In this document: piece by piece, positions 1 through 64,000 of the stretch
How the letters are laid out: each line of letters begins with the position of its first letter
How positions within the stretch are numbered: position 1 is the first letter of the stretch
Source: Planococcus halocryophilus
GTDB taxonomy: Bacteria; Bacillota; Bacilli; Bacillales_A; Planococcaceae
Direction: 5' to 3'
DNA: 64,000 nt
Assembly: GCF_001687585.2 (NCBI RefSeq)
Contig: NZ_CP016537.2
Location: 2,018,001 to 2,082,000, forward strand
Made by a program: the position numbers and the translations under genes
The notes under the pieces: generated by a model
The model's input: only the letters and a program-made list of their open reading frames with translations
Database searches by the model: none
What the model was told of the DNA's origin: nothing

Positions 1-1014
1 TAACTCTTCAGCATCTTTAATCACAGTTGTTCCTTTTGCTTGCGTTGCAATCAAAGCAATTAATGGGATTTCATCGATCAATCGCGGAATTAAATCCCCA
101 CTAATTTCCGTTCCTTTTAAATCGCTCGAATAAATGGTTAAGTCAGCTGAACGCTCACCTGCCGTTTCTTTTTCTTCTACTTCAATAACGGCACCCATTT
201 TTTCGACTACATCTAAAATGCCTGTACGTGTGGGATTAATACCAACATTTGTTAGCGTTACTTTACTATCTTCCGTAATCAATGCCGCTCCAATCATAAA
301 CGCTGCAGACGAAATGTCTCCAGGAACTTGAACGTGAGCTGCTGTCAACTTTTGTCCACCTTCAAGCTTAATCACGTGATCTTCACGGTTAACGGTAGCA
401 CCAAAATGTTCTAACATAATTTCGGTATGATCACGAGATGCGATAGGTTCATGAATGATCGTTTGACCATCCGCTTTTAAAGCTGCTAATAAAATGGCTG
501 ACTTTACTTGCGCACTAGCAACCGGCAATGTATAGTCAATTGCTTTTAGTTGAGTTCCTTGAACCGCTAGCGGTGTATACTGTCCGTCATGGCGCCCACG
601 AATATCCGCACCCATTTCACGAAGTGGATTGATAATGCGCTTCATTGGACGTTTAGCGATTGACTCATCTCCGGCCATTACTGAATGAAAAGATGTACCG
701 GCCAATAATCCAAGCATTAAGCGGGTAGTTGTTCCAGAATTTCCGGTATCCAACACTTCGGAAGGCTCTTCCCAATACTTTTCACCTTCGCTTTGAATAG
801 TTACTAAATCATCTGTAACATCAATTTGCACGCCAAGCTTTTTAAAACAAGAAATTGTACTTAAGCAATCGTCGCCCATAAGAAAGCCTTCTACTGTTGT
901 TTTACCTGTTGCGATAGAACCGAACATGATAGCGCGATGTGAAATAGATTTATCTCCCGGAACTTGTATACTACCTTTTAAGCTTGGTTTTTTAAATGCT
1001 AACGATAATGCCAT
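1..1014 (-). CDS. aroA: 5-enolpyruvylshikimate-3-phosphate synthase, 3' end cut by window edge
   Basis: AroA transfers the enolpyruvyl group of PEP to shikimate-3-phosphate, the sixth step of the shikimate pathway, in the cytosol. The first 338 codons are visible (ATG at 1014) of a family about 430 long. The PEP/S3P signature [14 protein letters not shown] is near residues 19-32 and the conserved [10 protein letters not shown] motif is near 91-100. The gene is last of an aroC-aroB-aroH-tyrA-aroA run on the minus strand, with a 16-nt gap from tyrA, so it is probably co-transcribed. In B. subtilis aroA (aroE) likewise closes this supraoperon. The C-terminal part lies outside the window. Confidence 0.95.
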
Positions 1015-1030
1015 TGAGTTATCCGTCCTC

Positions 1031-2119
1031 TCAGGAAATATATGTATCGTAAACTGTTCGTGTTGAAATGCATTTTTGTGCACGCGCACGGTCTTCGTTT
1101 GTTTGAAAACTAATGACGAGAATACCAAATACATCTTCTCGCGTTTCTAAAATCCGAATATTGACAATGCTGATTTGTTCTTCTGCTAAATAACCAGTCA
1201 GCTCAGAAATAATACCCGGTACGTCCGGTATATCTATGTATAAATCAAATACAGAGAACATCGCCCCGTGACCAGCAATTGGGAGTTCGTCTCTCACAAC
1301 TTTAGCATGATTAAAAAACTGTTGAATGGGTTCTGGATCATTTGTTTGAAGCATCTCTTTTAACTGTTCCATTTGTTGCATCCAATTGTCTAATTGATGA
1401 ACAATCATGGCATTATTTTGAGTCGTGATATCTCGCCACATTTCCGGATTTGCCGAGGCAATTCGTGTAGTGTCTCGAAAACCACCCGCAGCCAATTGAC
1501 GCGTAAAAGGAAATTTATCTTCTTGATCTAATTGATGAACAAGTGAAGCTGCGATTAAGTGCGGGAAGTGACTTACTACAGCTGTCATATGGTCGTGCTC
1601 TTCAGCTGCTAGCACTTTGATTTTGGCTTTTGTTACAGACAATAAATCTTTAAGAAATTGAAGACTTTTTTCATCTGTCTTTTCGTCAGGCGTTAAAATA
1701 TAAAATGCATTTTCAAATAAAACTTCTTTTGCAGCTTCTACACCACTTTTATGTGAACCCGCCATCGGATGACCGCCAATAAAAAGGTGATTTAGCTTTT
1801 TAGAAGCTTCCATGATTTGCAATTTAGTACTACCAGTGTCCGTCAGAATAACATCGTCTTTTAAATTCCAGTACTTACTTTGCTCCATCAACTTGATCGT
1901 TGCACCAACTGGTGTGGCAAAAACAATGACATCTGCTTCTGCAGCAGCTTGCTCAAGTGATGGCGGTGAACTATGTATGATGCCCATCTTAAAAGCTTTT
2001 CGCGCTGTTAACGCACTTGCATCATAGCCTGCCACGTGGATATCCTTGTTACGCTGAAGCGCTTTTGCCAATGACCCACCGATCAAGCCTAATCCAATGA
2101 TTAGTATGTGTTTGGTCAC
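1031..2119 (-). CDS. tyrA: Prephenate dehydrogenase with C-terminal ACT domain
   Basis: TyrA oxidatively decarboxylates prephenate to 4-hydroxyphenylpyruvate for tyrosine synthesis. The 362-residue protein opens with the NAD-binding loop [10 protein letters not shown] (about 9-18). The His-containing prephenate region [10 protein letters not shown] follows, and an ACT domain fills the last 65 residues or so, a likely tyrosine sensor. The start is a GTG that overlaps the aroH stop by 4 nt (GTGA), with AGGTG about 8 nt upstream, so translation is probably coupled. hisC and the trp operon, which separate aroH from tyrA in B. subtilis, are absent here. Confidence 0.95.
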
Positions 2120-2502
2120 TTTGAAATCACCTGGCTTTTTGCTGATAGGTCCGGACGCAGTTTCGTCGCTTCATTTAAATAGACATGATGAATTTTTTTC
2201 TGTTCTAGCTCTGTATTAACGTGCATCATGACACGAATACATAAAGGCATACTGCCAGGAACGTCCATTTCATGTGTACACATGACCGGTACATAATTCC
2301 AATCCTCTATAGTTCGAACGGCTTTTGCAGGAAAAGCTGACGAAATATCAGTTGTCGTTGAAATGATGACTGATGCGACATCTTCTGGATCAATTTTGTT
2401 TTCTTTGGCCATTTCCAAAACTAGACGTTTTGTTTCTTTTAGCACTTCTTCCGCCTGATCTGCAGAAACCGTAATTGCCCCTCTTACTCCACGTATCATC
2501 AA
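2116..2502 (-). CDS. aroH: Chorismate mutase, AroH class
   Basis: AroH rearranges chorismate to prephenate, the branch point towards Phe and Tyr. At 128 residues, beginning MMIRGVRGAITV and with conserved CIRVMMHV and HVYLNEA, it is a typical trimeric monofunctional AroH-type mutase. The initiator is TTG 2502 or the adjacent ATG 2499; both sit behind AGGAGA. The gene overlaps aroB by 4 nt upstream and tyrA by 4 nt downstream, which indicates one tightly coupled operon. Confidence 0.94.
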   Translation of the reverse strand: MMIRGVRGAITVSADQAEEVLKETKRLVLEMAKENKIDPEDVASVIISTTTDISSAFPAKAVRTIEDWNYVPVMCTHEMDVPGSMPLCIRVMMHVNTELEQKKIHHVYLNEATKLRPDLSAKSQVISK

Positions 2503-3572
2503 ATCACTTCTCCTATCTGCGAAACTAATTTTTCGTATGCTGCAAATGCACGCTGTTCATCTACTTTGTCCACATAAGGATGACCCGTTTCTTCAAGAAG
2601 AACAAAATTCAGTTCCCCTTTTGATGATTTTTTGTCTTTTTTTATATATGGCAATAATGCTTCAAACTTAATTTCGTTCAACAAGTAAAGCGGATAGCCA
2701 TTTACCTTAGCCCACTGGATAAATTGTTCCGATTTCTTATGGTCTGATAATAATAATGCATAGGACATTCCAAGAACGACCGCTTCGCCATGTGTAATTT
2801 TACCGTAGCCTAAATGACCTTCTAGAGCATGTGCTACCGTATGGCCAAAATTCAAGTACTTCCGGACGCCACCTTCAAATTCATCTTCTTCAACAATCGC
2901 CGCTTTTACAGCAATTCCTTTTTCTAAATGAAGATTCAACTCTTCTTCTGTCAGAAGACTAAAATCTTCGATAGCTAATAGTTCTGATAGCCACTGTTCA
3001 TTAGATATAAAAGCATGTTTAATCACTTCGGCCATGCCAGAACGAACTTCTCCAGATGGTAAAGTGGTCAATAATTTACTGTCATATAAAACAGCTTTAG
3101 GCTGATAAAATGTGCCTATCATATTCTTACCTAGCTCGTGATTGATTGCTGTTTTTCCGCCTACTGCGCTATCATGTGCCAAAATCGTCGTCGGAAGTTG
3201 AATAAAAGGAATACCGCGCATAAATGTTGAAGCGACAAACCCTACAACATCTCCAGTAGCTCCTCCGCCAAATGCTAACAACAATGAATTTCGCGAGCAG
3301 CTTTCAGATAGTAGAAAGCTGTGGCAGGCCATAAAGGTCTCCACAGATTTCGCACTTTCCCCGGCAGGAATCGTTAATATACGAACGTCCCAACTCGTTA
3401 AATAATTCAGCAAATATTGTAAATGAAGCTCTGCCACTTTTTCATCTGCGATCACCACAATCTGGTCAGCCGCATCCAGTAAGGGACGATAGGTATCCGC
3501 AAACAAATCGAATGCTCCGGCACCTATATGAACAAGATAAGGATGTTCAGCTTCGACCTGCAATTGCTTCAT
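2499..3572 (-). CDS. aroB: 3-dehydroquinate synthase
   Basis: AroB cyclises DAHP to 3-dehydroquinate using NAD and a divalent metal. The 357-residue protein has the glycine-rich NAD segment GGGATGDVVGFVAS followed by HDSAVGGKTAIN. The metal-ligand region includes LNFGHTVAHALE and HGEAVVLGM. The ATG has GAAGGAG in front of it. The gene lies 2 nt downstream of aroC and overlaps aroH by 4 nt. Confidence 0.96.
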   Translation of the reverse strand: MKQLQVEAEHPYLVHIGAGAFDLFADTYRPLLDAADQIVVIADEKVAELHLQYLLNYLTSWDVRILTIPAGESAKSVETFMACHSFLLSESCSRNSLLLAFGGGATGDVVGFVASTFMRGIPFIQLPTTILAHDSAVGGKTAINHELGKNMIGTFYQPKAVLYDSKLLTTLPSGEVRSGMAEVIKHAFISNEQWLSELLAIEDFSLLTEEELNLHLEKGIAVKAAIVEEDEFEGGVRKYLNFGHTVAHALEGHLGYGKITHGEAVVLGMSYALLLSDHKKSEQFIQWAKVNGYPLYLLNEIKFEALLPYIKKDKKSSKGELNFVLLEETGHPYVDKVDEQRAFAAYEKLVSQIGEVI

Positions 3573-3574
3573 GC

Positions 3575-4747
3575 TTAAAACTCCTTCGTGTACTTCATGT
3601 AATTTTTCAAGTTATCAATCAAACGTGGCATTTGGTCTGCATCAAACTGATCTAATAAGGCATTTGCTACTTCCCAAGCCACAACGTGTTCAGCGACAAT
3701 CGATGCTGCCGGAACTGCACAACTATCTGAACGTTCAATGCTTGCTTGGAAGGGTTCTTTTGTTTCAATATCTACACTTTTAAGTGGTTTGTATAAAGTT
3801 GGAATGGGTTTCATCACACCTCTTACAATAATCGGCATACCCGTGGTCATACCACCTTCGAATCCACCCAAATTATTTGTATTACGTGTATAGCCATTTT
3901 CTTCGTCCCATAAAATTTCATCATGGACTTCACTACCAGGTTTTCTCGCCATTTCAAATCCTATGCCGAACTCGACACCTTTAAAAGCGTTAATGCTCAT
4001 AATTGCAGCAGCAAGTTTCGCATCTAGTTTCCGATCATAATGAACATAACTACCAATGCCTGCTGGCATACCTTCTACAATAACTTCGACTGTGCCACCG
4101 ATAGAGTCACCATTTTTTTTCGTTTGATCGATTAAATCAGTCATTTCTTTTGTCACTGATGGATCAGCACAATAAACGGCATCATTTTCAACAATTTCGC
4201 GAATTTCATCTGCTGATTTCCCCATATAACTTTCAGGATTAACTTTTATGCCTCCAATTTCCGTAACGTGAGAAACAATTTTGATGCCAAGTTCTGCTAG
4301 TAATTGCTTCGCAACTGCTCCTACCGCTACTCGCACAGTTGTTTCACGCGCTGACGAACGTTCTAAGACATTTCGAAGGTCACGGTGACCATATTTCATC
4401 CCACCGTTTAAATCGGCGTGACCTGGGCGTGGACGTGCTATTTGACGTTTCACTTCTTCTGTTTCTTCAATTGGCTCAATGCCCATAATAGATGTCCAAT
4501 GTTTCCAATCGTCATTTTTGACGACTAAAGCGACAGGAGAGCCTAATGTTTTACCGTGTCGAACGCCAGAAACAATTTCAACCGTATCTTTCTCGATTTG
4601 CATTCTTCTGCCGCGTCCATGACCGCCTTGACGTCTTTTTAATTCTTTATTAATCATTTCTGCCGTTAAAGGCAACTGCGCCGGCAACCCCTCTATGATG
4701 GCAGTCAATTGTGGACCGTGTGATTCTCCTGCTGTTAAATAACGCAT
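3575..4747 (-). CDS. aroC: Chorismate synthase
   Basis: AroC makes chorismate from EPSP using reduced FMN; chorismate feeds the aromatic amino acid, folate and menaquinone pathways in this window. The protein is 390 residues, the usual bacterial length, with [13 protein letters not shown] and [15 protein letters not shown], the FMN/substrate-binding signatures. It is first of the aroCBH-tyrA-aroA run, with a 180-nt upstream gap that contains the ndk terminator. B. subtilis has cheR between ndk and this gene; it is absent here. Confidence 0.96.
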
Positions 4748-4888
4748 TTACACTTTCTCCCTTCAACGTGCTAAAGTATTTATGTATCACTATACCATAA
4801 TGCATTTCTTCAATTCTATATTAAAATCACATAAAGTGAAACTTCAATCAATTGAAAATTTTTATCTTCATCAAATCTTCATATTCAA

Positions 4889-4922
4889 CAAAAAAACCGC
4901 CCCAAAAGGGACGGTTTTTTAA
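4889..4922 (-). terminator. Rho-independent terminator after ndk
   Basis: A 13-bp GC-core hairpin (AAAAAACCGCCCC, loop AAAA, GGGACGGTTTTTT, one mismatch) lies directly downstream of the ndk stop on the minus strand and ends in a U-run. It separates ndk from the aro genes. Confidence 0.85.
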
Positions 4923-4930
4923 AGGGTAAA

Positions 4931-5377
4931 TTAGTTAACCCAGTTATTGATTGTTTTTTCGTATGATACCAATTCTTCTTCTTTGAAGAACAAGCCAATT
5001 TCACGTTCTGCGCTTTCAGCAGAATCTGATCCGTGGATCATGTTTTTCCCAACAGTTACTGCGAAGTCTCCGCGGATTGTTCCTGGAGCTGCATCTTTAG
5101 GGTTTGTAGCGCCCATCATTTGACGTGCAGTCAAAATAACGTTTTCGCCTTCCCAAACCATTGCGAATACAGGACTTGAAGTGATGAATTCTACTAATTC
5201 ACCAAAGAAAGGACGTTCTTTATGCTCGCCGTAATGCTCTTCAGCCAATTCAGTAGGAATTTGCATTAATTTAGCACCTGCTAAATGATATCCTTTTTTC
5301 TCGAAACGTGCGACGATTTCTCCGATTACGTTGCGTTGAACGCCATCTGGTTTAACCATTAAAAATGTTTTTTCCAA
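4931..5377 (-). CDS. ndk: Nucleoside diphosphate kinase
   Basis: Ndk equilibrates NTP and NDP pools by a phospho-histidine intermediate. I place the start at TTG 5377, behind GAGGAG with 8-nt spacing, giving [12 protein letters not shown] and 148 residues, the family's normal length; the in-frame GTG further up overlaps the Shine-Dalgarno. The catalytic histidine is in NMIHGSDS (about residue 115). It has its own terminator and sits between hepT and aroC, as in B. subtilis minus cheR. Confidence 0.95.
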
Positions 5378-5462
5378 TGTAAACACTCCTCTATTAAAAG
5401 CTCGGGCTTTTTGCCCACCTTAAAAAATACTATCATTGTCGAGTCATTTGTCAACTAGCAAC

Positions 5463-6437
5463 TTAAAATTTCCGCTTTCCAATAAAGAATGCAATTTTGC
5501 GCATCGTTTTTACGCCTTGTCCCTTTGGCAAGAACGAAAGTTCACGCAAAGCCTTTTGCAAGTATCGTTCACTCATTGCTTTCGCTTCTTCGATTCCTGA
5601 ACTATTGCGGATCGCTTCAACTACTTTAAAACGTTCTTCGTCAGAAAGATTCTTATTCAAATTCGATTTTAACATCGCATAAAGTTCCGGATCTTTTCGG
5701 GCACATAAAATTGGCAAAGTTATATTCCCTTGAATAAAATCGCTGCCTGCGGGTTTCCCCAATTCTTCGTCTGTTGAAGTAAAATCCAGAATATCGTCAA
5801 TAATTTGAAATGACATTCCGATAAAATAACCAAAACGTCGCAAATGTGCTGCGGTCTTTTCATCGGTTCCGGAAACAAGAGCTCCTAGTTCGCAACTAGA
5901 AGAAATCAACAATGCTGTTTTTCGTTTAATGCGTCGGAAATAATCGCGCAAATTTTGATCTAGTCTGTATTTGTCTTGGATTTGAATAATTTCGCCTCGA
6001 CAAACTTCAATTAAGGTTTTAGATAAAATTTCGTGCACACGCGGAGATTCAATTTTAGTAATGTGTTCCAATGCTCGCGCTAAAATAAAGTCACCTGTGT
6101 ACATCGCTACACTATTGTTCCACTGTGATTTAACGGTTGGTTGGCCTCTACGGATTTCCGAATCGTCTATAACGTCATCGTGGACGAGCGATGCCATATG
6201 AATCAGCTCGAGTGGTACAGCGACTTTTTTCAACACATTGATATCATAATTCCCAAATTTTCCTGCAAGCAAAACAAAAACAGGTCGGATTCGTTTCCCT
6301 CCGGCCTGCAATAAATGAAGAGACGCATCATTTAAAAGGAGAGATTCGGAATCCACTGCCTGTTCCAATTCTTTCTCGATCATTTCTAGTTCCGGTTTAA
6401 GATCGGAATAGAGCAATTTCAACTTCATCTTTTCCAC
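5463..6437 (-). CDS. hepT: Heptaprenyl diphosphate synthase component II
   Basis: HepT is the catalytic subunit that elongates farnesyl diphosphate to heptaprenyl diphosphate, the menaquinone-7 side chain. The two aspartate-rich Mg-binding motifs are clear: DDVIDD (87-92) and DDILD (214-218), and the GGKRIRP substrate segment is near residue 46. The start is a GTG at 6437 with AGAAGG 7 nt upstream. It lies 17 nt behind menG in the hepS-menG-hepT operon. Confidence 0.95.
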   Translation of the reverse strand: MEKMKLKLLYSDLKPELEMIEKELEQAVDSESLLLNDASLHLLQAGGKRIRPVFVLLAGKFGNYDINVLKKVAVPLELIHMASLVHDDVIDDSEIRRGQPTVKSQWNNSVAMYTGDFILARALEHITKIESPRVHEILSKTLIEVCRGEIIQIQDKYRLDQNLRDYFRRIKRKTALLISSSCELGALVSGTDEKTAAHLRRFGYFIGMSFQIIDDILDFTSTDEELGKPAGSDFIQGNITLPILCARKDPELYAMLKSNLNKNLSDEERFKVVEAIRNSSGIEEAKAMSERYLQKALRELSFLPKGQGVKTMRKIAFFIGKRKF

Positions 6438-6454
6438 TTAAAATCCTTCTCCCG

Positions 6455-7159
6455 CTAGTTTACTTTTTTTATTCCTAAATGGAGGGCGGCGGCGCCTCCT
6501 GTATAAGGCTTGTATTTCACTTTTTCAAACCCGACTTCTGCAAACAATTTCGCTAATTGTTTCATGCCCGGAAACGTTTTTGCTGATTCCTGTAACCATG
6601 AATATTCGTTGTAGCTTTTAGCGAAGAGCTTACCGAAAACCGGCATAATAAAACGGAAATACATTCTAAAGAATGGTTTGAAAACCACATTTTCAGGTTG
6701 AGATGTTTCTAGGCAAGCAATCATTCCACCTGGTTTTAACACACGGTGCATTTCAGCAAGCACTTGACGGTAATCTGGCACATTGCGTAACCCAAAACCA
6801 ATTGTCGCAAAATCAAAAGAATTGTCAGGGTATGGCAATGACATCGCATTACCTTGGATCAATTCGATTTGTGGCATATCTTTTGTTTTGTCGTGTCCAA
6901 CATTTAGCATATTTTGACTAAAGTCTAGTCCGATTACTTGTCCAGTATCACCTACTGCTTTTCCTAATGCAATGGTCCAATCAGCTGTTCCACAGCAAAC
7001 ATCGATAGCTGCAGCACCTTTAGGTACCTGCATTTTAGACATCGTATCTTCACGCCATTTATTATGTTGCTGGAAACTGATCACCGAATTCATTTGATCG
7101 TAGTTCTCAGATATTTTTTCGAATACTTCGTGGACTCTCTGTTCTTTCGTTTTAGGCAT
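6455..7159 (-). CDS. menG: Demethylmenaquinone methyltransferase
   Basis: MenG (UbiE family) performs the last step of menaquinone synthesis, SAM-dependent C-methylation. The SAM-binding region [12 protein letters not shown] and the signature [11 protein letters not shown] are present, with about 234 residues from ATG 7159. An ATG at 7168 would overlap the hepS stop, but it abuts the Shine-Dalgarno GAGAAGG, so the later ATG is preferred. It is flanked by the two subunits of heptaprenyl diphosphate synthase. Confidence 0.95.
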
Positions 7160-7164
7160 ATCAG

Positions 7165-7941
7165 TCATCCTTCTCGGGTCAGCTGCTCAGCTCTATGCTG
7201 GTGCGGGGTTATTTGATGGAGCAGAAATTGTGCCAATTCATAATCTAGTGCACAATCAGCGATCGACGCCAAAATCTGTTCATGCAGGCTATCCAACTTT
7301 TCCGTTAGCCAATATTTCGTATAATTTTCATGGACTAGATTTGTGTTTAGCTCACGTAGAAAATGCGAATAATTTTTAGATTGTAGTCGTTTTAGTTCCT
7401 CAGCATAACGTATATATAGCAAGGCTTGTTTTGCAAGTGGTGCATATTCGGTATAGCCATAGAATGTATAAAAAGACATTAAAAGTTCAGTTTCAATAAC
7501 GGTAATAGCTTCTTCAATTTCTTCTACCGTTCGGAATTCCTCTTCAAAAAAGGAGGTTTTGCTTTCACTCACTTTAATAATAGCTGATGCCAATCGCTGG
7601 ACCATCACAATATTTTTCGCGTTCACTAACATTTGATAATATATTCCACTATATAAGTCTCCAGCTAATACGGTTAGCTGTTGTTCTTTAATAATGGGAG
7701 CATCCTCTTTTATTTGATCATGGGCATGCAATGCGGCATAAACAATGGAAACCGTTTTTGCAGAGGCTTCAATATCCGGCGACCAAGTTTTCCCGCTGAA
7801 AAAAGGCAATAGTAAAAAAAACAAACGGGACTCTTTGACAGAGGGACCTTCTGTAAATTGATCGAGCGTCCGCTGTCGCACAGCATTCAAGACCTCGATT
7901 TCCATTGAGATGATTTTCGATTGTATTTGATGTCCCTTCAT
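7165..7941 (-). CDS. hepS: Heptaprenyl diphosphate synthase component I
   Basis: HepS is the small regulatory subunit that pairs with HepT to set prenyl chain length. The family is poorly conserved; the call rests on size (258 residues), position upstream of menG-hepT and a HepS-like core ([20 protein letters not shown]). I start at ATG 7941, preceded by TGGAGC; an upstream ATG at 7959 has no Shine-Dalgarno. Its stop overlaps an alternative menG start. Confidence 0.88.
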
Positions 7942-8017
7942 ACTGCTTGCTCCATTCATGATTTAGCCATACTACATTAGTATATCACAGGCATAGCCTT
8001 GCCTTCATCAATATCGT

Positions 8018-8239
8018 TTATTTTTTAGCTTCGCTTTCAACGATACCATGGGCAGAATGAATCTCCGCTTTGCCACGGATTTTCATAGCTGAAGTGTGTT
8101 CAGTAAATTGGGCAATCATCACTTCGCCTTTATCCAATTTTTCAGTATGGTGAAATTTTGTATCGTTCCCTCGAGTCAACCCAATAACGTTTACGCCATC
8201 TTCTTGAGCACGAATAATAATATATTCTGTCTGAGCCAT
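8018..8239 (-). CDS. mtrB: trp RNA-binding attenuation protein (TRAP)
   Basis: TRAP forms an 11-mer ring that binds tryptophan and then wraps (G/U)AG repeats in trp leader RNA, terminating transcription or blocking translation. The 73 residues align almost end to end with B. subtilis MtrB. The RNA-contacting Lys/Lys/Arg set is at K34, K53 and R55, and the VNVIGLTRG and FTEHTSA tryptophan-pocket segments are intact. It follows folE in the classical mtrAB order. No trp operon is visible nearby; its target must lie elsewhere. Confidence 0.96.
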
Positions 8240-8260
8240 TTTCGCACCTACTTTATAGTT

Positions 8261-8845
8261 TTAATTCATATTGATGTAAGTAATTACTTCTGAACGCTTA
8301 ACTGCATCGGTTTCAAGAATCCCTCGTGAAACAGCTGTCACTGTTTTCGCTCCTGGTTTCTTAATCCCTCTCATCGTCATACACATATGTTCTGCTTCAA
8401 CCATGACATAAACGCCATGTGGATTTAAGGTTTCCATTAAAGACTCAGCAATCGACGATGTAATACGCTCTTGAAGCTGCGGACGTTTTGAAACCGTTTC
8501 TACCGCACGAGCTAATTTACTTAATCCTGTTACGACTCCATCGCGAGGAATATAAGCAATGTGCGCTTTACCGAAAAACGGCACAAGGTGATGTTCACAC
8601 ATCGAATAGAACGGGATATCTTTGACAAGTACTAATTCTTCATGACCTTCATGAAAAACAGTTTTAAAATATTCTTTTGGATCTTCTTTTAATCCAGAAA
8701 ATACTTCCGCATACATCTTAGCTACCCTTTTCGGTGTATCTTGTAACCCTTCCCGACTTGTGTCTTCTCCAACTGCTTCTAAAATCATCGAGACCGCTTG
8801 CTCGATTTTATCAAGATCTACTTTTTGCGTTTTCACATCTATCAC
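8261..8845 (-). CDS. folE: GTP cyclohydrolase I
   Basis: FolE (MtrA) opens GTP to 7,8-dihydroneopterin triphosphate, the first step to tetrahydrofolate. Zn-binding and catalytic segments [18 protein letters not shown] and [11 protein letters not shown] are complete. The start is GTG 8845 with AGGGGGA 7 nt upstream, giving 194 residues as expected; the open frame extends to 8947 but that extension has no family similarity. It is followed 21 nt later by mtrB. Confidence 0.94.
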
Positions 8846-8954
8846 TCTGCTTCCCCCTGTTGAAGACGAATCGGTTATTTGTTTGGCAGCAAGATGGCTG
8901 CTCATATGTTTTTTAGCTCGATTTACTTTTACGTACATTTGTATCAATCTAAAA

Positions 8955-9240
8955 ATTCAAGAGCCTGAGACGGCTCCCACCGCTTTTCTCTGTCTAGCTT
9001 CAGCGGTCTACTCCTCGGGTCATAAGTCGTTTTGGCTTGACGGCTGAAAAACGCCGTTTCGCCAATCCATCTTATGCCTGTCGGAGCAAAACTACTGCTT
9101 CCGCTTTCTCACTGTCTAGCAACGGGAGCCAGCCCCTCGGGGTCATAAGACAGGCTGACTGTGCGGCTGAAAAAACGCCGCTTCGTCATCCTGCCTTATG
9201 CCTGTCAGGGCTGAGACGGCTCCCTCCGCTTTTCTCACAT
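8955..9240. repeat. Two tandem copies of a dispersed palindromic intergenic repeat
   Basis: Two diverged units (about 8955-9085 and 9086-9240) share the pattern GTCTAGC...CTCGGG.CATAAG, a variable internal hairpin, CTTATGCCTGTC.G.GC and a closing CCGCTTTTCTC. The internal hairpins differ in sequence (GGCTGAAAAACGCC versus GCGGCTGAAAAAACGCCGC), as expected of a folding element that drifts while keeping its pairing. A third copy lies at 24903-25063 and a fragment near 34810. No reading frame is supported. The element fills the folE-hbs gap. Confidence 0.8.
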
Positions 9241-9283
9241 GAATCGTAGCATACGCGCGGGTGTTTCGCAAAATTGTTGGCTC

Positions 9284-9330
9284 AAAAAAAGGATGACTTT
9301 TGCAAGATTGTGTCTCGCAAAAGTCATCCT
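9284..9330 (-). terminator. Terminator after hbs
   Basis: A perfect 14-bp stem (AGGATGACTTTTGC with GCAAAAGTCATCCT), a 13-nt loop and a run of seven U on the minus strand follow the hbs stop. Confidence 0.9.
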
Positions 9331-9348
9331 ATGTACAGAGGCTAAAGC

Positions 9349-9621
9349 TTACTTCACTGCGTCTTTAAGCGCTTTACCTGGCTTAAATGCAGGAACTTTG
9401 CTTGCAGCGATCTCGATTTCAGCTCCAGTTTGCGGGTTACGTCCTTTGCGGGCCGCGCGTTCGCGTACTTCAAAGTTACCGAATCCGATCAACTGTACTT
9501 TTTCACCCTTAGTTAAAGCGTCTTGAATCGTCTCAAATGCAGCGTCAACTGCTTTGGCAGCGTCTTTACGAGAAAGTTCAGCTGCTTCAGCAACAGAGTT
9601 CACTAATTCTGTTTTGTTCAT
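9349..9621 (-). CDS. hbs: HU family DNA-binding protein
   Basis: HU is the abundant nucleoid protein that bends DNA non-specifically. The 90 residues from ATG 9621 (GAGGAGG 8 nt upstream) show the HU helices, [21 protein letters not shown] as arm region and the [16 protein letters not shown] tail. A GTG at 9630 sits against the Shine-Dalgarno and is not used. In B. subtilis spoIVA lies immediately upstream; here only 170 nt separate hbs from yphF. Confidence 0.96.
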
Positions 9622-9668
9622 GCTATTCACCTCCTCTCAAAGGGGATGCAACCATCAATCCTGTAAAA

Positions 9669-9697
9669 AGAGTATCACATCGAAAATCGCATAGCAA
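9669..9697 (-). promoter_or_regulatory. Sigma-A-like promoter of hbs
   Basis: On the minus strand TTGCTA (9692-9697) and TACTCT (9669-9674) are spaced by 17 nt, about 50 nt upstream of the hbs start codon. The match to consensus is moderate and the position is suitable. Confidence 0.5.
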
Positions 9698-9793
9698 CAA
9701 CAAACAGCCCACTTTTCCAATAAACATAGCAAATACTAACAAAATTTTCTAAAAAGCAGCTATTTCTATCAAAAACGCGTTAAATCAAGGTTT

Positions 9794-10504
9794 TTACTCT
9801 GTTAAAAATATCGGTTCATTTTCTTCGTTTATGGTGTACGGAAGTGAATAAGCCGGGAGTACTGGATAGTCTTCATACAAAATAAATCGAATATCCTGAC
9901 CAGGTTCTAGCTCTCCCTCATACTCTTGAAGCTCTGTAAAAAGGTCCATGGCATAATCAATATAGACCTCTCCACTTCCCGTAATGACCATTGGTAAGTT
10001 TCTACCACTATAAGGGCTAACTACAGTTGGTTCTTCTGAGAATCCCATTGCTTTATGATTGAATTTATAGACATTATCTGCCAATATTTCAGCGATTGGA
10101 GCTTTTCCTCCATTTGCGCTTTTTCGTACGTTTACTGATCGAATCGCATCTGCAGCTTTTAAATCAACCAGTTTCACCGTTGGATTCTCTTCAACATCAA
10201 CTAATACATATTGAAAAATCCCACCCATTTCAAATGCATTGGTCGGTATTTCTGCTGTATATGCAGGAACAATTTTCGAAAAATCGATAGGATATTTAAT
10301 ATATTGATCTATATCCATATCCCGAGTTTTAATCGGCAACAAACCACCTGTCGCATTTCTATACTGATTTACAGCATTTTGCACAGTGATTAATTGGTCT
10401 TCATATGGAACTTGATTTTCAGCTCTCTCGCTTTGCGGATAACCACAAGCCGTCAGAACTCCAATCGTTAACAACAACAAAAACAACATTACTATTTTTT
10501 TCAT
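9794..10504 (-). CDS. yphF: YphF-like lipoprotein
   Basis: A predicted membrane-anchored lipoprotein of 236 residues whose function is not known. Met-Lys-Lys and a hydrophobic stretch lead to the lipobox LTAC (lipidated Cys near residue 20), then a soluble extracytoplasmic domain without motifs I recognise. Start ATG 10504 has GAGGTG 6 nt upstream. Size and position (downstream of yphE and gpsA) match B. subtilis YphF, which is the basis for the symbol. Confidence 0.8.
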   Translation of the reverse strand: MKKIVMLFLLLLTIGVLTACGYPQSERAENQVPYEDQLITVQNAVNQYRNATGGLLPIKTRDMDIDQYIKYPIDFSKIVPAYTAEIPTNAFEMGGIFQYVLVDVEENPTVKLVDLKAADAIRSVNVRKSANGGKAPIAEILADNVYKFNHKAMGFSEEPTVVSPYSGRNLPMVITGSGEVYIDYAMDLFTELQEYEGELEPGQDIRFILYEDYPVLPAYSLPYTINEENEPIFLTE

Positions 10505-10514
10505 TTTTTTCACC

Positions 10515-10718
10515 TCAAGCACCACCAGTCGGTCCGCTGAATACCGTGAATATCATGATGAAAAATCCAAGAATCAGCAAAATATATGCAACTAGCGCAA
10601 AAATAAATTTAAGAATGCCATTTTGCAATTTGTATCTACTTAAATAGATTAGACCCATTGAAAGTAGTAAAAAAAGAATTCCGGCAAATGATACCCACAT
10701 TTTGTCTAAAGCACTCAT
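10515..10718 (-). CDS. yphE: DUF2768 membrane protein YphE
   Basis: A 67-residue protein with two transmembrane helices (about residues 7-27 and 36-60) and little else. Start ATG 10718 (MSALDKMWVSF) follows AAGGCGGG; the longer open frame to 10805 runs through the gpsA terminator and is not coding. It is ten nt upstream of yphF and likely co-transcribed with it. Function unknown; the order gpsA-yphE-yphF is the same in B. subtilis. Confidence 0.85.
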   Translation of the reverse strand: MSALDKMWVSFAGILFLLLSMGLIYLSRYKLQNGILKFIFALVAYILLILGFFIMIFTVFSGPTGGA

Positions 10719-10760
10719 AATTGCCCGCCTTTCGTAGTGTTTCAGTCCATAGTATAGCAT

Positions 10761-10798
10761 AAAAAAAGAAGAGTCTGCCTTAAGCATCCTCTTCTTTT
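10761..10798 (-). terminator. Terminator after gpsA
   Basis: A 10-bp stem AAAAGAAGAG / CTCTTCTTTT with a 15-nt loop is followed by a U-run on the minus strand, directly after the gpsA stop. It separates gpsA from yphE. Confidence 0.75.
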
Positions 10799-10805
10799 GT
10801 GACAA

Positions 10806-11825
10806 TTATAGCAAGTCGACTAAATCTTCCATTTCGTTCTTTTTCGTGCGTCCCATCAATTTTCCAACTGCATCATCTGTCGACACATTATCAAAAAGCA
10901 CCGAATAAAGAGCAGCTGTAATTGGCATAGGCACATCATACGCTTCTGAAAGCTGATAAGCAGCTTTCGTCGTCCGGATTCCTTCGACAACCATGCCCAT
11001 TTCTTCAAGCACTTCGTCTAATGATTTTCCTTTGCCTAACATATTCCCTGCTCGCCAATTGCGTGAATGCACACTTGTGCACGTCACAATCAAATCACCT
11101 ACACCAGTTAAGCCCGAGAATGTTAGAGGAGTCGCTCCCATTTTGACACCGAGACGGGCGATTTCCGCTAGCCCACGTGTCATAATAGCTGCCTTTGCAT
11201 TGTCACCAAACTCTAGTCCGTCTGTAATTCCGACAGCTAATGCGATGATATTTTTTAAGGCTCCACCAATCTCAACACCTATTACATCAGTATTTGTGTA
11301 AACACGGAAATAATTATTCATAAACAGATCCTGAATTCGCACAGCTGCCTCTGTATTCTCACAAGCAGCTGTAACCGTTGTCGGATGCTCTTGAACTACT
11401 TCTTCCGCGTGGCTTGGTCCAGATAATACGACTACTTCCTCAATCCATTGTTCCGGAATTTCTTCACGAATCATTTCACTAATACGTTTTAACGAATCTG
11501 GTTCAATCCCTTTAGAAACATGCACAAACAAAATTTTACGGTTGAGATTTTTTTTAATATCTTGACAAACTTCGCGAATAGCTTTTGTCGGAACAGCCAA
11601 TACAAAAATATCACCGTGTTCAACCGCCTGCGGCAAATCACTTGTTGCCTTCAAACTTTCCGGAAGTTGTGTATTTTTTAAATAGCGTTTATTTGTATGC
11701 TGGTTGATTTCATCAGCTTGCTCTTGACGATGTGTCCAAAGCAATAAATCATGACCGTTTTGAGCCAATACATAGCTCAGCGCAGTACCCCAGCTTCCTG
11801 CTCCAAATACAGAAACTTTTTCCAT
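10806..11825 (-). CDS. gpsA: Glycerol-3-phosphate dehydrogenase [NAD(P)+]
   Basis: GpsA reduces dihydroxyacetone phosphate to sn-glycerol-3-phosphate, the backbone of membrane phospholipids. It has 339 residues, the Rossmann loop GAGSWGTALSYVLA at the N-terminus, the catalytic-lysine region GGALKNIIALAVG and TRGLAEIARLG. Start ATG is preceded by GGTGG. It is 20 nt downstream of der and ends in its own terminator. Confidence 0.96.
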   Translation of the reverse strand: MEKVSVFGAGSWGTALSYVLAQNGHDLLLWTHRQEQADEINQHTNKRYLKNTQLPESLKATSDLPQAVEHGDIFVLAVPTKAIREVCQDIKKNLNRKILFVHVSKGIEPDSLKRISEMIREEIPEQWIEEVVVLSGPSHAEEVVQEHPTTVTAACENTEAAVRIQDLFMNNYFRVYTNTDVIGVEIGGALKNIIALAVGITDGLEFGDNAKAAIMTRGLAEIARLGVKMGATPLTFSGLTGVGDLIVTCTSVHSRNWRAGNMLGKGKSLDEVLEEMGMVVEGIRTTKAAYQLSEAYDVPMPITAALYSVLFDNVSTDDAVGKLMGRTKKNEMEDLVDLL

Positions 11826-11845
11826 AAGCTAAAACCACCTTTACC

Positions 11846-13156
11846 TTAAGTACGAGCTCTCGTTATTAGACGAAGAGGAGTTCCTTCAAAATCGAAGCTT
11901 TCGCGAATTCGGTTTTGTAAGAAACGTTCATAACTAAAGTGCATCATTTCGGGATCGTTCACGAAGACAACAAATGTTGGTGGTTTGATAGCCACTTGTG
12001 TTGCATAATAAAGACGCAAACGACGACCTTTATCCGATGGTGCTGGGTTCATAGCAACTGCATCTTCAATAACTTCGTTTAAGATACTCGATTGAATACG
12101 TCTTGAATGGTTATCGTTCACTTTGTTAACAATTTCTAAAATATTATGCACGCGCTTGCCGCTGATTGCCGAAACAAACATAATTGGTGCATAATCTAAA
12201 AACAAGAAATGTTCGCGAATTTTACGTGTCATGACATTCATGGTTTTTTCGTCTTTTTCAACGGCATCCCACTTATTGACAATAATAATGACAGCTTTAC
12301 CCGCTTCATGTGCATATCCTGCAATTTTTTTATCTTGTTCTTGAATGCCTTCTTCTGCGTTCAAGACCACTAAAACAACGTCTGAGCGTTCAATAGCGCG
12401 CAAAGCTCGTAATACACTGTATTTTTCAGTTGTTTCATAAACTTTCCCTTTTTTACGCATACCCGCAGTATCGATAATAACGTACGGTTGCTCATTGTAC
12501 TCATATTGCGTATCAATAGCATCGCGCGTTGTTCCTGCCACTTCACTGACAATAACACGCTCTTCACCTAAAAATGAATTTACAAGAGAAGATTTACCAA
12601 CATTTGGACGGCCGATTAATGAGAATTTAATGACATTGTCAGGATATTCTTCATCGTCGTCTTTCGGGAAGTTTTTAGCAACTTCATCCAACAAATCCCC
12701 TAATCCTAAACCGTGAGACCCAGAAAGTGGGAAAGGTTCACCCATTCCTAATGTATAAAAATCATAGATCATGTGACGCATATCAGGATTATCAATTTTA
12801 TTGACAGCTAAAATAACTGGTTTTTTCGTCTTATATAAAATTCTTGCCACTTGTTCGTCTTGCGTAGTGACGCCATCGCGTCCATTTACAAGAAAAATAA
12901 TAACATCTGCTTCGTCCATAGCAATTTCTGCTTGTTGACGGATTTGTTCAAGAAACGGTTCGTCACGAAGATCGATCCCGCCTGTATCTATAATATTGAA
13001 TTCGTGTGTCAGCCAATCTGCCGAACTGTAAATACGGTCACGCGTCACTCCTGGAATATCTTCCACAATTGAAACCCGTTCTCCTACCACGCGATTGAAA
13101 ATCGTGGACTTACCAACGTTCGGCCGGCCAACTATTGCTACTACCGGTTTTGACAT
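11846..13156 (-). CDS. der: Ribosome-assembly GTPase Der (EngA)
   Basis: Der is an essential double GTPase that acts in maturation of the 50S subunit. Both G domains are complete: [11 protein letters not shown] near residue 9 and [11 protein letters not shown] near 182, each with DTGG or DTAG and an NKxD motif (NKID, NKWD). The C-terminal KH-like domain follows. At 436 residues it is full length. ATG is preceded by GGAAGG. Confidence 0.97.
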
Positions 13157-13249
13157 AATAAATTCATCCTTCCACTTCTGATATGCCTATTATACACGAA
13201 AAAGGTGATGTCATCTGTTAAATGTCCATCCCCTTTAAATGTGAAATAT

Positions 13250-14305
13250 TCAGTTTTTCGCATCACATGCATAAGAAGCTGGATTAAAGCCTCTGGCAGT
13301 TAAATATTGCGCCAATTCTCCAGTTATTATTGCAGGACATTTCTGTAGTTCCATTAAGTTTTTTGCGCCAAGCGCTGTCATCATCATAGCCAAATCTTCA
13401 TACAAAGAGTGAATCTCCGTAATCAGCTGCTTTTCGCCTTCTTGCATCGCGATTTTTAAAAATGAGCCTGCTAGACCTACCGCATCTGCTCCTAGCAAAA
13501 ACGCCTTTATCATGTCTCGAGCATCTTGTATTCCACCCGAAGCAAGAACAGTTTTATCAAAAACACTCTTTACTTCAACAATTGCAGGTGCCGTCGGAAT
13601 ACCCCAGTCTTCAAAATAAGACAACTTTTTTTGGCGACGCTTGTTTTCAATTGAAGCAAAATTTGTTCCACCAAAACCACTGACGTCTATTGCTGAAACG
13701 TCACAACAGCTTAATTTTTCTGCAGTTTCACGCGATATACCAAATCCAGTCTCTTTCACGATTACAGGGACATTCACTCCTTCCACAATGGCTTGAATAC
13801 GCTCAAGCGCACCACGAAAGTCACGGTCTCCTTCTGGCATCGTTAACTCTTGTACGACATTTAAGTGAATTTGCAGTGCATTGGCTCCAATCATTTCGAC
13901 TGCGTCCTTTGCCTGTTGTACAGTTGCTTCACTTCCAAGGTTACTGAAAAATATACCATCGGGATTTTCTTTCCGGACTACAGCGTATGATTGTCTCTCA
14001 GTAGCATTTTTAAGCGCAGCCATTTGAGATCCAACTGCCATAGCCATACCTGTCTCTCGTGCAACCCGAGCTAAAAGGCCATTTAACTTTTGAGTGTCTT
14101 GTCCGCCTCCACCAGTCATTGCATTAATAAAAACAGGTGATTCTAAATTCAAATCACCTGTTTTTGGTTTTATGCAAATATCGGATACCGCAGAATCGGG
14201 CAACGCTTGGTGAACAAAACGAATATCATCGAACATGTTCTTTTTGCTTTGTCCTGTAGATAAAGCAAACTGTATATGATCCATTTTGCGTTCAGCTCTC
14301 GACAT
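13250..14305 (-). CDS. fni: Type 2 isopentenyl-diphosphate delta-isomerase
   Basis: Fni is the FMN-dependent enzyme that interconverts IPP and DMAPP, supplying the isoprenoid pathway that HepS/HepT use. The 351 residues include FINAMTGGGG, AVGSQMAALK, LQIHLNVVQELTMPEGDRDF (substrate) and VIVKETGFG / VSGFGGTNF (FMN TIM-barrel). It begins 1 nt after ypfD, an operon-like arrangement also seen in B. subtilis. Confidence 0.95.
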   Translation of the reverse strand: MSRAERKMDHIQFALSTGQSKKNMFDDIRFVHQALPDSAVSDICIKPKTGDLNLESPVFINAMTGGGGQDTQKLNGLLARVARETGMAMAVGSQMAALKNATERQSYAVVRKENPDGIFFSNLGSEATVQQAKDAVEMIGANALQIHLNVVQELTMPEGDRDFRGALERIQAIVEGVNVPVIVKETGFGISRETAEKLSCCDVSAIDVSGFGGTNFASIENKRRQKKLSYFEDWGIPTAPAIVEVKSVFDKTVLASGGIQDARDMIKAFLLGADAVGLAGSFLKIAMQEGEKQLITEIHSLYEDLAMMMTALGAKNLMELQKCPAIITGELAQYLTARGFNPASYACDAKN

Positions 14306-14306
14306 C

Positions 14307-15452
14307 TTATTCCGACTTAAACCCTTTTAGTTTATCACCAATTACGTCACTGATTGAGAAACCAGATGACTCTTCGGGCATATCGTAATTCGAGAAATCT
14401 TGCTCGCCTTGTTTCTCCTGCAATTCTTTAATGCTTAAAGACAAGCGTTTATCAGCTTTATTGACTTCTAAAATTTTAACTTCTACTTTTTCGCCTTCTG
14501 TTAATACTTCATTTGGCGTTGCGATGTGTTTATGTGCAATCTGCGAAATATGAACCAATCCTTCTACTCCAGGTAAAACTTCCACAAATGCACCATAGCT
14601 AACTAAGCGCTTAACGGTCCCTGTATGAACAGATCCTTTTGGCGCTTTTTCGTCGATCGCATCCCATGGTCCAGGAAGTGTATCTTTAATCGATAACGAA
14701 ATTCGTTCAGAATCGCGATCAACAGATAAAACTTTCACAGTTACTTCTTGACCTTCTGTTACCACGTCAGAAACTTTTTCAACGTGTTCATGTGATAGCT
14801 GAGAAATATGGACAAGTCCATCTACTCCTCCAATATCAACAAAAGCACCAAATGAAGCAATACGTTGCACTTTACCTTTTAACTCATCACCGGCATGAAT
14901 TTTATCCATAACTTGTTCTTTTTGCGATTCTTTTTCCTTCTCAACAACTGCACGATGAGAAAGGATTAATCGATTATTTTCTTTTTCCATTTCGACGATT
15001 TTGAATGTCAGTTCTTTTCCTTTATAATCTTCAAAAGACTCGACAAAATAGTCTTCAACTAGCGAAGCTGGAACAAATCCGCGCACGCCTAAGTCGACAA
15101 CTAAACCGCCTTTAACAACATCTTTTACTTCGGCTTCGATAATTTCGCCTGATTCAAATTTCGTTTCCAAATCATCCCATGCTTGTTCTGCATCCACTTT
15201 ACGTTTAGATAAAACAAAATTTTCATCTTCTACTTTAGTAATGATTAACTCTAATTCATCTCCAACTTGAACTGAATCTGAGGCTTTTTCAATGTGTAAG
15301 CTAGATAACTCACTAATTGGTATGATGCCATCAAATGGCGCCCCTTCAATCGTTACCGTAACTGCTTTTTCTTCTATTTTTGCTACTACCCCTTTAACGC
15401 GATCTCCTGTTTGGAAGTCACGGTTTTCCATCTTATTCGTTTCCTCTGACAT
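14307..15452 (-). CDS. ypfD: S1-domain RNA-binding protein (ribosomal S1 homologue)
   Basis: A 381-residue protein with four S1/OB-fold repeats at roughly residues 14-83, 98-165, 185-254 and 272-341. The third and fourth carry the strong [19 protein letters not shown] and [19 protein letters not shown] cores. Low-GC Gram-positive S1 homologues are shorter than the six-repeat E. coli RpsA and their link to translation initiation is less certain. ATG follows GGAGGG. The acidic C-terminal tail ([10 protein letters not shown]...) looks unstructured. Confidence 0.93.
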
Positions 15453-15520
15453 AAGTAGCCCTCCTTCACAAACTATCCATCTTCTATTTTATTCGAATTC
15501 TCTAATAAAAACAAAAATTA

Positions 15521-16111
15521 TCACTTATTGACTGAATAGTCATCTAATATCTTTTGAATACTTGCCATAATGACTTCAGTCACTTCTTCTGCCGAGGCTT
15601 TTCGCTCACGAAAAGGTGCCATGAGGATTGGTTCACCATAAACAACTTGTACTTTCCGGAATGCTTTATAAGGTCCAATAATCGCACATGGCATTACATC
15701 CGCATTGCCTCTTAATGCAAAAAAGCCTGCTCCACTAAGACCTTTTTTTAATACACCATCCGTTGAACGTGTTCCTTCTGGAAACAGCCCAACCACATCA
15801 CCGTTTTTCAATATTTTTAATGCAGTTCGAAGAGCTTCACGATCACTCATGCCACGCTTTACAGGAAAAGCATTTACTTTTGGCAAAATCGATCCGAGAA
15901 TTGGTGCATTGAATAGTTCTTCTTTTGCCATAAAATGCACTGTTCGAGGAGCAGTCATTCCGACAACGGGTGGATCTAAAGCATTGATATGATTCGAACA
16001 TAGAAGAATACCACCATCTTTTGGAAAATTCTCTTTGCCAATTACTTCAAACCGGTAAAGAGGACTTAATACTGTTTTTACAAGTCCTTTACCAAATGCG
16101 TATAAATTCAC
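15521..16111 (-). CDS. plsC: 1-acyl-sn-glycerol-3-phosphate acyltransferase
   Basis: PlsC acylates lysophosphatidic acid to phosphatidic acid at the membrane. The catalytic NHxxxxD box is NHINALDPP (about residues 41-49), and the substrate-binding FPEGTRS motif is near 114-120. The 196 residues match the family. A GTG start lies 1 nt after the cmk stop, so the two are translationally linked. Its product uses the glycerol-3-phosphate made by GpsA. Confidence 0.94.
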   Translation of the reverse strand: MNLYAFGKGLVKTVLSPLYRFEVIGKENFPKDGGILLCSNHINALDPPVVGMTAPRTVHFMAKEELFNAPILGSILPKVNAFPVKRGMSDREALRTALKILKNGDVVGLFPEGTRSTDGVLKKGLSGAGFFALRGNADVMPCAIIGPYKAFRKVQVVYGEPILMAPFRERKASAEEVTEVIMASIQKILDDYSVNK

Positions 16112-16112
16112 T

Positions 16113-16784
16113 TTAAATCAACCTCTCTTCAGCCAATTTCAATATTTCTTGTGCAGCTTGTTCAATAGTCAAAGACGTCGTGTCCAAATAGATAGCATCA
16201 TCTGCCTGCCGCAATGGTGCCACTTCACGTTCACTGTCCATTTTATCTCGCTTGGCAATTTCGGCTTGAAGTTCTTCAAGCGATGTCAAAATATCTCTTT
16301 TTTGATTTTCCACAAATCGTCTTCTCGCTCGTTCTTCCACTGATGCAGACATAAAAACTTTTAATGCAGCATCCGGAAGGACGTGCGTTCCAATATCTCG
16401 TCCGTCCATGACAACTCCACGGCCTTCAGCCAATTGTTGCTGCAGTTCGACCATACGCATACGCACCAATTCATGCGCTGCCATTTCTGACACCGCTTTC
16501 GTTACATTTTGTGAACGAATTGCTTCAGTTACATTATTTTTATCGAGAAAGACTAATTGGCCACCTTCAGACGGTTGCAAGTCAATTTCAGTTTCCGCCA
16601 ATAATTTTCCAGCTTCTTCATTGCTGGCCATATTAATGCCTTCTGCCAAAGCTTTCATAGTAATAGCACGGTACATAGCACCGGTATCGATGTAAACATA
16701 GCCCAATTTTTCTGCTACAATTTTTGCGATCGTGCTTTTTCCAGCTGCGGCCGGGCCATCGATTGCTATTTGTATCGGTTTCAT
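16113..16784 (-). CDS. cmk: Cytidylate kinase
   Basis: Cmk phosphorylates CMP and dCMP. The P-loop GPAAAGKST is near residues 8-16, and VYIDTGAMYRA, MDGRDIGTHV and RRRFVENQ complete the CMP-binding and lid elements over 223 residues. Start ATG 16784 lies 9 nt after GAGGTG. In B. subtilis ypeB and sleB lie between cmk and prsW; here only 85 nt and the prsW terminator separate them. Confidence 0.96.
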   Translation of the reverse strand: MKPIQIAIDGPAAAGKSTIAKIVAEKLGYVYIDTGAMYRAITMKALAEGINMASNEEAGKLLAETEIDLQPSEGGQLVFLDKNNVTEAIRSQNVTKAVSEMAAHELVRMRMVELQQQLAEGRGVVMDGRDIGTHVLPDAALKVFMSASVEERARRRFVENQKRDILTSLEELQAEIAKRDKMDSEREVAPLRQADDAIYLDTTSLTIEQAAQEILKLAEERLI

Positions 16785-16825
16785 CAAAATAGTCACCTCA
16801 TCCTAAGTATTCATCATATTTTAAC

Positions 16826-16859
16826 ATAAAAAAAAAGTCTTCATGTGTAAGACTTTTTT
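16826..16859 (-). terminator. Terminator after prsW
   Basis: AAAAAAGTCTT / AAGACTTTTTT form a perfect 11-bp stem with a 7-nt loop, placed between the prsW stop and the cmk start. Confidence 0.8.
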
Positions 16860-16869
16860 AGTATTTACT

Positions 16870-17559
16870 TTAATCTTCTGACTGCCCCGACGAATTTTGA
16901 TCGCTATAGTGCGACAACGAAAGTTGATGAGCTTGCTTTGCTTTTCGAAGGCCAAACCACCATAAGAAAAGCATGAACGGAATTGCTCCGTACACAATAT
17001 TATCGTACATATACAAACTCGTATTATACGCAAGATGAAGAATTACTGTGCTAACAATCGCCCAACCAATCCATCGTCTCCGCGTGTCGCTTTTGCTAAA
17101 TTTGGCTTTCCCAAAATAATAACCCATGACTACCCCGAATAACGCATGACTCGATACCGGCAAAAAAGCCCGTATAAATGCAGTTTGCAATCCGAATTCC
17201 AATAAGTATAATATATTCTCAATTGTTGCAAACCCGAGAGAAACGCTAGCGCCGTACAAAATCCCGTCATATGGATCTTCGAAATCAACGTGGCGATAAA
17301 CAGCTATTAATAATACTAACCATTTGAAAAATTCTTCAATAATACTGGAAAATACAACATTTTGTATAAAGCTATTCGCAAAAACACCTTCAGCATCAAA
17401 CACATATTGAACAAAGAGAATTGGAAATGTTAAAACTGCCCCATATACAAAGCTTTGAAACAGCAGCTTCGATGGTTCACCAGAAAATTGATCACGCAAA
17501 TAAAAATAACTAAAAAGCGCTAGACCTGGGGCTATTGCTACCGTTAGTAAAATAATCAT
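16870..17559 (-). CDS. prsW: Intramembrane protease PrsW family
   Basis: PrsW is a polytopic membrane metalloprotease; in B. subtilis it makes the site-1 cut in anti-sigma factor RsiW in response to envelope stress. The 229 residues show about seven hydrophobic segments, the catalytic motif IEEFFKW in the middle and HALFGVVMGYYFGKAKF after it. The tail is hydrophilic and Ser/Gln-rich. I see no sigW-rsiW here; the ECF pair in this window is sigX-rsiX. Confidence 0.88.
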   Translation of the reverse strand: MIILLTVAIAPGLALFSYFYLRDQFSGEPSKLLFQSFVYGAVLTFPILFVQYVFDAEGVFANSFIQNVVFSSIIEEFFKWLVLLIAVYRHVDFEDPYDGILYGASVSLGFATIENILYLLEFGLQTAFIRAFLPVSSHALFGVVMGYYFGKAKFSKSDTRRRWIGWAIVSTVILHLAYNTSLYMYDNIVYGAIPFMLFLWWFGLRKAKQAHQLSLSHYSDQNSSGQSED

Positions 17560-17643
17560 ACGCGTACCCCTTTAATTGGATTACACTGTTTACTCATACA
17601 CATGTATGTATTTTTCAATTCGCACTTAACACTTATTCCAATT

Positions 17644-18612
17644 TTATCTTTCAAAAGCATTTGCTTGAATTACGTTTTGAGCGGATAACAATACAGCAAG
17701 CTTTATACGTGCTTTTTTGCTGTCGTAATCACTACCAAGAATCACGCCACGAGTCAATAAATCATGAGCACTGCCTGGATAACTATATGCCGGATACGCA
17801 TTTCCTTCTTCAGCACTAGTTGTTAACACCACTGGAATGCCCTGCTTTATCGCATGATCAATTGCGTCTACCATATGTGGAGATACTTGCCCTCTACCCG
17901 CAGCTTCTAAAACAATTCCTTTTGAAGGTCCTGTTACTAATTGATCAATTAAAAACCCATCTTGTCCCGAATGACATTTAATAATATCAACACGCGGCAA
18001 TTGGTCTTTCACTATATGTACTTCATGCATCACCGGTTTCTGATAAATACGCACCGTATCGTTATCAATAATACCAAGATAACCATGCCCAAACGAATCA
18101 AAACCTTGCAAATTACTTGAATGAACTTTTTTAACGTATTTAGCGCTATATATACGTTCATTGAATACGACAACAGCTCCAATTCCTCGCAGATTTGGGT
18201 CTACCGCTACATATATGGAGTTCTGTAGGTTCGAGTAAACATCTGTACCAACTTCTTCTGGAGATCGCTGAGACCCTGTAATAACCACTGAACGATCATC
18301 ATCAATTGTTAAATCCAAAAAGTACGCTGTTTCTTCTAACGTATCTGTTCCGTGCGTGACAACGACTCCTTCAACTTCTGGGTCTTGTAATTCTGTAAGA
18401 ATAGCTTGTCTAATTTCCATCATTTGTTCAAAACCAATATGCATACTCGGCAACTGGAAGACATCGACTACTTTTACTTCGATTTCTTCTGGAAGCTGAC
18501 AAAGCTCAGCTAATTCTTCTCCTGAAATCGCTCCCGACTTTAACAGCCCATTTGAAATTTCTCGACTGGCAATTGTTCCACCTGTCGTGATTAGTGATAC
18601 TTTTTTCTTCAT
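17644..18612 (-). CDS. ansA: L-asparaginase
   Basis: AnsA hydrolyses asparagine to aspartate and ammonia. Both catalytic threonine motifs are present: TTGGTIAS close to the N-terminus and VVTHGTDTLEETAYFLDLT near residue 85. No signal peptide is seen, so it is a cytoplasmic type I enzyme. Start ATG 18612 is 7 nt after GGGGAG. The 322 residues fit the family. It stands alone between prsW and ypdA. Confidence 0.93.
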   Translation of the reverse strand: MKKKVSLITTGGTIASREISNGLLKSGAISGEELAELCQLPEEIEVKVVDVFQLPSMHIGFEQMMEIRQAILTELQDPEVEGVVVTHGTDTLEETAYFLDLTIDDDRSVVITGSQRSPEEVGTDVYSNLQNSIYVAVDPNLRGIGAVVVFNERIYSAKYVKKVHSSNLQGFDSFGHGYLGIIDNDTVRIYQKPVMHEVHIVKDQLPRVDIIKCHSGQDGFLIDQLVTGPSKGIVLEAAGRGQVSPHMVDAIDHAIKQGIPVVLTTSAEEGNAYPAYSYPGSAHDLLTRGVILGSDYDSKKARIKLAVLLSAQNVIQANAFER

Positions 18613-18662
18613 AACCAAACTCCCCTTCTAGATTAAAAGATAGTACATTTATGTAAGACCAT

Positions 18663-18699
18663 AAAAAGAAGGCACAATTATGCTGTGCCTTCTTTTTTT
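18663..18699 (-). terminator. Terminator overlapping the ypdA stop codon
   Basis: AAAAAGAAGGCACA / TGTGCCTTCTTTTT form a 14-bp stem that includes the last codons and the stop of ypdA. Both strands have U-runs, so it could work in either direction. Confidence 0.75.
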
Positions 18700-19646
18700 G
18701 CAATAGCTTCCGCAATTTGCTGTCCATGAAAGCGCCCATTTTCAATAAAAATTTCGTTAGCATTATTTCCTGCTGCTATAACACCAGCAATGTATAAATT
18801 ATCTACATTGGTTTCCATTGTTTGCTCATCAAAAGTTGGTCTACCCGATGCCTGATCAATAGTAATACCCATAGACGTTAAAAACTTATAATCTGGGTGA
18901 TAACCAATCATCGCAAAAACAAACTGATTGGGAATCGTTTCTTTTTGATCATTGACTGTTAACTCAACATTGTCATCTGTAATTCGATCGACCATTGAAT
19001 CGAATAACATTGTAATTTCGCCGTTTCTCACTAAACCATCAAATTCCGGTAAAATCCATGGTTTAATGCTTTTAGAATAGCTCGTACCATGATAAGACAC
19101 TGTCACTCTGCTTCCAGCTTTGTGTAAGGCTAGTGCAGCATCTACAGCCGAATTTTTGCCACCGATCACTAAGACATCCTGATCAAAATAAGGGTGTCCT
19201 TCCTTAAAATAATGCATCACTTTCGGTAAATTTGCACCTTCTACTTCAAGTTTATTCGGTTGATCATAATACCCTGTCGCAGCGATAACATATTTTGCTT
19301 GATATTGCCCTTTTGACGTTGTGATTTTAAAAAGGTCGTCCTTTTCAACCTGTTCAACCGTTTCGAAAGGTCGCACTTGAATGCCACTTCTTTTAACAAC
19401 TTCTCGGTAATACACTAGAGCTTGGTTTCTTTTTGGCTTACGACCTTCAATAATAAAAGGCACGTCACCTATCGATAGTTTTTCACTTGTACTGAAAAAA
19501 ATTTGATGTGTTGGGTAATTGAAAATAGCATTGACGATATTGCCTTTCTCAATTACGGTCGTTTGCAATCCCTTTTTCTCCAATTCAATCGCAGCCGACA
19601 AACCGCAAGGACCGCCTCCGATAATAAGAGCATCTACATATTCCAT
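18678..19646 (-). CDS. ypdA: YpdA-type bacillithiol disulfide reductase (putative)
   Basis: YpdA is a flavoprotein of the thioredoxin-reductase superfamily, reported to reduce bacillithiol disulfide with NADPH. FAD-binding GGGPCGLSAAIELEKKG is at residues 10-26 with YpdA's typical Cys in the loop, and a second dinucleotide motif GGKNSAVDAALAL is in the middle. The FNYPTHQIFFSTSEKL region is characteristic of YpdA. The last codons form part of the terminator. Position next to ansA matches B. subtilis. Confidence 0.9.
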   Translation of the reverse strand: MEYVDALIIGGGPCGLSAAIELEKKGLQTTVIEKGNIVNAIFNYPTHQIFFSTSEKLSIGDVPFIIEGRKPKRNQALVYYREVVKRSGIQVRPFETVEQVEKDDLFKITTSKGQYQAKYVIAATGYYDQPNKLEVEGANLPKVMHYFKEGHPYFDQDVLVIGGKNSAVDAALALHKAGSRVTVSYHGTSYSKSIKPWILPEFDGLVRNGEITMLFDSMVDRITDDNVELTVNDQKETIPNQFVFAMIGYHPDYKFLTSMGITIDQASGRPTFDEQTMETNVDNLYIAGVIAAGNNANEIFIENGRFHGQQIAEAIAKKEGTA

Positions 19647-19711
19647 TTAAAACATCTCCTGTATTTAATCCTTTTATAAGCATAAAGGACTTCCACTTTA
19701 TTTGCCAAATT

Positions 19712-20473
19712 TTATTCTCCTATTTCTGTTTCTGGAACAATGGTTAGCAAATGATATTCTGCCGGTGCGCCAAGCCGTAAATGTAATGTTGTGGTACCAA
19801 ATCCATTCGTAATCAGTTCAACTCGACCGTTTTTATATTTTATCGAACCTTTTTTGAACATTCCAAACGGACCAAAACGAATTTGACCACCATGTGTGTG
19901 GCCAGCAAGCAGCAAATCGGCTGCATACGGTCCTTTGATCTTCCAAAAATCAAATGGCGTATGAGTTACAAACACTACCGTATCTTGTTCGTTCACTTCG
20001 CTGAATGCATTTTTCAATCCATCAGGTTTATAGGCGAAATGGTCAATCCCTACCAACTTCAGTTGAGGATTTCCAAATAACGAAACGGATTTATCATCTA
20101 ACACAATCACGCCATATTGGTTAAAAATCTTTCGGAGTGCGTCCTCATTTACTTCTCGGTCATTATTTCCCCAGACAAAGTAAACAGGTGCATGAGATCG
20201 TAAGTTTTCAATATTTTCGGCTACTCGTTCCAGTGGCACGCCTTTTTCAACTAGATCTCCACCAATGACGATGATATCTACAGGAAAATTGATTAAGTCT
20301 GCTTTTATGTTTCTCCGGTGAATGTCAGCAATAAAAAGCAGATTGAATGGCTTAAATGCTTTTGCCGAAGGCAGTTTGATCGTTTTTTTGATAAGGTTTT
20401 CTGAAAAGGCATTACGTGTCATATACAAGAGCATTGTTATTGCTATAAATCCAATTCGCATTAAATAGTTCAT
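19712..20473 (-). CDS. Membrane-anchored metallophosphoesterase (YpbG-like)
   Basis: A calcineurin-like phosphoesterase of 253 residues with an N-terminal hydrophobic anchor (about 5-22). Metal-ligand motifs appear in order: ADIH, GGDLVEKG, GNND, VTHTPFD and GHTHGGQIRFG. Family members act on varied phosphoesters, and the substrate cannot be told from sequence. Position upstream of recS matches B. subtilis ypbG. ATG is preceded by AGGAAA. Confidence 0.85.
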   Translation of the reverse strand: MNYLMRIGFIAITMLLYMTRNAFSENLIKKTIKLPSAKAFKPFNLLFIADIHRRNIKADLINFPVDIIVIGGDLVEKGVPLERVAENIENLRSHAPVYFVWGNNDREVNEDALRKIFNQYGVIVLDDKSVSLFGNPQLKLVGIDHFAYKPDGLKNAFSEVNEQDTVVFVTHTPFDFWKIKGPYAADLLLAGHTHGGQIRFGPFGMFKKGSIKYKNGRVELITNGFGTTTLHLRLGAPAEYHLLTIVPETEIGE

Positions 20474-20498
20474 GTGGCGTTTCCTTTCATAAAAGAAG

Positions 20499-20528
20499 AA
20501 AAAACATAAGCCAGGCTTATGTTTTTTT
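20499..20528 (-). terminator. Terminator after the CBS-ACT gene
   Basis: AAAAAACATAAGCC and GGCTTATGTTTTTT form a perfect 14-bp stem around a single unpaired base, so the real loop must open a few pairs. It lies just downstream of the CBS gene stop. Confidence 0.75.
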
Positions 20529-20535
20529 CATTCTA

Positions 20536-21168
20536 CTATTCGTCTTCCGCAATATCCAATACTCGGAAGCCTGATTTCTCAAGTTCTTTTACAAAGCGAT
20601 CAATATTGTCTTTCTTTTCAACTTTTAATACGATACGTCGAACCATTTTGTTCGTTTCATCAAAAGTAACTAAGGAGATTACAGATTCTTTGTATTTCTC
20701 AATAATTTCTCCTAGGCGGCCAATGCGACCTTCTGATTCAACTGAAGTAAAAGTAATTCGGTATCCTGGTTTGTCGATCCCAAATGCACTTTGCAATTGG
20801 TTAACGATATCAAAGCGAGTAACGATCCCTAAAAATTGTCCTTTCTCCACTACTGCGATAATCGGAAAATCATTTAGTTCAACTAATGCCTTTTCATAAA
20901 CATCATTTATCGTTAAGTAGACATCTTGATTGACAATTACGTCACTGACTTTAGTTGTGCGGATAAACTCTTCTTTTGTTTTCCCTGAATAGAAAAATGC
21001 ACGATATGCATGATACCAAGTAAAGATTCCTTTGTATTCCGTTCCATCTACTACTGGCAAAGCATCAATTGTGTGTTTTTCTAGCAAGTCAAAACCTACT
21101 TGTACTGAATCCTCTAATTTCACCGTATAACATTTTTCTCTTTTCACCATTACGCTTTTAACAAACAT
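20536..21168 (-). CDS. CBS-domain pair plus ACT-like domain protein
   Basis: A 210-residue cytoplasmic regulator-type protein. Two CBS domains span about residues 1-60 and 68-130 (LPVVDGTEYKGIFT, FPIIAVVEKGQFLGIVTRFD). An ACT-like segment fills 135-205 (GRIGRLGEIIEKY...SLVTFDE). CBS pairs commonly bind adenine nucleotides; the ligand and partner here are not visible. It stands alone with its own terminator, between the LysM gene and the phosphoesterase. Confidence 0.8.
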   Translation of the reverse strand: MFVKSVMVKREKCYTVKLEDSVQVGFDLLEKHTIDALPVVDGTEYKGIFTWYHAYRAFFYSGKTKEEFIRTTKVSDVIVNQDVYLTINDVYEKALVELNDFPIIAVVEKGQFLGIVTRFDIVNQLQSAFGIDKPGYRITFTSVESEGRIGRLGEIIEKYKESVISLVTFDETNKMVRRIVLKVEKKDNIDRFVKELEKSGFRVLDIAEDE

Positions 21169-21226
21169 TCATTCGCCCCACTTTCTATTTTCCACTCTGG
21201 TCGTATCTATTTCTTCCCCCTGAAAT

Positions 21227-21967
21227 TTATGGCAATGTTAAGCTTTGCCCTGGGCTTATGCTATTTGAACCTAAACCATTTGCTTGTTTGATTTTTTCTA
21301 CAGCCGCAGCTGCTCCTGCTGCCCCGTAATTATTAACAGCGATTCGGTAAAGCGTTTCACCTGGTTTCACCACATAAGTTTTGCCAGAAGCACTTGGCAC
21401 TTCTTCTTTTTTCTCTGCTTCTTCTTTAGCTTTCGCGTCGGCATCTGCTTTGGCTTTGGCGTCCGCTTCTTTTTTAGCTTGAGCATCAGCTGCAGCTTTT
21501 GCATCGGTTTCTGCTTTTGTTTCTGCTTTTGCTTTTGCATCCTCTTCTGCTTGTGCATCAGATTTCTCTTTGTCTACTTGGGCTTGAGCGTCTAGTTTTT
21601 CTTTTTCAGCTTTAGCTTCTGCATCGGCTTTTGCTTTTTCAGCTGCAGCCTTTTCTTTTTCTTCTTTTTCAGCTGCAGCGACAGCAGCACTAGAAGGTTG
21701 GGAATTCATTTCAAAACTCACTTCATTTTCTGTAGGTTTGGCTGTCAAAGAATCGTCGGGTTCAAAAAAGAAAGCTACATAAATCAACAAAGAAACTGGA
21801 ATTAATATAAAGATAAAAAATAACGCAGGCATCAAAAGACTTTTGCTTTTTTTAGCTTTAGGCTTTTGGGCTTGTCTCTGAGCTGCTCTAGACAATGCTG
21901 ATTGATCGTCTATTGATATTTCTTGCCGATTCTTTTCAATCGACTCATGATAACTATTATTCCCCAT
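21227..21967 (-). CDS. Single-pass membrane protein with Ala/Lys/Glu coiled coil and C-terminal LysM
   Basis: A 246-residue protein with a cytoplasmic N-terminus of about 44 residues, one transmembrane helix (about 45-67), a low-complexity Ala/Lys/Glu/Asp segment (about 95-190) that should form a long helix, and a LysM domain (YVVKPGETLYRIAVNNYG...) at the end. The topology puts LysM outside on peptidoglycan, with the helical region as a spacer through the wall. The position fits B. subtilis ypbE. The start ATG lies 9 nt after AGGGG. Confidence 0.82.
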   Translation of the reverse strand: MGNNSYHESIEKNRQEISIDDQSALSRAAQRQAQKPKAKKSKSLLMPALFFIFILIPVSLLIYVAFFFEPDDSLTAKPTENEVSFEMNSQPSSAAVAAAEKEEKEKAAAEKAKADAEAKAEKEKLDAQAQVDKEKSDAQAEEDAKAKAETKAETDAKAAADAQAKKEADAKAKADADAKAKEEAEKKEEVPSASGKTYVVKPGETLYRIAVNNYGAAGAAAAVEKIKQANGLGSNSISPGQSLTLP

Positions 21968-22046
21968 ACATGACTACCCCTATCTGTACTAATATATCTA
22001 TTATGACGAAAAAAGGCTCATTTGTAAATGACAGTTAATGAAATCC

Positions 22047-23474
22047 TTATATAGGTAATATTACACTTAAACGAGCTTGCCAATCAAGCGGTTTTGGCTT
22101 TTTTTCATAACAAGAAAATACCTCAAAAACACTATAATCAATTCCGTCATTCACACAACAATTGTCAGGTTTGTTTATAACTTGCTGATCAAAACAGCTA
22201 ATAATATAACCTCGTAAACAACTGTCTCTTGAAATCAGTTCGCGAACTTTCGATGCTTGCTGCCTCTTGCCTTTTCTAAGTAGTTCAATTTGACTCTTAA
22301 CACCTGCTAAAGGTAATTTAGTCATCCAGTAAGTGATGACACGAAACGCAGTCTCTCGGACAATTCCTTGATCGATTAAATACGTTGCTGATGGTCCACC
22401 ATTAAATACTGCCTCTATTTCATGTAGTGTCGGCAAATCATCCATTACTAAACTTTCAAGTAAAGCCTCATCTCCTTGGGCATAGAGCAGCGTGGCTAAA
22501 GCCGGTAGACCATCTCTTCCCGCTCTTCCTACTTCCTGGACATACCCTTCGATAGAAGTTGGTACTTGAAAATGAATGACTTGTCGAATATTTGGGATAT
22601 GTACCCCCATACCAAAAGCATTTGTGGAGCAAATCCACTCTACTTCCCCATTTTGAAATTGCTGCTGAACGAAAACCCGATCTTGATGGTCCATGCCCCC
22701 ATGATAATATGCAGATGAAATTCCTTGTTCCGTTAAAAGCATAGACAGTTCTTGGGACTTTTTTCTGGTTCCCGCATAAATAATTCCAGGACCATTAAAC
22801 TTTTGAATAAAAGCTTTTAAAAACTCAAGCTTGTCATGGCTATCTTCAAATTTCTTTATATCGTAGACAATGTTTTTTCTATCCATCGGATGACAATAGA
22901 CGTATGGTTTGATAAGCGCCAAATATTCTTTTATTTCTTCAGTAACTTTGTCAGTAGCAGTTGCGGTTAATGCCAAAACTTGCGGGAATTTTAAAATCGG
23001 CAATACTTCAGAGATTCGTAAATAATCTGGCCTAAAATCAAACCCCCATTGAGAAATGCAATGGGCTTCATCGGCGACTAATAATGAAACGCGTATTTCT
23101 TGTAACTTTTTTTTGATGAACGGCTGAACTAGCATTTCCGGTGATATAAAAATAAATTTATACGAGCCGAGATTGGTCATAATTCTATCTTTATCTTCCG
23201 GTTTTAAAAAAGAGTTAATAGCAACAACTGATTTTTCGCCCATTTTCTTTAGTTGCGCTACTTGATCCTGCATTAAAGACAATAACGGTGAAACAATCAA
23301 GACACTGTCCGGCAAAATTTTCGCTGGCAATTGATAACAAATGGATTTTCCCATGCCAGTTGGCAATAACGCAATCACGTCTTCCCCAGCTATTACCTGT
23401 TCGATAATTTCTTTTTGCCCTGGACGAAAAGAAGAAAACCCATAAGTCGAATATAGTAACTCCTCCAGATTCAT
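22047..23474 (-). CDS. recS: RecQ-family ATP-dependent DNA helicase
   Basis: RecS/RecQ unwinds DNA 3'-5' in recombinational repair. Motif I is LPTGMGKSICYQ, motif II is DEAH within LLVADEAHCISQWGFDFRPDY, and VGRAGRDG is motif VI, over 475 residues. The HRDC domain of long RecQ is missing, which fits the shorter RecS paralogue found at this locus in B. subtilis. It overlaps ypbB by 4 nt. ATG follows AAAGGAGG. Confidence 0.92.
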   Translation of the reverse strand: MNLEELLYSTYGFSSFRPGQKEIIEQVIAGEDVIALLPTGMGKSICYQLPAKILPDSVLIVSPLLSLMQDQVAQLKKMGEKSVVAINSFLKPEDKDRIMTNLGSYKFIFISPEMLVQPFIKKKLQEIRVSLLVADEAHCISQWGFDFRPDYLRISEVLPILKFPQVLALTATATDKVTEEIKEYLALIKPYVYCHPMDRKNIVYDIKKFEDSHDKLEFLKAFIQKFNGPGIIYAGTRKKSQELSMLLTEQGISSAYYHGGMDHQDRVFVQQQFQNGEVEWICSTNAFGMGVHIPNIRQVIHFQVPTSIEGYVQEVGRAGRDGLPALATLLYAQGDEALLESLVMDDLPTLHEIEAVFNGGPSATYLIDQGIVRETAFRVITYWMTKLPLAGVKSQIELLRKGKRQQASKVRELISRDSCLRGYIISCFDQQVINKPDNCCVNDGIDYSVFEVFSCYEKKPKPLDWQARLSVILPI

Positions 23475-24496
23475 TGATTTTCCTCCTTTATCGATAACGC
23501 AAGGCGTATTTGAAAATAGCTCGCATTGGGTAAATGCACTTTGATGTCACGCAACCTTTTCGATTGCTGACGTCGACTTTCGGTAATGATTGCTTTATAC
23601 AATTCTAGGCTCATAAATGGCTTAAAATTAAAATACGGATCATTCATGGCAAGTTCAACAACATGATCTTCAATCGTACTGGTTTTCAACTGACGTAAGG
23701 AAGCAATTTGTTCTAACGTAAAGCCTCTTTCAAATAATTTTTCTGTACGTTGTGCAGTTGCTGTTAATGAGGACTGCTGTATAACACCTTCCATTAAACC
23801 TAGGAGCAGCGGAGGGTTAGACTTTTCTATTTCTGCCATCCAGCCGTGCAGAGCTTCTACAGTCATCAATTGTACATCTAAAACGGACAATTTCTTAGAA
23901 GTGGCAATTTGTTGCCATGTTAACCCACTTAAAGCAAGACCCGTTAGTCGTTCCGTGAGAATCATTTTATGTGTTTCAGAAATAGCCGAATCGGTTAAAG
24001 TAGTGAAGAGTTCTTTTTTAAACGCCTGAACTACTGCTATATCTCTAAATTGAATTTGTTGTAAATATTTTTTTACCCACATTTGTATTTCTTCATTATT
24101 AACAATCGGGTCAAAAGTTTTTACGGACTGACTCATATGGGATAAAGTTTGAACAATTAGTGACAATCGGTTAAAAAAGAGATTTTCATTACCACGGTAT
24201 TTCCAGCCATTTAAAGGTGTGTCGAAGTCACTTGTGTTTATCGCTTTTTCAGTGAGTTCGATTACTTGTTCATTGGCCAGTAAATAACCTTGTAAAAATA
24301 AGCTTTGAACCACTTGGTCATAGGCTTTCTTATCCAATTTAGGGAAAATGCCAAAATAAGGATAAAGGCCGAAATAGCCAATATCCTGTATTGTTTGTCC
24401 GGACTTCTTTCCTTTTATTAAATGATAAGGAGAAGAGATGGTACGTTGCCGATTTAAAGGCTTCATAATGGCCAATATCAAATCACTAAATAACAA
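23471..24496 (-). CDS. ypbB: Helix-turn-helix protein YpbB
   Basis: YpbB is a protein of unknown role encoded with RecS. The likely start is TTG 24496, 6 nt after AGGGGGT, giving 341 residues beginning MLFSDLILA and followed by the family's YHLIKGKKSGQTIQD. The open frame upstream to 24676 overlaps the divergent ferredoxin gene and is not coding. A C-terminal HTH-like segment (RGFTLEQIASLRQLKTSTIEDHV) is visible. It overlaps recS by 4 nt, so the two act together or are at least co-expressed. Confidence 0.88.
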   Translation of the reverse strand: MLFSDLILAIMKPLNRQRTISSPYHLIKGKKSGQTIQDIGYFGLYPYFGIFPKLDKKAYDQVVQSLFLQGYLLANEQVIELTEKAINTSDFDTPLNGWKYRGNENLFFNRLSLIVQTLSHMSQSVKTFDPIVNNEEIQMWVKKYLQQIQFRDIAVVQAFKKELFTTLTDSAISETHKMILTERLTGLALSGLTWQQIATSKKLSVLDVQLMTVEALHGWMAEIEKSNPPLLLGLMEGVIQQSSLTATAQRTEKLFERGFTLEQIASLRQLKTSTIEDHVVELAMNDPYFNFKPFMSLELYKAIITESRRQQSKRLRDIKVHLPNASYFQIRLALSIKEENQ

Positions 24497-24521
24497 GCTT
24501 GGACCCCCTAGCGGTTTTAGG

Positions 24522-24550
24522 TTGAAAAACTTCTCAAACACCTTTAGAAT
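24522..24550 (+). promoter_or_regulatory. Sigma-A-like promoter for the ferredoxin gene
   Basis: TTGAAA (24522-24527) and TAGAAT (24545-24550) are spaced by 17 nt, about 52 nt upstream of the ferredoxin start. The promoter lies in the short divergent gap with ypbB. Confidence 0.65.
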
Positions 24551-24566
24551 AAATACGATAGTATAA

Positions 24567-24854
<288 letters not shown>

Positions 24855-24856
24855 TT

Positions 24857-24902
24857 AAAAAAAGAAGGCGTTGTGGGATATCCCACAACGCCTTCTTTTT
24901 TA
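24857..24902 (+). terminator. Strong terminator after fer
   Basis: An almost perfect hairpin, AAAAAAGAAGGCGTTGTGGG paired with its complement around a two-base centre, ends in T6. A-runs on the other side make it potentially bidirectional. Confidence 0.92.
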
Positions 24903-25063
24903 TATGCCTGTCAGAGCTGACCAGGCACTTTCGCTTTTCTTTGTCTAGACTCCAGTGCCTAGCTCTTCGGGACATAAGTCAACCCAACAGAGTGGCAAAG
25001 AACGCCACACTGCTGGGTCTCCTTATGCCTGTCAGAGCTGACCAGGCACTTTCGCTTTTCTAT
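24903..25063. repeat. Dispersed palindromic intergenic repeat, third copy
   Basis: It contains TGCCTGTCAGAGCTGACCAG twice (starting near 24905 and 25027), flanking GTCTAGACTCCAGTGCCTAG, TCGGGACATAAGTC and an internal hairpin CCCAACAGAGTGGC / GCCACACTGCTGGG. The order of motifs is the same as in 8955-9240. It separates the fer terminator from the 3' end of the riboflavin transporter gene; no ORF is supported. Confidence 0.8.
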
Positions 25064-25068
25064 ATCAT

Positions 25069-25650
25069 TTATGATAAATAGTAGGTTCTTTGTTTTTCAA
25101 TCCACGTGTGCATGCTGCTGAACATTAGCAAGACTACTGCGGTTAAAAGAACGCCTTTGATTAAGTTAAAAGGGAGTATTCCTAAAACGATCATTCCGAA
25201 TAATGCGTCACCAGTTGTTGGTGGCACGTTAAGGAAATACGTGTACATCGGTAGAAAAACAAAATAATTTAAAATACTCATACCGATTGCCATCGACAAT
25301 GTTCCTATTGTTAATCCAAAAGCCATTCCTTTTTTAGTTGCCACTTTTTGATAGATAAAATACACTGGCAAAATAAACAACAAGCTCGTTACGAAATTTG
25401 CCATGTGGCCAACTGGAACTCCTGTTGGGCTACCTGAGAAAAGCCAATCTAACACATTTTTAAAGAAGGCTACTAAAATCCCTGCGACTGGCCCCATTGT
25501 AACAGCGGCGATTAATGCAGGTACATCACTAAAATCTACTTTCAAAAAAGCAGGTAGTGCAGGTAGTGGAAAGTTAAAAAGCATCAATATAAACGAAATA
25601 CTGCTTAACATCCCAATCACGATCATTGTTTGTAACTTTTTGTTCTTCAT
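25069..25650 (-). CDS. ribU: Riboflavin ECF transporter substrate-binding subunit
   Basis: RibU (YpaA) is the S component that binds riboflavin and joins the shared EcfAAT module to import it. The 193 residues are mostly hydrophobic, with about six helices and the RibU core VDFSDVPALIAAVTMGPVAG and FLKN/WLFSGSPTGVPVGHMAN. ATG follows GGAGAG. The FMN riboswitch upstream supports the substrate. No riboflavin synthesis operon is in the window. Confidence 0.93.
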   Translation of the reverse strand: MKNKKLQTMIVIGMLSSISFILMLFNFPLPALPAFLKVDFSDVPALIAAVTMGPVAGILVAFFKNVLDWLFSGSPTGVPVGHMANFVTSLLFILPVYFIYQKVATKKGMAFGLTIGTLSMAIGMSILNYFVFLPMYTYFLNVPPTTGDALFGMIVLGILPFNLIKGVLLTAVVLLMFSSMHTWIEKQRTYYLS

Positions 25651-25708
25651 GTTCCTCTCTCCTTGTCGTGATTCACCAGAAGAAAGGTTCGGACTCCGTA
25701 TTTACATA

Positions 25709-25740
25709 TAAAAACCCTTAAGTAATAACTACTTAAGGGA
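25709..25740 (-). terminator. Riboswitch expression-platform terminator
   Basis: CCCTTAAGTA / TACTTAAGGG is a 10-bp stem with loop GTTAT followed by a U-run on the minus strand, between the FMN aptamer and ribU. It fits transcription termination when FMN is bound. Confidence 0.8.
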
Positions 25741-25791
25741 GAAAAGGCACACTTAAAAGCGTTCCGTCTACATGTAAACGACAAACGTCCG

Positions 25792-25926
25792 CACCTTCAC
25801 CTTCTCCCATCCAGACTATACTGTCGGCTTTGGAATCTCACCAAATCCTGCGTTTTACGGCTCGCGGGCTTATGAACAGAGTTCAATTACCGCCGGTAGG
25901 GAATTGCACCCTGCCCCGAAGATGAA
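25792..25926 (-). promoter_or_regulatory. FMN riboswitch (RFN element)
   Basis: On the minus strand the conserved RFN blocks are in order: CTTCGGGGCAGGGTG, CCCTACCGGCGGT, GCCCGCGAGCC, ATTTGGTGAGATTCC, GCCGACAGTATAGTCTGGAT and GGGAGAAGG. Spacing fits a six-helix aptamer. It sits about 140 nt upstream of ribU, with a terminator between. Confidence 0.96.
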
Positions 25927-25957
25927 TCGATATTTTGTTATGCCCTAATATTAGTAT

Positions 25958-26002
25958 AAAAAAGAAGGGTTGTAAACAAATTTGTTTACAACCCTTCTTT
26001 TG
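25958..26002 (-). terminator. Terminator after rsiX
   Basis: A perfect hairpin of more than 20 bp (AAAGAAGGGTTGTAAACAAA and its complement) lies just past the rsiX stop with U-runs. It ends the res-sigX-rsiX transcription unit. Confidence 0.9.
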
Positions 26003-26003
26003 C

Positions 26004-27194
26004 TTACTGTAATGGCCACGCTATTAAATTAGGCGCTACCGGGATTGGTAATGCCTCATTAAAATCAAAACCGTTCCAATTCTCTTGCTGCATCCCTTTC
26101 ACTACTACTTCTTTATCAAAAGTATTAGCTGTCAAAACAAAACTTTCAAGCATACGAACCACCTCTATTTTGTCTAATGACTCTAGGTCGACATTGTTCG
26201 TAAATTCAATTTGAACAAGTTTATCGGTTTCTGACACTTGAAATTCCCACTCTTGTGGAATTGTTGCCTTGTATATATCATTCGGATTTTCACCAAGTGC
26301 TGTAATGGCTTCTGTCACTGAATCAAACGGCATATTGTATCCTGGTGCAAGGTAAATTTCACCATGCTCCGTTTGATAAGCGTAGTATGCGAGATTCTCT
26401 ACTCCCGGAACTAATTTTTCTACCGGTCCAACTTGAGAAAACTCTGCACTAGAACCATCTTCATTCACAACACTAATTTCTGTTACATCTTTAAATGTCT
26501 CTGTAATGGTATCCATGTATACACCAATACTTGCTGATGCCAAATCATATTGATGGTCTTGCGGAAGCAAATGGCGAATGCCTGTTGCCGTTTTCTCCAA
26601 AGTTCCAACGTACGGATGATAATTATCAAACCCTAGTGCGACTTCATCTAGGTCCTCTGCATATTCTTTATATAAATCTAACGATGTCGGCATAGAACCT
26701 TCAAAAGTCTTCATTATTTCTTCATTCGGAATTAGAAAAGACACTGGTATAACGAATGCATTCTGAGTCATCCCAATAGTCATCAAAGTTTGATCACCTA
26801 TTGTTTCTTCATAAACTGCTGTTCGTAATATCCCATCTACTTGAGCCGTTGAATATGAATCTGAACTTTCATTGGGAGATTCTTCGGCTGCAGGTAAACT
26901 TTCTTGTTCTTCTAAACTTTCCTGAGTCTTCATCTCTGCCCCATCACTAGAACTGTCTCTATTTTGAGCAGAATCGATGCCATTTTGATTGATAATGGAG
27001 GAGACCAACAGTCCAACAGCGATAAACGCCAATGCTGCGACAAGAAGCGGTAACCATCTATTTGGCCGCTTATGAACCGGCTCTTTTTGAACCAACTGAT
27101 TGTAGACTTTTTCTTTTGGCCGGTTATCTTTTATCGCAGGGAAATCCTTCAACAAATCTTCGATAGATTCATCGGTCCATTTGTTATTCGGCAT
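26004..27194 (-). CDS. rsiX: Anti-sigma-X factor RsiX-like membrane protein
   Basis: RsiX holds the ECF sigma factor SigX inactive at the membrane. The protein has a soluble N-terminus of about 50 residues (with WTDESIEDLLKDFP), one transmembrane helix (about 51-70) and a large extracytoplasmic domain with a Ser/Glu-rich linker, 396 residues in total. ATG 27194 is 6 nt after GGGGGAG and inside the end of sigX, so translation is coupled. The order sigX-rsiX fixes the call more than the sequence, which is divergent. Confidence 0.85.
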   Translation of the reverse strand: MPNNKWTDESIEDLLKDFPAIKDNRPKEKVYNQLVQKEPVHKRPNRWLPLLVAALAFIAVGLLVSSIINQNGIDSAQNRDSSSDGAEMKTQESLEEQESLPAAEESPNESSDSYSTAQVDGILRTAVYEETIGDQTLMTIGMTQNAFVIPVSFLIPNEEIMKTFEGSMPTSLDLYKEYAEDLDEVALGFDNYHPYVGTLEKTATGIRHLLPQDHQYDLASASIGVYMDTITETFKDVTEISVVNEDGSSAEFSQVGPVEKLVPGVENLAYYAYQTEHGEIYLAPGYNMPFDSVTEAITALGENPNDIYKATIPQEWEFQVSETDKLVQIEFTNNVDLESLDKIEVVRMLESFVLTANTFDKEVVVKGMQQENWNGFDFNEALPIPVAPNLIAWPLQ

Positions 27195-27717
27195 TTCCAT
27201 CTCCCCCTTCCCTAGCGATTAATTTTTCGCGCAAGGCTTTAATTGCACGGTGCTGGGTTGTTTTTACTTTTCCTTCAGTCCAGCCTAGTACTTCAGCAGT
27301 TTCCGCAATTGACAAGTCCTGAAAGAATCGCATAATAACGACCATCTTTTGATCTCCTGTACAAGTGTCTAATGCCTTGTATAAAAATATTTTATCTTCA
27401 TTTAACAATGAAATTTCTTCTGGAAGTTTTTCCGACGAAACTAATTGCTGTGTTTCCCAATCAAAATATTCCATCGAATGTTTTGAGCGAACTGCCGCTT
27501 TTCGAAAATGATCAATTGCTACATTTTTAGCAATTGAAAAAAGCCATGTTTTCTCAGAACTTCTTCCTTCAAATCGCTCATAAGCACGAAAAGCACGAAT
27601 ATAAACTTCTTGCATCAAATCTTCTGCTAGATGCCGGTTTTTCACCAGATAAATTAAAAATTGAAAAACATCCTGGTGATACTCATCGTACAGCCGGTGG
27701 AAAACGGAGTCCTTCAA
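27184..27717 (-). CDS. sigX: ECF RNA polymerase sigma factor SigX-like
   Basis: The 177-residue sigma factor has region 2 (YHQDVFQFLIYLVKNRHLAEDLMQEVYIRAF) and region 4 (DLSIAETAEVLGWTEGKVKTTQHRAIKAL). B. subtilis SigX controls surface-charge genes. A TTG start at 27717 has GGAGGG 6 nt upstream; the open frame reaches a GTG at 27750 that lacks a ribosome site. It follows resE by 46 nt and overlaps rsiX, the same arrangement as in B. subtilis. Confidence 0.9.
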   Translation of the reverse strand: MKDSVFHRLYDEYHQDVFQFLIYLVKNRHLAEDLMQEVYIRAFRAYERFEGRSSEKTWLFSIAKNVAIDHFRKAAVRSKHSMEYFDWETQQLVSSEKLPEEISLLNEDKIFLYKALDTCTGDQKMVVIMRFFQDLSIAETAEVLGWTEGKVKTTQHRAIKALREKLIAREGGDGNAE

Positions 27718-27763
27718 TATACTCCCTCCGTTCTTTAGATTAGTCGTCACTGAAACTAAAAAG

Positions 27764-29545
27764 TTACATGTCTTTTAAAGGCAATAAGAAAACAAAAGAA
27801 GTGCCTTGTCCTACATTACTTTCCGCATAAATCTCACCTTCATGAGCTTGGATAATATTGCTCGCTATTGCTAAACCAAGACCAGTTCCACCTTTTCCAA
27901 GCGTCCTTGCCTTATTCGCCTTATAAAATCGCTCAAATACAAATTCCAAATCTTCTTTTGAAATACCGACTCCGTTATCATTGATTGAAATCTTTGCATA
28001 CTCTTTTTGTTGTTCGACACGAACAACAACTTGCCCTTCTTTAGGCGTATGGCGTATGGCATTATCGATTAGATTCGTCATAACTTGTTCAATGCGATCT
28101 TCATCAATCTCCGTTGCCGCCCAATCATCGACAGTCGTTTCGAAAGACAATTGAACTCCGTTTTCTTTCGCAATTTGAGAAAACTTAAGTGTCATCCGTT
28201 CGATAGAGCTGTTTAATTGAACTATTTCTTTATAGAGTCGCATATATCCTGATTCTAAACGCGCAAGATTTAATAAGTCAGTGACTAAACGACCCATCCG
28301 TTGTGATTCTTCGTAGATGATTTTCGTCATTTCACGACGCTCTTCTTCTGTTGCACCAACATCATCTAAAATCGCTTCACTATAGCCTTGAAGCATAGCA
28401 ATTGGTGTCCGCAACTCATGTGACACATTGGCGATAAAATCTTCCCTCAGCTTCTCTAAGCGATGCTGCTCTGTCATATTATGCAAAACTGCGACAGCTC
28501 CGCGAATCGATTCGCCACTATACAGCGGACTAAAATTAATGGCGTAATATGCACCTTCAATTTCCAATTCTTCTTCAATCTCTTCTTGAAACCCTATTAC
28601 ATGATCGAGCATATGAAGCATTTCTGCAGGCAACGTTTGTGCTTCTGTGGAACCATTTTTATAAGTCCAATATTTCAATAATTTTTCAGCTGGCGGATTA
28701 CTTAGTAAAATGGTTTTATCCTGATTAAACGTGATAACAGCGTCTGCCATCGACGTCAAAATACTTGATAATTGTTCTTTTTCTTGATTAATCACTTCAA
28801 CATGATGTTTTAATTGACGGCCCATTTGGTTAAATGCTGTGGCCAATTGGCCAATTTCATCACTAGAAGTCGCTTTAACTTTCGTGTCAAAATTGCCTTT
28901 TGCTAACTCAAATGCGCCTTCACGCATTTTCCGGAGAGGCGAAGTGATTCGTGATGATAAAAAGAAAGCAAAAAATGTTGTTAATAATAGTGCGATAAAC
29001 GCCGACAAGAAAACAATATTGGTCGTTCGTTCCGCAGTGCGGTCCATTACTTCCAATGATTGATAAATAAACACAACACCATGCTTTTCTTCTCCGGTTT
29101 TCAATGGACTGGCTAGGACAATATAAGACTCGAGACGATTCTTTTCTGTTAAAGAAGGCAAAAGCATTTCTTTCATCACAGTTTCATTTGTTTCAAACAC
29201 TTTCTGAAACGCTTTTTCATTTAATATTTCTTCACGTGTCTTTGTACCATTCAATCCATCATGAATGTAATAGCTACTTTCATACGGTTCTTCAGCGATC
29301 ACTGCATTTGTCTCAGCACCTATAATATCACCAATGATTTCTAACGAATTCACTACTTCTTCATGCTCATTAAAAATATTCGCAATCATATTTGCTTCAC
29401 TATTCAACGCTTCTTCCACAGTTTGACTATGATAGTTCCCTAGAAACTCCAAAAGCAGAACGGTCACTATAAAAAGGACAAAGGAAACGAGAAGCAGGAT
29501 CGTAATCCAAAGCTTCCCGACAACACTATTCCATATTCTATTCAT
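27764..29545 (-). CDS. resE: Sensor histidine kinase ResE
   Basis: ResE phosphorylates ResD under oxygen limitation or nitric oxide stress. From ATG 29545 (593 residues) the layout is TM1 (about 10-30), an extracytoplasmic domain, TM2 (about 165-185), HAMP, PAS, a HisKA domain with NVSHELRTP (His near 375) and HATPase with NLIDNAIRHTP, DNGVGI and GTGLGLAI. The open frame continues to 29587 into resD, but the Shine-Dalgarno GAGGTTGG supports 29545. It overlaps resD by 8 nt. Confidence 0.95.
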   Translation of the reverse strand: MNRIWNSVVGKLWITILLLVSFVLFIVTVLLLEFLGNYHSQTVEEALNSEANMIANIFNEHEEVVNSLEIIGDIIGAETNAVIAEEPYESSYYIHDGLNGTKTREEILNEKAFQKVFETNETVMKEMLLPSLTEKNRLESYIVLASPLKTGEEKHGVVFIYQSLEVMDRTAERTTNIVFLSAFIALLLTTFFAFFLSSRITSPLRKMREGAFELAKGNFDTKVKATSSDEIGQLATAFNQMGRQLKHHVEVINQEKEQLSSILTSMADAVITFNQDKTILLSNPPAEKLLKYWTYKNGSTEAQTLPAEMLHMLDHVIGFQEEIEEELEIEGAYYAINFSPLYSGESIRGAVAVLHNMTEQHRLEKLREDFIANVSHELRTPIAMLQGYSEAILDDVGATEEERREMTKIIYEESQRMGRLVTDLLNLARLESGYMRLYKEIVQLNSSIERMTLKFSQIAKENGVQLSFETTVDDWAATEIDEDRIEQVMTNLIDNAIRHTPKEGQVVVRVEQQKEYAKISINDNGVGISKEDLEFVFERFYKANKARTLGKGGTGLGLAIASNIIQAHEGEIYAESNVGQGTSFVFLLPLKDM

Positions 29546-30254
29546 TGCCAACCTCAAATTTATAGCCAACGCCCCATACAGTGACAATCATTTTCGCAGC
29601 AGATTCTGATACGCGGTTCAGTTTTTCACGCAACCGTTTAACGTGCGTATCTACTGTACGTAGGTCACCGAAAAAGTCGTAATGCCATACTTCTTTTAGT
29701 AAATGCTCACGGTCAAAAACTTTATCGGGTGCTTTTGCTAAAAAGTACAATAATTCATATTCCTTTGGTGTTAAATTCACTTCTACACCATCAGCCGTAA
29801 CACGATGAGCATCATGATCAATGGTCAAATGAGGGAAAACAACCAAATCTTTTGATGCTGTTGAATTGGAAATCGGCGAATAGGCAGACGAACGACGTAA
29901 TATTGCTTTAACACGCAACACTACTTCTCTTGGACTAAAAGGCTTGACAATATAATCATCTACTCCAGCTTCAAAGCCTTCCACTCGGTTAGCTTCTTCT
30001 CCTTTTGCAGTAAGCATGATAATAGGAGTCATTTTAGTTTCACGTAATTCTGTAGCTACAGCGACACCATCTTTTTCAGGCATCATCAAATCGAGTAAGA
30101 TACAATGATAATCTTTTTCTAGTGCCATCTCTAATGCTTGAACGCCATTTTCAGCTTCTTCTACTGCATATCCTTCACGCTCTAAATACATTTTTAACAA
30201 TCGTCGAATTCGTTCCTCATCGTCTACTACTAAAACCGTAATTTCCTCTGACAT
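29538..30254 (-). CDS. resD: Response regulator ResD (OmpR family)
   Basis: ResD activates respiratory and cytochrome genes such as resA, ctaA and fnr in B. subtilis. The receiver domain has D10/D11, phospho-acceptor D55 (ILLDLMMPEKDG), T83 and K105, and the winged-helix output domain ends in VRGVGYKF-like VWGVGYKFE. It has 238 residues. The ATG follows GGAGGGG. A 135-nt gap upstream contains the resC terminator, so resDE probably also have their own promoter. Confidence 0.96.
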   Translation of the reverse strand: MSEEITVLVVDDEERIRRLLKMYLEREGYAVEEAENGVQALEMALEKDYHCILLDLMMPEKDGVAVATELRETKMTPIIMLTAKGEEANRVEGFEAGVDDYIVKPFSPREVVLRVKAILRRSSAYSPISNSTASKDLVVFPHLTIDHDAHRVTADGVEVNLTPKEYELLYFLAKAPDKVFDREHLLKEVWHYDFFGDLRTVDTHVKRLREKLNRVSESAAKMIVTVWGVGYKFEVGNE

Positions 30255-30349
30255 ACTAACCCCTCCAACTTTCTACTGTTATGTCTCATTGTACCGATAA
30301 CCTTATTAAAAATAAAGAAAAGTGTAAGCGTACGTTGAAGTCTCGTCCA

Positions 30350-30383
30350 AAATAAAAGGCCTCTTCCGTTACCGGAAAAGGCC
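30350..30383 (-). terminator. Terminator between resC and resD
   Basis: AGGCCTTTTCCG / CGGAAGAGGCCT form a 12-bp stem with one mismatch and loop GTAA, followed by a U-rich run. It lies directly after the resC stop. Confidence 0.75.
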
Positions 30384-30389
30384 TGCTTG

Positions 30390-31574
30390 TTATGCGTAAG
30401 AATGCAACCCGGCGATTATTAAGTTTACTGCGACTAAGTTAAACATGATGATAATAAACCCAAGCACAGCTAGCCATGCAGATTTTTCACCTTGCCAACC
30501 TTTGCCTAAACGCAAATGCAAGTAAGCAGCATAGAATAACCACGTAATCAAAGCCCATACTTCTTTTGGGTCCCAGCCCCAGAAACGAGACCAAGCAATT
30601 TGCGCCCAAATCATGGCGAAGATTAATGCACCTAATGTAAATACTGGGAATCCAATAATTACGGCACGATAACCAATTTCATCCATCAATTGTATGTTAA
30701 CATTTTTAACAAATGGTTTTAAAATCGCCGCTATACGTTTTCTGAAAACTAAACGAATTAGCCAATATAAAACCGTACCGAACAGAATTGACCATACAAC
30801 AGTCGTCAATTTTCCTGCATGGACAATCGCAGGCATCTCTAAAAGTGGTGTCATGGCGTCGTCTGTTAACGCGACATAGTCATTCATGCCAAAAATCGGT
30901 GGCATTGTGTAAGTCACAACCGCATCTTTACTTTCTTTATCCACATAAGTAAATTCTGCTTCATAGCCTGTTAACGAGAAGAAACTACTAGCGATTACAA
31001 ACCCAAGAACCAATACAAGCGAATACATAATGGCTTCTAAGCCCATTCGTTGCTTGGATTTTTTCGTAAGATCTACAACTTTCAATAAATAAATCAAGCC
31101 CGCAGCTGCACTAATTGCCAAAATTCCTTCTGCAATAACAACTGTGCTGACATGAATCGCCAACCAGTTTGTTTGAAGCGCCGGAATAAGCGGGCTGACT
31201 TCGCTTGGGAACATACTAGCGAATGCGATGATCAATAATGCTACAGGCAATACGATCATGCCCAAAACAGGGGTTTTATACAAGAAGTATAAAATGATAA
31301 ATCCACCCACTAAAGTCATTCCGAACGCCGTTGTGAATTCGAACATATTACTTAATGGCGCATGACCTGTAGCTCCCCATCTCGTGAAGAAGTAGCCAAG
31401 GTTGGCAGCAAAACCGATAAGCGTGATGGTAATTGCCACCATACCCCATCGTGATTCTGATCTGAAGGTACCTTCTTTATTTCCTTTAACTGCTCCGCCG
31501 AAAACAAATGTTGCAATAAGATAAGCGACAAAGGCTACATATAATAAACTTGAACTTATTTCAGCTAACGTCAT
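30390..31574 (-). CDS. resC: Cytochrome c biogenesis protein ResC (CcsA/CcsB type)
   Basis: ResC is the CcsA-like membrane subunit of the system II haem exporter/ligase for cytochrome c. The 394 residues are highly hydrophobic with about eight to ten helices and contain the haem-handling tryptophan-rich signature [20 protein letters not shown] near residue 330. Its start overlaps the resB stop by 4 nt (ATGA). Confidence 0.95.
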
Positions 31575-33232
31575 GACAATACTTCACCTTCCTTTTCCGC
31601 TTTCTCTTGTTTGTCGATTTCATCTTGCTGATCTGTGTAAGCGGGCAATGATGCATATTCAACAACTTGGTCTAAATCTTTTTTCAAGCCGAACCAGTTT
31701 TTGTTGGTATGACCGGCTAGTAAAATAGTGCCGTCAGTTTTTTGCTGAATCCAGAATCGACGATGATTAAAATACATCCCCTGAGCTACACCAATCATAA
31801 AGATTAAACCGCCAAGGCCAAGAATCGGCAAGGTGCTGTCTTTACGAACTGTTAAACCTGAAACATCGCGTGTTTCAACACTTTGGAAGGCTAATTTATA
31901 CTCATTTTCCCCTAAAGGCTCAACAGTATTTTTAATCGTAATAAAGCTTGTTTCCCCTTCTGGCGTATCAGGTGTAAATAATTTCACTAAAAAGCCAGGA
32001 TTGTTCGGTAATGGTGTAGCCGTTTGCGGTTCACCATTTTCAAATCCTGAGAAATCCGGATAATAACCAATCAATTGAACAGAAGCTCCATTATCAAGTT
32101 CATAATCTTTTTTCGGATCGATCAAATCAATGGTCAATTCACCAAAAGAGTCTTCTGTCTCTTTATTAATAAACGAAAACGTCATTGTTTTAAGCTCATC
32201 TAGACGGAAATCCATTTGATAAATAGCATATCCGTCAAATTTTAATGGTTGATTTACACGAATTGGATATTCTTTCACAACTTCTTGGCCATCAACTGCT
32301 CCAGGTAGTGCATCTTCTTTCTTTTTATACAAAACAATGTCTGTTTGATAGTTTTTAGCTACTGTACCGACACGATCCAAAGCTTCACCGAAAATTTCTT
32401 CTCCGCCTTCACCTGAATAATTTTCAAGTTCGAAGTTTTTGTTTTCCAAGTAATAACCAGGTACTTCCGGTATTGCTCTTGTTTCACCTTCGCGAATCCA
32501 AAGACTCTCATCAATATAAAATCCTGGCATCATACGTAACATAACTCCGAATAAAAAGATGATCAGTCCGATGTGATTGACATAAGGACCCCATCTAGAA
32601 AAACGACCTTTTTCAGCTAATAAGCCATTTTTATCTGTGCGGATTTTGTATTTCAACTCGGATAATTTTTCTTCTGCTTTTTTCAGCGTGTTGTCTTCTG
32701 CTCCTGACCCTTCAGCGTAAATTCGCTGCTTGTCCATAAAGCTTGGATGACGCAAAACACGTTGATTTTTTAATGATTTATAAAGAGGCACAAAACGATC
32801 TAAGCTGGCAATAATTAACGAAATAGCTAACATTCCAACTAAAATAATAAACCAAGACGAACTGTATAAATCATGGAAACCAAGTGCATGATAAATTTGA
32901 CCAACTATACCATACGTATCAGCGTAATAATCTTTAATCGTTGCTTCTGTATTAGCAGGAACAAATGCTTTCTGTGGCAAGATTGTTCCTATCGCCGCAG
33001 CTATTAGCAGTAAAACAATAATCCCGACACCGACTTTAACACTTGAGAAAAAGTTCCAAATCTTATCAATCATAGATTTATTATAAGTTTGTGAACGCCT
33101 TGCAGTTCCTTCATAACGCATGTCGACCATTTTGCTATTTTGTTCTTTTTCAGTCAAAGACCGCCCACACGATTCACAAAGTATCGTACCAGGCGGATTT
33201 ATATGACCGCATTGACATTGCAATTTTTCCAT
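31571..33232 (-). CDS. resB: Cytochrome c biogenesis protein ResB
   Basis: ResB partners ResC in system II cytochrome c maturation. ATG 33232 (AAGGAGA upstream) gives 553 residues. An N-terminal zinc-ribbon-like motif [18 protein letters not shown] precedes the ResB membrane domain (first helices from about residue 60); a large extracytoplasmic loop and a late helix ([19 protein letters not shown]) follow. The zinc-ribbon start is shared with B. subtilis ResB as I recall it. Confidence 0.94.
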
Positions 33233-33245
33233 CCAAAAAATCTCC

Positions 33246-33806
33246 TTAGTCAGGTTTGATTTCTTCCATAAAGCCTTCAATATCCTGTTCTGTCATTTCA
33301 CCTGTAATGATACGCTGAATGTTTCCTTCCGGATTCACAAGCACTGTGGTTGGCAATGGCCTTATGTTGTAAGCCGTCATCACACTTTTTGTTTTATCAA
33401 TCACTACTGGAAAAGACAAGCCGTATTGATCAGCAAAAGATTGGACTTCAAAATCGGATTGAGCAATGTTTACTGCAAGAACTTGAACTCCTTCGTTTGA
33501 AAAGACCTCGTATTGCCGATCCATCGCCGGCATTTCTTTCGCACAAGGCTTACACCATGTACCCCAGAAATTTAAAAAGACACCTTGTCCTTCGTAATCT
33601 GATAATTTGTGATCCTTGCCTTCAAGATCTACTAAGGTGAAATTAGGTGCCTTGTCACCAACTTTTAGCACCGTCACATCTTCTGCTGTAGCACTGTTAT
33701 AAATGGTATAGCCGATTGCAGCTATTAAAATCGCTAAGATGGTCGTTCGCATTACTGCTCTTTTTTTCTTTTTACTATTCTTTGTTTGTTTTTCTTCTTT
33801 ATCCAT
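33246..33806 (-). CDS. resA: Extracytoplasmic thiol-disulfide oxidoreductase ResA
   Basis: ResA reduces the CXXCH cysteines of apocytochrome c before haem attachment. A single N-terminal membrane anchor (about 17-36) follows the Lys-rich cytoplasmic end, then the thioredoxin-like domain with active site GTWCKPCAKEMP near residues 73-84. It has 186 residues. ATG follows AGGGGGG. It is first of resABC. Confidence 0.95.
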   Translation of the reverse strand: MDKEEKQTKNSKKKKRAVMRTTILAILIAAIGYTIYNSATAEDVTVLKVGDKAPNFTLVDLEGKDHKLSDYEGQGVFLNFWGTWCKPCAKEMPAMDRQYEVFSNEGVQVLAVNIAQSDFEVQSFADQYGLSFPVVIDKTKSVMTAYNIRPLPTTVLVNPEGNIQRIITGEMTEQDIEGFMEEIKPD

Positions 33807-33906
33807 AATCGTTCCCCCCTTCGAGGTATCTTACGTAAACCTAATTATAACAAATTTTAAACCGTCACAAATTCGGAGTTTTGAAGGGTTTGTGAACGTT
33901 AGACAA

Positions 33907-34638
33907 TTAGACGCGCTTGCCCGTTTCTGCTAACACACGCAATAATTTAACTTCATGAGCAGATAGTTCACGTGATTCGCCAGCATTCAAGCCATGCAAT
34001 GTTAGAAAAGCAAATTGTTCACGGCTCAATTTTTGAACTGGATAGCCAATTGCCTCGAACATTCTTCGAACTTGACGATTTCTTCCTTCATGGATGGTAA
34101 TTTGCACAATCGCTTTACCTGTCTTTTTATCGCCAGACAAAAGCTTTACTTTTGCAGGTGCTGTCATGCCATCTTCGAGCTTGATGCCACGCTCTAATTT
34201 TCTTAAATCGTCTTTTTCGGGAATTCCTTTTAAACGTGCAACATAGGTTTTATCAATTTCAAATTTCGGGTGTGTAAGCATATTGGCAAATTCACCATCG
34301 TTTGTCATGATTAACAATCCAGACGTATCATAATCTAAACGACCAACTGGATAAATACGTTTTTCAATTCCTTCAAAAAAGTCTGTTACCACTTTTCGGT
34401 TTTTATCATCTGAAACAGCGGAAATGACGCCACGTGGTTTATATAATAAATGATAGACTTTCTGCTCTTTTTCAAGCTGAACGCCTTCTACTTCGATTTT
34501 ATCTGAGTTTGAAACTTTCACACCAAGCTCTTTTATTGTTTTTCCGTTCACTCTTACTTTGCCGTCCAAAATCAATTGTTCCGATTTACGTCTTGATGCT
34601 ACGCCTGCATGTGCAAGTACTTTTTGTAATCTTTCCAT
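33907..34638 (-). CDS. rluB: 23S rRNA pseudouridine synthase RluB
   Basis: RluB modifies a uridine in 23S rRNA helix 89/90. The 243 residues contain an S4 RNA-binding domain (RLQKVLAHAGVASRRKSEQLI) and the catalytic signature GRLDYDTSGLLIMTNDG with Asp. ATG 34638 lies 9 nt after GAGGTG. In B. subtilis dacB, spmA and spmB stand between scpB and rluB; here 240 nt without a gene. Confidence 0.94.
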   Translation of the reverse strand: MERLQKVLAHAGVASRRKSEQLILDGKVRVNGKTIKELGVKVSNSDKIEVEGVQLEKEQKVYHLLYKPRGVISAVSDDKNRKVVTDFFEGIEKRIYPVGRLDYDTSGLLIMTNDGEFANMLTHPKFEIDKTYVARLKGIPEKDDLRKLERGIKLEDGMTAPAKVKLLSGDKKTGKAIVQITIHEGRNRQVRRMFEAIGYPVQKLSREQFAFLTLHGLNAGESRELSAHEVKLLRVLAETGKRV

Positions 34639-34650
34639 AAATAAGTTCAC

Positions 34651-34835
34651 CTCATTAGTATTTTTTCGAAAAGCGTACGCACCTGAGTGGAACAGATGCT
34701 ACAACTAGGTATTTTAAAACGTGTTTCACCTTATCTAGCCGAGTACTGCAAATATATTACAATAACTTGATATGCCGTTCGTTCCTCTCGGAATTATGTC
34801 ACATTTCTCTGAAAAGCGGAAGCACTAAGCTCAAA
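34651..34835. other. Gene-free gap between rluB and scpB at a lost sporulation locus
   Basis: No reading frame is supported. Near 34809-34832 a fragment (AAAAGCGGAAGCACTAAGCTC) resembles the closing arm of the dispersed repeat at 8955 and 24903. I see no remnant of dacB, spmA or spmB. Confidence 0.5.
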
Positions 34836-34868
34836 AGAAAAGAAGACTGTCAATAACACAGCCTTCTT
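34836..34868 (-). terminator. Terminator after scpB
   Basis: An 11-bp stem with one mismatch (AAGAAGACTGT / ACAGCCTTCTT) and a 7-nt loop, followed by a short U-rich stretch on the minus strand, directly after the scpB stop. Confidence 0.65.
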
Positions 34869-34876
34869 GTAAAGCT

Positions 34877-35467
34877 TTACACTTTCACTTCTTCTTTAAA
34901 GGTTTGTTGAAAACTCGTCATAAAAAGATCGGTATCTTCATCCAAATCATTTGCAGCCTCTTCCGGTAAAGGGGGCAGTTCCTCTAGATTCTTCAAACCA
35001 AAATAATTTAGAAACTCCTTTGTTGTGCCGTATAAAATAGCACGCCCAGTTCCTTCAACACGTCCCGCTTCTTGAACTAATCCTTTAGCAGTTAATGTTT
35101 GGAGCGCTTTTTCACTTTTCACTCCGCGTAAATCTTCTACTTCTACTCGTGTAATTGGCTGCTTGTAGGCAATAATTGCTAGCACTTCTAAAGACGCCTG
35201 TGACAACGCTTGTACAGTCGGATTTTCCACCAGTTTCTGAATTGTTTCAGCAACTTCCTGCTTGGTGACCAATTGTAATACACCTGCTAATTCTTTAAGT
35301 GCAATGCCACTAACTGACGAACTGTATCTTTCATCTAATTCATGAATACTTTCTTGTAATTCTTCTACGCTAACTTCTGTTAAAAATTGAAGCTGTTTTA
35401 ATGTGAGACCATCGTCTCCTGCCACAAAAAGTAAAGCTTCTATTTTACTCGAAAGATTCGTCTTCAT
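34877..35467 (-). CDS. scpB: Segregation and condensation protein ScpB
   Basis: ScpB dimerises as the winged-helix kite subunit of the SMC-ScpAB condensin. It has 196 residues, with two winged helices and the hallmark EVLAIIAYKQPITRVEVEDLRGVKSEKAL. Its start lies 23 nt inside scpA and has AAGTGGGA in front. Confidence 0.95.
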   Translation of the reverse strand: MKTNLSSKIEALLFVAGDDGLTLKQLQFLTEVSVEELQESIHELDERYSSSVSGIALKELAGVLQLVTKQEVAETIQKLVENPTVQALSQASLEVLAIIAYKQPITRVEVEDLRGVKSEKALQTLTAKGLVQEAGRVEGTGRAILYGTTKEFLNYFGLKNLEELPPLPEEAANDLDEDTDLFMTSFQQTFKEEVKV

Positions 35468-36218
35468 ATTCCCACTTTTCCTTTCTGAGTTCCACCATCA
35501 AATCAGTAAAATTCTTTTGCTGCTCTACAGCAACCACTTGTCGTTTCATCAATTCCAAAATCGATAAAAACGAGACAACGAGCACAGAATTATCATCTGA
35601 AGGAAATAAATCACTAAAAGCTGTTCGACCTTTTGACAACTTCAACTGATCCACTATGGAAGTCATTTGCTGCTTTATAGAAATTTCTTGTCTAGCAATT
35701 CTCGCAGATAAAGGCGCTTTTAATTGCTTGCGACGAAGCATTTTTTGAAAAGCACCAAGCATATCGTAAGCATTTACTTCAAGATTGACTTGGTCATCGG
35801 GTAAAGCTATTTGCAGATCTGATAAATCCATCGGTGCTTTTGTATAAATTATGGAACGATTGCTTTCAAGTTCTCTTAAATTTTCTGAAGCATCTTTGAA
35901 CTTACGGTACTCTACGAGTCGAGTCACTAATTCTTCTCGTGGATCCTGCTCATCAAATTCATATTCGATTTCATCTAATTCACCTTCATGAACTGGCAAA
36001 AGTGTTTTGCTTTTTATCGCTAGTAAAGTAGCCGCCATAACAAGGTACTCGCTCGCTTCATTTAATTCAAGGACTTGCATCGCACGTATGTGTTCCATAT
36101 ACTGTGAAGTAATCTGTGAAACTGGAATATCGTAAATATCAATTTCCAAACGGTGGATTAAATGCAATAATAAATCAAGAGGACCTTCAAAGGCCTCTAC
36201 TTTCACTTCATAAGACAT
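35445..36218 (-). CDS. scpA: Segregation and condensation protein ScpA
   Basis: ScpA is the kleisin that bridges the SMC heads. The N-terminal signature VEAFEGPLDLLLHLIHRLEIDIYDIPVSQIT (SMC-neck-binding) and C-terminal winged helix FLSILELMKRQVV are clear in 257 residues. It overlaps scpB and is divergent from the DUF309 gene across an 83-nt gap. Confidence 0.95.
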   Translation of the reverse strand: MSYEVKVEAFEGPLDLLLHLIHRLEIDIYDIPVSQITSQYMEHIRAMQVLELNEASEYLVMAATLLAIKSKTLLPVHEGELDEIEYEFDEQDPREELVTRLVEYRKFKDASENLRELESNRSIIYTKAPMDLSDLQIALPDDQVNLEVNAYDMLGAFQKMLRRKQLKAPLSARIARQEISIKQQMTSIVDQLKLSKGRTAFSDLFPSDDNSVLVVSFLSILELMKRQVVAVEQQKNFTDLMVELRKEKWEYEDESFE

Positions 36219-36301
36219 GACTGTACCACCTGACTGTTAAAATACTCATTTATCCCGATTAATGGGCAATTATTCTTTATTATAGTAGAAAGGGGATCAA
36301 A

Positions 36302-36802
36302 ATGCATCCACTTCAACATCCACTGTTTATCCAGTACATCGTTAATTTTAATCTAGAAAAAGATTTTTTTGAATGTCATGAAGTTGGCGAGGACTACTGG
36401 AAGTTAGTTGCACCGAAAGATAAAATGCACCCCCTTACCGGTTGGATTCAATTAGCTGTTGGCATGTACCATTGGAGAAGAAGCAATTATCCCGGTGCAT
36501 TGCGCTCGTTTATCCGCGCCAAAGTTAAGTTAACGGCAGGAGGCGTTTGGGTCGAAGGGATTGATCACGAAAAAGTGATCGGCATTTTAACTTATTCGAT
36601 AAAAGCTGTTACAGAACGCAAGCCTTTTGTTGTACAGGAAATTCCTGTTGTTTCAGAAGAGTTGATAAAAGCAGTAGAAGCATACTGTTCTGATAACCCT
36701 TTACCTCAACAAGACCCTTATTTCCTTATGCACAAACATAGACTTCGAGATCGATCTTCAATTATTAGTTTACGTGAACAAAAAAAAAGGCGAAACCTTT
36801 AA
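36302..36802 (+). CDS. DUF309 protein (YpuF-like)
   Basis: A 166-residue helical protein of unknown function. The family signature FNLEKDFFECHEVGEDYWK with a conserved E-C-H-E is near residues 18-36, and MHPLTGWIQLAVGMYHWRRSNYPGAL follows. ATG comes after AAAGGGG. It is divergent from scpA and converges on ribT with a shared terminator. The position corresponds to B. subtilis ypuF. Confidence 0.85.
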   Translation: MHPLQHPLFIQYIVNFNLEKDFFECHEVGEDYWKLVAPKDKMHPLTGWIQLAVGMYHWRRSNYPGALRSFIRAKVKLTAGGVWVEGIDHEKVIGILTYSIKAVTERKPFVVQEIPVVSEELIKAVEAYCSDNPLPQQDPYFLMHKHRLRDRSSIISLREQKKRRNL

Positions 36803-36822
36803 CTTAAAGGTCGCCTTTTTTT
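36781..36822. terminator. Bidirectional terminator shared by DUF309 gene and ribT
   Basis: AAAAAAAGGCGAAACCTTT and AAAGGTCGCCTTTTTTT form a long stem (one bulge); both gene ends fall within it. Both strands have U-runs. Confidence 0.85.
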
Positions 36823-37163
36823 ACTGGGCATTTTTTTAGAAAGGCATCGGTTTCTTCCGTTGCACGCATTTCTCGTTCTTGCATCATATTTTGGATTTTA
36901 CCGATCATCTCATGACCGATTCCTTCTCCACGATGTGAAGGGTTTACTGATATGTGGTGGATAGTATAAGACTCTTCTTCTACTTGCAGTCCTAATAACC
37001 CAACAAAATCATCTTCTTTTTTCCAAAGGAACAATTGCCAATCCGGATTTTCTTCATAAATATGCATGGTTTGCTGAAGTTTTTTCAGTTCTCGTTCTTT
37101 TGGCATGAACGACATTAGCCCCATCGCAATCTTTTCGAATGATTTCTTATATCTGAATAACAT
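36804..37163 (-). CDS. ribT: GNAT acetyltransferase RibT
   Basis: RibT is a GCN5-type acetyltransferase of unknown substrate, linked with riboflavin operons in Bacillus. The 119 residues from ATG 37163 (GAGGG upstream) include FEKIAMGLMSFMP and the acetyl-CoA loop HHISVNPSHRGEGIGHEM. Here no ribDEAH genes accompany it, so it is an orphan copy in the ancestral position. Confidence 0.88.
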   Translation of the reverse strand: MLFRYKKSFEKIAMGLMSFMPKERELKKLQQTMHIYEENPDWQLFLWKKEDDFVGLLGLQVEEESYTIHHISVNPSHRGEGIGHEMIGKIQNMMQEREMRATEETDAFLKKCPVKKGDL

Positions 37164-37242
37164 ATTTAAATCCCTCATTTTCGTCTTAAAGCGGCTTTTA
37201 CCATACTACTATAAATCACTTGATAACTCAAGAGAGCCTTTT

Positions 37243-37347
37243 TTAGCCGCTAATGACATTTTCTGCAAAGAAGAGCCAGTAAACAATTCCCCAACCAATA
37301 GCCATCGCTAATATAAATAATAGCAAAACTACGTTTTCTTTTTTCAT
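37243..37347 (-). CDS. 34-residue single-pass membrane peptide downstream of lysA
   Basis: An ATG at 37347 overlaps the lysA stop (ATGA) and opens 34 codons. The product starts MKKENVVLLLFILAMAIGW, so a short positive N-terminus is followed by one hydrophobic helix of about 24 residues and the tail AENVISG. Translational coupling to lysA would explain its expression, as the Shine-Dalgarno is weak. I do not recognise a family. No other frame in this 165-nt gap is supported. Confidence 0.6.
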   Translation of the reverse strand: MKKENVVLLLFILAMAIGWGIVYWLFFAENVISG

Positions 37348-38666
37348 TCTTGCGCAGCCTTTTGCGAATAAGGTAAGTCTTGTTTGATTAAATCGTCGTT
37401 TGTTTCACGTTTAACTACAAGCTGAGAAACACCATTTTCGACAAAAATAACAGCTGGTCGTGCAATACGATTGTAATTGCTCGCCATTGAATAGCCATAT
37501 GCTCCGGTACAGAAAATGCCCAAAATATCTCCTGCCGCTACAACAGGAAGGTCTGCTTGTTCAATTAGTTTGTCTCCAGACTCACAGCATTTCCCTGCAA
37601 TTGTATATTGTTCAGTCAATCCGGCATTTGCATTATTTGCGATTACCGAACTGTATTTTGCTCCGTACAAAGCAGGACGAATATTATCAGACATCCCTCC
37701 GTCAACGGCAGCATACTTCCTAGTTCCTGGAACTTCTTTTGTAGATCCAATTGTATATAGTGTCGTTCCGGCGTCACCAATTAACGAACGACCTGGTTCG
37801 ATCCAAATTTCAGGAATTGGGTATCCAGAAGCATTGGCCGTTTGTTTCACCGTTTCAATCATCTGTTCTACATAAACAGCTGGTTCAAGTGGCTTGTCTT
37901 CTTCTGTATAACGAATTCCAAAGCCTCCACCAAGGTTTAATACCGGACAAGTATAATCAAATTGTTCTTTCCAACTCGCCATTTTTTGCATTAGTTTTTC
38001 AGAAGCCAATTGAAATGCACCCGTATCAAAAATTTGCGAGCCGATATGGCAATGCAGACCTAATAAATTCAAATAGTCGTTGTCAAAGGTTTGTTCAAAT
38101 GCACGATCTGCTTGACCATTTTTCAAATCAAAACCGAACTTCGAATCTTCTTGGCCTGTTGTAATATAGTCATGTGTATGAGCTTCAATGCCCGGAGTTA
38201 CACGCAATAAGATATTCATTGGTTGCTCTAATCGCTCGGAAAGTTTCTTCAATAAGTCGATTTCATAAAAATTATCGACTACAATGCAGCCAATCCCCAC
38301 TTCAAAAGCCATCTGTAATTCTTCTACACTTTTGTTATTGCCATGAAAATGGATTTTTTCAACTGGAAATCCAGCTTTAACAGCTGTATAAAGTTCACCA
38401 GCAGAAACCACATCTAACGACAGCTTTTCTTCTGCTGCTACTTGATAAATCGCAATCGTCGAAAAAGCTTTACTAGCATAAGCCACTTGATAGCCAATTC
38501 CTGCTTTTTCAAACGTTTCTTGAAAAGCTCTAGCTCGGTCGCGAAATAATTGAATATCGTAAACATAAAGAGGCGTACCGTATTTTTCCGCCAACTCTAC
38601 TGAATCAGTTCCACCGATTGTTAAATGACCTTGGTCATTAATTGTTTGTGTGCCATATAAATGCAA
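37344..38666 (-). CDS. lysA: Diaminopimelate decarboxylase
   Basis: LysA converts meso-diaminopimelate to lysine, the last step of lysine synthesis, with PLP. The Schiff-base lysine is in AYASKAF (about K66); HGNNKS, GGGFGIRYT and EPGRSLIGDAG complete the site over 440 residues. The start is TTG 38666 with AGGAGGG upstream. In B. subtilis the spoIIA and spoVA operons lie between drm and lysA; here pdp is the direct neighbour. Confidence 0.96.
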   Translation of the reverse strand: MHLYGTQTINDQGHLTIGGTDSVELAEKYGTPLYVYDIQLFRDRARAFQETFEKAGIGYQVAYASKAFSTIAIYQVAAEEKLSLDVVSAGELYTAVKAGFPVEKIHFHGNNKSVEELQMAFEVGIGCIVVDNFYEIDLLKKLSERLEQPMNILLRVTPGIEAHTHDYITTGQEDSKFGFDLKNGQADRAFEQTFDNDYLNLLGLHCHIGSQIFDTGAFQLASEKLMQKMASWKEQFDYTCPVLNLGGGFGIRYTEEDKPLEPAVYVEQMIETVKQTANASGYPIPEIWIEPGRSLIGDAGTTLYTIGSTKEVPGTRKYAAVDGGMSDNIRPALYGAKYSSVIANNANAGLTEQYTIAGKCCESGDKLIEQADLPVVAAGDILGIFCTGAYGYSMASNYNRIARPAVIFVENGVSQLVVKRETNDDLIKQDLPYSQKAAQE

Positions 38667-38695
38667 TTGAAATCCCTCCTGATAATAGCTTTATA

Positions 38696-38731
38696 AGAAA
38701 AATCTTGCTGAGCAATTACCCAGCAAGATTT
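38696..38731 (-). terminator. Terminator after pdp
   Basis: AAATCTTGCTG / CAGCAAGATTT, 11-bp perfect stem with a 10-nt loop and U-run on the minus strand, between pdp and lysA. Confidence 0.8.
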
Positions 38732-38735
38732 AGTG

Positions 38736-40040
38736 TCAATCGGTTATCAAAGCTGAAATCAGTTTGATTTTTTCAACCGGTTCACTTGTATATTCGATAC
38801 TATTATATATCATTTTAGAACATTCTGCGAGCTCTTCTGTATTCGAATAAATCGTAGCAATCGACTCTCCCGCTTTAACGAAGTCTCCCACTTTTTTGCG
38901 GAGAACAATTCCAACAGCTAAATCAATTTCTGATTCTTTTGTTGCCCGTCCTGCACCTAGCACCATTGCAGCAGTACCAATTTCATCCGCTTCCATAAAT
39001 GAAATATAACCGTCTTCTTTTGAAGGAACTTCAGTTACGAATTTAGCTTGTGGCAATAATGTGACATCATCCACAACAGCTGGATTGCCACCTTGATCTG
39101 CGATAAATTGCTTGAACATTTCTAAAGCCTGTCCATTTCGGATTACTTCTTCTAACATTGTTCGCGCTTCTTCAAGCGTTTCTGCTTTTCCACCAACTAC
39201 AACCATTTGACTACCAAGAACCATGCACAATTCAGTCAAATCTTCTGGACCATTACCTTGTAAAGTTTCAATGGCTTCTTTAACTTCTAATGCATTACCA
39301 ATAGCAAATCCAAGGGGCTGGCTCATATCAGAAATAATCGCCATAGTTTTTCTACCAGTTGCATTGCCAATTCCAACCATTGCATGCGCTAATTCTTTAG
39401 CGTCTTCCGGTGTTTTCATGAATGCCCCTTCGCCAGTTTTCACGTCTAAAACGATTGCATCTGCTCCAGCTGCAATTTTTTTGCTCATAATCGAGCTTGC
39501 AATTAACGGAATGCTGTTTACAGTACCCGTGACATCACGAAGTGCATACATTTTTTTATCTGCAGGCGTCAAGTTGCCACTTTGTCCGATTACCGCTAAT
39601 TTATGATCATTTACTTGTTTGATAAAATCTTCCGTTGAAAGTTCAACGTGGAAGCCATCGATTGCTTCTAACTTATCAATCGTTCCACCAGTATGACCAA
39701 GTCCACGTCCACTCATTTTCGCAACTGGAACGCCACATGCAGCGACTAACGGTCCTAAAACCAAAGTCGTTGTATCGCCTACGCCACCTGTAGAATGTTT
39801 GTCGACTTTAATGCCTTCAATTGCTGACAAGTCAATTTGGTCGCCCGATTCTGCCATCGCCATTGTTAAATCCGCGCGTTCACGCTCTGTCATATTTTGA
39901 AAATAAACTGCCATTAGAAAAGCACTCATTTGATAATCAGAAATATCACCATTTGTATATCCTGTAATAACAAATTTAATTTCTTCTGTCGATAACTCAT
40001 TGCCATCTCTTTTCTTCTCGATTACATCTACCATTCTCAT
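38736..40040 (-). CDS. pdp: Pyrimidine-nucleoside phosphorylase
   Basis: Pdp splits uridine, deoxyuridine and thymidine to base plus (deoxy)ribose-1-phosphate. [13 protein letters not shown] starts at ATG 40040. [40 protein letters not shown] is the active-site region (given in parts here: [20 protein letters not shown]). It has 434 residues. It follows deoB, whose product takes the sugar phosphate onwards, so the pair forms a nucleoside salvage unit. Confidence 0.95.
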
Positions 40041-40099
40041 ACACACTACCGCCTTCTCCATTTAATTTTGAACAGTTAAACTACGCTTTAAATATCTAC

Positions 40100-41287
40100 T
40101 TATTGATTTATGTGAGATAAAAAGCTCTTACCGAATTTAGGCATTTCTACCGAGAAGTTTTCAGCGATAGTAGCACCGATGTCAGCAAAAGTTTTACCGG
40201 TTTCCAGCTCATGTCCACCCGTGAAACGAGGAGAATAAGTTAAAAGTGGTACATATTCACGCGTATGGTCTGTCCCAGGGAATGTCGGATCGTTCCCGTG
40301 ATCAGCTGTAATGATTAACAAATCATCTTGCTGCATTTTTTCCAACACTTCTGGAAGACGAGCATCAAATGCTTCTAACGCATCGCCGTACCCTTGTGGA
40401 TTTCTTCTGTGACCATAAAGTGCATCAAAGTCTACCAAATTCAAAAAGCTTAGTCCGTTAAAATCTTCTTTTATAACTTGCACTAGTTTGTCCATGCCAT
40501 CCATATTATCTTTTGTACGAATCGCTTTCGTCACACCTGCTCCGTTATAAATATCATCGATTTTACCGATAGCGATAACATCTTTTCCACCGTCTTTTAA
40601 TTCGTTCATAACAGTGCGGTCAAATGGCGCTAAAGCATAGTCGTGACGGTTTGATGTCCGTTTAAACGCTCCAGGCTCCCCAAGAAATGGACGTGCAATA
40701 ATACGACCTACTAAATATTCGGGTGCTAACGTCAATTCACGAGCGATTTCACAAATACGGTAAAGTTCTTCTAACGGGATGATTTCCTCGTGAGCCGCAA
40801 TTTGCAATACAGGATCAGCAGAAGTATAGACGATAATTGCGCCTGTTTCCATATGCTGTTGGCCAAGCTCATCTAAAATTTCAGTACCACTTGCTGGTTT
40901 GTTACCAATCACTTTACGACCCGTTTTTTCTTCAAGTTGTTCGATTAATTCTTTTGGGAAGCCATCTGGATACACTTTGAAAGGAGTATCAATATTCAGG
41001 CCCATAATCTCCCAATGCCCAGTCATTGTATCTTTTCCAACTGAAGCTTCTTGTAATTTCCCGTAATAAGCGGATGGTGAATCTACATTTGCAAGCCCTT
41101 TCACAGGGACGATATTGCCAAGTCCTAAATTCTCCATATTTGGCATTGTTAAACCGCCTACTGATTCAGCGATATGTCCGAGAGTATCTGATCCTATGTC
41201 CCCGTAAGCTTCAGCATCTGGCGCTTCTCCAATGCCTACTGAATCTAATACTACTAAATGAACGCGTTTAAATGGTTTTGTCGTCAT
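40100..41287 (-). CDS. deoB: Phosphopentomutase
   Basis: DeoB (Drm) interconverts (deoxy)ribose-1-phosphate and -5-phosphate. It is a metalloenzyme of the alkaline phosphatase superfamily: [19 protein letters not shown] at the N-terminus, catalytic Thr region [10 protein letters not shown] and late metal ligands [10 protein letters not shown] and [10 protein letters not shown]. 395 residues. ATG follows AAGGAGG. Confidence 0.96.
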
Positions 41288-41354
41288 AAGTATTCCTCCT
41301 TATTTTGCTTCTAGTTTACCACATTCACTACCCTCGTCGGAAGTCAGACCTTTA

Positions 41355-42257
41355 TTATGCACGTGGATGGAATTGAGAATAAACGTCTTTTAATCGTGTT
41401 TTACTCACGTGCGTATAAATTTGAGTTGTAGAAATATCTGCATGGCCCAACATTTCTTGAACCGCGCGAATATCTGCTCCATTTTCTAGTAGGTGTGTAG
41501 CAAAAGAATGGCGCAGTGTATGCGGTGTTAACTCTTTTTGAATACCCGCTTTTTGGGCGTGTTGTTTTAGAAGTTTCCAAAACCCTTGACGAGTTAACCG
41601 TTTTCCCCGTTGATTAATGAACAAGGCATCCGTCTTTTCTCCACTCTTCACTAAATCAATCCGTCCTTGCTCAAGGTAGGTTTGACAAGACTTTAAAGCA
41701 GATTTCCCTAAAGGAATAATTCGTTCTTTGCCGCCTTTTCCTGTACAGCGAACAAATCCCATCGTTAAATGTACATCTTCTATATCAAGATTAATACATT
41801 CACTAACACGCATACCACTAGCATACAATAATTCCAACATTGCTTGATCACGCAATCCGTTTGCTTTGTTGGTAGCAGGCGCTTGTATTAAGGCATCAAC
41901 CTCTTCAATAGATAAAATGTTCGGTAATTTCTTGTCCATTTGAGGCATTTCCAAGTGAACGGTTGGATCTGTTTCGACAATACGTTCACGAATCATAAAT
42001 TGATGAAAAGAACGAATGGAGGATATATGACGAGCTACTGTTCGTGGCGTTTTTGTCGTTTCTTTCAAGTGACGTAAATGATTTAATATATGCACACGTT
42101 CAACTTTTTTTAAAGATTCTAGCTGCTCTACTTCTTTTAAATACTGTAAATAGACTTTTAAGTCGCGTTCATAAGACGATAAAGTATTGTCCGCAAGCTG
42201 TCTTTCAACACGCAGAAAATGTATATAATCATCGAGTGCATCTTTGCCAAAATTCAT
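41355..42257 (-). CDS. xerD: Site-specific tyrosine recombinase XerD
   Basis: XerD (RipX) with XerC resolves chromosome dimers at dif. The 300-residue protein has the SAM-like core-binding domain (FLRVERQLADNTLSSYERDL) and the catalytic set: Arg in ASGMRVSECINL, Lys in KGGKERIIPL, HTLRHSFATHL and LGHADISTTQIYTH with the nucleophilic Tyr. It lies between fur and deoB as in B. subtilis; it is not a phage integrase. Confidence 0.95.
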   Translation of the reverse strand: MNFGKDALDDYIHFLRVERQLADNTLSSYERDLKVYLQYLKEVEQLESLKKVERVHILNHLRHLKETTKTPRTVARHISSIRSFHQFMIRERIVETDPTVHLEMPQMDKKLPNILSIEEVDALIQAPATNKANGLRDQAMLELLYASGMRVSECINLDIEDVHLTMGFVRCTGKGGKERIIPLGKSALKSCQTYLEQGRIDLVKSGEKTDALFINQRGKRLTRQGFWKLLKQHAQKAGIQKELTPHTLRHSFATHLLENGADIRAVQEMLGHADISTTQIYTHVSKTRLKDVYSQFHPRA

Positions 42258-42304
42258 GTCTCTGCCTCCTTAACCTACTACGTTTACATATGGGTTTTCC
42301 CACA

Positions 42305-42337
42305 ATAAAAGGACGGCCTGTATGGGCCGTCCTTTTT
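42305..42337 (-). terminator. Terminator after fur
   Basis: AAAAGGACGGCC / GGCCGTCCTTTT, 12-bp perfect stem with a 6-nt loop, directly after the fur stop. Confidence 0.88.
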
Positions 42338-42345
42338 GGCATCAG

Positions 42346-42807
42346 TTATTCTGATGGATTTTGAGAATTGCTGTCGTTGCAGCGCCAGCAGATGCCATGG
42401 AAAGTAAGACGGTGGTCTTTAATTTGGAAATTCCAGCGTTTCTCTACTATGTTCTCCACATCTTCTAAAAGGTCTTCTTGTATTTCATCTACTGCTCCAC
42501 ATTCCAAACAAACAAGATGATGATGGAAATGTGCCGCACCTTCTTGACGCAGATCATAACGTGACACACCATCACCGAAATTTATTTTGTCGACAATTTT
42601 CAATTCCGTTAAAAGTTCTAATGTCCGGTATACTGTTGCCAATCCGATTTCTGGTGCAATGTCTTTCACTAAAAGATAGACGTCTTCAGCACTCAAATGG
42701 TCTTCTTCATGGTCCAACAAAACTCGAACTGTTGCTTCACGCTGTGGCGTCAATTTGTAACTCGCAGCGTGTAATTGTTTTTTTATGCGGTCGATTCTAG
42801 TTTCCAT
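42346..42807 (-). CDS. fur: Ferric uptake regulator Fur
   Basis: Fur represses iron-uptake genes when bound to Fe(II). It has 153 residues: winged helix with LTPQREATVRVLLDHEEDHLSAEDVY and AEIGLATVYRTLELL-like recognition helix (GLATVYRTL), then a metal domain with HFHHHLVCLECG and a second CxxC in CWRC for structural zinc. It could be another Fur-family member, but the position next to xerD matches B. subtilis fur. Confidence 0.92.
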   Translation of the reverse strand: METRIDRIKKQLHAASYKLTPQREATVRVLLDHEEDHLSAEDVYLLVKDIAPEIGLATVYRTLELLTELKIVDKINFGDGVSRYDLRQEGAAHFHHHLVCLECGAVDEIQEDLLEDVENIVEKRWNFQIKDHRLTFHGICWRCNDSNSQNPSE

Positions 42808-42833
42808 GCGACGCCCTCCCTCAAACTGCCTTT

Positions 42834-42863
42834 ATTATATCAAAAGGGAGTTCTCAATTACAA
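42834..42863 (-). promoter_or_regulatory. Sigma-A-like promoter of fur
   Basis: TTGTAA (42858-42863) and TATAAT (42834-42839) are spaced by 18 nt on the minus strand, 27 nt upstream of the start codon. Confidence 0.6.
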
Positions 42864-42883
42864 GAATACTATTCATTGTTTGT

Positions 42884-42898
42884 TAATAATCGTTATAA
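42884..42898 (-). promoter_or_regulatory. Candidate Per/Fur box upstream of fur
   Basis: The 15-mer TAATAATCGTTATAA matches the Per-box consensus TTATAATNATTATAA at 12 of 14 defined positions. It lies about 20 nt upstream of the fur -35 element. B. subtilis fur is controlled by PerR, which makes the site plausible. Confidence 0.45.
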
Positions 42899-42911
42899 AG
42901 TGATAATCGTT

Positions 42912-43463
42912 TCAATTCTCAATTGATAACCGGTGCTTTGCCCACAATACAGCGAACGCTGTTTTGGCATCATAAATTCGTTCTTCTACTACCATTCGCT
43001 CTGCTTCTTCTAACGTGACTTCCATTAGCTCAACAAACTCATCATCATCCAGTACTGCTCCATTTGTCGCTTTGCTCAAACCTTCTGCTACGAATAAATG
43101 AACCACTTCATCCGCAAATCCAGGTGAAGTCGCAAAAGTTTGAAGTTTTATTAATTTTTCTGCTGTATACCCTGTTTCTTCTTCTAATTCACGCATAGCA
43201 GTCGTTTCAGGAGCTTCTCCTGGTTCAAGCTTACCAGCTGGAATTTCTACTAGAGATCGCTCTAGCGCTTTACGGTACTGCTCTACAAGAATTATTTTAT
43301 TGTCAGGTGTAATCGCAATAATCGCAACTGCCCCTGGGTGCTCAACCAATTCACGTTTTGACGTATGACCATTCGGTAACGAAACATCATCAACCTTAAG
43401 ATTGATGACCTTACCTTCGTATAACCGATTGGAATGGATTGTTTTTTCTTCAAACTTTTTCAT
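42912..43463 (-). CDS. nudF: ADP-ribose pyrophosphatase (Nudix)
   Basis: NudF hydrolyses ADP-ribose to AMP and ribose-5-phosphate, a housecleaning role. The Nudix box is GKLEPGEAPETTAMRELEEETGY (Glu residues in RELEEETG), in a 183-residue protein starting MKKFEEKTIHSNRLYEGKV. Divergent from the aldo/keto reductase. It matches B. subtilis yqkG (nudF) in place. Confidence 0.93.
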   Translation of the reverse strand: MKKFEEKTIHSNRLYEGKVINLKVDDVSLPNGHTSKRELVEHPGAVAIIAITPDNKIILVEQYRKALERSLVEIPAGKLEPGEAPETTAMRELEEETGYTAEKLIKLQTFATSPGFADEVVHLFVAEGLSKATNGAVLDDDEFVELMEVTLEEAERMVVEERIYDAKTAFAVLWAKHRLSIEN

Positions 43464-43544
43464 TAGAATCCTCTTTTCATTTGTGATTTCTCTGACAAAA
43501 AGTATACCATATTAGAAACGACAGACTAAATGAGGTGGAAAAAG

Positions 43545-44447
43545 ATGAAGAAAAGACAATTAGGTACAAGTGAACTTGAAGTAAGTGAAATCGGCTTTGG
43601 CTGCATGTCTCTACCGACTGACGAAAAAGATGCATTGCGTATTGTTGACGAAGCAATTGCTCATGGTATTAATTATTTTGATACTGCAGATTTATACGAC
43701 AAAGGAGAAAACGAAAAAGTTGTTGGCAAAGCATTAAAGCATCACCGTAACGATATTATCCTCGCCACTAAAGTAGGCAACCAGTGGCAAACCAACTCAG
43801 ATGAAGTCCAGTGGAATCCAAGTAAGGACTATATTAAAAAACAAATTCACACAAGTTTAAAACGATTACAGACAGATTATATCGATTTGTATCAATTGCA
43901 CGGTGGTATGATCACCGATAACTCTATAGAAACCATTGAAGCCTTTGAAGAATTAAAAAAAGAAGGTTTAATACGCGCTTATGGCATTTCATCAATCCGC
44001 CCAAATGTTATCGACCGCTTTTTAAGGGAAAGTGAAATTGCGTCTATTATGATGCAATACAGTTTACTAGACCGCCGCCCAGAAGAGTTGCTTGACATTA
44101 TTCATCAATCCGGTCGATCTGTAGTGACTCGTGGGACATTAGCAAAAGGTCTGCTAACTGCTGAAGGTATGGAGCGAGCAAATAAAACCGGTGGATATTT
44201 AAATTACGAGTCAGATGAACTAAAGAACACATTGCAAAAGCTTATGAGCACTCACAACAATCTCCACGCCTTGTCACTGCATAGTGTCTTGCAGCACAAA
44301 GCAATTGGATCAGTGGTAACAGGTGCTAGCTCTCCAGAACAAATCAAATCAACCATTAAAGCTTATGAAACCACTGTGACCCAAGATCAAATAGAGCAAG
44401 CAAAAGCAATAACACGTCAAGATGTCTATAAAGAGCATAGAAACTAA
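43545..44447 (+). CDS. yqkF: Aldo/keto reductase YqkF-like
   Basis: An NADPH-dependent reductase of 300 residues. The catalytic tetrad is visible: Asp and Tyr in NYFDTADLYDKGENE, Lys in ILATKVGNQW and His in DLYQLHGGM. ATG 43545 lies 7 nt after GAGGTGG. The physiological substrate is unknown. Divergent from nudF and ended by its own terminator; the position matches B. subtilis yqkF. Confidence 0.9.
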   Translation: MKKRQLGTSELEVSEIGFGCMSLPTDEKDALRIVDEAIAHGINYFDTADLYDKGENEKVVGKALKHHRNDIILATKVGNQWQTNSDEVQWNPSKDYIKKQIHTSLKRLQTDYIDLYQLHGGMITDNSIETIEAFEELKKEGLIRAYGISSIRPNVIDRFLRESEIASIMMQYSLLDRRPEELLDIIHQSGRSVVTRGTLAKGLLTAEGMERANKTGGYLNYESDELKNTLQKLMSTHNNLHALSLHSVLQHKAIGSVVTGASSPEQIKSTIKAYETTVTQDQIEQAKAITRQDVYKEHRN

Positions 44448-44482
44448 ACCTTTTGTCGACATATTTTAACGAAATTTATATT

Positions 44483-44513
44483 AGGCACGGAGCTCCGTTG
44501 GAGCTCCGTGCCT
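44483..44513 (+). terminator. Terminator after yqkF
   Basis: AGGCACGGAGCTCC / GGAGCTCCGTGCCT, a perfect 14-bp GC-rich stem with a 3-nt loop and a weak T-tail, 35 nt after the yqkF stop. Confidence 0.75.
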
Positions 44514-44823
44514 ATTTGTGTGAGCTTAAAGAGCGAAGTGATAATCATCTGGAATTTCCAATTAAGATATATTTAAAAAACCCTTGAAACCCAGTAGTGA
44601 CAATAGTCTATGTGAGTAAAATAAAAAAAGAACACTAAATATTCTAAAAATATGGAAAAATAAGTTGTTTTTTAAATTTTCTTTGTTATTATGAATAGAT
44701 AGAATCACTATTAAGTGAAAAAATAAAAAAAGAAAGGAATTATATAGGTATTAATGCACTCATTAACGTAAGGAGAAAAGTTTTTACAGATTGGATGCAA
44801 TACCCATTAAAGGAGGATGAAAA
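44514..44823 (+). promoter_or_regulatory. Leader region of the SLH phosphoesterase gene with a candidate promoter
   Basis: This 310-nt AT-rich stretch holds no gene. TTGTTT (44665-44670) and TATTAT (44687-44692) with a 16-nt spacer is the best promoter, giving a 5' leader of about 120 nt. A small inverted repeat TTAATG CACT CATTAA (near 44753-44768) lies in the leader. AAAGGAGG precedes the start codon. Confidence 0.45.
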
Positions 44824-47163
44824 ATGATAAAGAAGATTTTTACTACTGCTGCTGTATTAACTTTAGTATTAACAAATGCCAGTTTGGCACCATTAGCAGC
44901 TCCTACTTTTGAAGAACCAAGCAATGTAAAACCAGCTGACTATGCAACAGATGTCAGTTTGAATCCAACGTTAGAAGCGATCGTTAAAGATTCTACAGGA
45001 GCAGTTATTAACACTGTCGACTTTAAAAAAGGAGTCAAATATGACTTCGCTAGTAACAAAGACATGACGGGATTTGAAAATGATGATGCTGAGAACCCAC
45101 TTTCTTCAGATGTTCCGACAAATTCTACTCCTTTAACAGCTCAAAAAATTGATGCAATTGCTCAAAATGATAACAAAACCGCAATTACTAAAAGTAGTAA
45201 TGGTTTCCCATCTCAACGCTTCGTCGTTGACGTCTCTAAGGACATGGCTGCAGGAAATGCAATCGAGATTTACTGGGAAGGTAAAACGCTAGCAAATGGA
45301 CTAGCAAACTTATCTGCATGGGACTACAAAGCCAATAGCTGGATTGCTTTGAGCCAAAAAGAAGGAAATTCAAAAGGTAACGAAATAGTCCTGTCAGCTG
45401 AAATCGATAAAGAAAGATTTGTTAAGGATGGAAAAGTCCAAGCAATGGTTCATGACTCAGGCACTGTAACGAATTCTAAAGATGAAGACTTTACGATGTT
45501 ATGGTTTTCTGACACCCAATATTACGCGGAAGACTTTCCTGATGTTTGGACTTCTATGACTGACTGGATGATTAAAGAGTTTAAAAACAAAACATATGAA
45601 TACGCGATGCACACTGGTGACGTAGTTAACCAAGTGGATAAACCAGATCAATGGGAAGTTGCCAACAAAAACTTCGACCGATTAGATGAAGCTAATATTC
45701 CCTATGGTGTTCTCGCTGGAAACCATGATGTTTCTATCGACACGCTTAACAACATTTACGATTATACAATTTTCGAAAGATATGTTGGGTTGTATCGCTT
45801 CCAAGACAAGCCTTGGTTCGGTGAATCTATGAATGATAAAAATCAAAACCATTATGATTTGTTCTCATTTGGAGACCATGATTTCATCTTCCTTTATCTC
45901 GGTTTCGGCACTAACGGTTCTGCTGAAACTGTCGCATGGGCAAATAAAGTGCTTAAACAATACGAAAATCGAAACGCTATTCTTGGTATGCACGAAAACA
46001 TCAACTCTGCAGCCCAATATGTAACAGATGAAGCCAGAACTGTAAGCCGAGAAATTGTCAATCCGAACAAAAACGTCAAAATGGTGTTAAGTGGCCATCA
46101 TCACGGTTCAAATTACCGAGTAAAAGATGTGACAAATGAAGACGGTTCTAAACGGGAAGTATTAGAAGTGCTAGGTAATTACCAAGGCAACACTGCTCCT
46201 GACCGCGGACAAGGTTATTTACGTTTGTTAACATTCGATCCAACTGACGAAACATTGGATTTCATTACGTACTCTCCTTATTTAAACGATTATGATTTCG
46301 ACCAGTTTGACCCAGCGAAAGAAAGCTTTACTGCTAATTTTGATTTAGCTGATGTCGAAGCTAAACCAAATCCAAGACAAATCGAAACTGATTATTTAGC
46401 TGTCAATATTTACACGGATCAAGCGATTGGCCAAGTTAAAAATGTGAAATCAGGCGATAAAGCCTCTGTCCACTGGAAAGATCTTAGCGAAAAAACAAAT
46501 TATCAATGGTATATAACTATGATTAATGCTGCTGGAGAAAATGAAAAATCCCCAGTTTACCAGTTTACTACAGGAGTAAAAGAACCTGAGCCTGAACCAG
46601 AACCTGAGCCAGAGCCAACTAAACCCACATTCTCAGACGTTACACCTGAAAAACCTAGCTGGGCTTATGAAGCAATTGAACGTATGGCCGGCAAAGGCAT
46701 CATTGAAGGTTATCCAGACAAAACGTTCCAATGGAGAAATAGCATTGAAAGACAACACGTTTCACTAATGTTTACACGTGCTTTACCCGAACTGAAAAGC
46801 AAACCACCATACAAATTGTTTAGCGATGTACCTGTAGGTTATAAATATTTCGAACCGATTATGGCAACCCAACAAGCTGGAATTGTTGAAGGATACGACA
46901 ACAAATTCCGCCCTGCCGGTATGCTTACACGCCAAGAAATGGCGAAAGTACTCGTAGTGGCATTTGATATCAATGCAAAAGGGTCTCACAAATTCCCAGA
47001 CGTTGATCCAAACGGATGGTCCGATCCATATATTGATGCATTATACGCCGCAGGAATTACTGTCGGTTCGCCTGATGGGAAATTCAATCCAAAAGCGGAT
47101 GTCACTAGAGCCGAGTTCGCTGTATTTATGGACAGAGCATTGACTTACACTAATAAGCAATAA
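44824..47163 (+). CDS. Secreted S-layer-anchored metallophosphoesterase
   Basis: A 779-residue cell-surface protein. A signal peptide (about 1-26, ending LAAP) leads to a beta-rich region (27-215) and then a calcineurin-like phosphoesterase with metal ligands in order: SDTQYY (about 231), HTGDVVNQ (263), AGNHD (298), HEN (390) and SGHHHGS (424). A short Fn3-like segment, a Pro-Glu linker (about 588-600) and three SLH repeats (about 602-779: FSDVTPEKPSWAYEAIERM, PYKLFSDVP, KFPDVDPNGWSD) follow. The SLH repeats should bind pyruvylated wall polymer. The substrate is unknown. It interrupts the yqkF-yqkE synteny. Confidence 0.9.
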   Translation: MIKKIFTTAAVLTLVLTNASLAPLAAPTFEEPSNVKPADYATDVSLNPTLEAIVKDSTGAVINTVDFKKGVKYDFASNKDMTGFENDDAENPLSSDVPTNSTPLTAQKIDAIAQNDNKTAITKSSNGFPSQRFVVDVSKDMAAGNAIEIYWEGKTLANGLANLSAWDYKANSWIALSQKEGNSKGNEIVLSAEIDKERFVKDGKVQAMVHDSGTVTNSKDEDFTMLWFSDTQYYAEDFPDVWTSMTDWMIKEFKNKTYEYAMHTGDVVNQVDKPDQWEVANKNFDRLDEANIPYGVLAGNHDVSIDTLNNIYDYTIFERYVGLYRFQDKPWFGESMNDKNQNHYDLFSFGDHDFIFLYLGFGTNGSAETVAWANKVLKQYENRNAILGMHENINSAAQYVTDEARTVSREIVNPNKNVKMVLSGHHHGSNYRVKDVTNEDGSKREVLEVLGNYQGNTAPDRGQGYLRLLTFDPTDETLDFITYSPYLNDYDFDQFDPAKESFTANFDLADVEAKPNPRQIETDYLAVNIYTDQAIGQVKNVKSGDKASVHWKDLSEKTNYQWYITMINAAGENEKSPVYQFTTGVKEPEPEPEPEPEPTKPTFSDVTPEKPSWAYEAIERMAGKGIIEGYPDKTFQWRNSIERQHVSLMFTRALPELKSKPPYKLFSDVPVGYKYFEPIMATQQAGIVEGYDNKFRPAGMLTRQEMAKVLVVAFDINAKGSHKFPDVDPNGWSDPYIDALYAAGITVGSPDGKFNPKADVTRAEFAVFMDRALTYTNKQ

Positions 47164-47196
47164 AAAAGGGAGCCTGCAAATGCAGGCTCCTTTCTT
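47163..47196 (+). terminator. Terminator after the SLH phosphoesterase
   Basis: GGGAGCCTGCA / TGCAGGCTCC plus A- and T-runs, loop of two bases or more, immediately after the stop codon. Confidence 0.88.
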
Positions 47197-47219
47197 ATGC
47201 TTTATATTAATCATTCACA

Positions 47220-47426
47220 TTAAAACTTATTTCCTTTATCCCCGTGACGCTCTAGCAATTCTGCGAACGACAAATTCTTCTCACGTTCCTTGCGCTCGAA
47301 TAAGCGCTGTGATTCTTTTTCTTCTTCTAACTTTTGCTCTTCTTTAAGTAGTTCTTTTTTTGTTTCTTTCAACTTCGACAACATGTCTTCTGAAAATAAA
47401 CCGTTAGTTTCTTCTTTTCTTTTAGC
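47220..47426 (-). CDS. yqkE: DUF3886 protein (YqkE-like)
   Basis: A 68-residue, highly charged helical protein (MAKRKEETNGLFSEDMLSKL...KEREKNLSFAELLERHGD). GTG 47426 with AAGGAGA is the start; the longer frame to 47519 overlaps the thiolase gene and is not coding. The C-terminal LSFAELLE motif is typical of the family as I know it. Function unknown. It may be co-transcribed with the thiolase gene 17 nt upstream. Confidence 0.78.
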   Translation of the reverse strand, partial: AKRKEETNGLFSEDMLSKLKETKKELLKEEQKLEEEKESQRLFERKEREKNLSFAELLERHGDKGNKF

Positions 47427-47442
47427 CACAGGTTTTCTCTCC

Positions 47443-48627
47443 TTAAGAACGTTTAATGACTGTTGCGATTCCTTGGCCGCCACCAATGCATAAAGTCGCA
47501 AGACCTGTTTTCGCATCACGTTTAATCATTTCGTGCAATAACGTAACAAAGATGCGTGTACCACTTGCACCAATCGGATGACCAATCGCAATCGCTCCAC
47601 CATTAACATTTAAAATATCATGGTTAAATTCTAGTTCACGGTCAACTGAAATTGACTGAGCCGCAAATGCCTCGTTCGCTTCGATCAACTCAATATCACC
47701 TAGTGACATATTCGCTTTAGCCAACGCATTTTTCACTGCTTGTACAGGACCAATCCCCATAATAGCTGGATCCACTCCTGCTGTTCCACTTGATACGATT
47801 GTCGCAAGCGGTGTTAATCCCAGTTCCTCTGCTTTTGCTTTCGACATCACAACAACTGCTGCTGCGCCGTCGTTAATGCCCGATGAGTTCCCCGCCGTTA
47901 CACTACCATCTTTTTTGAACGCTGGGCGCAACTTGGCTAATTTATCTTCGTTCGAGCTACTCTTCACGTACTCATCTGTTTTAAAGATGATCGGATCGCC
48001 TTTACGTTGCGGAATTTCCACCGGTACGATTTCATCATCAAAGCGACCTGATTCAATTGCAGCTGATGCACGTGCCTGTGAACGCGCTGCAAACTTATCT
48101 TGTTCTTCTCGTGTAATATCATATCGGCTACACAAATTTTCTGCTGTAACGCCCATGTGATAGTCATTGAACGCACATGTCAATCCATCAACAAGCATGC
48201 TGTCGACTATTTTTTGATCTCCCATGCGGAAACCGCTGCGCGCATTTTCCATTAAATAAGGCGCACGGCTCATGTTTTCCATACCGCCAGCTACTACAAT
48301 TTCTGCATCCCCTGCATAAATTGCTTGATACGCTAATTGAATGGACTTTAATCCAGAGCCACACACTTTATTGATGGTCATTGCTGGGACAGTTTCCGGT
48401 AGACCTGCATTAATCGACGCTTGACGAGCCGGGTTTTGACCAAGTCCTGCTTGGAGTACATTTCCCATAATCACTTCTGATACCTGGTCTGGTTGAATGC
48501 TTGCACGCTTTAGTACCTCTTTAATAACGATTTCCCCTAATTTTGTAGCTGGGACATCTTTAAGAGACCCTTGAAATGAACCTACCGCTGTTCGGACAGC
48601 GCTTACAATAACGATTTCTTGTGACAT
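47443..48627 (-). CDS. Acetyl-CoA C-acetyltransferase (thiolase)
   Basis: A biosynthetic/degradative thiolase that interconverts acetoacetyl-CoA and two acetyl-CoA. The acyl-accepting Cys is in [10 protein letters not shown] (C89), with [10 protein letters not shown] and the second Cys in CIGGGQG near residue 380; 394 residues. ATG follows AAGGGGG. It is divergent from HMG-CoA lyase, whose product acetoacetate is close to its substrate, so the two may act in leucine or ketone-body catabolism. Confidence 0.92.
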
Positions 48628-48706
48628 GAATTTTCCCCCTTGAATGATTGTTTGCTAGTTGCTCTTTCATCCCACTCCTCTATACAATGGATAGTAGGGG
48701 GATACT

Positions 48707-49606
48707 ATGTTCAGTTTACCAAAAAATGCAACGATTATCGAGGTTGGGCCACGAGATGGTCTTCAAAACGAAGGGAAACTTGTTCAAACAGAGGATAAAC
48801 TTCAATTTATTAGCGCTTTACAAAAAGCAGGATTCCAAGAAATGGAGCTAACTTCATTTGTTTCTCCAAAATGGGTACCTCAAATGGCAGATTCTAAAGA
48901 TATCGTTGCCGGCACAGAAAAGATGGGTCGCCAGTTTGTCTTAACGCCAAACGAGCGTGGCATTAATGCCGCTCTAGAATCCGGCGCACAATCACTTGCT
49001 GTTTTTGTAGGCGTTTCTAATACATTCAATCAAAAAAATATTAATAAAACGACACAAGAAAGTATGGCCGCCTTAAAGCCGCTTGTTCTTGATTTGAAAA
49101 AACAAAATGTTTTTGTTCGCGCTTGCATTTCTACGGCATTTTACTGTCCTTTTGAAGGCGCTATTTCGCCTGAAGCGACAATTGATCTTTGTCGTGAATT
49201 TGTCGATTGGGGTATCGACGAATTGAGTGTGGCAGACACCATTGGGATGGCTAGTCCAAAAGAAAGTTATGACTTATTTACAAAACTCATTAATGAATTT
49301 CCAGAAGTGCTGATGACCGCTCATTTTCACGATACACGAAGAATGGCTTTAGCTAATATCGTTTCAGCCTTGCAAGCAGGCGTTACCCGTTTTGATACCT
49401 CTGCAGGTGGTTTAGGCGGTTGTCCTTTTGCTCCGGGAGCAACAGGCAATGTGGCGACGGAAGATGTTGTTAATATGCTTCACCGGATGGATATCCAAAC
49501 GGGCATTGATATAGACCTTCTTTGTACAGCTATCGAAAAAATAGAACCGTATGTGACAAATCCGGTTACAACCGGCATGTACACGTTATACAAAAATCGA
49601 CTTTAA
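48707..49606 (+). CDS. Hydroxymethylglutaryl-CoA lyase
   Basis: The enzyme cleaves HMG-CoA to acetoacetate and acetyl-CoA, the last step of leucine degradation. It is a DRE-TIM-like barrel of 299 residues: EVGPRDGLQNEGK at the N-terminus, TAHFHDTRRMALAN for metal binding and the signature GGLGGCPFAPGATGNVATED with the catalytic Cys. ATG lies after AGGGGG; a possible promoter is TTGCTC (48659) - 16 nt - TATACA (48681). B. subtilis has a similar enzyme (YngG), but at another place. Confidence 0.92.
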   Translation: MFSLPKNATIIEVGPRDGLQNEGKLVQTEDKLQFISALQKAGFQEMELTSFVSPKWVPQMADSKDIVAGTEKMGRQFVLTPNERGINAALESGAQSLAVFVGVSNTFNQKNINKTTQESMAALKPLVLDLKKQNVFVRACISTAFYCPFEGAISPEATIDLCREFVDWGIDELSVADTIGMASPKESYDLFTKLINEFPEVLMTAHFHDTRRMALANIVSALQAGVTRFDTSAGGLGGCPFAPGATGNVATEDVVNMLHRMDIQTGIDIDLLCTAIEKIEPYVTNPVTTGMYTLYKNRL

Positions 49607-49618
49607 GGAGCTAACGCG

Positions 49619-50599
49619 ATGAAGAAAGGATTAATCTGGACTTCAGCAATTGTTTCTAGTGTTTTAACAGCATCTGCAACTGTCGTAGGAATCATCGCCA
49701 GTAATCGGATTATGTATGTAAAGAAAAAAGATGATCAATTAATTTTGGAAAGAGAAATCACGGCGAAACGCTATGACGAAGTATGGTACGCAAACGTGCC
49801 AAAAAGCGAACAGTGGATTGAATCAGAAAACGGTTATCCGATTAAAGCTATTTTCTTAGAACCTCATGATACCAATCGTTACGTCATCATTTGTCATGGT
49901 GTGACCGAATCAAAGGTTAACTCCTTTCGGTTTGCTCGGATGTTCGAGCATTTAGGATTTAACTCGGTTGTTTATGATCACCGGAGACACGGCGATTCCG
50001 GTGGAAAAACAACCAGTTTTGGTCATTTTGAAAAATTGGATTTAAAAGCGGTTGTAAAAGCACTCCAGCTGCACGTTGGCCCCGATTTGTTTTTCGGTAT
50101 ACACGGTGAATCAATGGGCGCTGCGACCACTCTTTTATACGGCGGTATGGAAGATACCGCAGATTTCTATATTTCCGATTGTGCATATTCCGATATATCC
50201 GAACAAATTCTTCATGTCATGCGAACAACGACGCCCTTACGCACGACTTTAGCATTAAGACTCGCAAGTCTTTTTATGAAAATGCGTGATGGTTATTCAA
50301 TCGCTACGGTATCACCACGAGAAACCGTAAAAAACATTAAGAATCCCGTACTTTTTATACACAGCATCAATGATGATTTTGTTTTACCTAAAATGAGTGA
50401 AGAACTATTTGCCTTAAAACAAGGCCCAAAAGAATTAAAGCTGTTTTCAGAAGGTGCACATGCACAGTCGTTCAATAAAAACCCAGAAGAATACGAAGAA
50501 ACCGTCGCTGAATTTTTAATGAAATTCGGACTTTTAACACCTAAGCTGGAGGATATTCTTGTATCGCCTTTAAATACTTTGTCATCACATAAAATATAA
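49619..50599 (+). CDS. yqkD: Membrane-anchored alpha/beta hydrolase YqkD-like
   Basis: A 326-residue serine hydrolase. One N-terminal helix (about 6-30) anchors it. The nucleophile elbow is GESMGA, the oxyanion region is CHGVTESKVNSFRF with YDHRRHGDSGGKTTSFG, and the acid and base lie in HSINDDFV and EGAHAQSF. It starts 12 nt after the HMG-CoA lyase gene with AAGGAG. Substrate unknown. Strongly like B. subtilis YqkD, which is next to yqkE and yqkF there. Confidence 0.88.
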   Translation: MKKGLIWTSAIVSSVLTASATVVGIIASNRIMYVKKKDDQLILEREITAKRYDEVWYANVPKSEQWIESENGYPIKAIFLEPHDTNRYVIICHGVTESKVNSFRFARMFEHLGFNSVVYDHRRHGDSGGKTTSFGHFEKLDLKAVVKALQLHVGPDLFFGIHGESMGAATTLLYGGMEDTADFYISDCAYSDISEQILHVMRTTTPLRTTLALRLASLFMKMRDGYSIATVSPRETVKNIKNPVLFIHSINDDFVLPKMSEELFALKQGPKELKLFSEGAHAQSFNKNPEEYEETVAEFLMKFGLLTPKLEDILVSPLNTLSSHKI

Positions 50600-50849
50600 T
50601 TAAAACTGAGTAGTTGATGCTGTAGACAAAGCCCCTTTACACTGTGTGTCAAGGCATAAAACCGCGCTAGTCGCTTTGAGGATGACTCCCACAAGAAGCC
50701 AGGAAAACCACCTGTCTTCTTGCTTCGTCTACCCCGTAGACGCGCCATCGCGAATGCCTTTTAATAAGCATATCTAAGACTACGAAGATGTGTATATAAG
50801 GAAAGAGGAATTGGATCAAGTTCATCCCAATATCTCTTTTGTCTACAAG
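50600..50849. repeat. Intergenic element with GTAGACAAA inverted ends
   Basis: The gap after yqkD begins with GCTGTAGACAAA (50619-50630) and ends with TTTTGTCTACAAGC (50837-50850), which are near-inverse. Between them is TCGCTTTGAGGATG (50671-50684), also present with one change at 55881-55894 behind lexA, where a GTAGACAAA hairpin stands too. No ORF is supported. It looks like a second dispersed repeat family. Confidence 0.45.
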
Positions 50850-50877
50850 CTGAAGCACTCCACGGAGTGCTTTTTTT
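50850..50877 (+). terminator. Terminator hairpin reading rightwards
   Basis: AAGCACTCC ACG GAGTGCTT followed by T7 on the plus strand. It could end transcription coming from yqkD across the repeat; it sits against the stop of the minus-strand gene that follows. Confidence 0.65.
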
Positions 50878-51157
50878 ATGTTTTTTTGTTTCGGTTTAAA
50901 ACTAACTTCATACCAGCCTGTCCCTCTATACCAATAAATAATTCAGTAATTGGTCCACTTTTAACAATTCCTGTAACATGAAGTTCGATTGTATCCAAAT
51001 TGTAATCCGTCATATCTTGTACCAATTCTTGAATCTTATCTAAAGAAACTGGAAAAGCCTTTTTGATACTATCGTTTTCTAAATGAAATTTCCCAGCTTC
51101 TTTTTTATCTTCTTCAATAACAGGCAAATAAAACTTTAACTCTTCATTTTCTGCCAT
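50876..51157 (-). CDS. Small protein of unknown function, possible Pepco-like fold
   Basis: A 93-residue cytoplasmic protein from ATG 51157 (AAAGGAGG upstream). I do not recognise it with certainty. The pattern FYLPVIEED ... FPVSLDKIQELVQDM ... TIELHVTGIVKSGPITELF followed by GIEGQAGMKLVLNR (helix then beta strands, Gly-rich end) recalls the Pepco / trypsin-co-occurring domains tied to peptidase-based conflict systems. No peptidase gene is adjacent here, so this is only a suggestion. Confidence 0.6.
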   Translation of the reverse strand: MAENEELKFYLPVIEEDKKEAGKFHLENDSIKKAFPVSLDKIQELVQDMTDYNLDTIELHVTGIVKSGPITELFIGIEGQAGMKLVLNRNKKT

Positions 51158-51247
51158 TTTGCATTCCTCCTTTAGTTTTAACGCGAACATGGGGACTTAT
51201 TGCCACAATACCCGATATCGTTAAATCTAATTGCAAATTACGACAAA

Positions 51248-51276
51248 ATAAAAAAAGCACTCCGGAGAGTACTTTT
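51248..51276 (-). terminator. Terminator after yneF
   Basis: AAAGTACTC TCCG GAGTGCTTT (one G-U pair) followed by U7 on the minus strand, right after the yneF stop. Confidence 0.75.
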
Positions 51277-51518
51277 TATTTTTTAACTTTTTTTTCTGGT
51301 TTAGTTGATGCTTTATTCATTTGAGACATCATTTGATTGATTTTTTTCTGAGACGGTTTTTGTCCCATTTGCATCATCATGATTCGCAGCATTTCTTCAT
51401 TGATTGGTGGGTTATCTTGCAAATATTTCATCATATATCGACGAGCGATATAGAATCCTAGTGCAACACCTGCGAGTAAAGCCACGATAACGATTACGAT
51501 CCAGATCCATGTATCCAT
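51276..51518 (-). CDS. yneF: UPF0154 membrane protein YneF
   Basis: An 80-residue-class protein (79-80 residues) with one N-terminal transmembrane helix ([26 protein letters not shown]) and a cytoplasmic tail with the family signature [32 protein letters not shown] 51518 follows GAAGGAGG. Unknown function; conserved in Firmicutes next to tkt, as here. Confidence 0.92.
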
Positions 51519-51611
51519 TCTTGTTACCTCCTTCGTGTTGCGTAAATAAGTAGTGCACCACAATGGATTATACTATAAAAAAAGTATTGTGACCATAAGT
51601 AGAAAAATAAT

Positions 51612-51641
51612 AAAAAAATGGGAGCCATAACTGCTCCCATT
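51612..51641 (-). terminator. Terminator after tkt
   Basis: ATGGGAGC / GCTCCCAT with a 6-nt loop and U7 on the minus strand, close to the tkt stop. Confidence 0.85.
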
Positions 51642-51648
51642 CCTCATT

Positions 51649-53652
51649 TTACTGTTCGTTAATTAAGTTTTTCACTTTGTTTGCTACGTTTTCAACAGTA
51701 AATCCAAGCTCATCCATAATGCGTTCGCCTGGTGCACTTGCGCCAAAACGATCGATCGCTAGAATATCGCCTTCGTCACCTGTATAACGATCCCATCCGA
51801 ATGAAGTACCTACTTCAATCGCTAGACGTTTTTTAACAGTTTTCGGAATAACAGATTGCTTGTATTCTTTGTCTTGTTTTTCGAAACGATCCCAAGACGG
51901 CATTGAAACAACAGATACGTTGATGCCTTCTTCAGCTAATTGCTTTTGTGCTGCAACAGCTAAACCAACTTCAGATCCAGTCGCTAATAACAATGCTTGT
52001 GGGTTTTCAACAGGTGATACCACATAAGCGCCTTTTTCAACGCCAGCTTCAGCTAATTCTCCGCTGTTTTCCAAGATCGGTAAATCTTGACGAGATAAAA
52101 CTAAAAGAGTCGGTGTTGTTTTAGCTGTTAATGCTAAACGCCACGCTGCTTTTGTTTCGTTTGCATCTGCTGGGCGGACAACGCTCAAGTTTGGCATTGC
52201 ACGAAGAGAAGCTAAATGTTCCACTGGCTCATGAGTTGGACCATCTTCCCCAACAGCTACACTGTCATGTGTGAATACGTATGTTACAGGAAGCCCCATT
52301 AAAGCAGCTAAACGAATTGCTGGGCGAACATAGTCACTGAAGACGAAGAACGTTCCACCAAAGACATGAAGTCCGCCGTGAAGTGCCATACCGTTTAATG
52401 CAGAACCCATCGCGAATTCACGAACACCAAACCAAATGTTACGGCCTTCAGGATGTTCAGCGTCAAAGTCGCCTCCACCCTTGATGTTAGTTTTGTTAGA
52501 TCCAGCAAGGTCAGCACTACCGCCGAAGAATGAAGGAACTGTTTTAGCGATTGCATTGATCATATCTCCAGAAGAAGCACGCGTTGCTTGTTTTTTACCA
52601 GCTTCGTATGTTGGGAATTCCGCATCAAAGTTTTCTGGGAGTTCCCCACGAATAGCCATTTGCAATTGCCCAGCTAGTTCTGGGTGTGCTGATTCGTATT
52701 GAGCGTACAATTCGTTCCATTCAGATTCAGCTTTTGCTCCCAATTCTTGAGTAGCTTGTTCAAAAGTTTCATAAACTTCTTCTGGTACGTAGAAAGATTC
52801 TTCAAATGTCCACTCGTAATTTTCTTTTGTTAACTTCATTTCAGCTTCACCAAGTGGTGCTCCGTGTGAATCTGCTTTACCAGATTTGTTTGGAGAACCG
52901 TAACCAATTACTGTTTTAACTTCGATTAATGTTGGTTTGTCTGAAGACTTCTTCGCTTGTGCAATTTTTTCAGATAAATCATCCATTTCGTTGCCATCAT
53001 CTACGCGCAAGTAGTTCCAGCCGTATGACTCAAAACGTTTTTGAACGTTTTCAGAAAAACTTTTGCCCAGCGGTCCATCCAATGAAATGTCATTGCTATC
53101 GTAAAGTACTACTAATTTATTTAATTTCAAATGACCTGCAAGAGAGATTGCTTCTCCCGCAACACCTTCCATCAAATCACCATCTCCGCATAAAGCGAAT
53201 GTGTTGTGATCGACGATGTTCATGCCTTCTTTATTGTATGTAGCTGATAAGTGACGTTCAGCCATAGCCATACCAACTGCCATACCAATTCCTTGGCCAA
53301 GTGGTCCGGTTGTTGCTTCAACGCCTACAGTGTGACCAAATTCCGGGTGACCCGGTGTTTTTGAATCCCATTGACGGAAGTTTTTAATTTCATCCATTTC
53401 CAAGCCATAACCGCTCAAGTGAAGCAAGCTATATAAAAGCATGGAACCATGTCCTGCCGATAACACAAAACGGTCACGGTTAAACCAATCCGGATTTTTC
53501 GGGTTATGGTTCATGTGTTTCGTCCACAATGTATACGCCATTGGAGCTGCGCCCATTGGCAATCCTGGATGACCAGAATTTGCTTTTTCAATAGCATCGA
53601 TGGAAAGCGTACGAATTGTTGTTACTGCAAGTTGATCTGCGTGGGTTGACAT
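51649..53652 (-). CDS. tkt: Transketolase
   Basis: Tkt transfers two-carbon ketol units in the pentose phosphate pathway, with thiamine diphosphate. It is 667 residues from ATG 53652 (AGAGGATG upstream). [16 protein letters not shown], the ThDP motif GDGDLMEG...ND and [16 protein letters not shown] are present. It supplies erythrose-4-phosphate for the aro pathway of this window. The yneF-tkt-ynzC order is standard. Confidence 0.97.
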
Positions 53653-53722
53653 AGTAACATCCTCTCTCAAACAAAAATTTAATCCTATTATAGTTTAGTC
53701 AACTATAGGAAAGAATACAATG

Positions 53723-53762
53723 AAAAAGAGAATAAGTATTTAATTCAAATACTTATTCTCTC
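53723..53762 (-). terminator. Terminator overlapping the ynzC 3' end
   Basis: GAGAATAAGTATTT / AAATACTTATTCTC, 14-bp perfect stem with loop GAATT and a U5 tail on the minus strand; the stem contains the ynzC stop codon. Confidence 0.75.
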
Positions 53763-53973
53763 GAATATTTTTGACCTTTTCAGGTGTTACATCGTTTCCT
53801 TCAGGGTCAATTACTTTTACGTTTTCAATTGTACCGCGCATTGTCTTGCGGAAAGTTTGCAAATACTCTTGGCGCAAAGCAGATTGTTCTTTTGCCTCTT
53901 CTTTTGACAAACCTTCTGTTTTCGACTTACGTGACAATTGATTAATGCGGTTTAATTTGTCTGGTGATAACAT
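53740..53973 (-). CDS. ynzC: DUF896 protein YnzC
   Basis: A 77-residue helical hairpin protein (MLSPDKLNRINQLSRKSKTEGLSKEEAKEQ, then LRQEYLQTFRKTMRGTIENV). In B. subtilis it belongs to the SOS-induced yneA-yneB-ynzC operon. ATG 53973 follows AAGGTGG. Role not established. Confidence 0.93.
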   Translation of the reverse strand: MLSPDKLNRINQLSRKSKTEGLSKEEAKEQSALRQEYLQTFRKTMRGTIENVKVIDPEGNDVTPEKVKNIRENKYLN

Positions 53974-54031
53974 ACACATCCACCTTTCTTCTTTTCATAT
54001 CGTACAAAAAAAGTCGGGTTTCTGCAATGGT

Positions 54032-54999
<968 letters not shown>

Positions 55000-55028
55000 C
55001 TAAATCGCCTCCTGAGAATAAGTGTTCG

Positions 55029-55094
55029 GAATGTATGTTCTCATAATAATGCGAACAGGTGTTTTTGTCAACGATAAAATTCGAACCTATGTTT
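55029..55094. promoter_or_regulatory. Three LexA (SOS) boxes between yneA and lexA
   Basis: Cores of the type GAAC-N4-GTTC occur at 55029-55040 (GAATGTATGTTC), 55053-55064 (GAACAGGTGTTT) and 55083-55094 (GAACCTATGTTT), each with one mismatch. The arrangement matches the autoregulated lexA/yneA region of B. subtilis, so LexA should control both directions. Confidence 0.85.
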
Positions 55095-55164
55095 GCATTT
55101 CATTACCCAAGTTGGTATACTATTGGTAGAAATCTAGTAGAACTACTCAAATGAGGTGAAACGG

Positions 55165-55785
55165 TTGAAAAAAGTATCTAAACGTCAAGAAGATATACTG
55201 ACATTCATAAAAGAAGAAGTCCGCCTAAAAGGCTATCCACCTTCCGTTCGTGAAATTGGAGAAGCAGTTGGCCTAGCATCTAGTTCGACCGTTCACGGTC
55301 ACTTGGCACGCCTTGAAAGCAAAGGCCTTATCCGCCGTGATCCTACAAAACCTAGAGCAATTGAAGTGATCAGCACCGAAGACGCATTAATTGATAAAAG
55401 CCCGGTATTGCATGTTCCGTTAATCGGTAAAGTAACAGCAGGTATGCCAATTACAGCCATTGAAAATGTTGAAGAGTATTTCCCGCTACCTCAAAGCTAT
55501 GGTACGGAAGATGATCATATTTTCATGCTTGAAATCATGGGAGAAAGTATGATTGAAGCTGGAATTTTAAACGGAGATTATGTGATAGTAAAGCAACAAC
55601 AAACAGCCAATAACGGCGATATTGTTGTGGCTATGACAGCAGAAGACGAAGCAACAGTTAAACGTTTTTTCCGTGAAGAAAACTATTTCCGCTTGCAGCC
55701 AGAAAACTCTTCAATGGACCCAATCATTGTTGATCAAGTTTCTATTTTAGGTAAAGTTGTTGGTGTTTATCGTCAAATTCATTAA
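55165..55785 (+). CDS. lexA: SOS repressor LexA
   Basis: LexA represses SOS genes until RecA filaments trigger its self-cleavage. The 206 residues start at TTG 55165 (GAGGTG 6 nt upstream). The winged helix includes [25 protein letters not shown]; the cleavage bond is Ala92-Gly93 in VTAGMPITA; catalytic Ser128 is in MGESMIEAG and Lys166 in ATVKRFF. Its operators lie upstream, and a further perfect box is in the prophage at 62479. Confidence 0.96.
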
Positions 55786-55813
55786 AGAAAAGCATTAATC
55801 TAAATTTTTGATT

Positions 55814-55858
55814 AAACTGTAGACAAACTCGAGTCGTTTGAGTTTGTCTACAGTTTTT
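55814..55858 (+). terminator. Terminator after lexA
   Basis: A perfect 17-bp stem (AAACTGTAGACAAACTC and its complement) with a 9-nt loop and T6. It contains the GTAGACAAA motif also seen at 50621 and 50837. Confidence 0.9.
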
Positions 55859-55962
55859 TGGTGTAACCAGGTTGCTCTAATCGCTTTAAGGATGGTTCTC
55901 TCCAGATCCTTGTGGCTAACCTATCCCACGTACACGTCTTCATGAAACATACATCGATTAAT
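55859..55962. other. Repeat-like remnant behind lexA, no gene
   Basis: No ORF is supported. TCGCTTTAAGGATG (55881-55894) recurs with one change at 50671. Together with the preceding GTAGACAAA hairpin it suggests a degenerate copy of the element at 50600-50849. Confidence 0.4.
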
Positions 55963-56009
55963 AAACAAAAGAAGCGTTGGATAAACTTATTCCAACGCTT
56001 CTTTTGTTT
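55963..56009. terminator. Strong bidirectional hairpin terminator
   Basis: A perfect 19-bp stem (AAACAAAAGAAGCGTTGGA and complement) around a 9-nt loop, with U-rich ends in both directions. It lies 60 nt past the stop of the methyltransferase gene and probably ends it. Confidence 0.8.
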
Positions 56010-56070
56010 AAGCTATAAAATGAACTTCCGTCCATTATCCCTAATATTATTATTATGTAAACAAGATGTT

Positions 56071-56805
56071 TTATTGCTTACTACAACTAAATGCTAAAAT
56101 GACTGGTATTCTTTTTCTTCGTTCATATTCTTCTATGTCTTGGAAATCTTGACGTCTCGGCATTCCTTCGCGAAGTCCGGTAATTGTAAATCCTACCTTC
56201 GTTAAAGAGGCAAAGTAGCTTTCAATCGTACGATGATGCTTAACTACTATTTTATCTATCCACGGCTCATGTCGTTCGCCTTCTTCAAAGTAGTCATCAA
56301 CAATCCAATTCCCTCTTCTTTCACCTGTCTTTTTGCTTTCAAAAGAAGAAGTTGTTAAAGGATGTTGAACACTAAAGACAAACTTCCCATCCCCCTTTAA
56401 ATTATCGTGAATTTTGCGGAATAATTCCTCCACATCTGTCAAATAGTGAATTGCCAAGCGGGAAGTAACAATATCTATGTCTTCTTGTGGGAAATCGTAT
56501 GCTTCCATCGTGGACTTTGTGATCTTACCTTGAAAGCCATGTAAATTTTGAGACGCCAATTTGCTCATTTGTTCAGCCCCTTCTACCCCATGGTAGTAAA
56601 GAGCGCCTAGCTGCAATAACTCTTTTCCAAACTGTGCATCTCCACAACCCAAATCTAATATACGTTGACCTTGAATATTACCTAATAAATCATACATCAC
56701 GGGTTTTTCAATACTATTATTCGGGCTATCCACTCGATTTCTTCTTTGTAAATAATTCGATAAAAAATCCGTTTCTTCATAAGCACTTGAACCTTTAAAT
56801 TCCAA
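56071..56805 (-). CDS. SAM-dependent methyltransferase
   Basis: A class I methyltransferase of 244 residues. Motif I is ILDLGCGDAQFGKELL (about 50-65), motif II region YHGVEGAEQMSKLA, then DIVTSRLAIHYLTDVEELFRK and FVFSVQHPL. A TTG at 56805 lies 7 nt after GAGGGGGG; the frame upstream to 56892 runs through a terminator and is not coding. The substrate is not visible; a small-molecule role is likely from size. Confidence 0.82.
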   Translation of the reverse strand: MEFKGSSAYEETDFLSNYLQRRNRVDSPNNSIEKPVMYDLLGNIQGQRILDLGCGDAQFGKELLQLGALYYHGVEGAEQMSKLASQNLHGFQGKITKSTMEAYDFPQEDIDIVTSRLAIHYLTDVEELFRKIHDNLKGDGKFVFSVQHPLTTSSFESKKTGERRGNWIVDDYFEEGERHEPWIDKIVVKHHRTIESYFASLTKVGFTITGLREGMPRRQDFQDIEEYERRKRIPVILAFSCSKQ

Positions 56806-56850
56806 TACGATTCCCCCCTCATTGTTTGAATTCTTATTACTTTTTGGCGC

Positions 56851-56877
56851 AAAAAAAGATGCTGCTTGAGCAACACC
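56851..56877 (-). terminator. Terminator after the 64-codon gene
   Basis: GGTGTTGC / GCAGCATC (two G-U pairs) with a TCAA loop and U7 on the minus strand, 30 nt after the stop at 56908. Confidence 0.65.
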
Positions 56878-56907
56878 TTTTGGGCAGCTCACAATAGAAA
56901 AACTCTT

Positions 56908-57102
56908 CTACAACTCGCTGACTCTTATATAATTAACTAAGTTAATTGTAATACGGAAAATATTCCCTGTTTCTTTGTCTGAAACTTCGTAAGTACCATT
57001 CGACGGAATTTGACTCAATGCCGATTCTTTATCCGCAGCTTGAACATGATGAATGAATGTGTTTTCTTTATCAAAATTAAATTCTACTCGAAACATCTTC
57101 AT
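56908..57102 (-). CDS. Hypothetical 64-residue protein
   Basis: A small soluble protein starting MKMFRVEFNFDKENTFIHHV with good Shine-Dalgarno GAGGAGG. It has an alternating beta pattern (FRVEFNF, GNIFRITINLVNYIRV) around ADKESALSQIPS. I do not recognise it. It has its own terminator and is one of several short accessory genes between lexA and the glnA remnant. Confidence 0.6.
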   Translation of the reverse strand: MKMFRVEFNFDKENTFIHHVQAADKESALSQIPSNGTYEVSDKETGNIFRITINLVNYIRVSEL

Positions 57103-57171
57103 GTTATGGCCTCCTCTAATCTAATAACGTTACATCTTTTCTTTCTGAATCAGTCTAACATAGTTAAGATT

Positions 57172-57621
57172 CTATTGCTGTTTGGAGAATTCTTTAAGGA
57201 TAATGAGTTTCAGCGCCAACAGCTCTTCTTCATTCAAATCTTCTTCTAATTTTTTGATAACTTCCTCGGGAGACATTGTTCCATCTCCCACTTCGGACTT
57301 CATTTTAATCAAATTTTTTATCCCTACTTTTTCAACCAATGTTTGAGCGGCATCTTCTGGCGTTTCAAAGGGCAAGTTCTTATTAGTAGTATGCGCTTGC
57401 TCTTGTTGCTCTGATACTTGAACTGCTTCTATGTAGTTAATCGTTTGTGGATCATTCTCTACATACTCCACTACTTTTTCCATTTGACCACTGTCTTTTA
57501 ATTTTTCAGTTGTCTCTAAAACAAAACGTTCTGCCGACAAATCAGGTCCGATGACATATACGCCAATACCGGCAAATGAAAAGAATATCAAAAAAATGAT
57601 GATTATCTTTAAAAAGCGCAT
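57172..57621 (-). CDS. Hypothetical exported or membrane-anchored protein
   Basis: A 149-residue protein: one N-terminal hydrophobic helix (about 3-22, MRFLKIIIIFLIFFSFAG) and an acidic, helical extracytoplasmic part with FETPEDAAQTLVEKVGIKNLIKMKSEVGDG and TMSPEEVIKKLEEDLNEEELLALK. ATG 57621 lies 7 nt after GGGGAG. No family recognised. Confidence 0.65.
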   Translation of the reverse strand: MRFLKIIIIFLIFFSFAGIGVYVIGPDLSAERFVLETTEKLKDSGQMEKVVEYVENDPQTINYIEAVQVSEQQEQAHTTNKNLPFETPEDAAQTLVEKVGIKNLIKMKSEVGDGTMSPEEVIKKLEEDLNEEELLALKLIILKEFSKQQ

Positions 57622-57684
57622 CGTCAATCTCCCCTTTTTTTTTATTATTATAACAGGAAATATGCCAAAGTGTATAAAGTTTCC

Positions 57685-57722
57685 AAAAAAGCCTCAAATC
57701 CCATTAAAAAGGAATTCGAGGC
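57685..57722 (-). terminator. Terminator after the 68-codon gene
   Basis: GCCTCGAATTCC / GGGATTTGAGGC with wobble pairs, an 8-nt loop and U6 on the minus strand. Confidence 0.7.
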
Positions 57723-57731
57723 TCTCTGTCA

Positions 57732-57938
57732 TTACGTATACTCGTTTGATTGTTGTTTCCGCTGCTCAGCAATCCACCAATCAATATGTTCTAAATTAAA
57801 TATAATGATATCTTGGTAAGCTTTGCGATGCGGTATCTTTCTTTTTAACATCAAATCTGTAATCTCTTCAGCAGTCATTGGGTAACCTACTGACTCCAAA
57901 TAACTTACTAACTTTGAAAGCCCTTGAATCTTCCTCAA
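57732..57938 (-). CDS. Hypothetical 68-residue protein
   Basis: A small helical, charged protein (LRKIQGLSKLVSYLESVG...AEEITDLMLKRKIPHRKAY, ending EHIDWWIAEQRKQQSNEYT). The TTG at 57938 with GGGAGGGG 6 nt upstream is the best start; the frame continues to 57974. It looks like a small regulator or anti-repressor, but I cannot name a family. Confidence 0.55.
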   Translation of the reverse strand: MRKIQGLSKLVSYLESVGYPMTAEEITDLMLKRKIPHRKAYQDIIIFNLEHIDWWIAEQRKQQSNEYT

Positions 57939-58187
57939 TTTAATCCCCTCCCACAAAATCCTCCTTTTGTACAAACAAAGGAAAATTCAGTACGAGTTAT
58001 TAAATTTGTAGGCTACTCTATAGTATAACCATAAAACAAGGACTTTAAACCTTTCTAATATATTCTAATACAAAAATGGATAACAAATAAATAGATTGTT
58101 ATCGTAAAAAGACATTTTTTTATCATTTATATATATTTCTATAGTGAACTTTAAAATTTTTGAGTATCAAAAAAATAATGGCCAAAT
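57939..58187. other. AT-rich gap without a gene
   Basis: About 250 nt of very AT-rich sequence with poly-A/T tracts; I see no supported ORF, RNA or clear terminator. Confidence 0.5.
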
Positions 58188-58677
58188 TTATTGACGTATC
58201 TCTTTTTTGGGTAATCGCCAACGCATATTTTCTTCAATGAAAAAATAAACGAATAAGCTAATCACTGGGAGGTAAGTAGCCACAGGGAACCAAGCAAGTC
58301 CAAATGCCACATAAAAAAAGACTGAAACATAAAACGGTAAAGAAAAGTGCTCAATTAAGAAATGGATAAATAGTGAGATCTGTAAAACATAAAGAAAATA
58401 CCAAAAAAATGTGAATACAAAAAGAGCATAACCCACAGAAAGGGAATCATCCGAAAAAAACTTGCAATGGAAACAGATTCTGCTAAAAAAAGGCCATGAA
58501 ATAAAAGAAAGCAATAACAGCCAATGGACTGTATAAAGCTATTTTTGCTTGTTTACTAATAGATTCTTTTGTAAGAAGAGAATTAATAAACAAAAAAGCA
58601 ATCAACATCCCGATAAAGAAAAGAACTAGTTTTGCAAAAAGCGAAACTTCACACACTATAACTATTGATAAAAACAC
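58188..58677 (-). pseudogene. Membrane-protein gene in two overlapping frames, probably degraded
   Basis: A GTG at 58677 opens 64 codons (MFLSIVIVCEVSLFAK...) that stop at 58483. A second frame (58514 down to 58188) continues with strongly hydrophobic, Phe-rich segments (SLPFYVSVFFYVAFGLAWFPV, FVYFFIEENMRWRLPKKEIRQ). The second has no Shine-Dalgarno or good start, so a frameshifted gene for a 4-5 helix membrane protein is the simplest reading. Two genuine overlapping small genes are the alternative. Confidence 0.4.
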
Positions 58678-58973
58678 TAAAATTGTCCCTACCTGAATTC
58701 AACACTGGATATGCCATTCATATTTCTCCTTATAACTGGTTATTTTTTTTGAAAAAATGCATATTTTACTATCTTTGCCACATAACTTATACGATATATA
58801 TTTGCACTCGGAACTTATTATCGCAGCTCTTTATTGTCTATTGAAAGCCAATTGCGATACTTTTCGCTTTCCCATAACCTTTTTCATTTTTCTAGGAATG
58901 GTTATTGCTGCTAATATCCTTCTTTTCCAAAGAGGCATACAAGTATAGTTACACAGGTGGTCTTCCCATAAAA
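58678..58973. other. Gap without a supported gene
   Basis: A 10-codon frame MNGISSVEFR with Shine-Dalgarno AAGGAG starts at 58721 on the minus strand, upstream of the broken membrane gene; it may be that gene's original start or a leader peptide. Nothing else is supported. Confidence 0.3.
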
Positions 58974-59011
58974 CAAAAAAAACCGTTGGAGCTATAAGCT
59001 CCAACGGTTTT
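58974..59011 (-). terminator. glnA terminator
   Basis: AAAACCGTTGGAGCT / AGCTCCAACGGTTTT, 15-bp perfect stem with a 3-nt loop and a long U-run on the minus strand. It stands 5 nt behind the glnA stop codon. Confidence 0.92.
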
Positions 59012-59015
59012 CCTA

Positions 59016-59066
59016 TTAATACATTTTCAAGTATTGCTCGCGTTCCCATGGGTGTACAGATGTGCG
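59016..59066 (-). pseudogene. glnA: 3' end of glutamine synthetase gene (att-site fragment)
   Basis: Read on the minus strand, these codons give RTSVHPWEREQYLKMY and a stop, which matches the C-terminus of GlnA (HPWEREQY is diagnostic). Similarity stops at about 59067, where phage-like sequence begins, and the rest of glnA is not in the window. The glnA terminator follows directly. Integration into the 3' end of a gene normally rebuilds the gene at the other end of the element, so an intact glnA is expected beyond the window. Confidence 0.85.
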
Positions 59067-59067
59067 G

Positions 59068-59565
59068 ATTATATACCTGGTGTTTTTATGTGTATTTGCG
59101 TGTGACGAAGTGTTGATAAATCAATGTTCCTATAAATCTATTCTGTTTATTTGTGTTTATTTGTAGTTGGACAGTTGGGCAAAAGTTGGGCAAGTTATAA
59201 AATGCTTATTGGGCAAAAAAATATACGACTAAACGAGTTCCTACTATATATAGTAGTCGAACCTATACTCCATAAATTTGTGTAATCTTTTTATGACGTG
59301 TGCAAGTACTTAATCAGGATAAAGGTAGCTGATTCGAGCCCAGTAGGAATCATTTTTTATAACACTCCTTGAAATCTTGGTACAACAGCCTTTTATTATG
59401 TTCTTTTTGAGTAGTATGCCTAAAGTGTGTCCAAATGTATTTTAAGTTACTAAATTTTTTGATTTGATTACATGTTTTAAGCCTTGGTGGAATAATCTCT
59501 TCAGTTTATGCACGTTCATTCAGCAGTCGAGCAATGGGCTCGTTTTCTTATTTTTTAGAGTGCTA
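59068..59565. other. Gene-free att-proximal segment with TTGGGCAA direct repeats
   Basis: TTGGGCAA occurs at 59175-59182, 59186-59193 and 59209-59216 and may be integrase arm-type sites. A 20-codon minus-strand frame (59353 to 59291, MIPTGLESATFILIKYLHTS) has AAGGAGTG upstream but no other support. The rest is AT-rich with no recognisable gene. Confidence 0.4.
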
Positions 59566-60327
59566 TTAAATATTTTCTTCTTTAATTTTAAATCCCATAA
59601 ATTTATGAGATTCTATTCCTATGACAGGCGCACACCCAATTTCCGGAATTTCCTTTATAAGATCCGGAATGTGATTTATTCTTATTACCTCAATAGAGGG
59701 TGAGAGAAGATTAACAAGAATTAAATAATCAATTTTTTCTTTGTATGTATATATCCAATCTAATAGATGCTCATCAACGCTTATTCTATATGTATCAAAA
59801 ACTTCTGTAGGCTCATTTCTCCTAGAAACCGCAGTTTGCAAAATAATATCTGTATACTCAATTAGGAAAATCCTATGTGTAAATTCGGAAGTATTTTTAT
59901 CGTAACTTTCTATATGCTTAATCCAACTTTTTTTTATTGAGTTTACAATATTTAAATGTGTGTGTTTTTCAAAATTGCGACCAAACGAATGACTTACCAG
60001 TATCTCTTCTTCACTACTATCGAGATGTTTCAAGAAATTAGTTTCACTCTTTTTTTTGAAAACATATGATTCCCTTGTCTGTTTTGCACCTTTTTTATCC
60101 ACTAATGAGGAAGTGACTGCAAAGTGTTCTATGAAGCCGCTGCCGAAAACAAAATCGGGAAAATTATTATTATTAGAATTAGGCTCAGAATTATTTAACC
60201 ATTTTTTCAATTCAGTGAAATGTTCTTTAGATAATCCAAAACAATCTTTTTCCTTCATCTCATTTTTCACAAAATCTAAGCACCTTTGTTCAGTATCATT
60301 CTGAGACTCTCGATTTTTACTCATCAT
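59566..60327 (-). CDS. Prophage cargo protein of unknown function, possible nuclease-like fold
   Basis: A 253-residue soluble protein nearest the att site. I do not recognise a named family. The segment FPDFVFGSGFIEHFAVTSS has the spacing PD-x(8)-E of PD-(D/E)xK nucleases, but the usual Lys is replaced by Phe, so catalysis is uncertain. It also has SKEHFTELKKWLNNSEPN, a basic middle and EYTDIILQTAVSRRNEP. Start ATG 60327 follows GAGAGG. Its own promoter-like TTTAAC (60457) - 16 nt - TATAAT (60435) lies upstream. Low GC suggests transfer. Confidence 0.7.
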   Translation of the reverse strand: MMSKNRESQNDTEQRCLDFVKNEMKEKDCFGLSKEHFTELKKWLNNSEPNSNNNNFPDFVFGSGFIEHFAVTSSLVDKKGAKQTRESYVFKKKSETNFLKHLDSSEEEILVSHSFGRNFEKHTHLNIVNSIKKSWIKHIESYDKNTSEFTHRIFLIEYTDIILQTAVSRRNEPTEVFDTYRISVDEHLLDWIYTYKEKIDYLILVNLLSPSIEVIRINHIPDLIKEIPEIGCAPVIGIESHKFMGFKIKEENI

Positions 60328-60755
60328 ATACATCCTCTCTAAAGCTTACAAGTTGCTAAAAGAGTTTCTCACAATGATTAATAACGTACGTTTATAACAA
60401 GTCTGTTATTTAATAATTGATTCTAGCATAGACTATTATACTACTTAAACTAGGTAGTTAAACTATTCTTAAAATTCCAATTAGAAGTGTTCGACTTTCT
60501 CCTACAGACCGTATTTTACGTTCTTATATGCTACCCATTTATGAGCAAATATCACATACCACGACTGACTTTCGACCACTTTATCTCAAGAAGTAAAAAA
60601 CGAGTTTCTTCTATAAGTAATGTATCAGTTTGTATAATTATCGTGGTCATTGAGTGGTCAACAGCTTTGACCACTTTTTTTAAGATTGTTTAATTAGAAA
60701 ATGAATACCAAAGCGCGTATCAATTCTCTCTACTTATTTTAAATATCTCTTCTTT
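60328..60755. other. Gap between cargo genes with a promoter and a plus-strand terminator
   Basis: No protein gene is supported. The minus-strand promoter for the 253-residue protein is at 60435-60462 (TATAAT, TTTAAC). A 9-bp hairpin AGTGGTCAA / TTGACCACT followed by T7 (60653-60681) is a plus-strand terminator with no plus-strand gene before it, so a short untranslated RNA reading rightwards is possible. Confidence 0.4.
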
Positions 60756-61811
60756 TTATTTTTCATTGTTCGCTGCCATCATTGCTTCTTTATGAAAATT
60801 AAACATTTCTTCCAAGGCTATTGTATAAAAATCAATAGGTACTCCCAGAGCTCCTAATACTCCTTCGAACAAAGGAGGCTTAGTCTTAATATGTCTTTCA
60901 ACTGCTTGTTGAATGTTCACAAAAAACTCAAAGGTCCCACGTGGATTATCTATGAAGAAATATATAATTCCAATAAGAAAGGCTGCAAAGTCATTCCTTC
61001 CATTACCTCTATTATGATCCAACTTAGTTAACCCAAAGATAGTATGTAACTCCTCTAAATATGGAAGTTCGATATTAGTGTAATGATTGTACATTCTTCC
61101 ACCATGGGCTGCCCAGTTCCGGAATTTATTAAACAATTCCATAACTTTAAAGAAGAACTCTTTGTCTTGCTCTGTCGGATTCTTTCCAATAATATTTTTA
61201 ATGACTTCTGTTTTCACACTATCTTTTGATAACTTATACATAATAACTAACTCGCCGAAAGTCAAATCCTTTACTAAAATCCAAGGCGGAATATTATTAT
61301 AGGTTTCCTTATAATAGAGCAACGGTTGTATTTCCGGATTACCAACTTTCCTATTAATTCGCTTAAATAAGTTCTCACGTTCAGTTCTTCCGTTTGTTTG
61401 CTTTCTTCCCCATTTATAATTTTTTATATCGAGATAATCTTCCTGCTTCTCACCGTAGACCAACGCCATACTGTAAGCCATACTCGAATAAAAAGCACAC
61501 TCGATATCTAAAGTCATTTCTAAAATACTTTGACGTAATTTTCGGTCGAATTCATATAATTCTCGTATGTCTTCAAAAGAAGTCCCTCTTATAAACTGGT
61601 CTTCATCTGTTTTTTTTTCTTTTGGCATAAGAAACATATCTTTGTAACCGTTTATCAAATCATAATAGCTAGTTCGGAGAAGCTGTTTTTCGGCTTTTCT
61701 TAAATCGCTTACTACCAATCCTCGCGAAATCAGCTTTTCAACTTGCAAGTTTACAGGGATAAAAGGCTTGTCTCCATTAAAATCATCCATAACTTCAACT
61801 CGTTTCAGCAT
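60756..61811 (-). CDS. Abi_2 / AbiF-type abortive infection protein (HEPN)
   Basis: Abi_2 proteins (AbiD/AbiF) abort phage growth; many HEPN proteins are RNases. The 351 residues from ATG 61811 show the family features: KPFIPVNLQVEKLISRGL, a YYDLINGYKDMF segment, DIECAFYSSMAYSMA, PPWILVKDLTFGELV and the HEPN motif R-N-W-A-A-H at about residues 231-236 (FRNWAAHGGRMYN). The open frame runs on to 61958 but would swallow a terminator and promoter, so the ATG at 61811 (or 61790) is used. Shine-Dalgarno is weak, suggesting low translation. A small RNA gene precedes it. Confidence 0.9.
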   Translation of the reverse strand: MLKRVEVMDDFNGDKPFIPVNLQVEKLISRGLVVSDLRKAEKQLLRTSYYDLINGYKDMFLMPKEKKTDEDQFIRGTSFEDIRELYEFDRKLRQSILEMTLDIECAFYSSMAYSMALVYGEKQEDYLDIKNYKWGRKQTNGRTERENLFKRINRKVGNPEIQPLLYYKETYNNIPPWILVKDLTFGELVIMYKLSKDSVKTEVIKNIIGKNPTEQDKEFFFKVMELFNKFRNWAAHGGRMYNHYTNIELPYLEELHTIFGLTKLDHNRGNGRNDFAAFLIGIIYFFIDNPRGTFEFFVNIQQAVERHIKTKPPLFEGVLGALGVPIDFYTIALEEMFNFHKEAMMAANNEK

Positions 61812-61854
61812 GTTTGTGTAGCTTCTATCATACTCTATAATGAAAAAAAATGGC

Positions 61855-61884
61855 AGAAAAAAACCTCTAACAGAGTTAGAGGTT
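61855..61884 (-). terminator. Terminator of the AbiF-associated RNA
   Basis: AACCTCTAAC / GTTAGAGGTT, 10-bp perfect stem with loop TCT and U7, 44 nt upstream of the HEPN gene start. Read-through would be needed to express the HEPN gene from the RNA promoter. Confidence 0.88.
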
Positions 61885-61920
61885 TTTCCTAGCCAAATTC
61901 GATGGCCTACTTGGTTTGTT
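61856..61920 (-). ncRNA. Predicted about 65-nt structured RNA upstream of the Abi_2 gene (abiF-RNA-like)
   Basis: The predicted transcript starts near 61920, 7 nt after the -10 element, and ends at the U-run near 61856. Two hairpins fit: the first at 61890-61909 (UAGGCCA with UGGCUA, one bulged G, loop UCGAAUU) and the second is the terminator. A CCAA near the 5' end (61911-61914) could pair alternatively with the UUGG of hairpin 1. It encodes no ORF. A conserved structured abiF RNA is known upstream of such genes; I have not compared it with the covariance model. Confidence 0.6.
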
Positions 61921-61926
61921 AACCTT

Positions 61927-61955
61927 ATAATAAACTCTTCAACTTGAAGAGTCAA
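61927..61955 (-). promoter_or_regulatory. Promoter of the AbiF-associated RNA with a palindromic operator
   Basis: TTGACT (61950-61955) and TATTAT (61927-61932) are spaced by exactly 17 nt on the minus strand, a strong sigma-A promoter. A perfect 19-bp palindrome ACTCTTCAAGTTGAAGAGT (61934-61952) fills the spacer and overlaps the -35, as an operator would. Confidence 0.75.
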
Positions 61956-62090
61956 CAAATTTGTGTGTCATTTTGTATCATCTTGTAACAATGTTAATAA
62001 TGAAACAGTAATTAACGCTAAAATGAAACCAGAAAATGAATGGTTTTAAAAACCGAAAATATCATTAAGTTGACTTCAAAAATGAGCCTA

Positions 62091-62453
62091 TTAATCAATC
62101 ATTTGAAGAGCTGTCAATTCATTCATTGACAACCGGTGCATTCCCGCAGGATCTTCATAGACAATTAAATTTCGATGTGCATTTAGTTCTTGAATAATCC
62201 CGATGTGATAATGAAACTTTTTGTCCTTCCACGACTCCATTTTCACCTGACATTTTCGCTGTGCAGCCAAGATCAATTCTTTCTGTAGCAGTTGCAGGTC
62301 ATATTCATCCAATTCCGGTTTTGCATCATACTTATCCTCATCGTACCAAGCACGTATTAAATCCACATGCTCGGTCAGCATCATTCCCTGCCACTTTATC
62401 AACCCACGGTCCTTAATGCCCCCTATTTGTTTCAAGTGTTTATTTACTCTCAC
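62091..62453 (-). CDS. YolD-like protein
   Basis: YolD-family proteins are encoded with Y-family (UvrX/YqjW, UmuC-like) DNA polymerases and are thought to be their UmuD-like partners. The 120 residues carry the family signature DRGLIKWQGMMLTEHVDLI near 15-35 and a beta-rich end (YHIGIIQELN...). The start is GTG 62453, 9 nt after GAGGAG. A perfect LexA box lies just upstream. No polymerase gene is adjacent in the window. Confidence 0.88.
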   Translation of the reverse strand: MRVNKHLKQIGGIKDRGLIKWQGMMLTEHVDLIRAWYDEDKYDAKPELDEYDLQLLQKELILAAQRKCQVKMESWKDKKFHYHIGIIQELNAHRNLIVYEDPAGMHRLSMNELTALQMID

Positions 62454-62470
62454 TCTGACCAACTCCTCAC

Positions 62471-62498
62471 TAATATAAGAACATATGTTCTTATATTA
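62471..62498. promoter_or_regulatory. 28-bp perfect palindrome with LexA box upstream of yolD
   Basis: TAATATAAGAACA, TA, TGTTCTTATATTA form a perfect palindrome. Its core GAACATATGTTC (62479-62490) is an ideal GAAC-N4-GTTC LexA site. It overlaps the probable -10 region of the yolD promoter (TTGCAC about 18 nt further upstream), so LexA should block it. Confidence 0.8.
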
Positions 62499-62534
62499 CC
62501 ATGGAATTTGAGTGTGCAATCCTGTTTGGCCAAA

Positions 62535-62572
62535 TAAAAAATCCTGCTAACCATTTTCAGATCAACAGGATT
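62535..62572 (-). terminator. Terminator after the endolysin gene
   Basis: AATCCTG / CAGGATT, 7-bp stem with a long loop and U6 on the minus strand, just after the amidase stop. Confidence 0.6.
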
Positions 62573-62576
62573 AATA

Positions 62577-63437
62577 TTATTTCTTCAATTCATTTAATAC
62601 AGCTTCGTAAACTCTAGCTGCAATGACGCCACTCTCTTCTCTTGAAGTGTTTTCTGTCGGTTTAGTTCCATCTGTGAAGCCAAGTTTTTTTGCGAGGGTT
62701 GATTGACGATCATACTCAACTTTCCATGCTGGTGTCGGTTTGTCCACTTTATGTCCCTCCTTTGGCTTTGTAACTGGATTGGGTTTTGGTGCAGCTGGTT
62801 TCACAACCGGTTTCGTAGCAACGACTAGTTTGCTATCGTCGAACTTAATGCCGTACCAATCGCAAGCCACCTTCGCTGCCACTTTACCGCAACGCATGCG
62901 GTAATCGGATGTCAACATTAATTTCCGTGCTGCATGGTTCGTGAAGAACTCCCATTCGATCAATACAAAAGGTGCTACCGTTTCACGTACCAAATAGAAG
63001 TCGGTCCAAGTGCCAGGGACGCATGGAAATAAGCCCGTTCCCCAAATCGGATAGCCTGGGAATTCTTTTTTGTATTCAGCCAGTACCATTTGAGCCAGCT
63101 TCTTCCCATTTGCTGAAGTATGCCAATAAAAAACACCAAAGCCCCGTACAGAAGAGGCTCCGGCGTTTCCGTGATGCGACATCCCAATTGAGTTTTTATC
63201 TGAACGGTACTGCGCATTATAATTAGCGATGCGACTAGCAAGTAAAACGTCTGCCCGGTTAGAAGGTTGAGCACCATAAGTTGTCAACTTCCCTTTCAAC
63301 AAGCGTTCCACTTCATCACCGACTGCTGCATTAAACGAGTGCTCGGCCATCGCCGGGACACCTCCAGCTGCCGCAATTCCTTTGGATGGTGGATAGGTAT
63401 TTGAACCGTGCCCTTTGTCATTCAATAATTTTGCCAT
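62577..63437 (-). CDS. N-acetylmuramoyl-L-alanine amidase (phage endolysin)
   Basis: The endolysin cleaves the amide bond between MurNAc and the stem peptide. The Amidase_3 fold fills about 1-195: DKGHGSN (zinc His), MAEHSFN (Glu/His region), SHHGNA (zinc His) and IEWEFFTN with the catalytic Glu. A Pro/Lys-rich linker (about 205-235) leads to a C-terminal segment KLGFTDGTKPTENTSREESG, typical of wall-binding ends of Bacillales endolysins. It has 286 residues and no signal peptide, so release relies on the holins. ATG follows GAGGGGG and overlaps the holin gene by 20 nt. Confidence 0.93.
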   Translation of the reverse strand: MAKLLNDKGHGSNTYPPSKGIAAAGGVPAMAEHSFNAAVGDEVERLLKGKLTTYGAQPSNRADVLLASRIANYNAQYRSDKNSIGMSHHGNAGASSVRGFGVFYWHTSANGKKLAQMVLAEYKKEFPGYPIWGTGLFPCVPGTWTDFYLVRETVAPFVLIEWEFFTNHAARKLMLTSDYRMRCGKVAAKVACDWYGIKFDDSKLVVATKPVVKPAAPKPNPVTKPKEGHKVDKPTPAWKVEYDRQSTLAKKLGFTDGTKPTENTSREESGVIAARVYEAVLNELKK

Positions 63438-63708
63438 TTAAAAATTCCCCCTCTTTCGGTTGTCCTTCACGCTGCTTCACGCATTCGAAAAGGCCAGTAG
63501 CTGCAAGACCTGCCAAACCACCTGCCCATAATCGATTGACGTAATCTAAATCGGTGAATGGTTGTGCTGCAAAGCCAATTAATAGACCGACCAGTAAAGC
63601 CAGTACTGGGATAAAGTTGATGGGCATGTTCATTGCCTTTTTAATCATTTCCACTAATGCTGTGATGATTGGCGTAAGAATCCCTGCAAATATTAATACT
63701 GCTGCCAT
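63418..63708 (-). CDS. Phage holin, A118-like family
   Basis: Holins open the membrane to let the endolysin reach the wall. The 96 residues have two to three hydrophobic segments and the A118-type signature PINFIPVLALLVGLLIGFAAQPFTDLD followed by LWAGGLAGLAATGLFEC, and a charged tail KQREGQPKEGE. It overlaps the amidase start by 20 nt and follows the other holin by 2 nt. Confidence 0.9.
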   Translation of the reverse strand: MAAVLIFAGILTPIITALVEMIKKAMNMPINFIPVLALLVGLLIGFAAQPFTDLDYVNRLWAGGLAGLAATGLFECVKQREGQPKEGEFLNGKIIE

Positions 63709-63710
63709 TC

Positions 63711-64000
63711 TTATTCCTCCTTTTTATTGTCTTGCACAATTTTTTCTTGCTGAACTTGCTGAATCTCTTTAATCAATACAGCTTTATCAATCGTTTCAAG
63801 CATGGGATCACGAAGTAATTTCTGTTCTTTGCCCCCTGGATCCTTATTTAATTTATCCAATGCATTGTATAGAATCGGTGGAATTGGCAAACCCATCTGT
63901 GCACAATTTTCTAAAATGGAAAGACCCTCATTTACAATAAAAAAACTAGCAACTCCCATAATGATGATGCCGTTTGTATCTTGACCCATATGAATAAAAA
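63711..64000 (-). CDS. Phage holin, holin_4 (Cph1/TcdE) family, N-terminus outside window
   Basis: The frame is open up to the window end; the visible C-terminal part is IHMGQDTNGIIIMGVASFF, then IVNEGLSILENCAQMGLPIP, the hallmark of holin_4/Cph1 proteins. The Met at 63989 falls inside the conserved domain, so the true start lies further right. Charged C-terminus QQEKIVQDNKKEE. With the A118-like holin it makes a dual-holin lysis cassette. Confidence 0.88.
   Translation of the reverse strand, partial: FIHMGQDTNGIIIMGVASFFIVNEGLSILENCAQMGLPIPPILYNALDKLNKDPGGKEQKLLRDPMLETIDKAVLIKEIQQVQQEKIVQDNKKEE

Follow-up and report, generated by a model that had tools for sequence, protein, structure and literature searches.

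The locus examined here raises the question of whether an abiF gene at one end of a prophage of Planococcus halocryophilus is accompanied by a small RNA that keeps its toxic product in check. The analysis covered a stretch of 64,000 nucleotides (contig NZ_CP016537.2, positions 2,018,001 to 2,082,000; hereafter the window) of a genome of 3.42 Mb in a single contig.

The abiF gene (60756..61811, minus strand) encodes a HEPN ribonuclease of 351 aa when read from ATG 61811. The first-pass annotation had described it as an Abi_2 gene with an RxxxxH HEPN motif, and both assignments were upheld: the Abi_2 domain scored 128.5 bits against a curated cut-off of 25.6, and the motif was identified as RNWAAH (61104..61121, minus strand; R231 and H236, numbered from ATG 61811), in which R231, N232, and H236 show no variation among 62 sequences. 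Together with the predicted AbiF fold, the domain score and the RxxxxH motif place the protein among the AbiF/AbiD (Abi_2) proteins. As also anticipated, the ribosome site is weak, with no clear Shine-Dalgarno sequence by inspection ahead of ATG 61811 or of the alternative start ATG 61790, the latter being also plausible because AbiF homologues begin 1-14 residues ahead of their own KPF/KVF. An IMG/VR contig (L003) carries an AbiF identical to that of the window, and nothing besides 8vz6 stood out in the AbiF family comparison. Within the genus, an AbiF match was detected in 44 of the 45 other genomes; the RNA model gave no match at nine genus loci tested. A second, chromosomal Abi_2 gene is present in the same genome (C1:765193-765819; L002).

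Ahead of abiF, a putative RNA promoter was recognized at 61927..61955 (minus strand), consisting of -35 TTGACT (61955-61950), a spacer of 17 nt, and -10 TATTAT (61932-61927), from which the RNA is predicted to start near 61920. This is the top sigma-70-like site, with 10/12 matches, in the 3.6-kb stretch scanned, in agreement with the strong promoter first proposed. Such sites are common by chance (17 seen in that scan vs 12.9 +/- 3.4 expected), and the real support for the candidate promoter is comparative, namely its kept position and not the single-sequence score: all nine close loci, the window included, carry a promoter of at least 9/12, with the -10 ending 18 nt before the first alignment column of the hairpin P1.

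The putative RNA of about 65 nt is composed, on the minus strand, of a single-stranded leader (61908..61920; AAUAAAYYAAA-like, aligned in nine close sequences), P1 (61891..61907), in which GGCCA (61907-61903) pairs with UGGCU (61895-61891) around a 7-nt loop, a linker AGG (61888..61890) delimited in the close-relative alignment, and an intrinsic terminator (61855..61887). The terminator stem is a perfect 13-bp inverted repeat (61859-61871 / 61875-61887) with a 3-nt loop, followed by a U-run, and ends 43-44 nt before ATG 61811, just as a strong terminator 44 nt ahead of the gene had been described. Folding of the 76-nt stretch beats 200 of 200 shuffles (z -4.6). P1 taken alone in the window sequence does not exceed chance (p 0.13 for dinucleotide and 0.044 for mononucleotide shuffles; row L144, an identical viral-contig copy). 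Of the two hairpins originally drawn for this RNA, the second, P1, is conserved. The first, the GGUU-AACA-AACC hairpin of RNAfold, was rejected, as it begins upstream of the predicted start and is absent from eight relatives, in which the same stretch is a conserved unpaired leader.

These eight relatives (G126, Listeria phage HB17054, Lentibacillus, Geomicrobium, Oceanobacillus, Listeria booriae, Bacillus sp. JCM 19034, and Priestia flexa) each have this RNA ahead of abiF, in the shared order of leader, P1, short linker, and terminator. In the alignment of nine rows (A6), which was fitted to the structure and is thus biased towards it, pairing holds in 97.0% of 135 cells, two-sided changes affect five pairs (8 cells), and covariation amounts to 0.250, slid controls giving no more than 0.078. 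A search of 261 genomes with model R1 yielded two strong matches, each upstream of abiF, in the window (67.4 bits) and G126 (70.0 bits), both of which belong to the R1 training set; the next match was at 40.3 bits, and the 16 places in 15 other genomes all scored 40.3 bits or less.

The terminator separates the RNA from the gene in all nine close loci, an arrangement also expected if the RNA were a cis-acting leader only, with P1 and the terminator attenuating abiF transcription and no action on the protein, possibly through a switch that pairs the linker AGG with CCU of the terminator 5' arm. The pattern AGG-A(4-6)-CCU is kept, by eye, in seven of the nine close loci, and RCd22, the RNA of the AbiFCd-RCd22 system, likewise represses abiF in cis through termination (PMC12373285). 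This explanation is nevertheless unlikely: the conserved leader and P1 exceed the needs of attenuation, the RNA of this best-studied relative also binds AbiF and relieves toxicity in trans, with stem integrity needed (PMC12373285), and the AGG/CCU stem is just 3 bp, its letters being reversed or missing in most of the wider class. The linker-terminator antiterminator is suggestive only.

For the wider class, a genome contig search with the single AbiF protein found no relative and that with an AbiF alignment did find relatives. The best 80 of 237 loci in the genome scan and the best 80 of 167 in the viral scan were kept, making, with the window and nine earlier loci, a total of 170 loci, among which a terminator was detectable in 136, giving 86 distinct upstream segments. 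From these, 43 segments (A5) were chosen with P1 in view, and in this selected set RNAalifold returned P1 alone, pairing holds in 86.8% of 258 cells, 68 cells show changes in both partners, and covariation reaches 0.707 against 0.036-0.134 in slid controls. The first-pass annotation had held that missing covariation of the hairpin in homologous loci would speak against its proposed module; for P1, covariation was found in both A5 and A6. All 43 rows of A5, against 167 of 860 shuffles, have a promoter of at least 9/12 ahead of P1, and the -10-to-P1 distance is 18-19 nt in 33 of these rows. As a selection-free check, all 86 segments were clustered to 71, and the fold beat dinucleotide shuffles at p<=0.05 in 32 of these against an expectation of 3.6, compared with 8 of 139 control pieces taken farther upstream. 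A second model, R2, derived from A5, was applied to 89 loci not in A5, and its top 19 matches (at least 18.2 bits), several of them near-copies of A5 rows, are all on the plus strand and 12-85 nt before the abiF match; matches from 18.0 bits down are at scattered positions. In the closest match, L135, the hairpin, terminator, and ATG are present by reading. One pattern match (L227) was discarded as a chance match within an unrelated gene.

Another explanation assumes no functional RNA, but an ordinary terminator followed by an independent abiF promoter, the resemblance among loci being inheritance only. It would draw on the weakness of P1 in the window alone and on a possible -10 (TATGAT; 61827..61832, minus strand) of a second, weak abiF promoter without a good -35. 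In the spacer after the terminator, a -10-like hexamer of at least 5/6 is present in nine of nine close loci (p 0.0005 against mononucleotide shuffles) and may allow abiF expression without read-through, the second promoter being a possible lead. Compensatory changes in P1 and near-fixed promoter spacing across widely different organisms make the lack of a functional RNA very improbable.

The RNA had first been linked to the abiF RNA catalogued in Rfam (RF03085). This link failed: the covariance model gave no match at E<=10 in window 60400-62600, on which ground membership of the window RNA was rejected, and no match in the window's own genome at E<=0.001 under stricter filters. At the gathering threshold the model gave 0 matches in 20 loci and missed RCd22 as well, which at 26.6 bits scores under the gathering score, so that absence at that threshold says little alone. 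Among the 19 RF03085 places (L034-L052), an AbiF reading frame occurs in the retrieved stretch at just four (L036, L037, L039, L050), and one place precedes an AbiEi_4 gene (L043, 49.2 bits). In L045 (1501-1972), the gene that follows an RF03085 RNA (38.0 bits), at a distance of some 40 nt, encodes a PBECR3-type nuclease (Pfam 67.5 bits) and not AbiF; the same arrangement was seen by eye in L048, and a similar one without an open frame in L041, the three belonging to the same genus. RF03085 RNA and the PBECR3-type nuclease are possibly a new RNA-toxin pair.

The distribution of RNA types was examined on an AbiF tree of 157 proteins, midpoint-rooted with a support of 94 at the deepest branch, below the 95 mark. 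Rows labelled P1 are on one side of the tree (72 rows) in 52 of 55 cases, and the opposite side holds all five RF03085 rows, among them the AbiF of RCd22 (phage phiC2), as a single clade with a support of 100. The smallest well-supported groups containing the window, of 5 and 7 rows, are all P1 (support 96 and 99). A third layout, one hairpin with an internal loop doubling as terminator, such as CUUCGGUAUCCCGUGUGGACCGAAG, was observed upstream of abiF in L105, L110, L117, L118, L134, L142, and others; by regular expression search, it occupies 18 of the 157 rows, all on the side opposite the window. A 'NO' label marks a row as unlabelled and does not prove absence: of 20 rows so marked that fall on the side of the window, a conservative P1+terminator detector picked up 12. 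On that side this detector recognized 38 of 72 rows (1 of 288 shuffles); on the opposite side it recognized 11 of 85 (1 of 340 shuffles). The P1+terminator layout therefore occurs on both sides; the window itself scores 11.4, below the threshold of 13. As judged from these comparisons, each branch of AbiF tends to retain an RNA type of its own, and the window RNA represents a putative class other than RF03085 that precedes related AbiF genes of phages, satellites, and prophages in Bacillota.

The prophage itself is delimited by a 56-bp direct attachment repeat (59013..59068), the second copy of which, 48.7 kb apart at genome position 2125741, adjoins a tyrosine integrase (Pfam PF00589, 85.5 bits) and overlaps the 3' end of glnA (NCBIfam GlnA, 596.6 bits); the abiF locus lies at one prophage end. 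Ahead of abiF on the same strand are holin-like genes, an amidase, and a YolD-like gene. Between abiF and the repeat, a 255-aa reading frame (59566-60333) with no Pfam or PADLOC match is a possible further prophage cargo gene. Elsewhere in the window (25795-25927) is an ordinary FMN riboswitch (123.8 bits). One AbiF upstream region of 164 identical letters is shared by L007 (G014), L088 (Tetzosporium hominis), and L250 (a Listeria innocua plasmid), indicating that the abiF gene moves and has spread horizontally in recent times.

The locus is probably a prophage-borne type III-like RNA-HEPN toxin-antitoxin or abortive-infection module, working like AbiF-RCd22 with another RNA architecture. Its direct support consists of the gene, the predicted fold, the catalytic motif, the covarying RNA architecture, the association with one AbiF clade, and the prophage setting. 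On the other side stand the weak ribosome site, P1 not being significant alone and the sub-threshold detector score in the window, the choice of the 43 A5 rows, the lack of an RF03085 match, and the lack of a repeat array. The module is presumably transcribed, and toxicity, RNA binding, and neutralization would carry over by analogy from AbiF-RCd22 and PbAbiF. The promoter would give rise to the RNA of about 65 nt (leader, P1, linker, and terminator), and the terminator would halt most transcripts, leaving the RNA in excess over toxin mRNA, with little abiF mRNA arising from read-through or the weak second promoter. AbiF, a HEPN ribonuclease and presumably a dimer, would be kept inactive by the abundant bound RNA. 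We infer as trigger that RNA synthesis would stop when another phage infects the cell or the prophage is lost, depleting the RNA, upon which AbiF would cleave cellular RNA and arrest growth. The benefit might be defence against other phages or prophage upkeep, protection from phage being pointed to by the family and the prophage location only. That the leader or loop directs AbiF to a target RNA as in Cas13, of which AbiF is the proposed ancestor (PMC12373285, PMC12737573), is hardly credible, the leader being conserved, not variable, with no array or spacer.

The system type is already known and the RNA variant is apparently uncatalogued; the literature search, with the original Zilberzwige-Tal and Weinberg papers outside its range, gave no description of the window's RNA class. 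We lean towards a second class of architecture among AbiF antitoxin RNAs, outside Rfam 15: a minimal single unit (leader of about 12 nt, one short hairpin, linker, and terminator). This RNA would have evolved together with a particular AbiF clade across phages, phage satellites, and prophages of Bacillota, and its way of inhibiting the HEPN dimer would differ from that of RF03085 RNAs. In the Bacillaceae/Listeria branch, a weak promoter of the toxin's own may allow toxin and RNA to be controlled separately. Neither the window RNA nor the relatives tested are picked up by the sole Rfam model for the RNA of AbiF, which with its RNA is the proposed ancestor of Cas13. Should this class be upheld, seemingly lone AbiF toxins in Gram-positive prophages and satellites would be two-part systems, and an antitoxin RNA this small, with one hairpin and no repeats, would permit simple tests of how RNA silences a HEPN nuclease.

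Since RF03085 does not match and a repeat array is lacking, AbiF-RCd22 and the other systems tested are inexact precedents. The type III toxin-antitoxin systems ToxIN, CptIN, and TenpIN likewise have operons that combine an RNA antitoxin, a terminator, and a toxin RNase (PMC12373285), but their toxin is of another fold; the ToxIN-type reading of the first-pass annotation holds for the layout, with the genes for RNA and toxin and the terminator between them all pointing the same way, and not for the antitoxin repeats, none of which was found within the window RNA. RF03085 shares a small structured RNA ahead of an abiF gene, but is built of 37 positions with a 6-bp outer and a 3-bp inner stem around an internal loop. 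PbAbiF-AbiFr is PDB 8vz6 (PMC12373285, PMC12737573); it was compared through a Prevotella relative (L252, 137 bits to 8vz6), and upstream of L252 a stem with an internal loop running into the terminator, not leader plus P1, was seen by eye. In AbiFCd-RCd22 of Clostridioides difficile prophages, the RNA contains two RF03085 motifs in 88-132 nt, against one short hairpin in about 65 nt here, the AbiF proteins are in different tree parts with 29% identity over 224 columns, and no promoter was predicted past the terminator in C. difficile (PMC12373285), whereas the window may have one. The same source describes for AbiFCd-RCd22 a prophage lysis region, the RxxxxH motif, and a sigma-A-type promoter, small RNA, terminator, and then Abi_2 HEPN gene, as in the window. 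The RNA-plus-HEPN-toxin reading first put forward has thus lost its RF03085 link and one hairpin, and stands on this promoter-RNA-terminator-abiF layout, which recurs with a covarying hairpin before many related AbiF genes.
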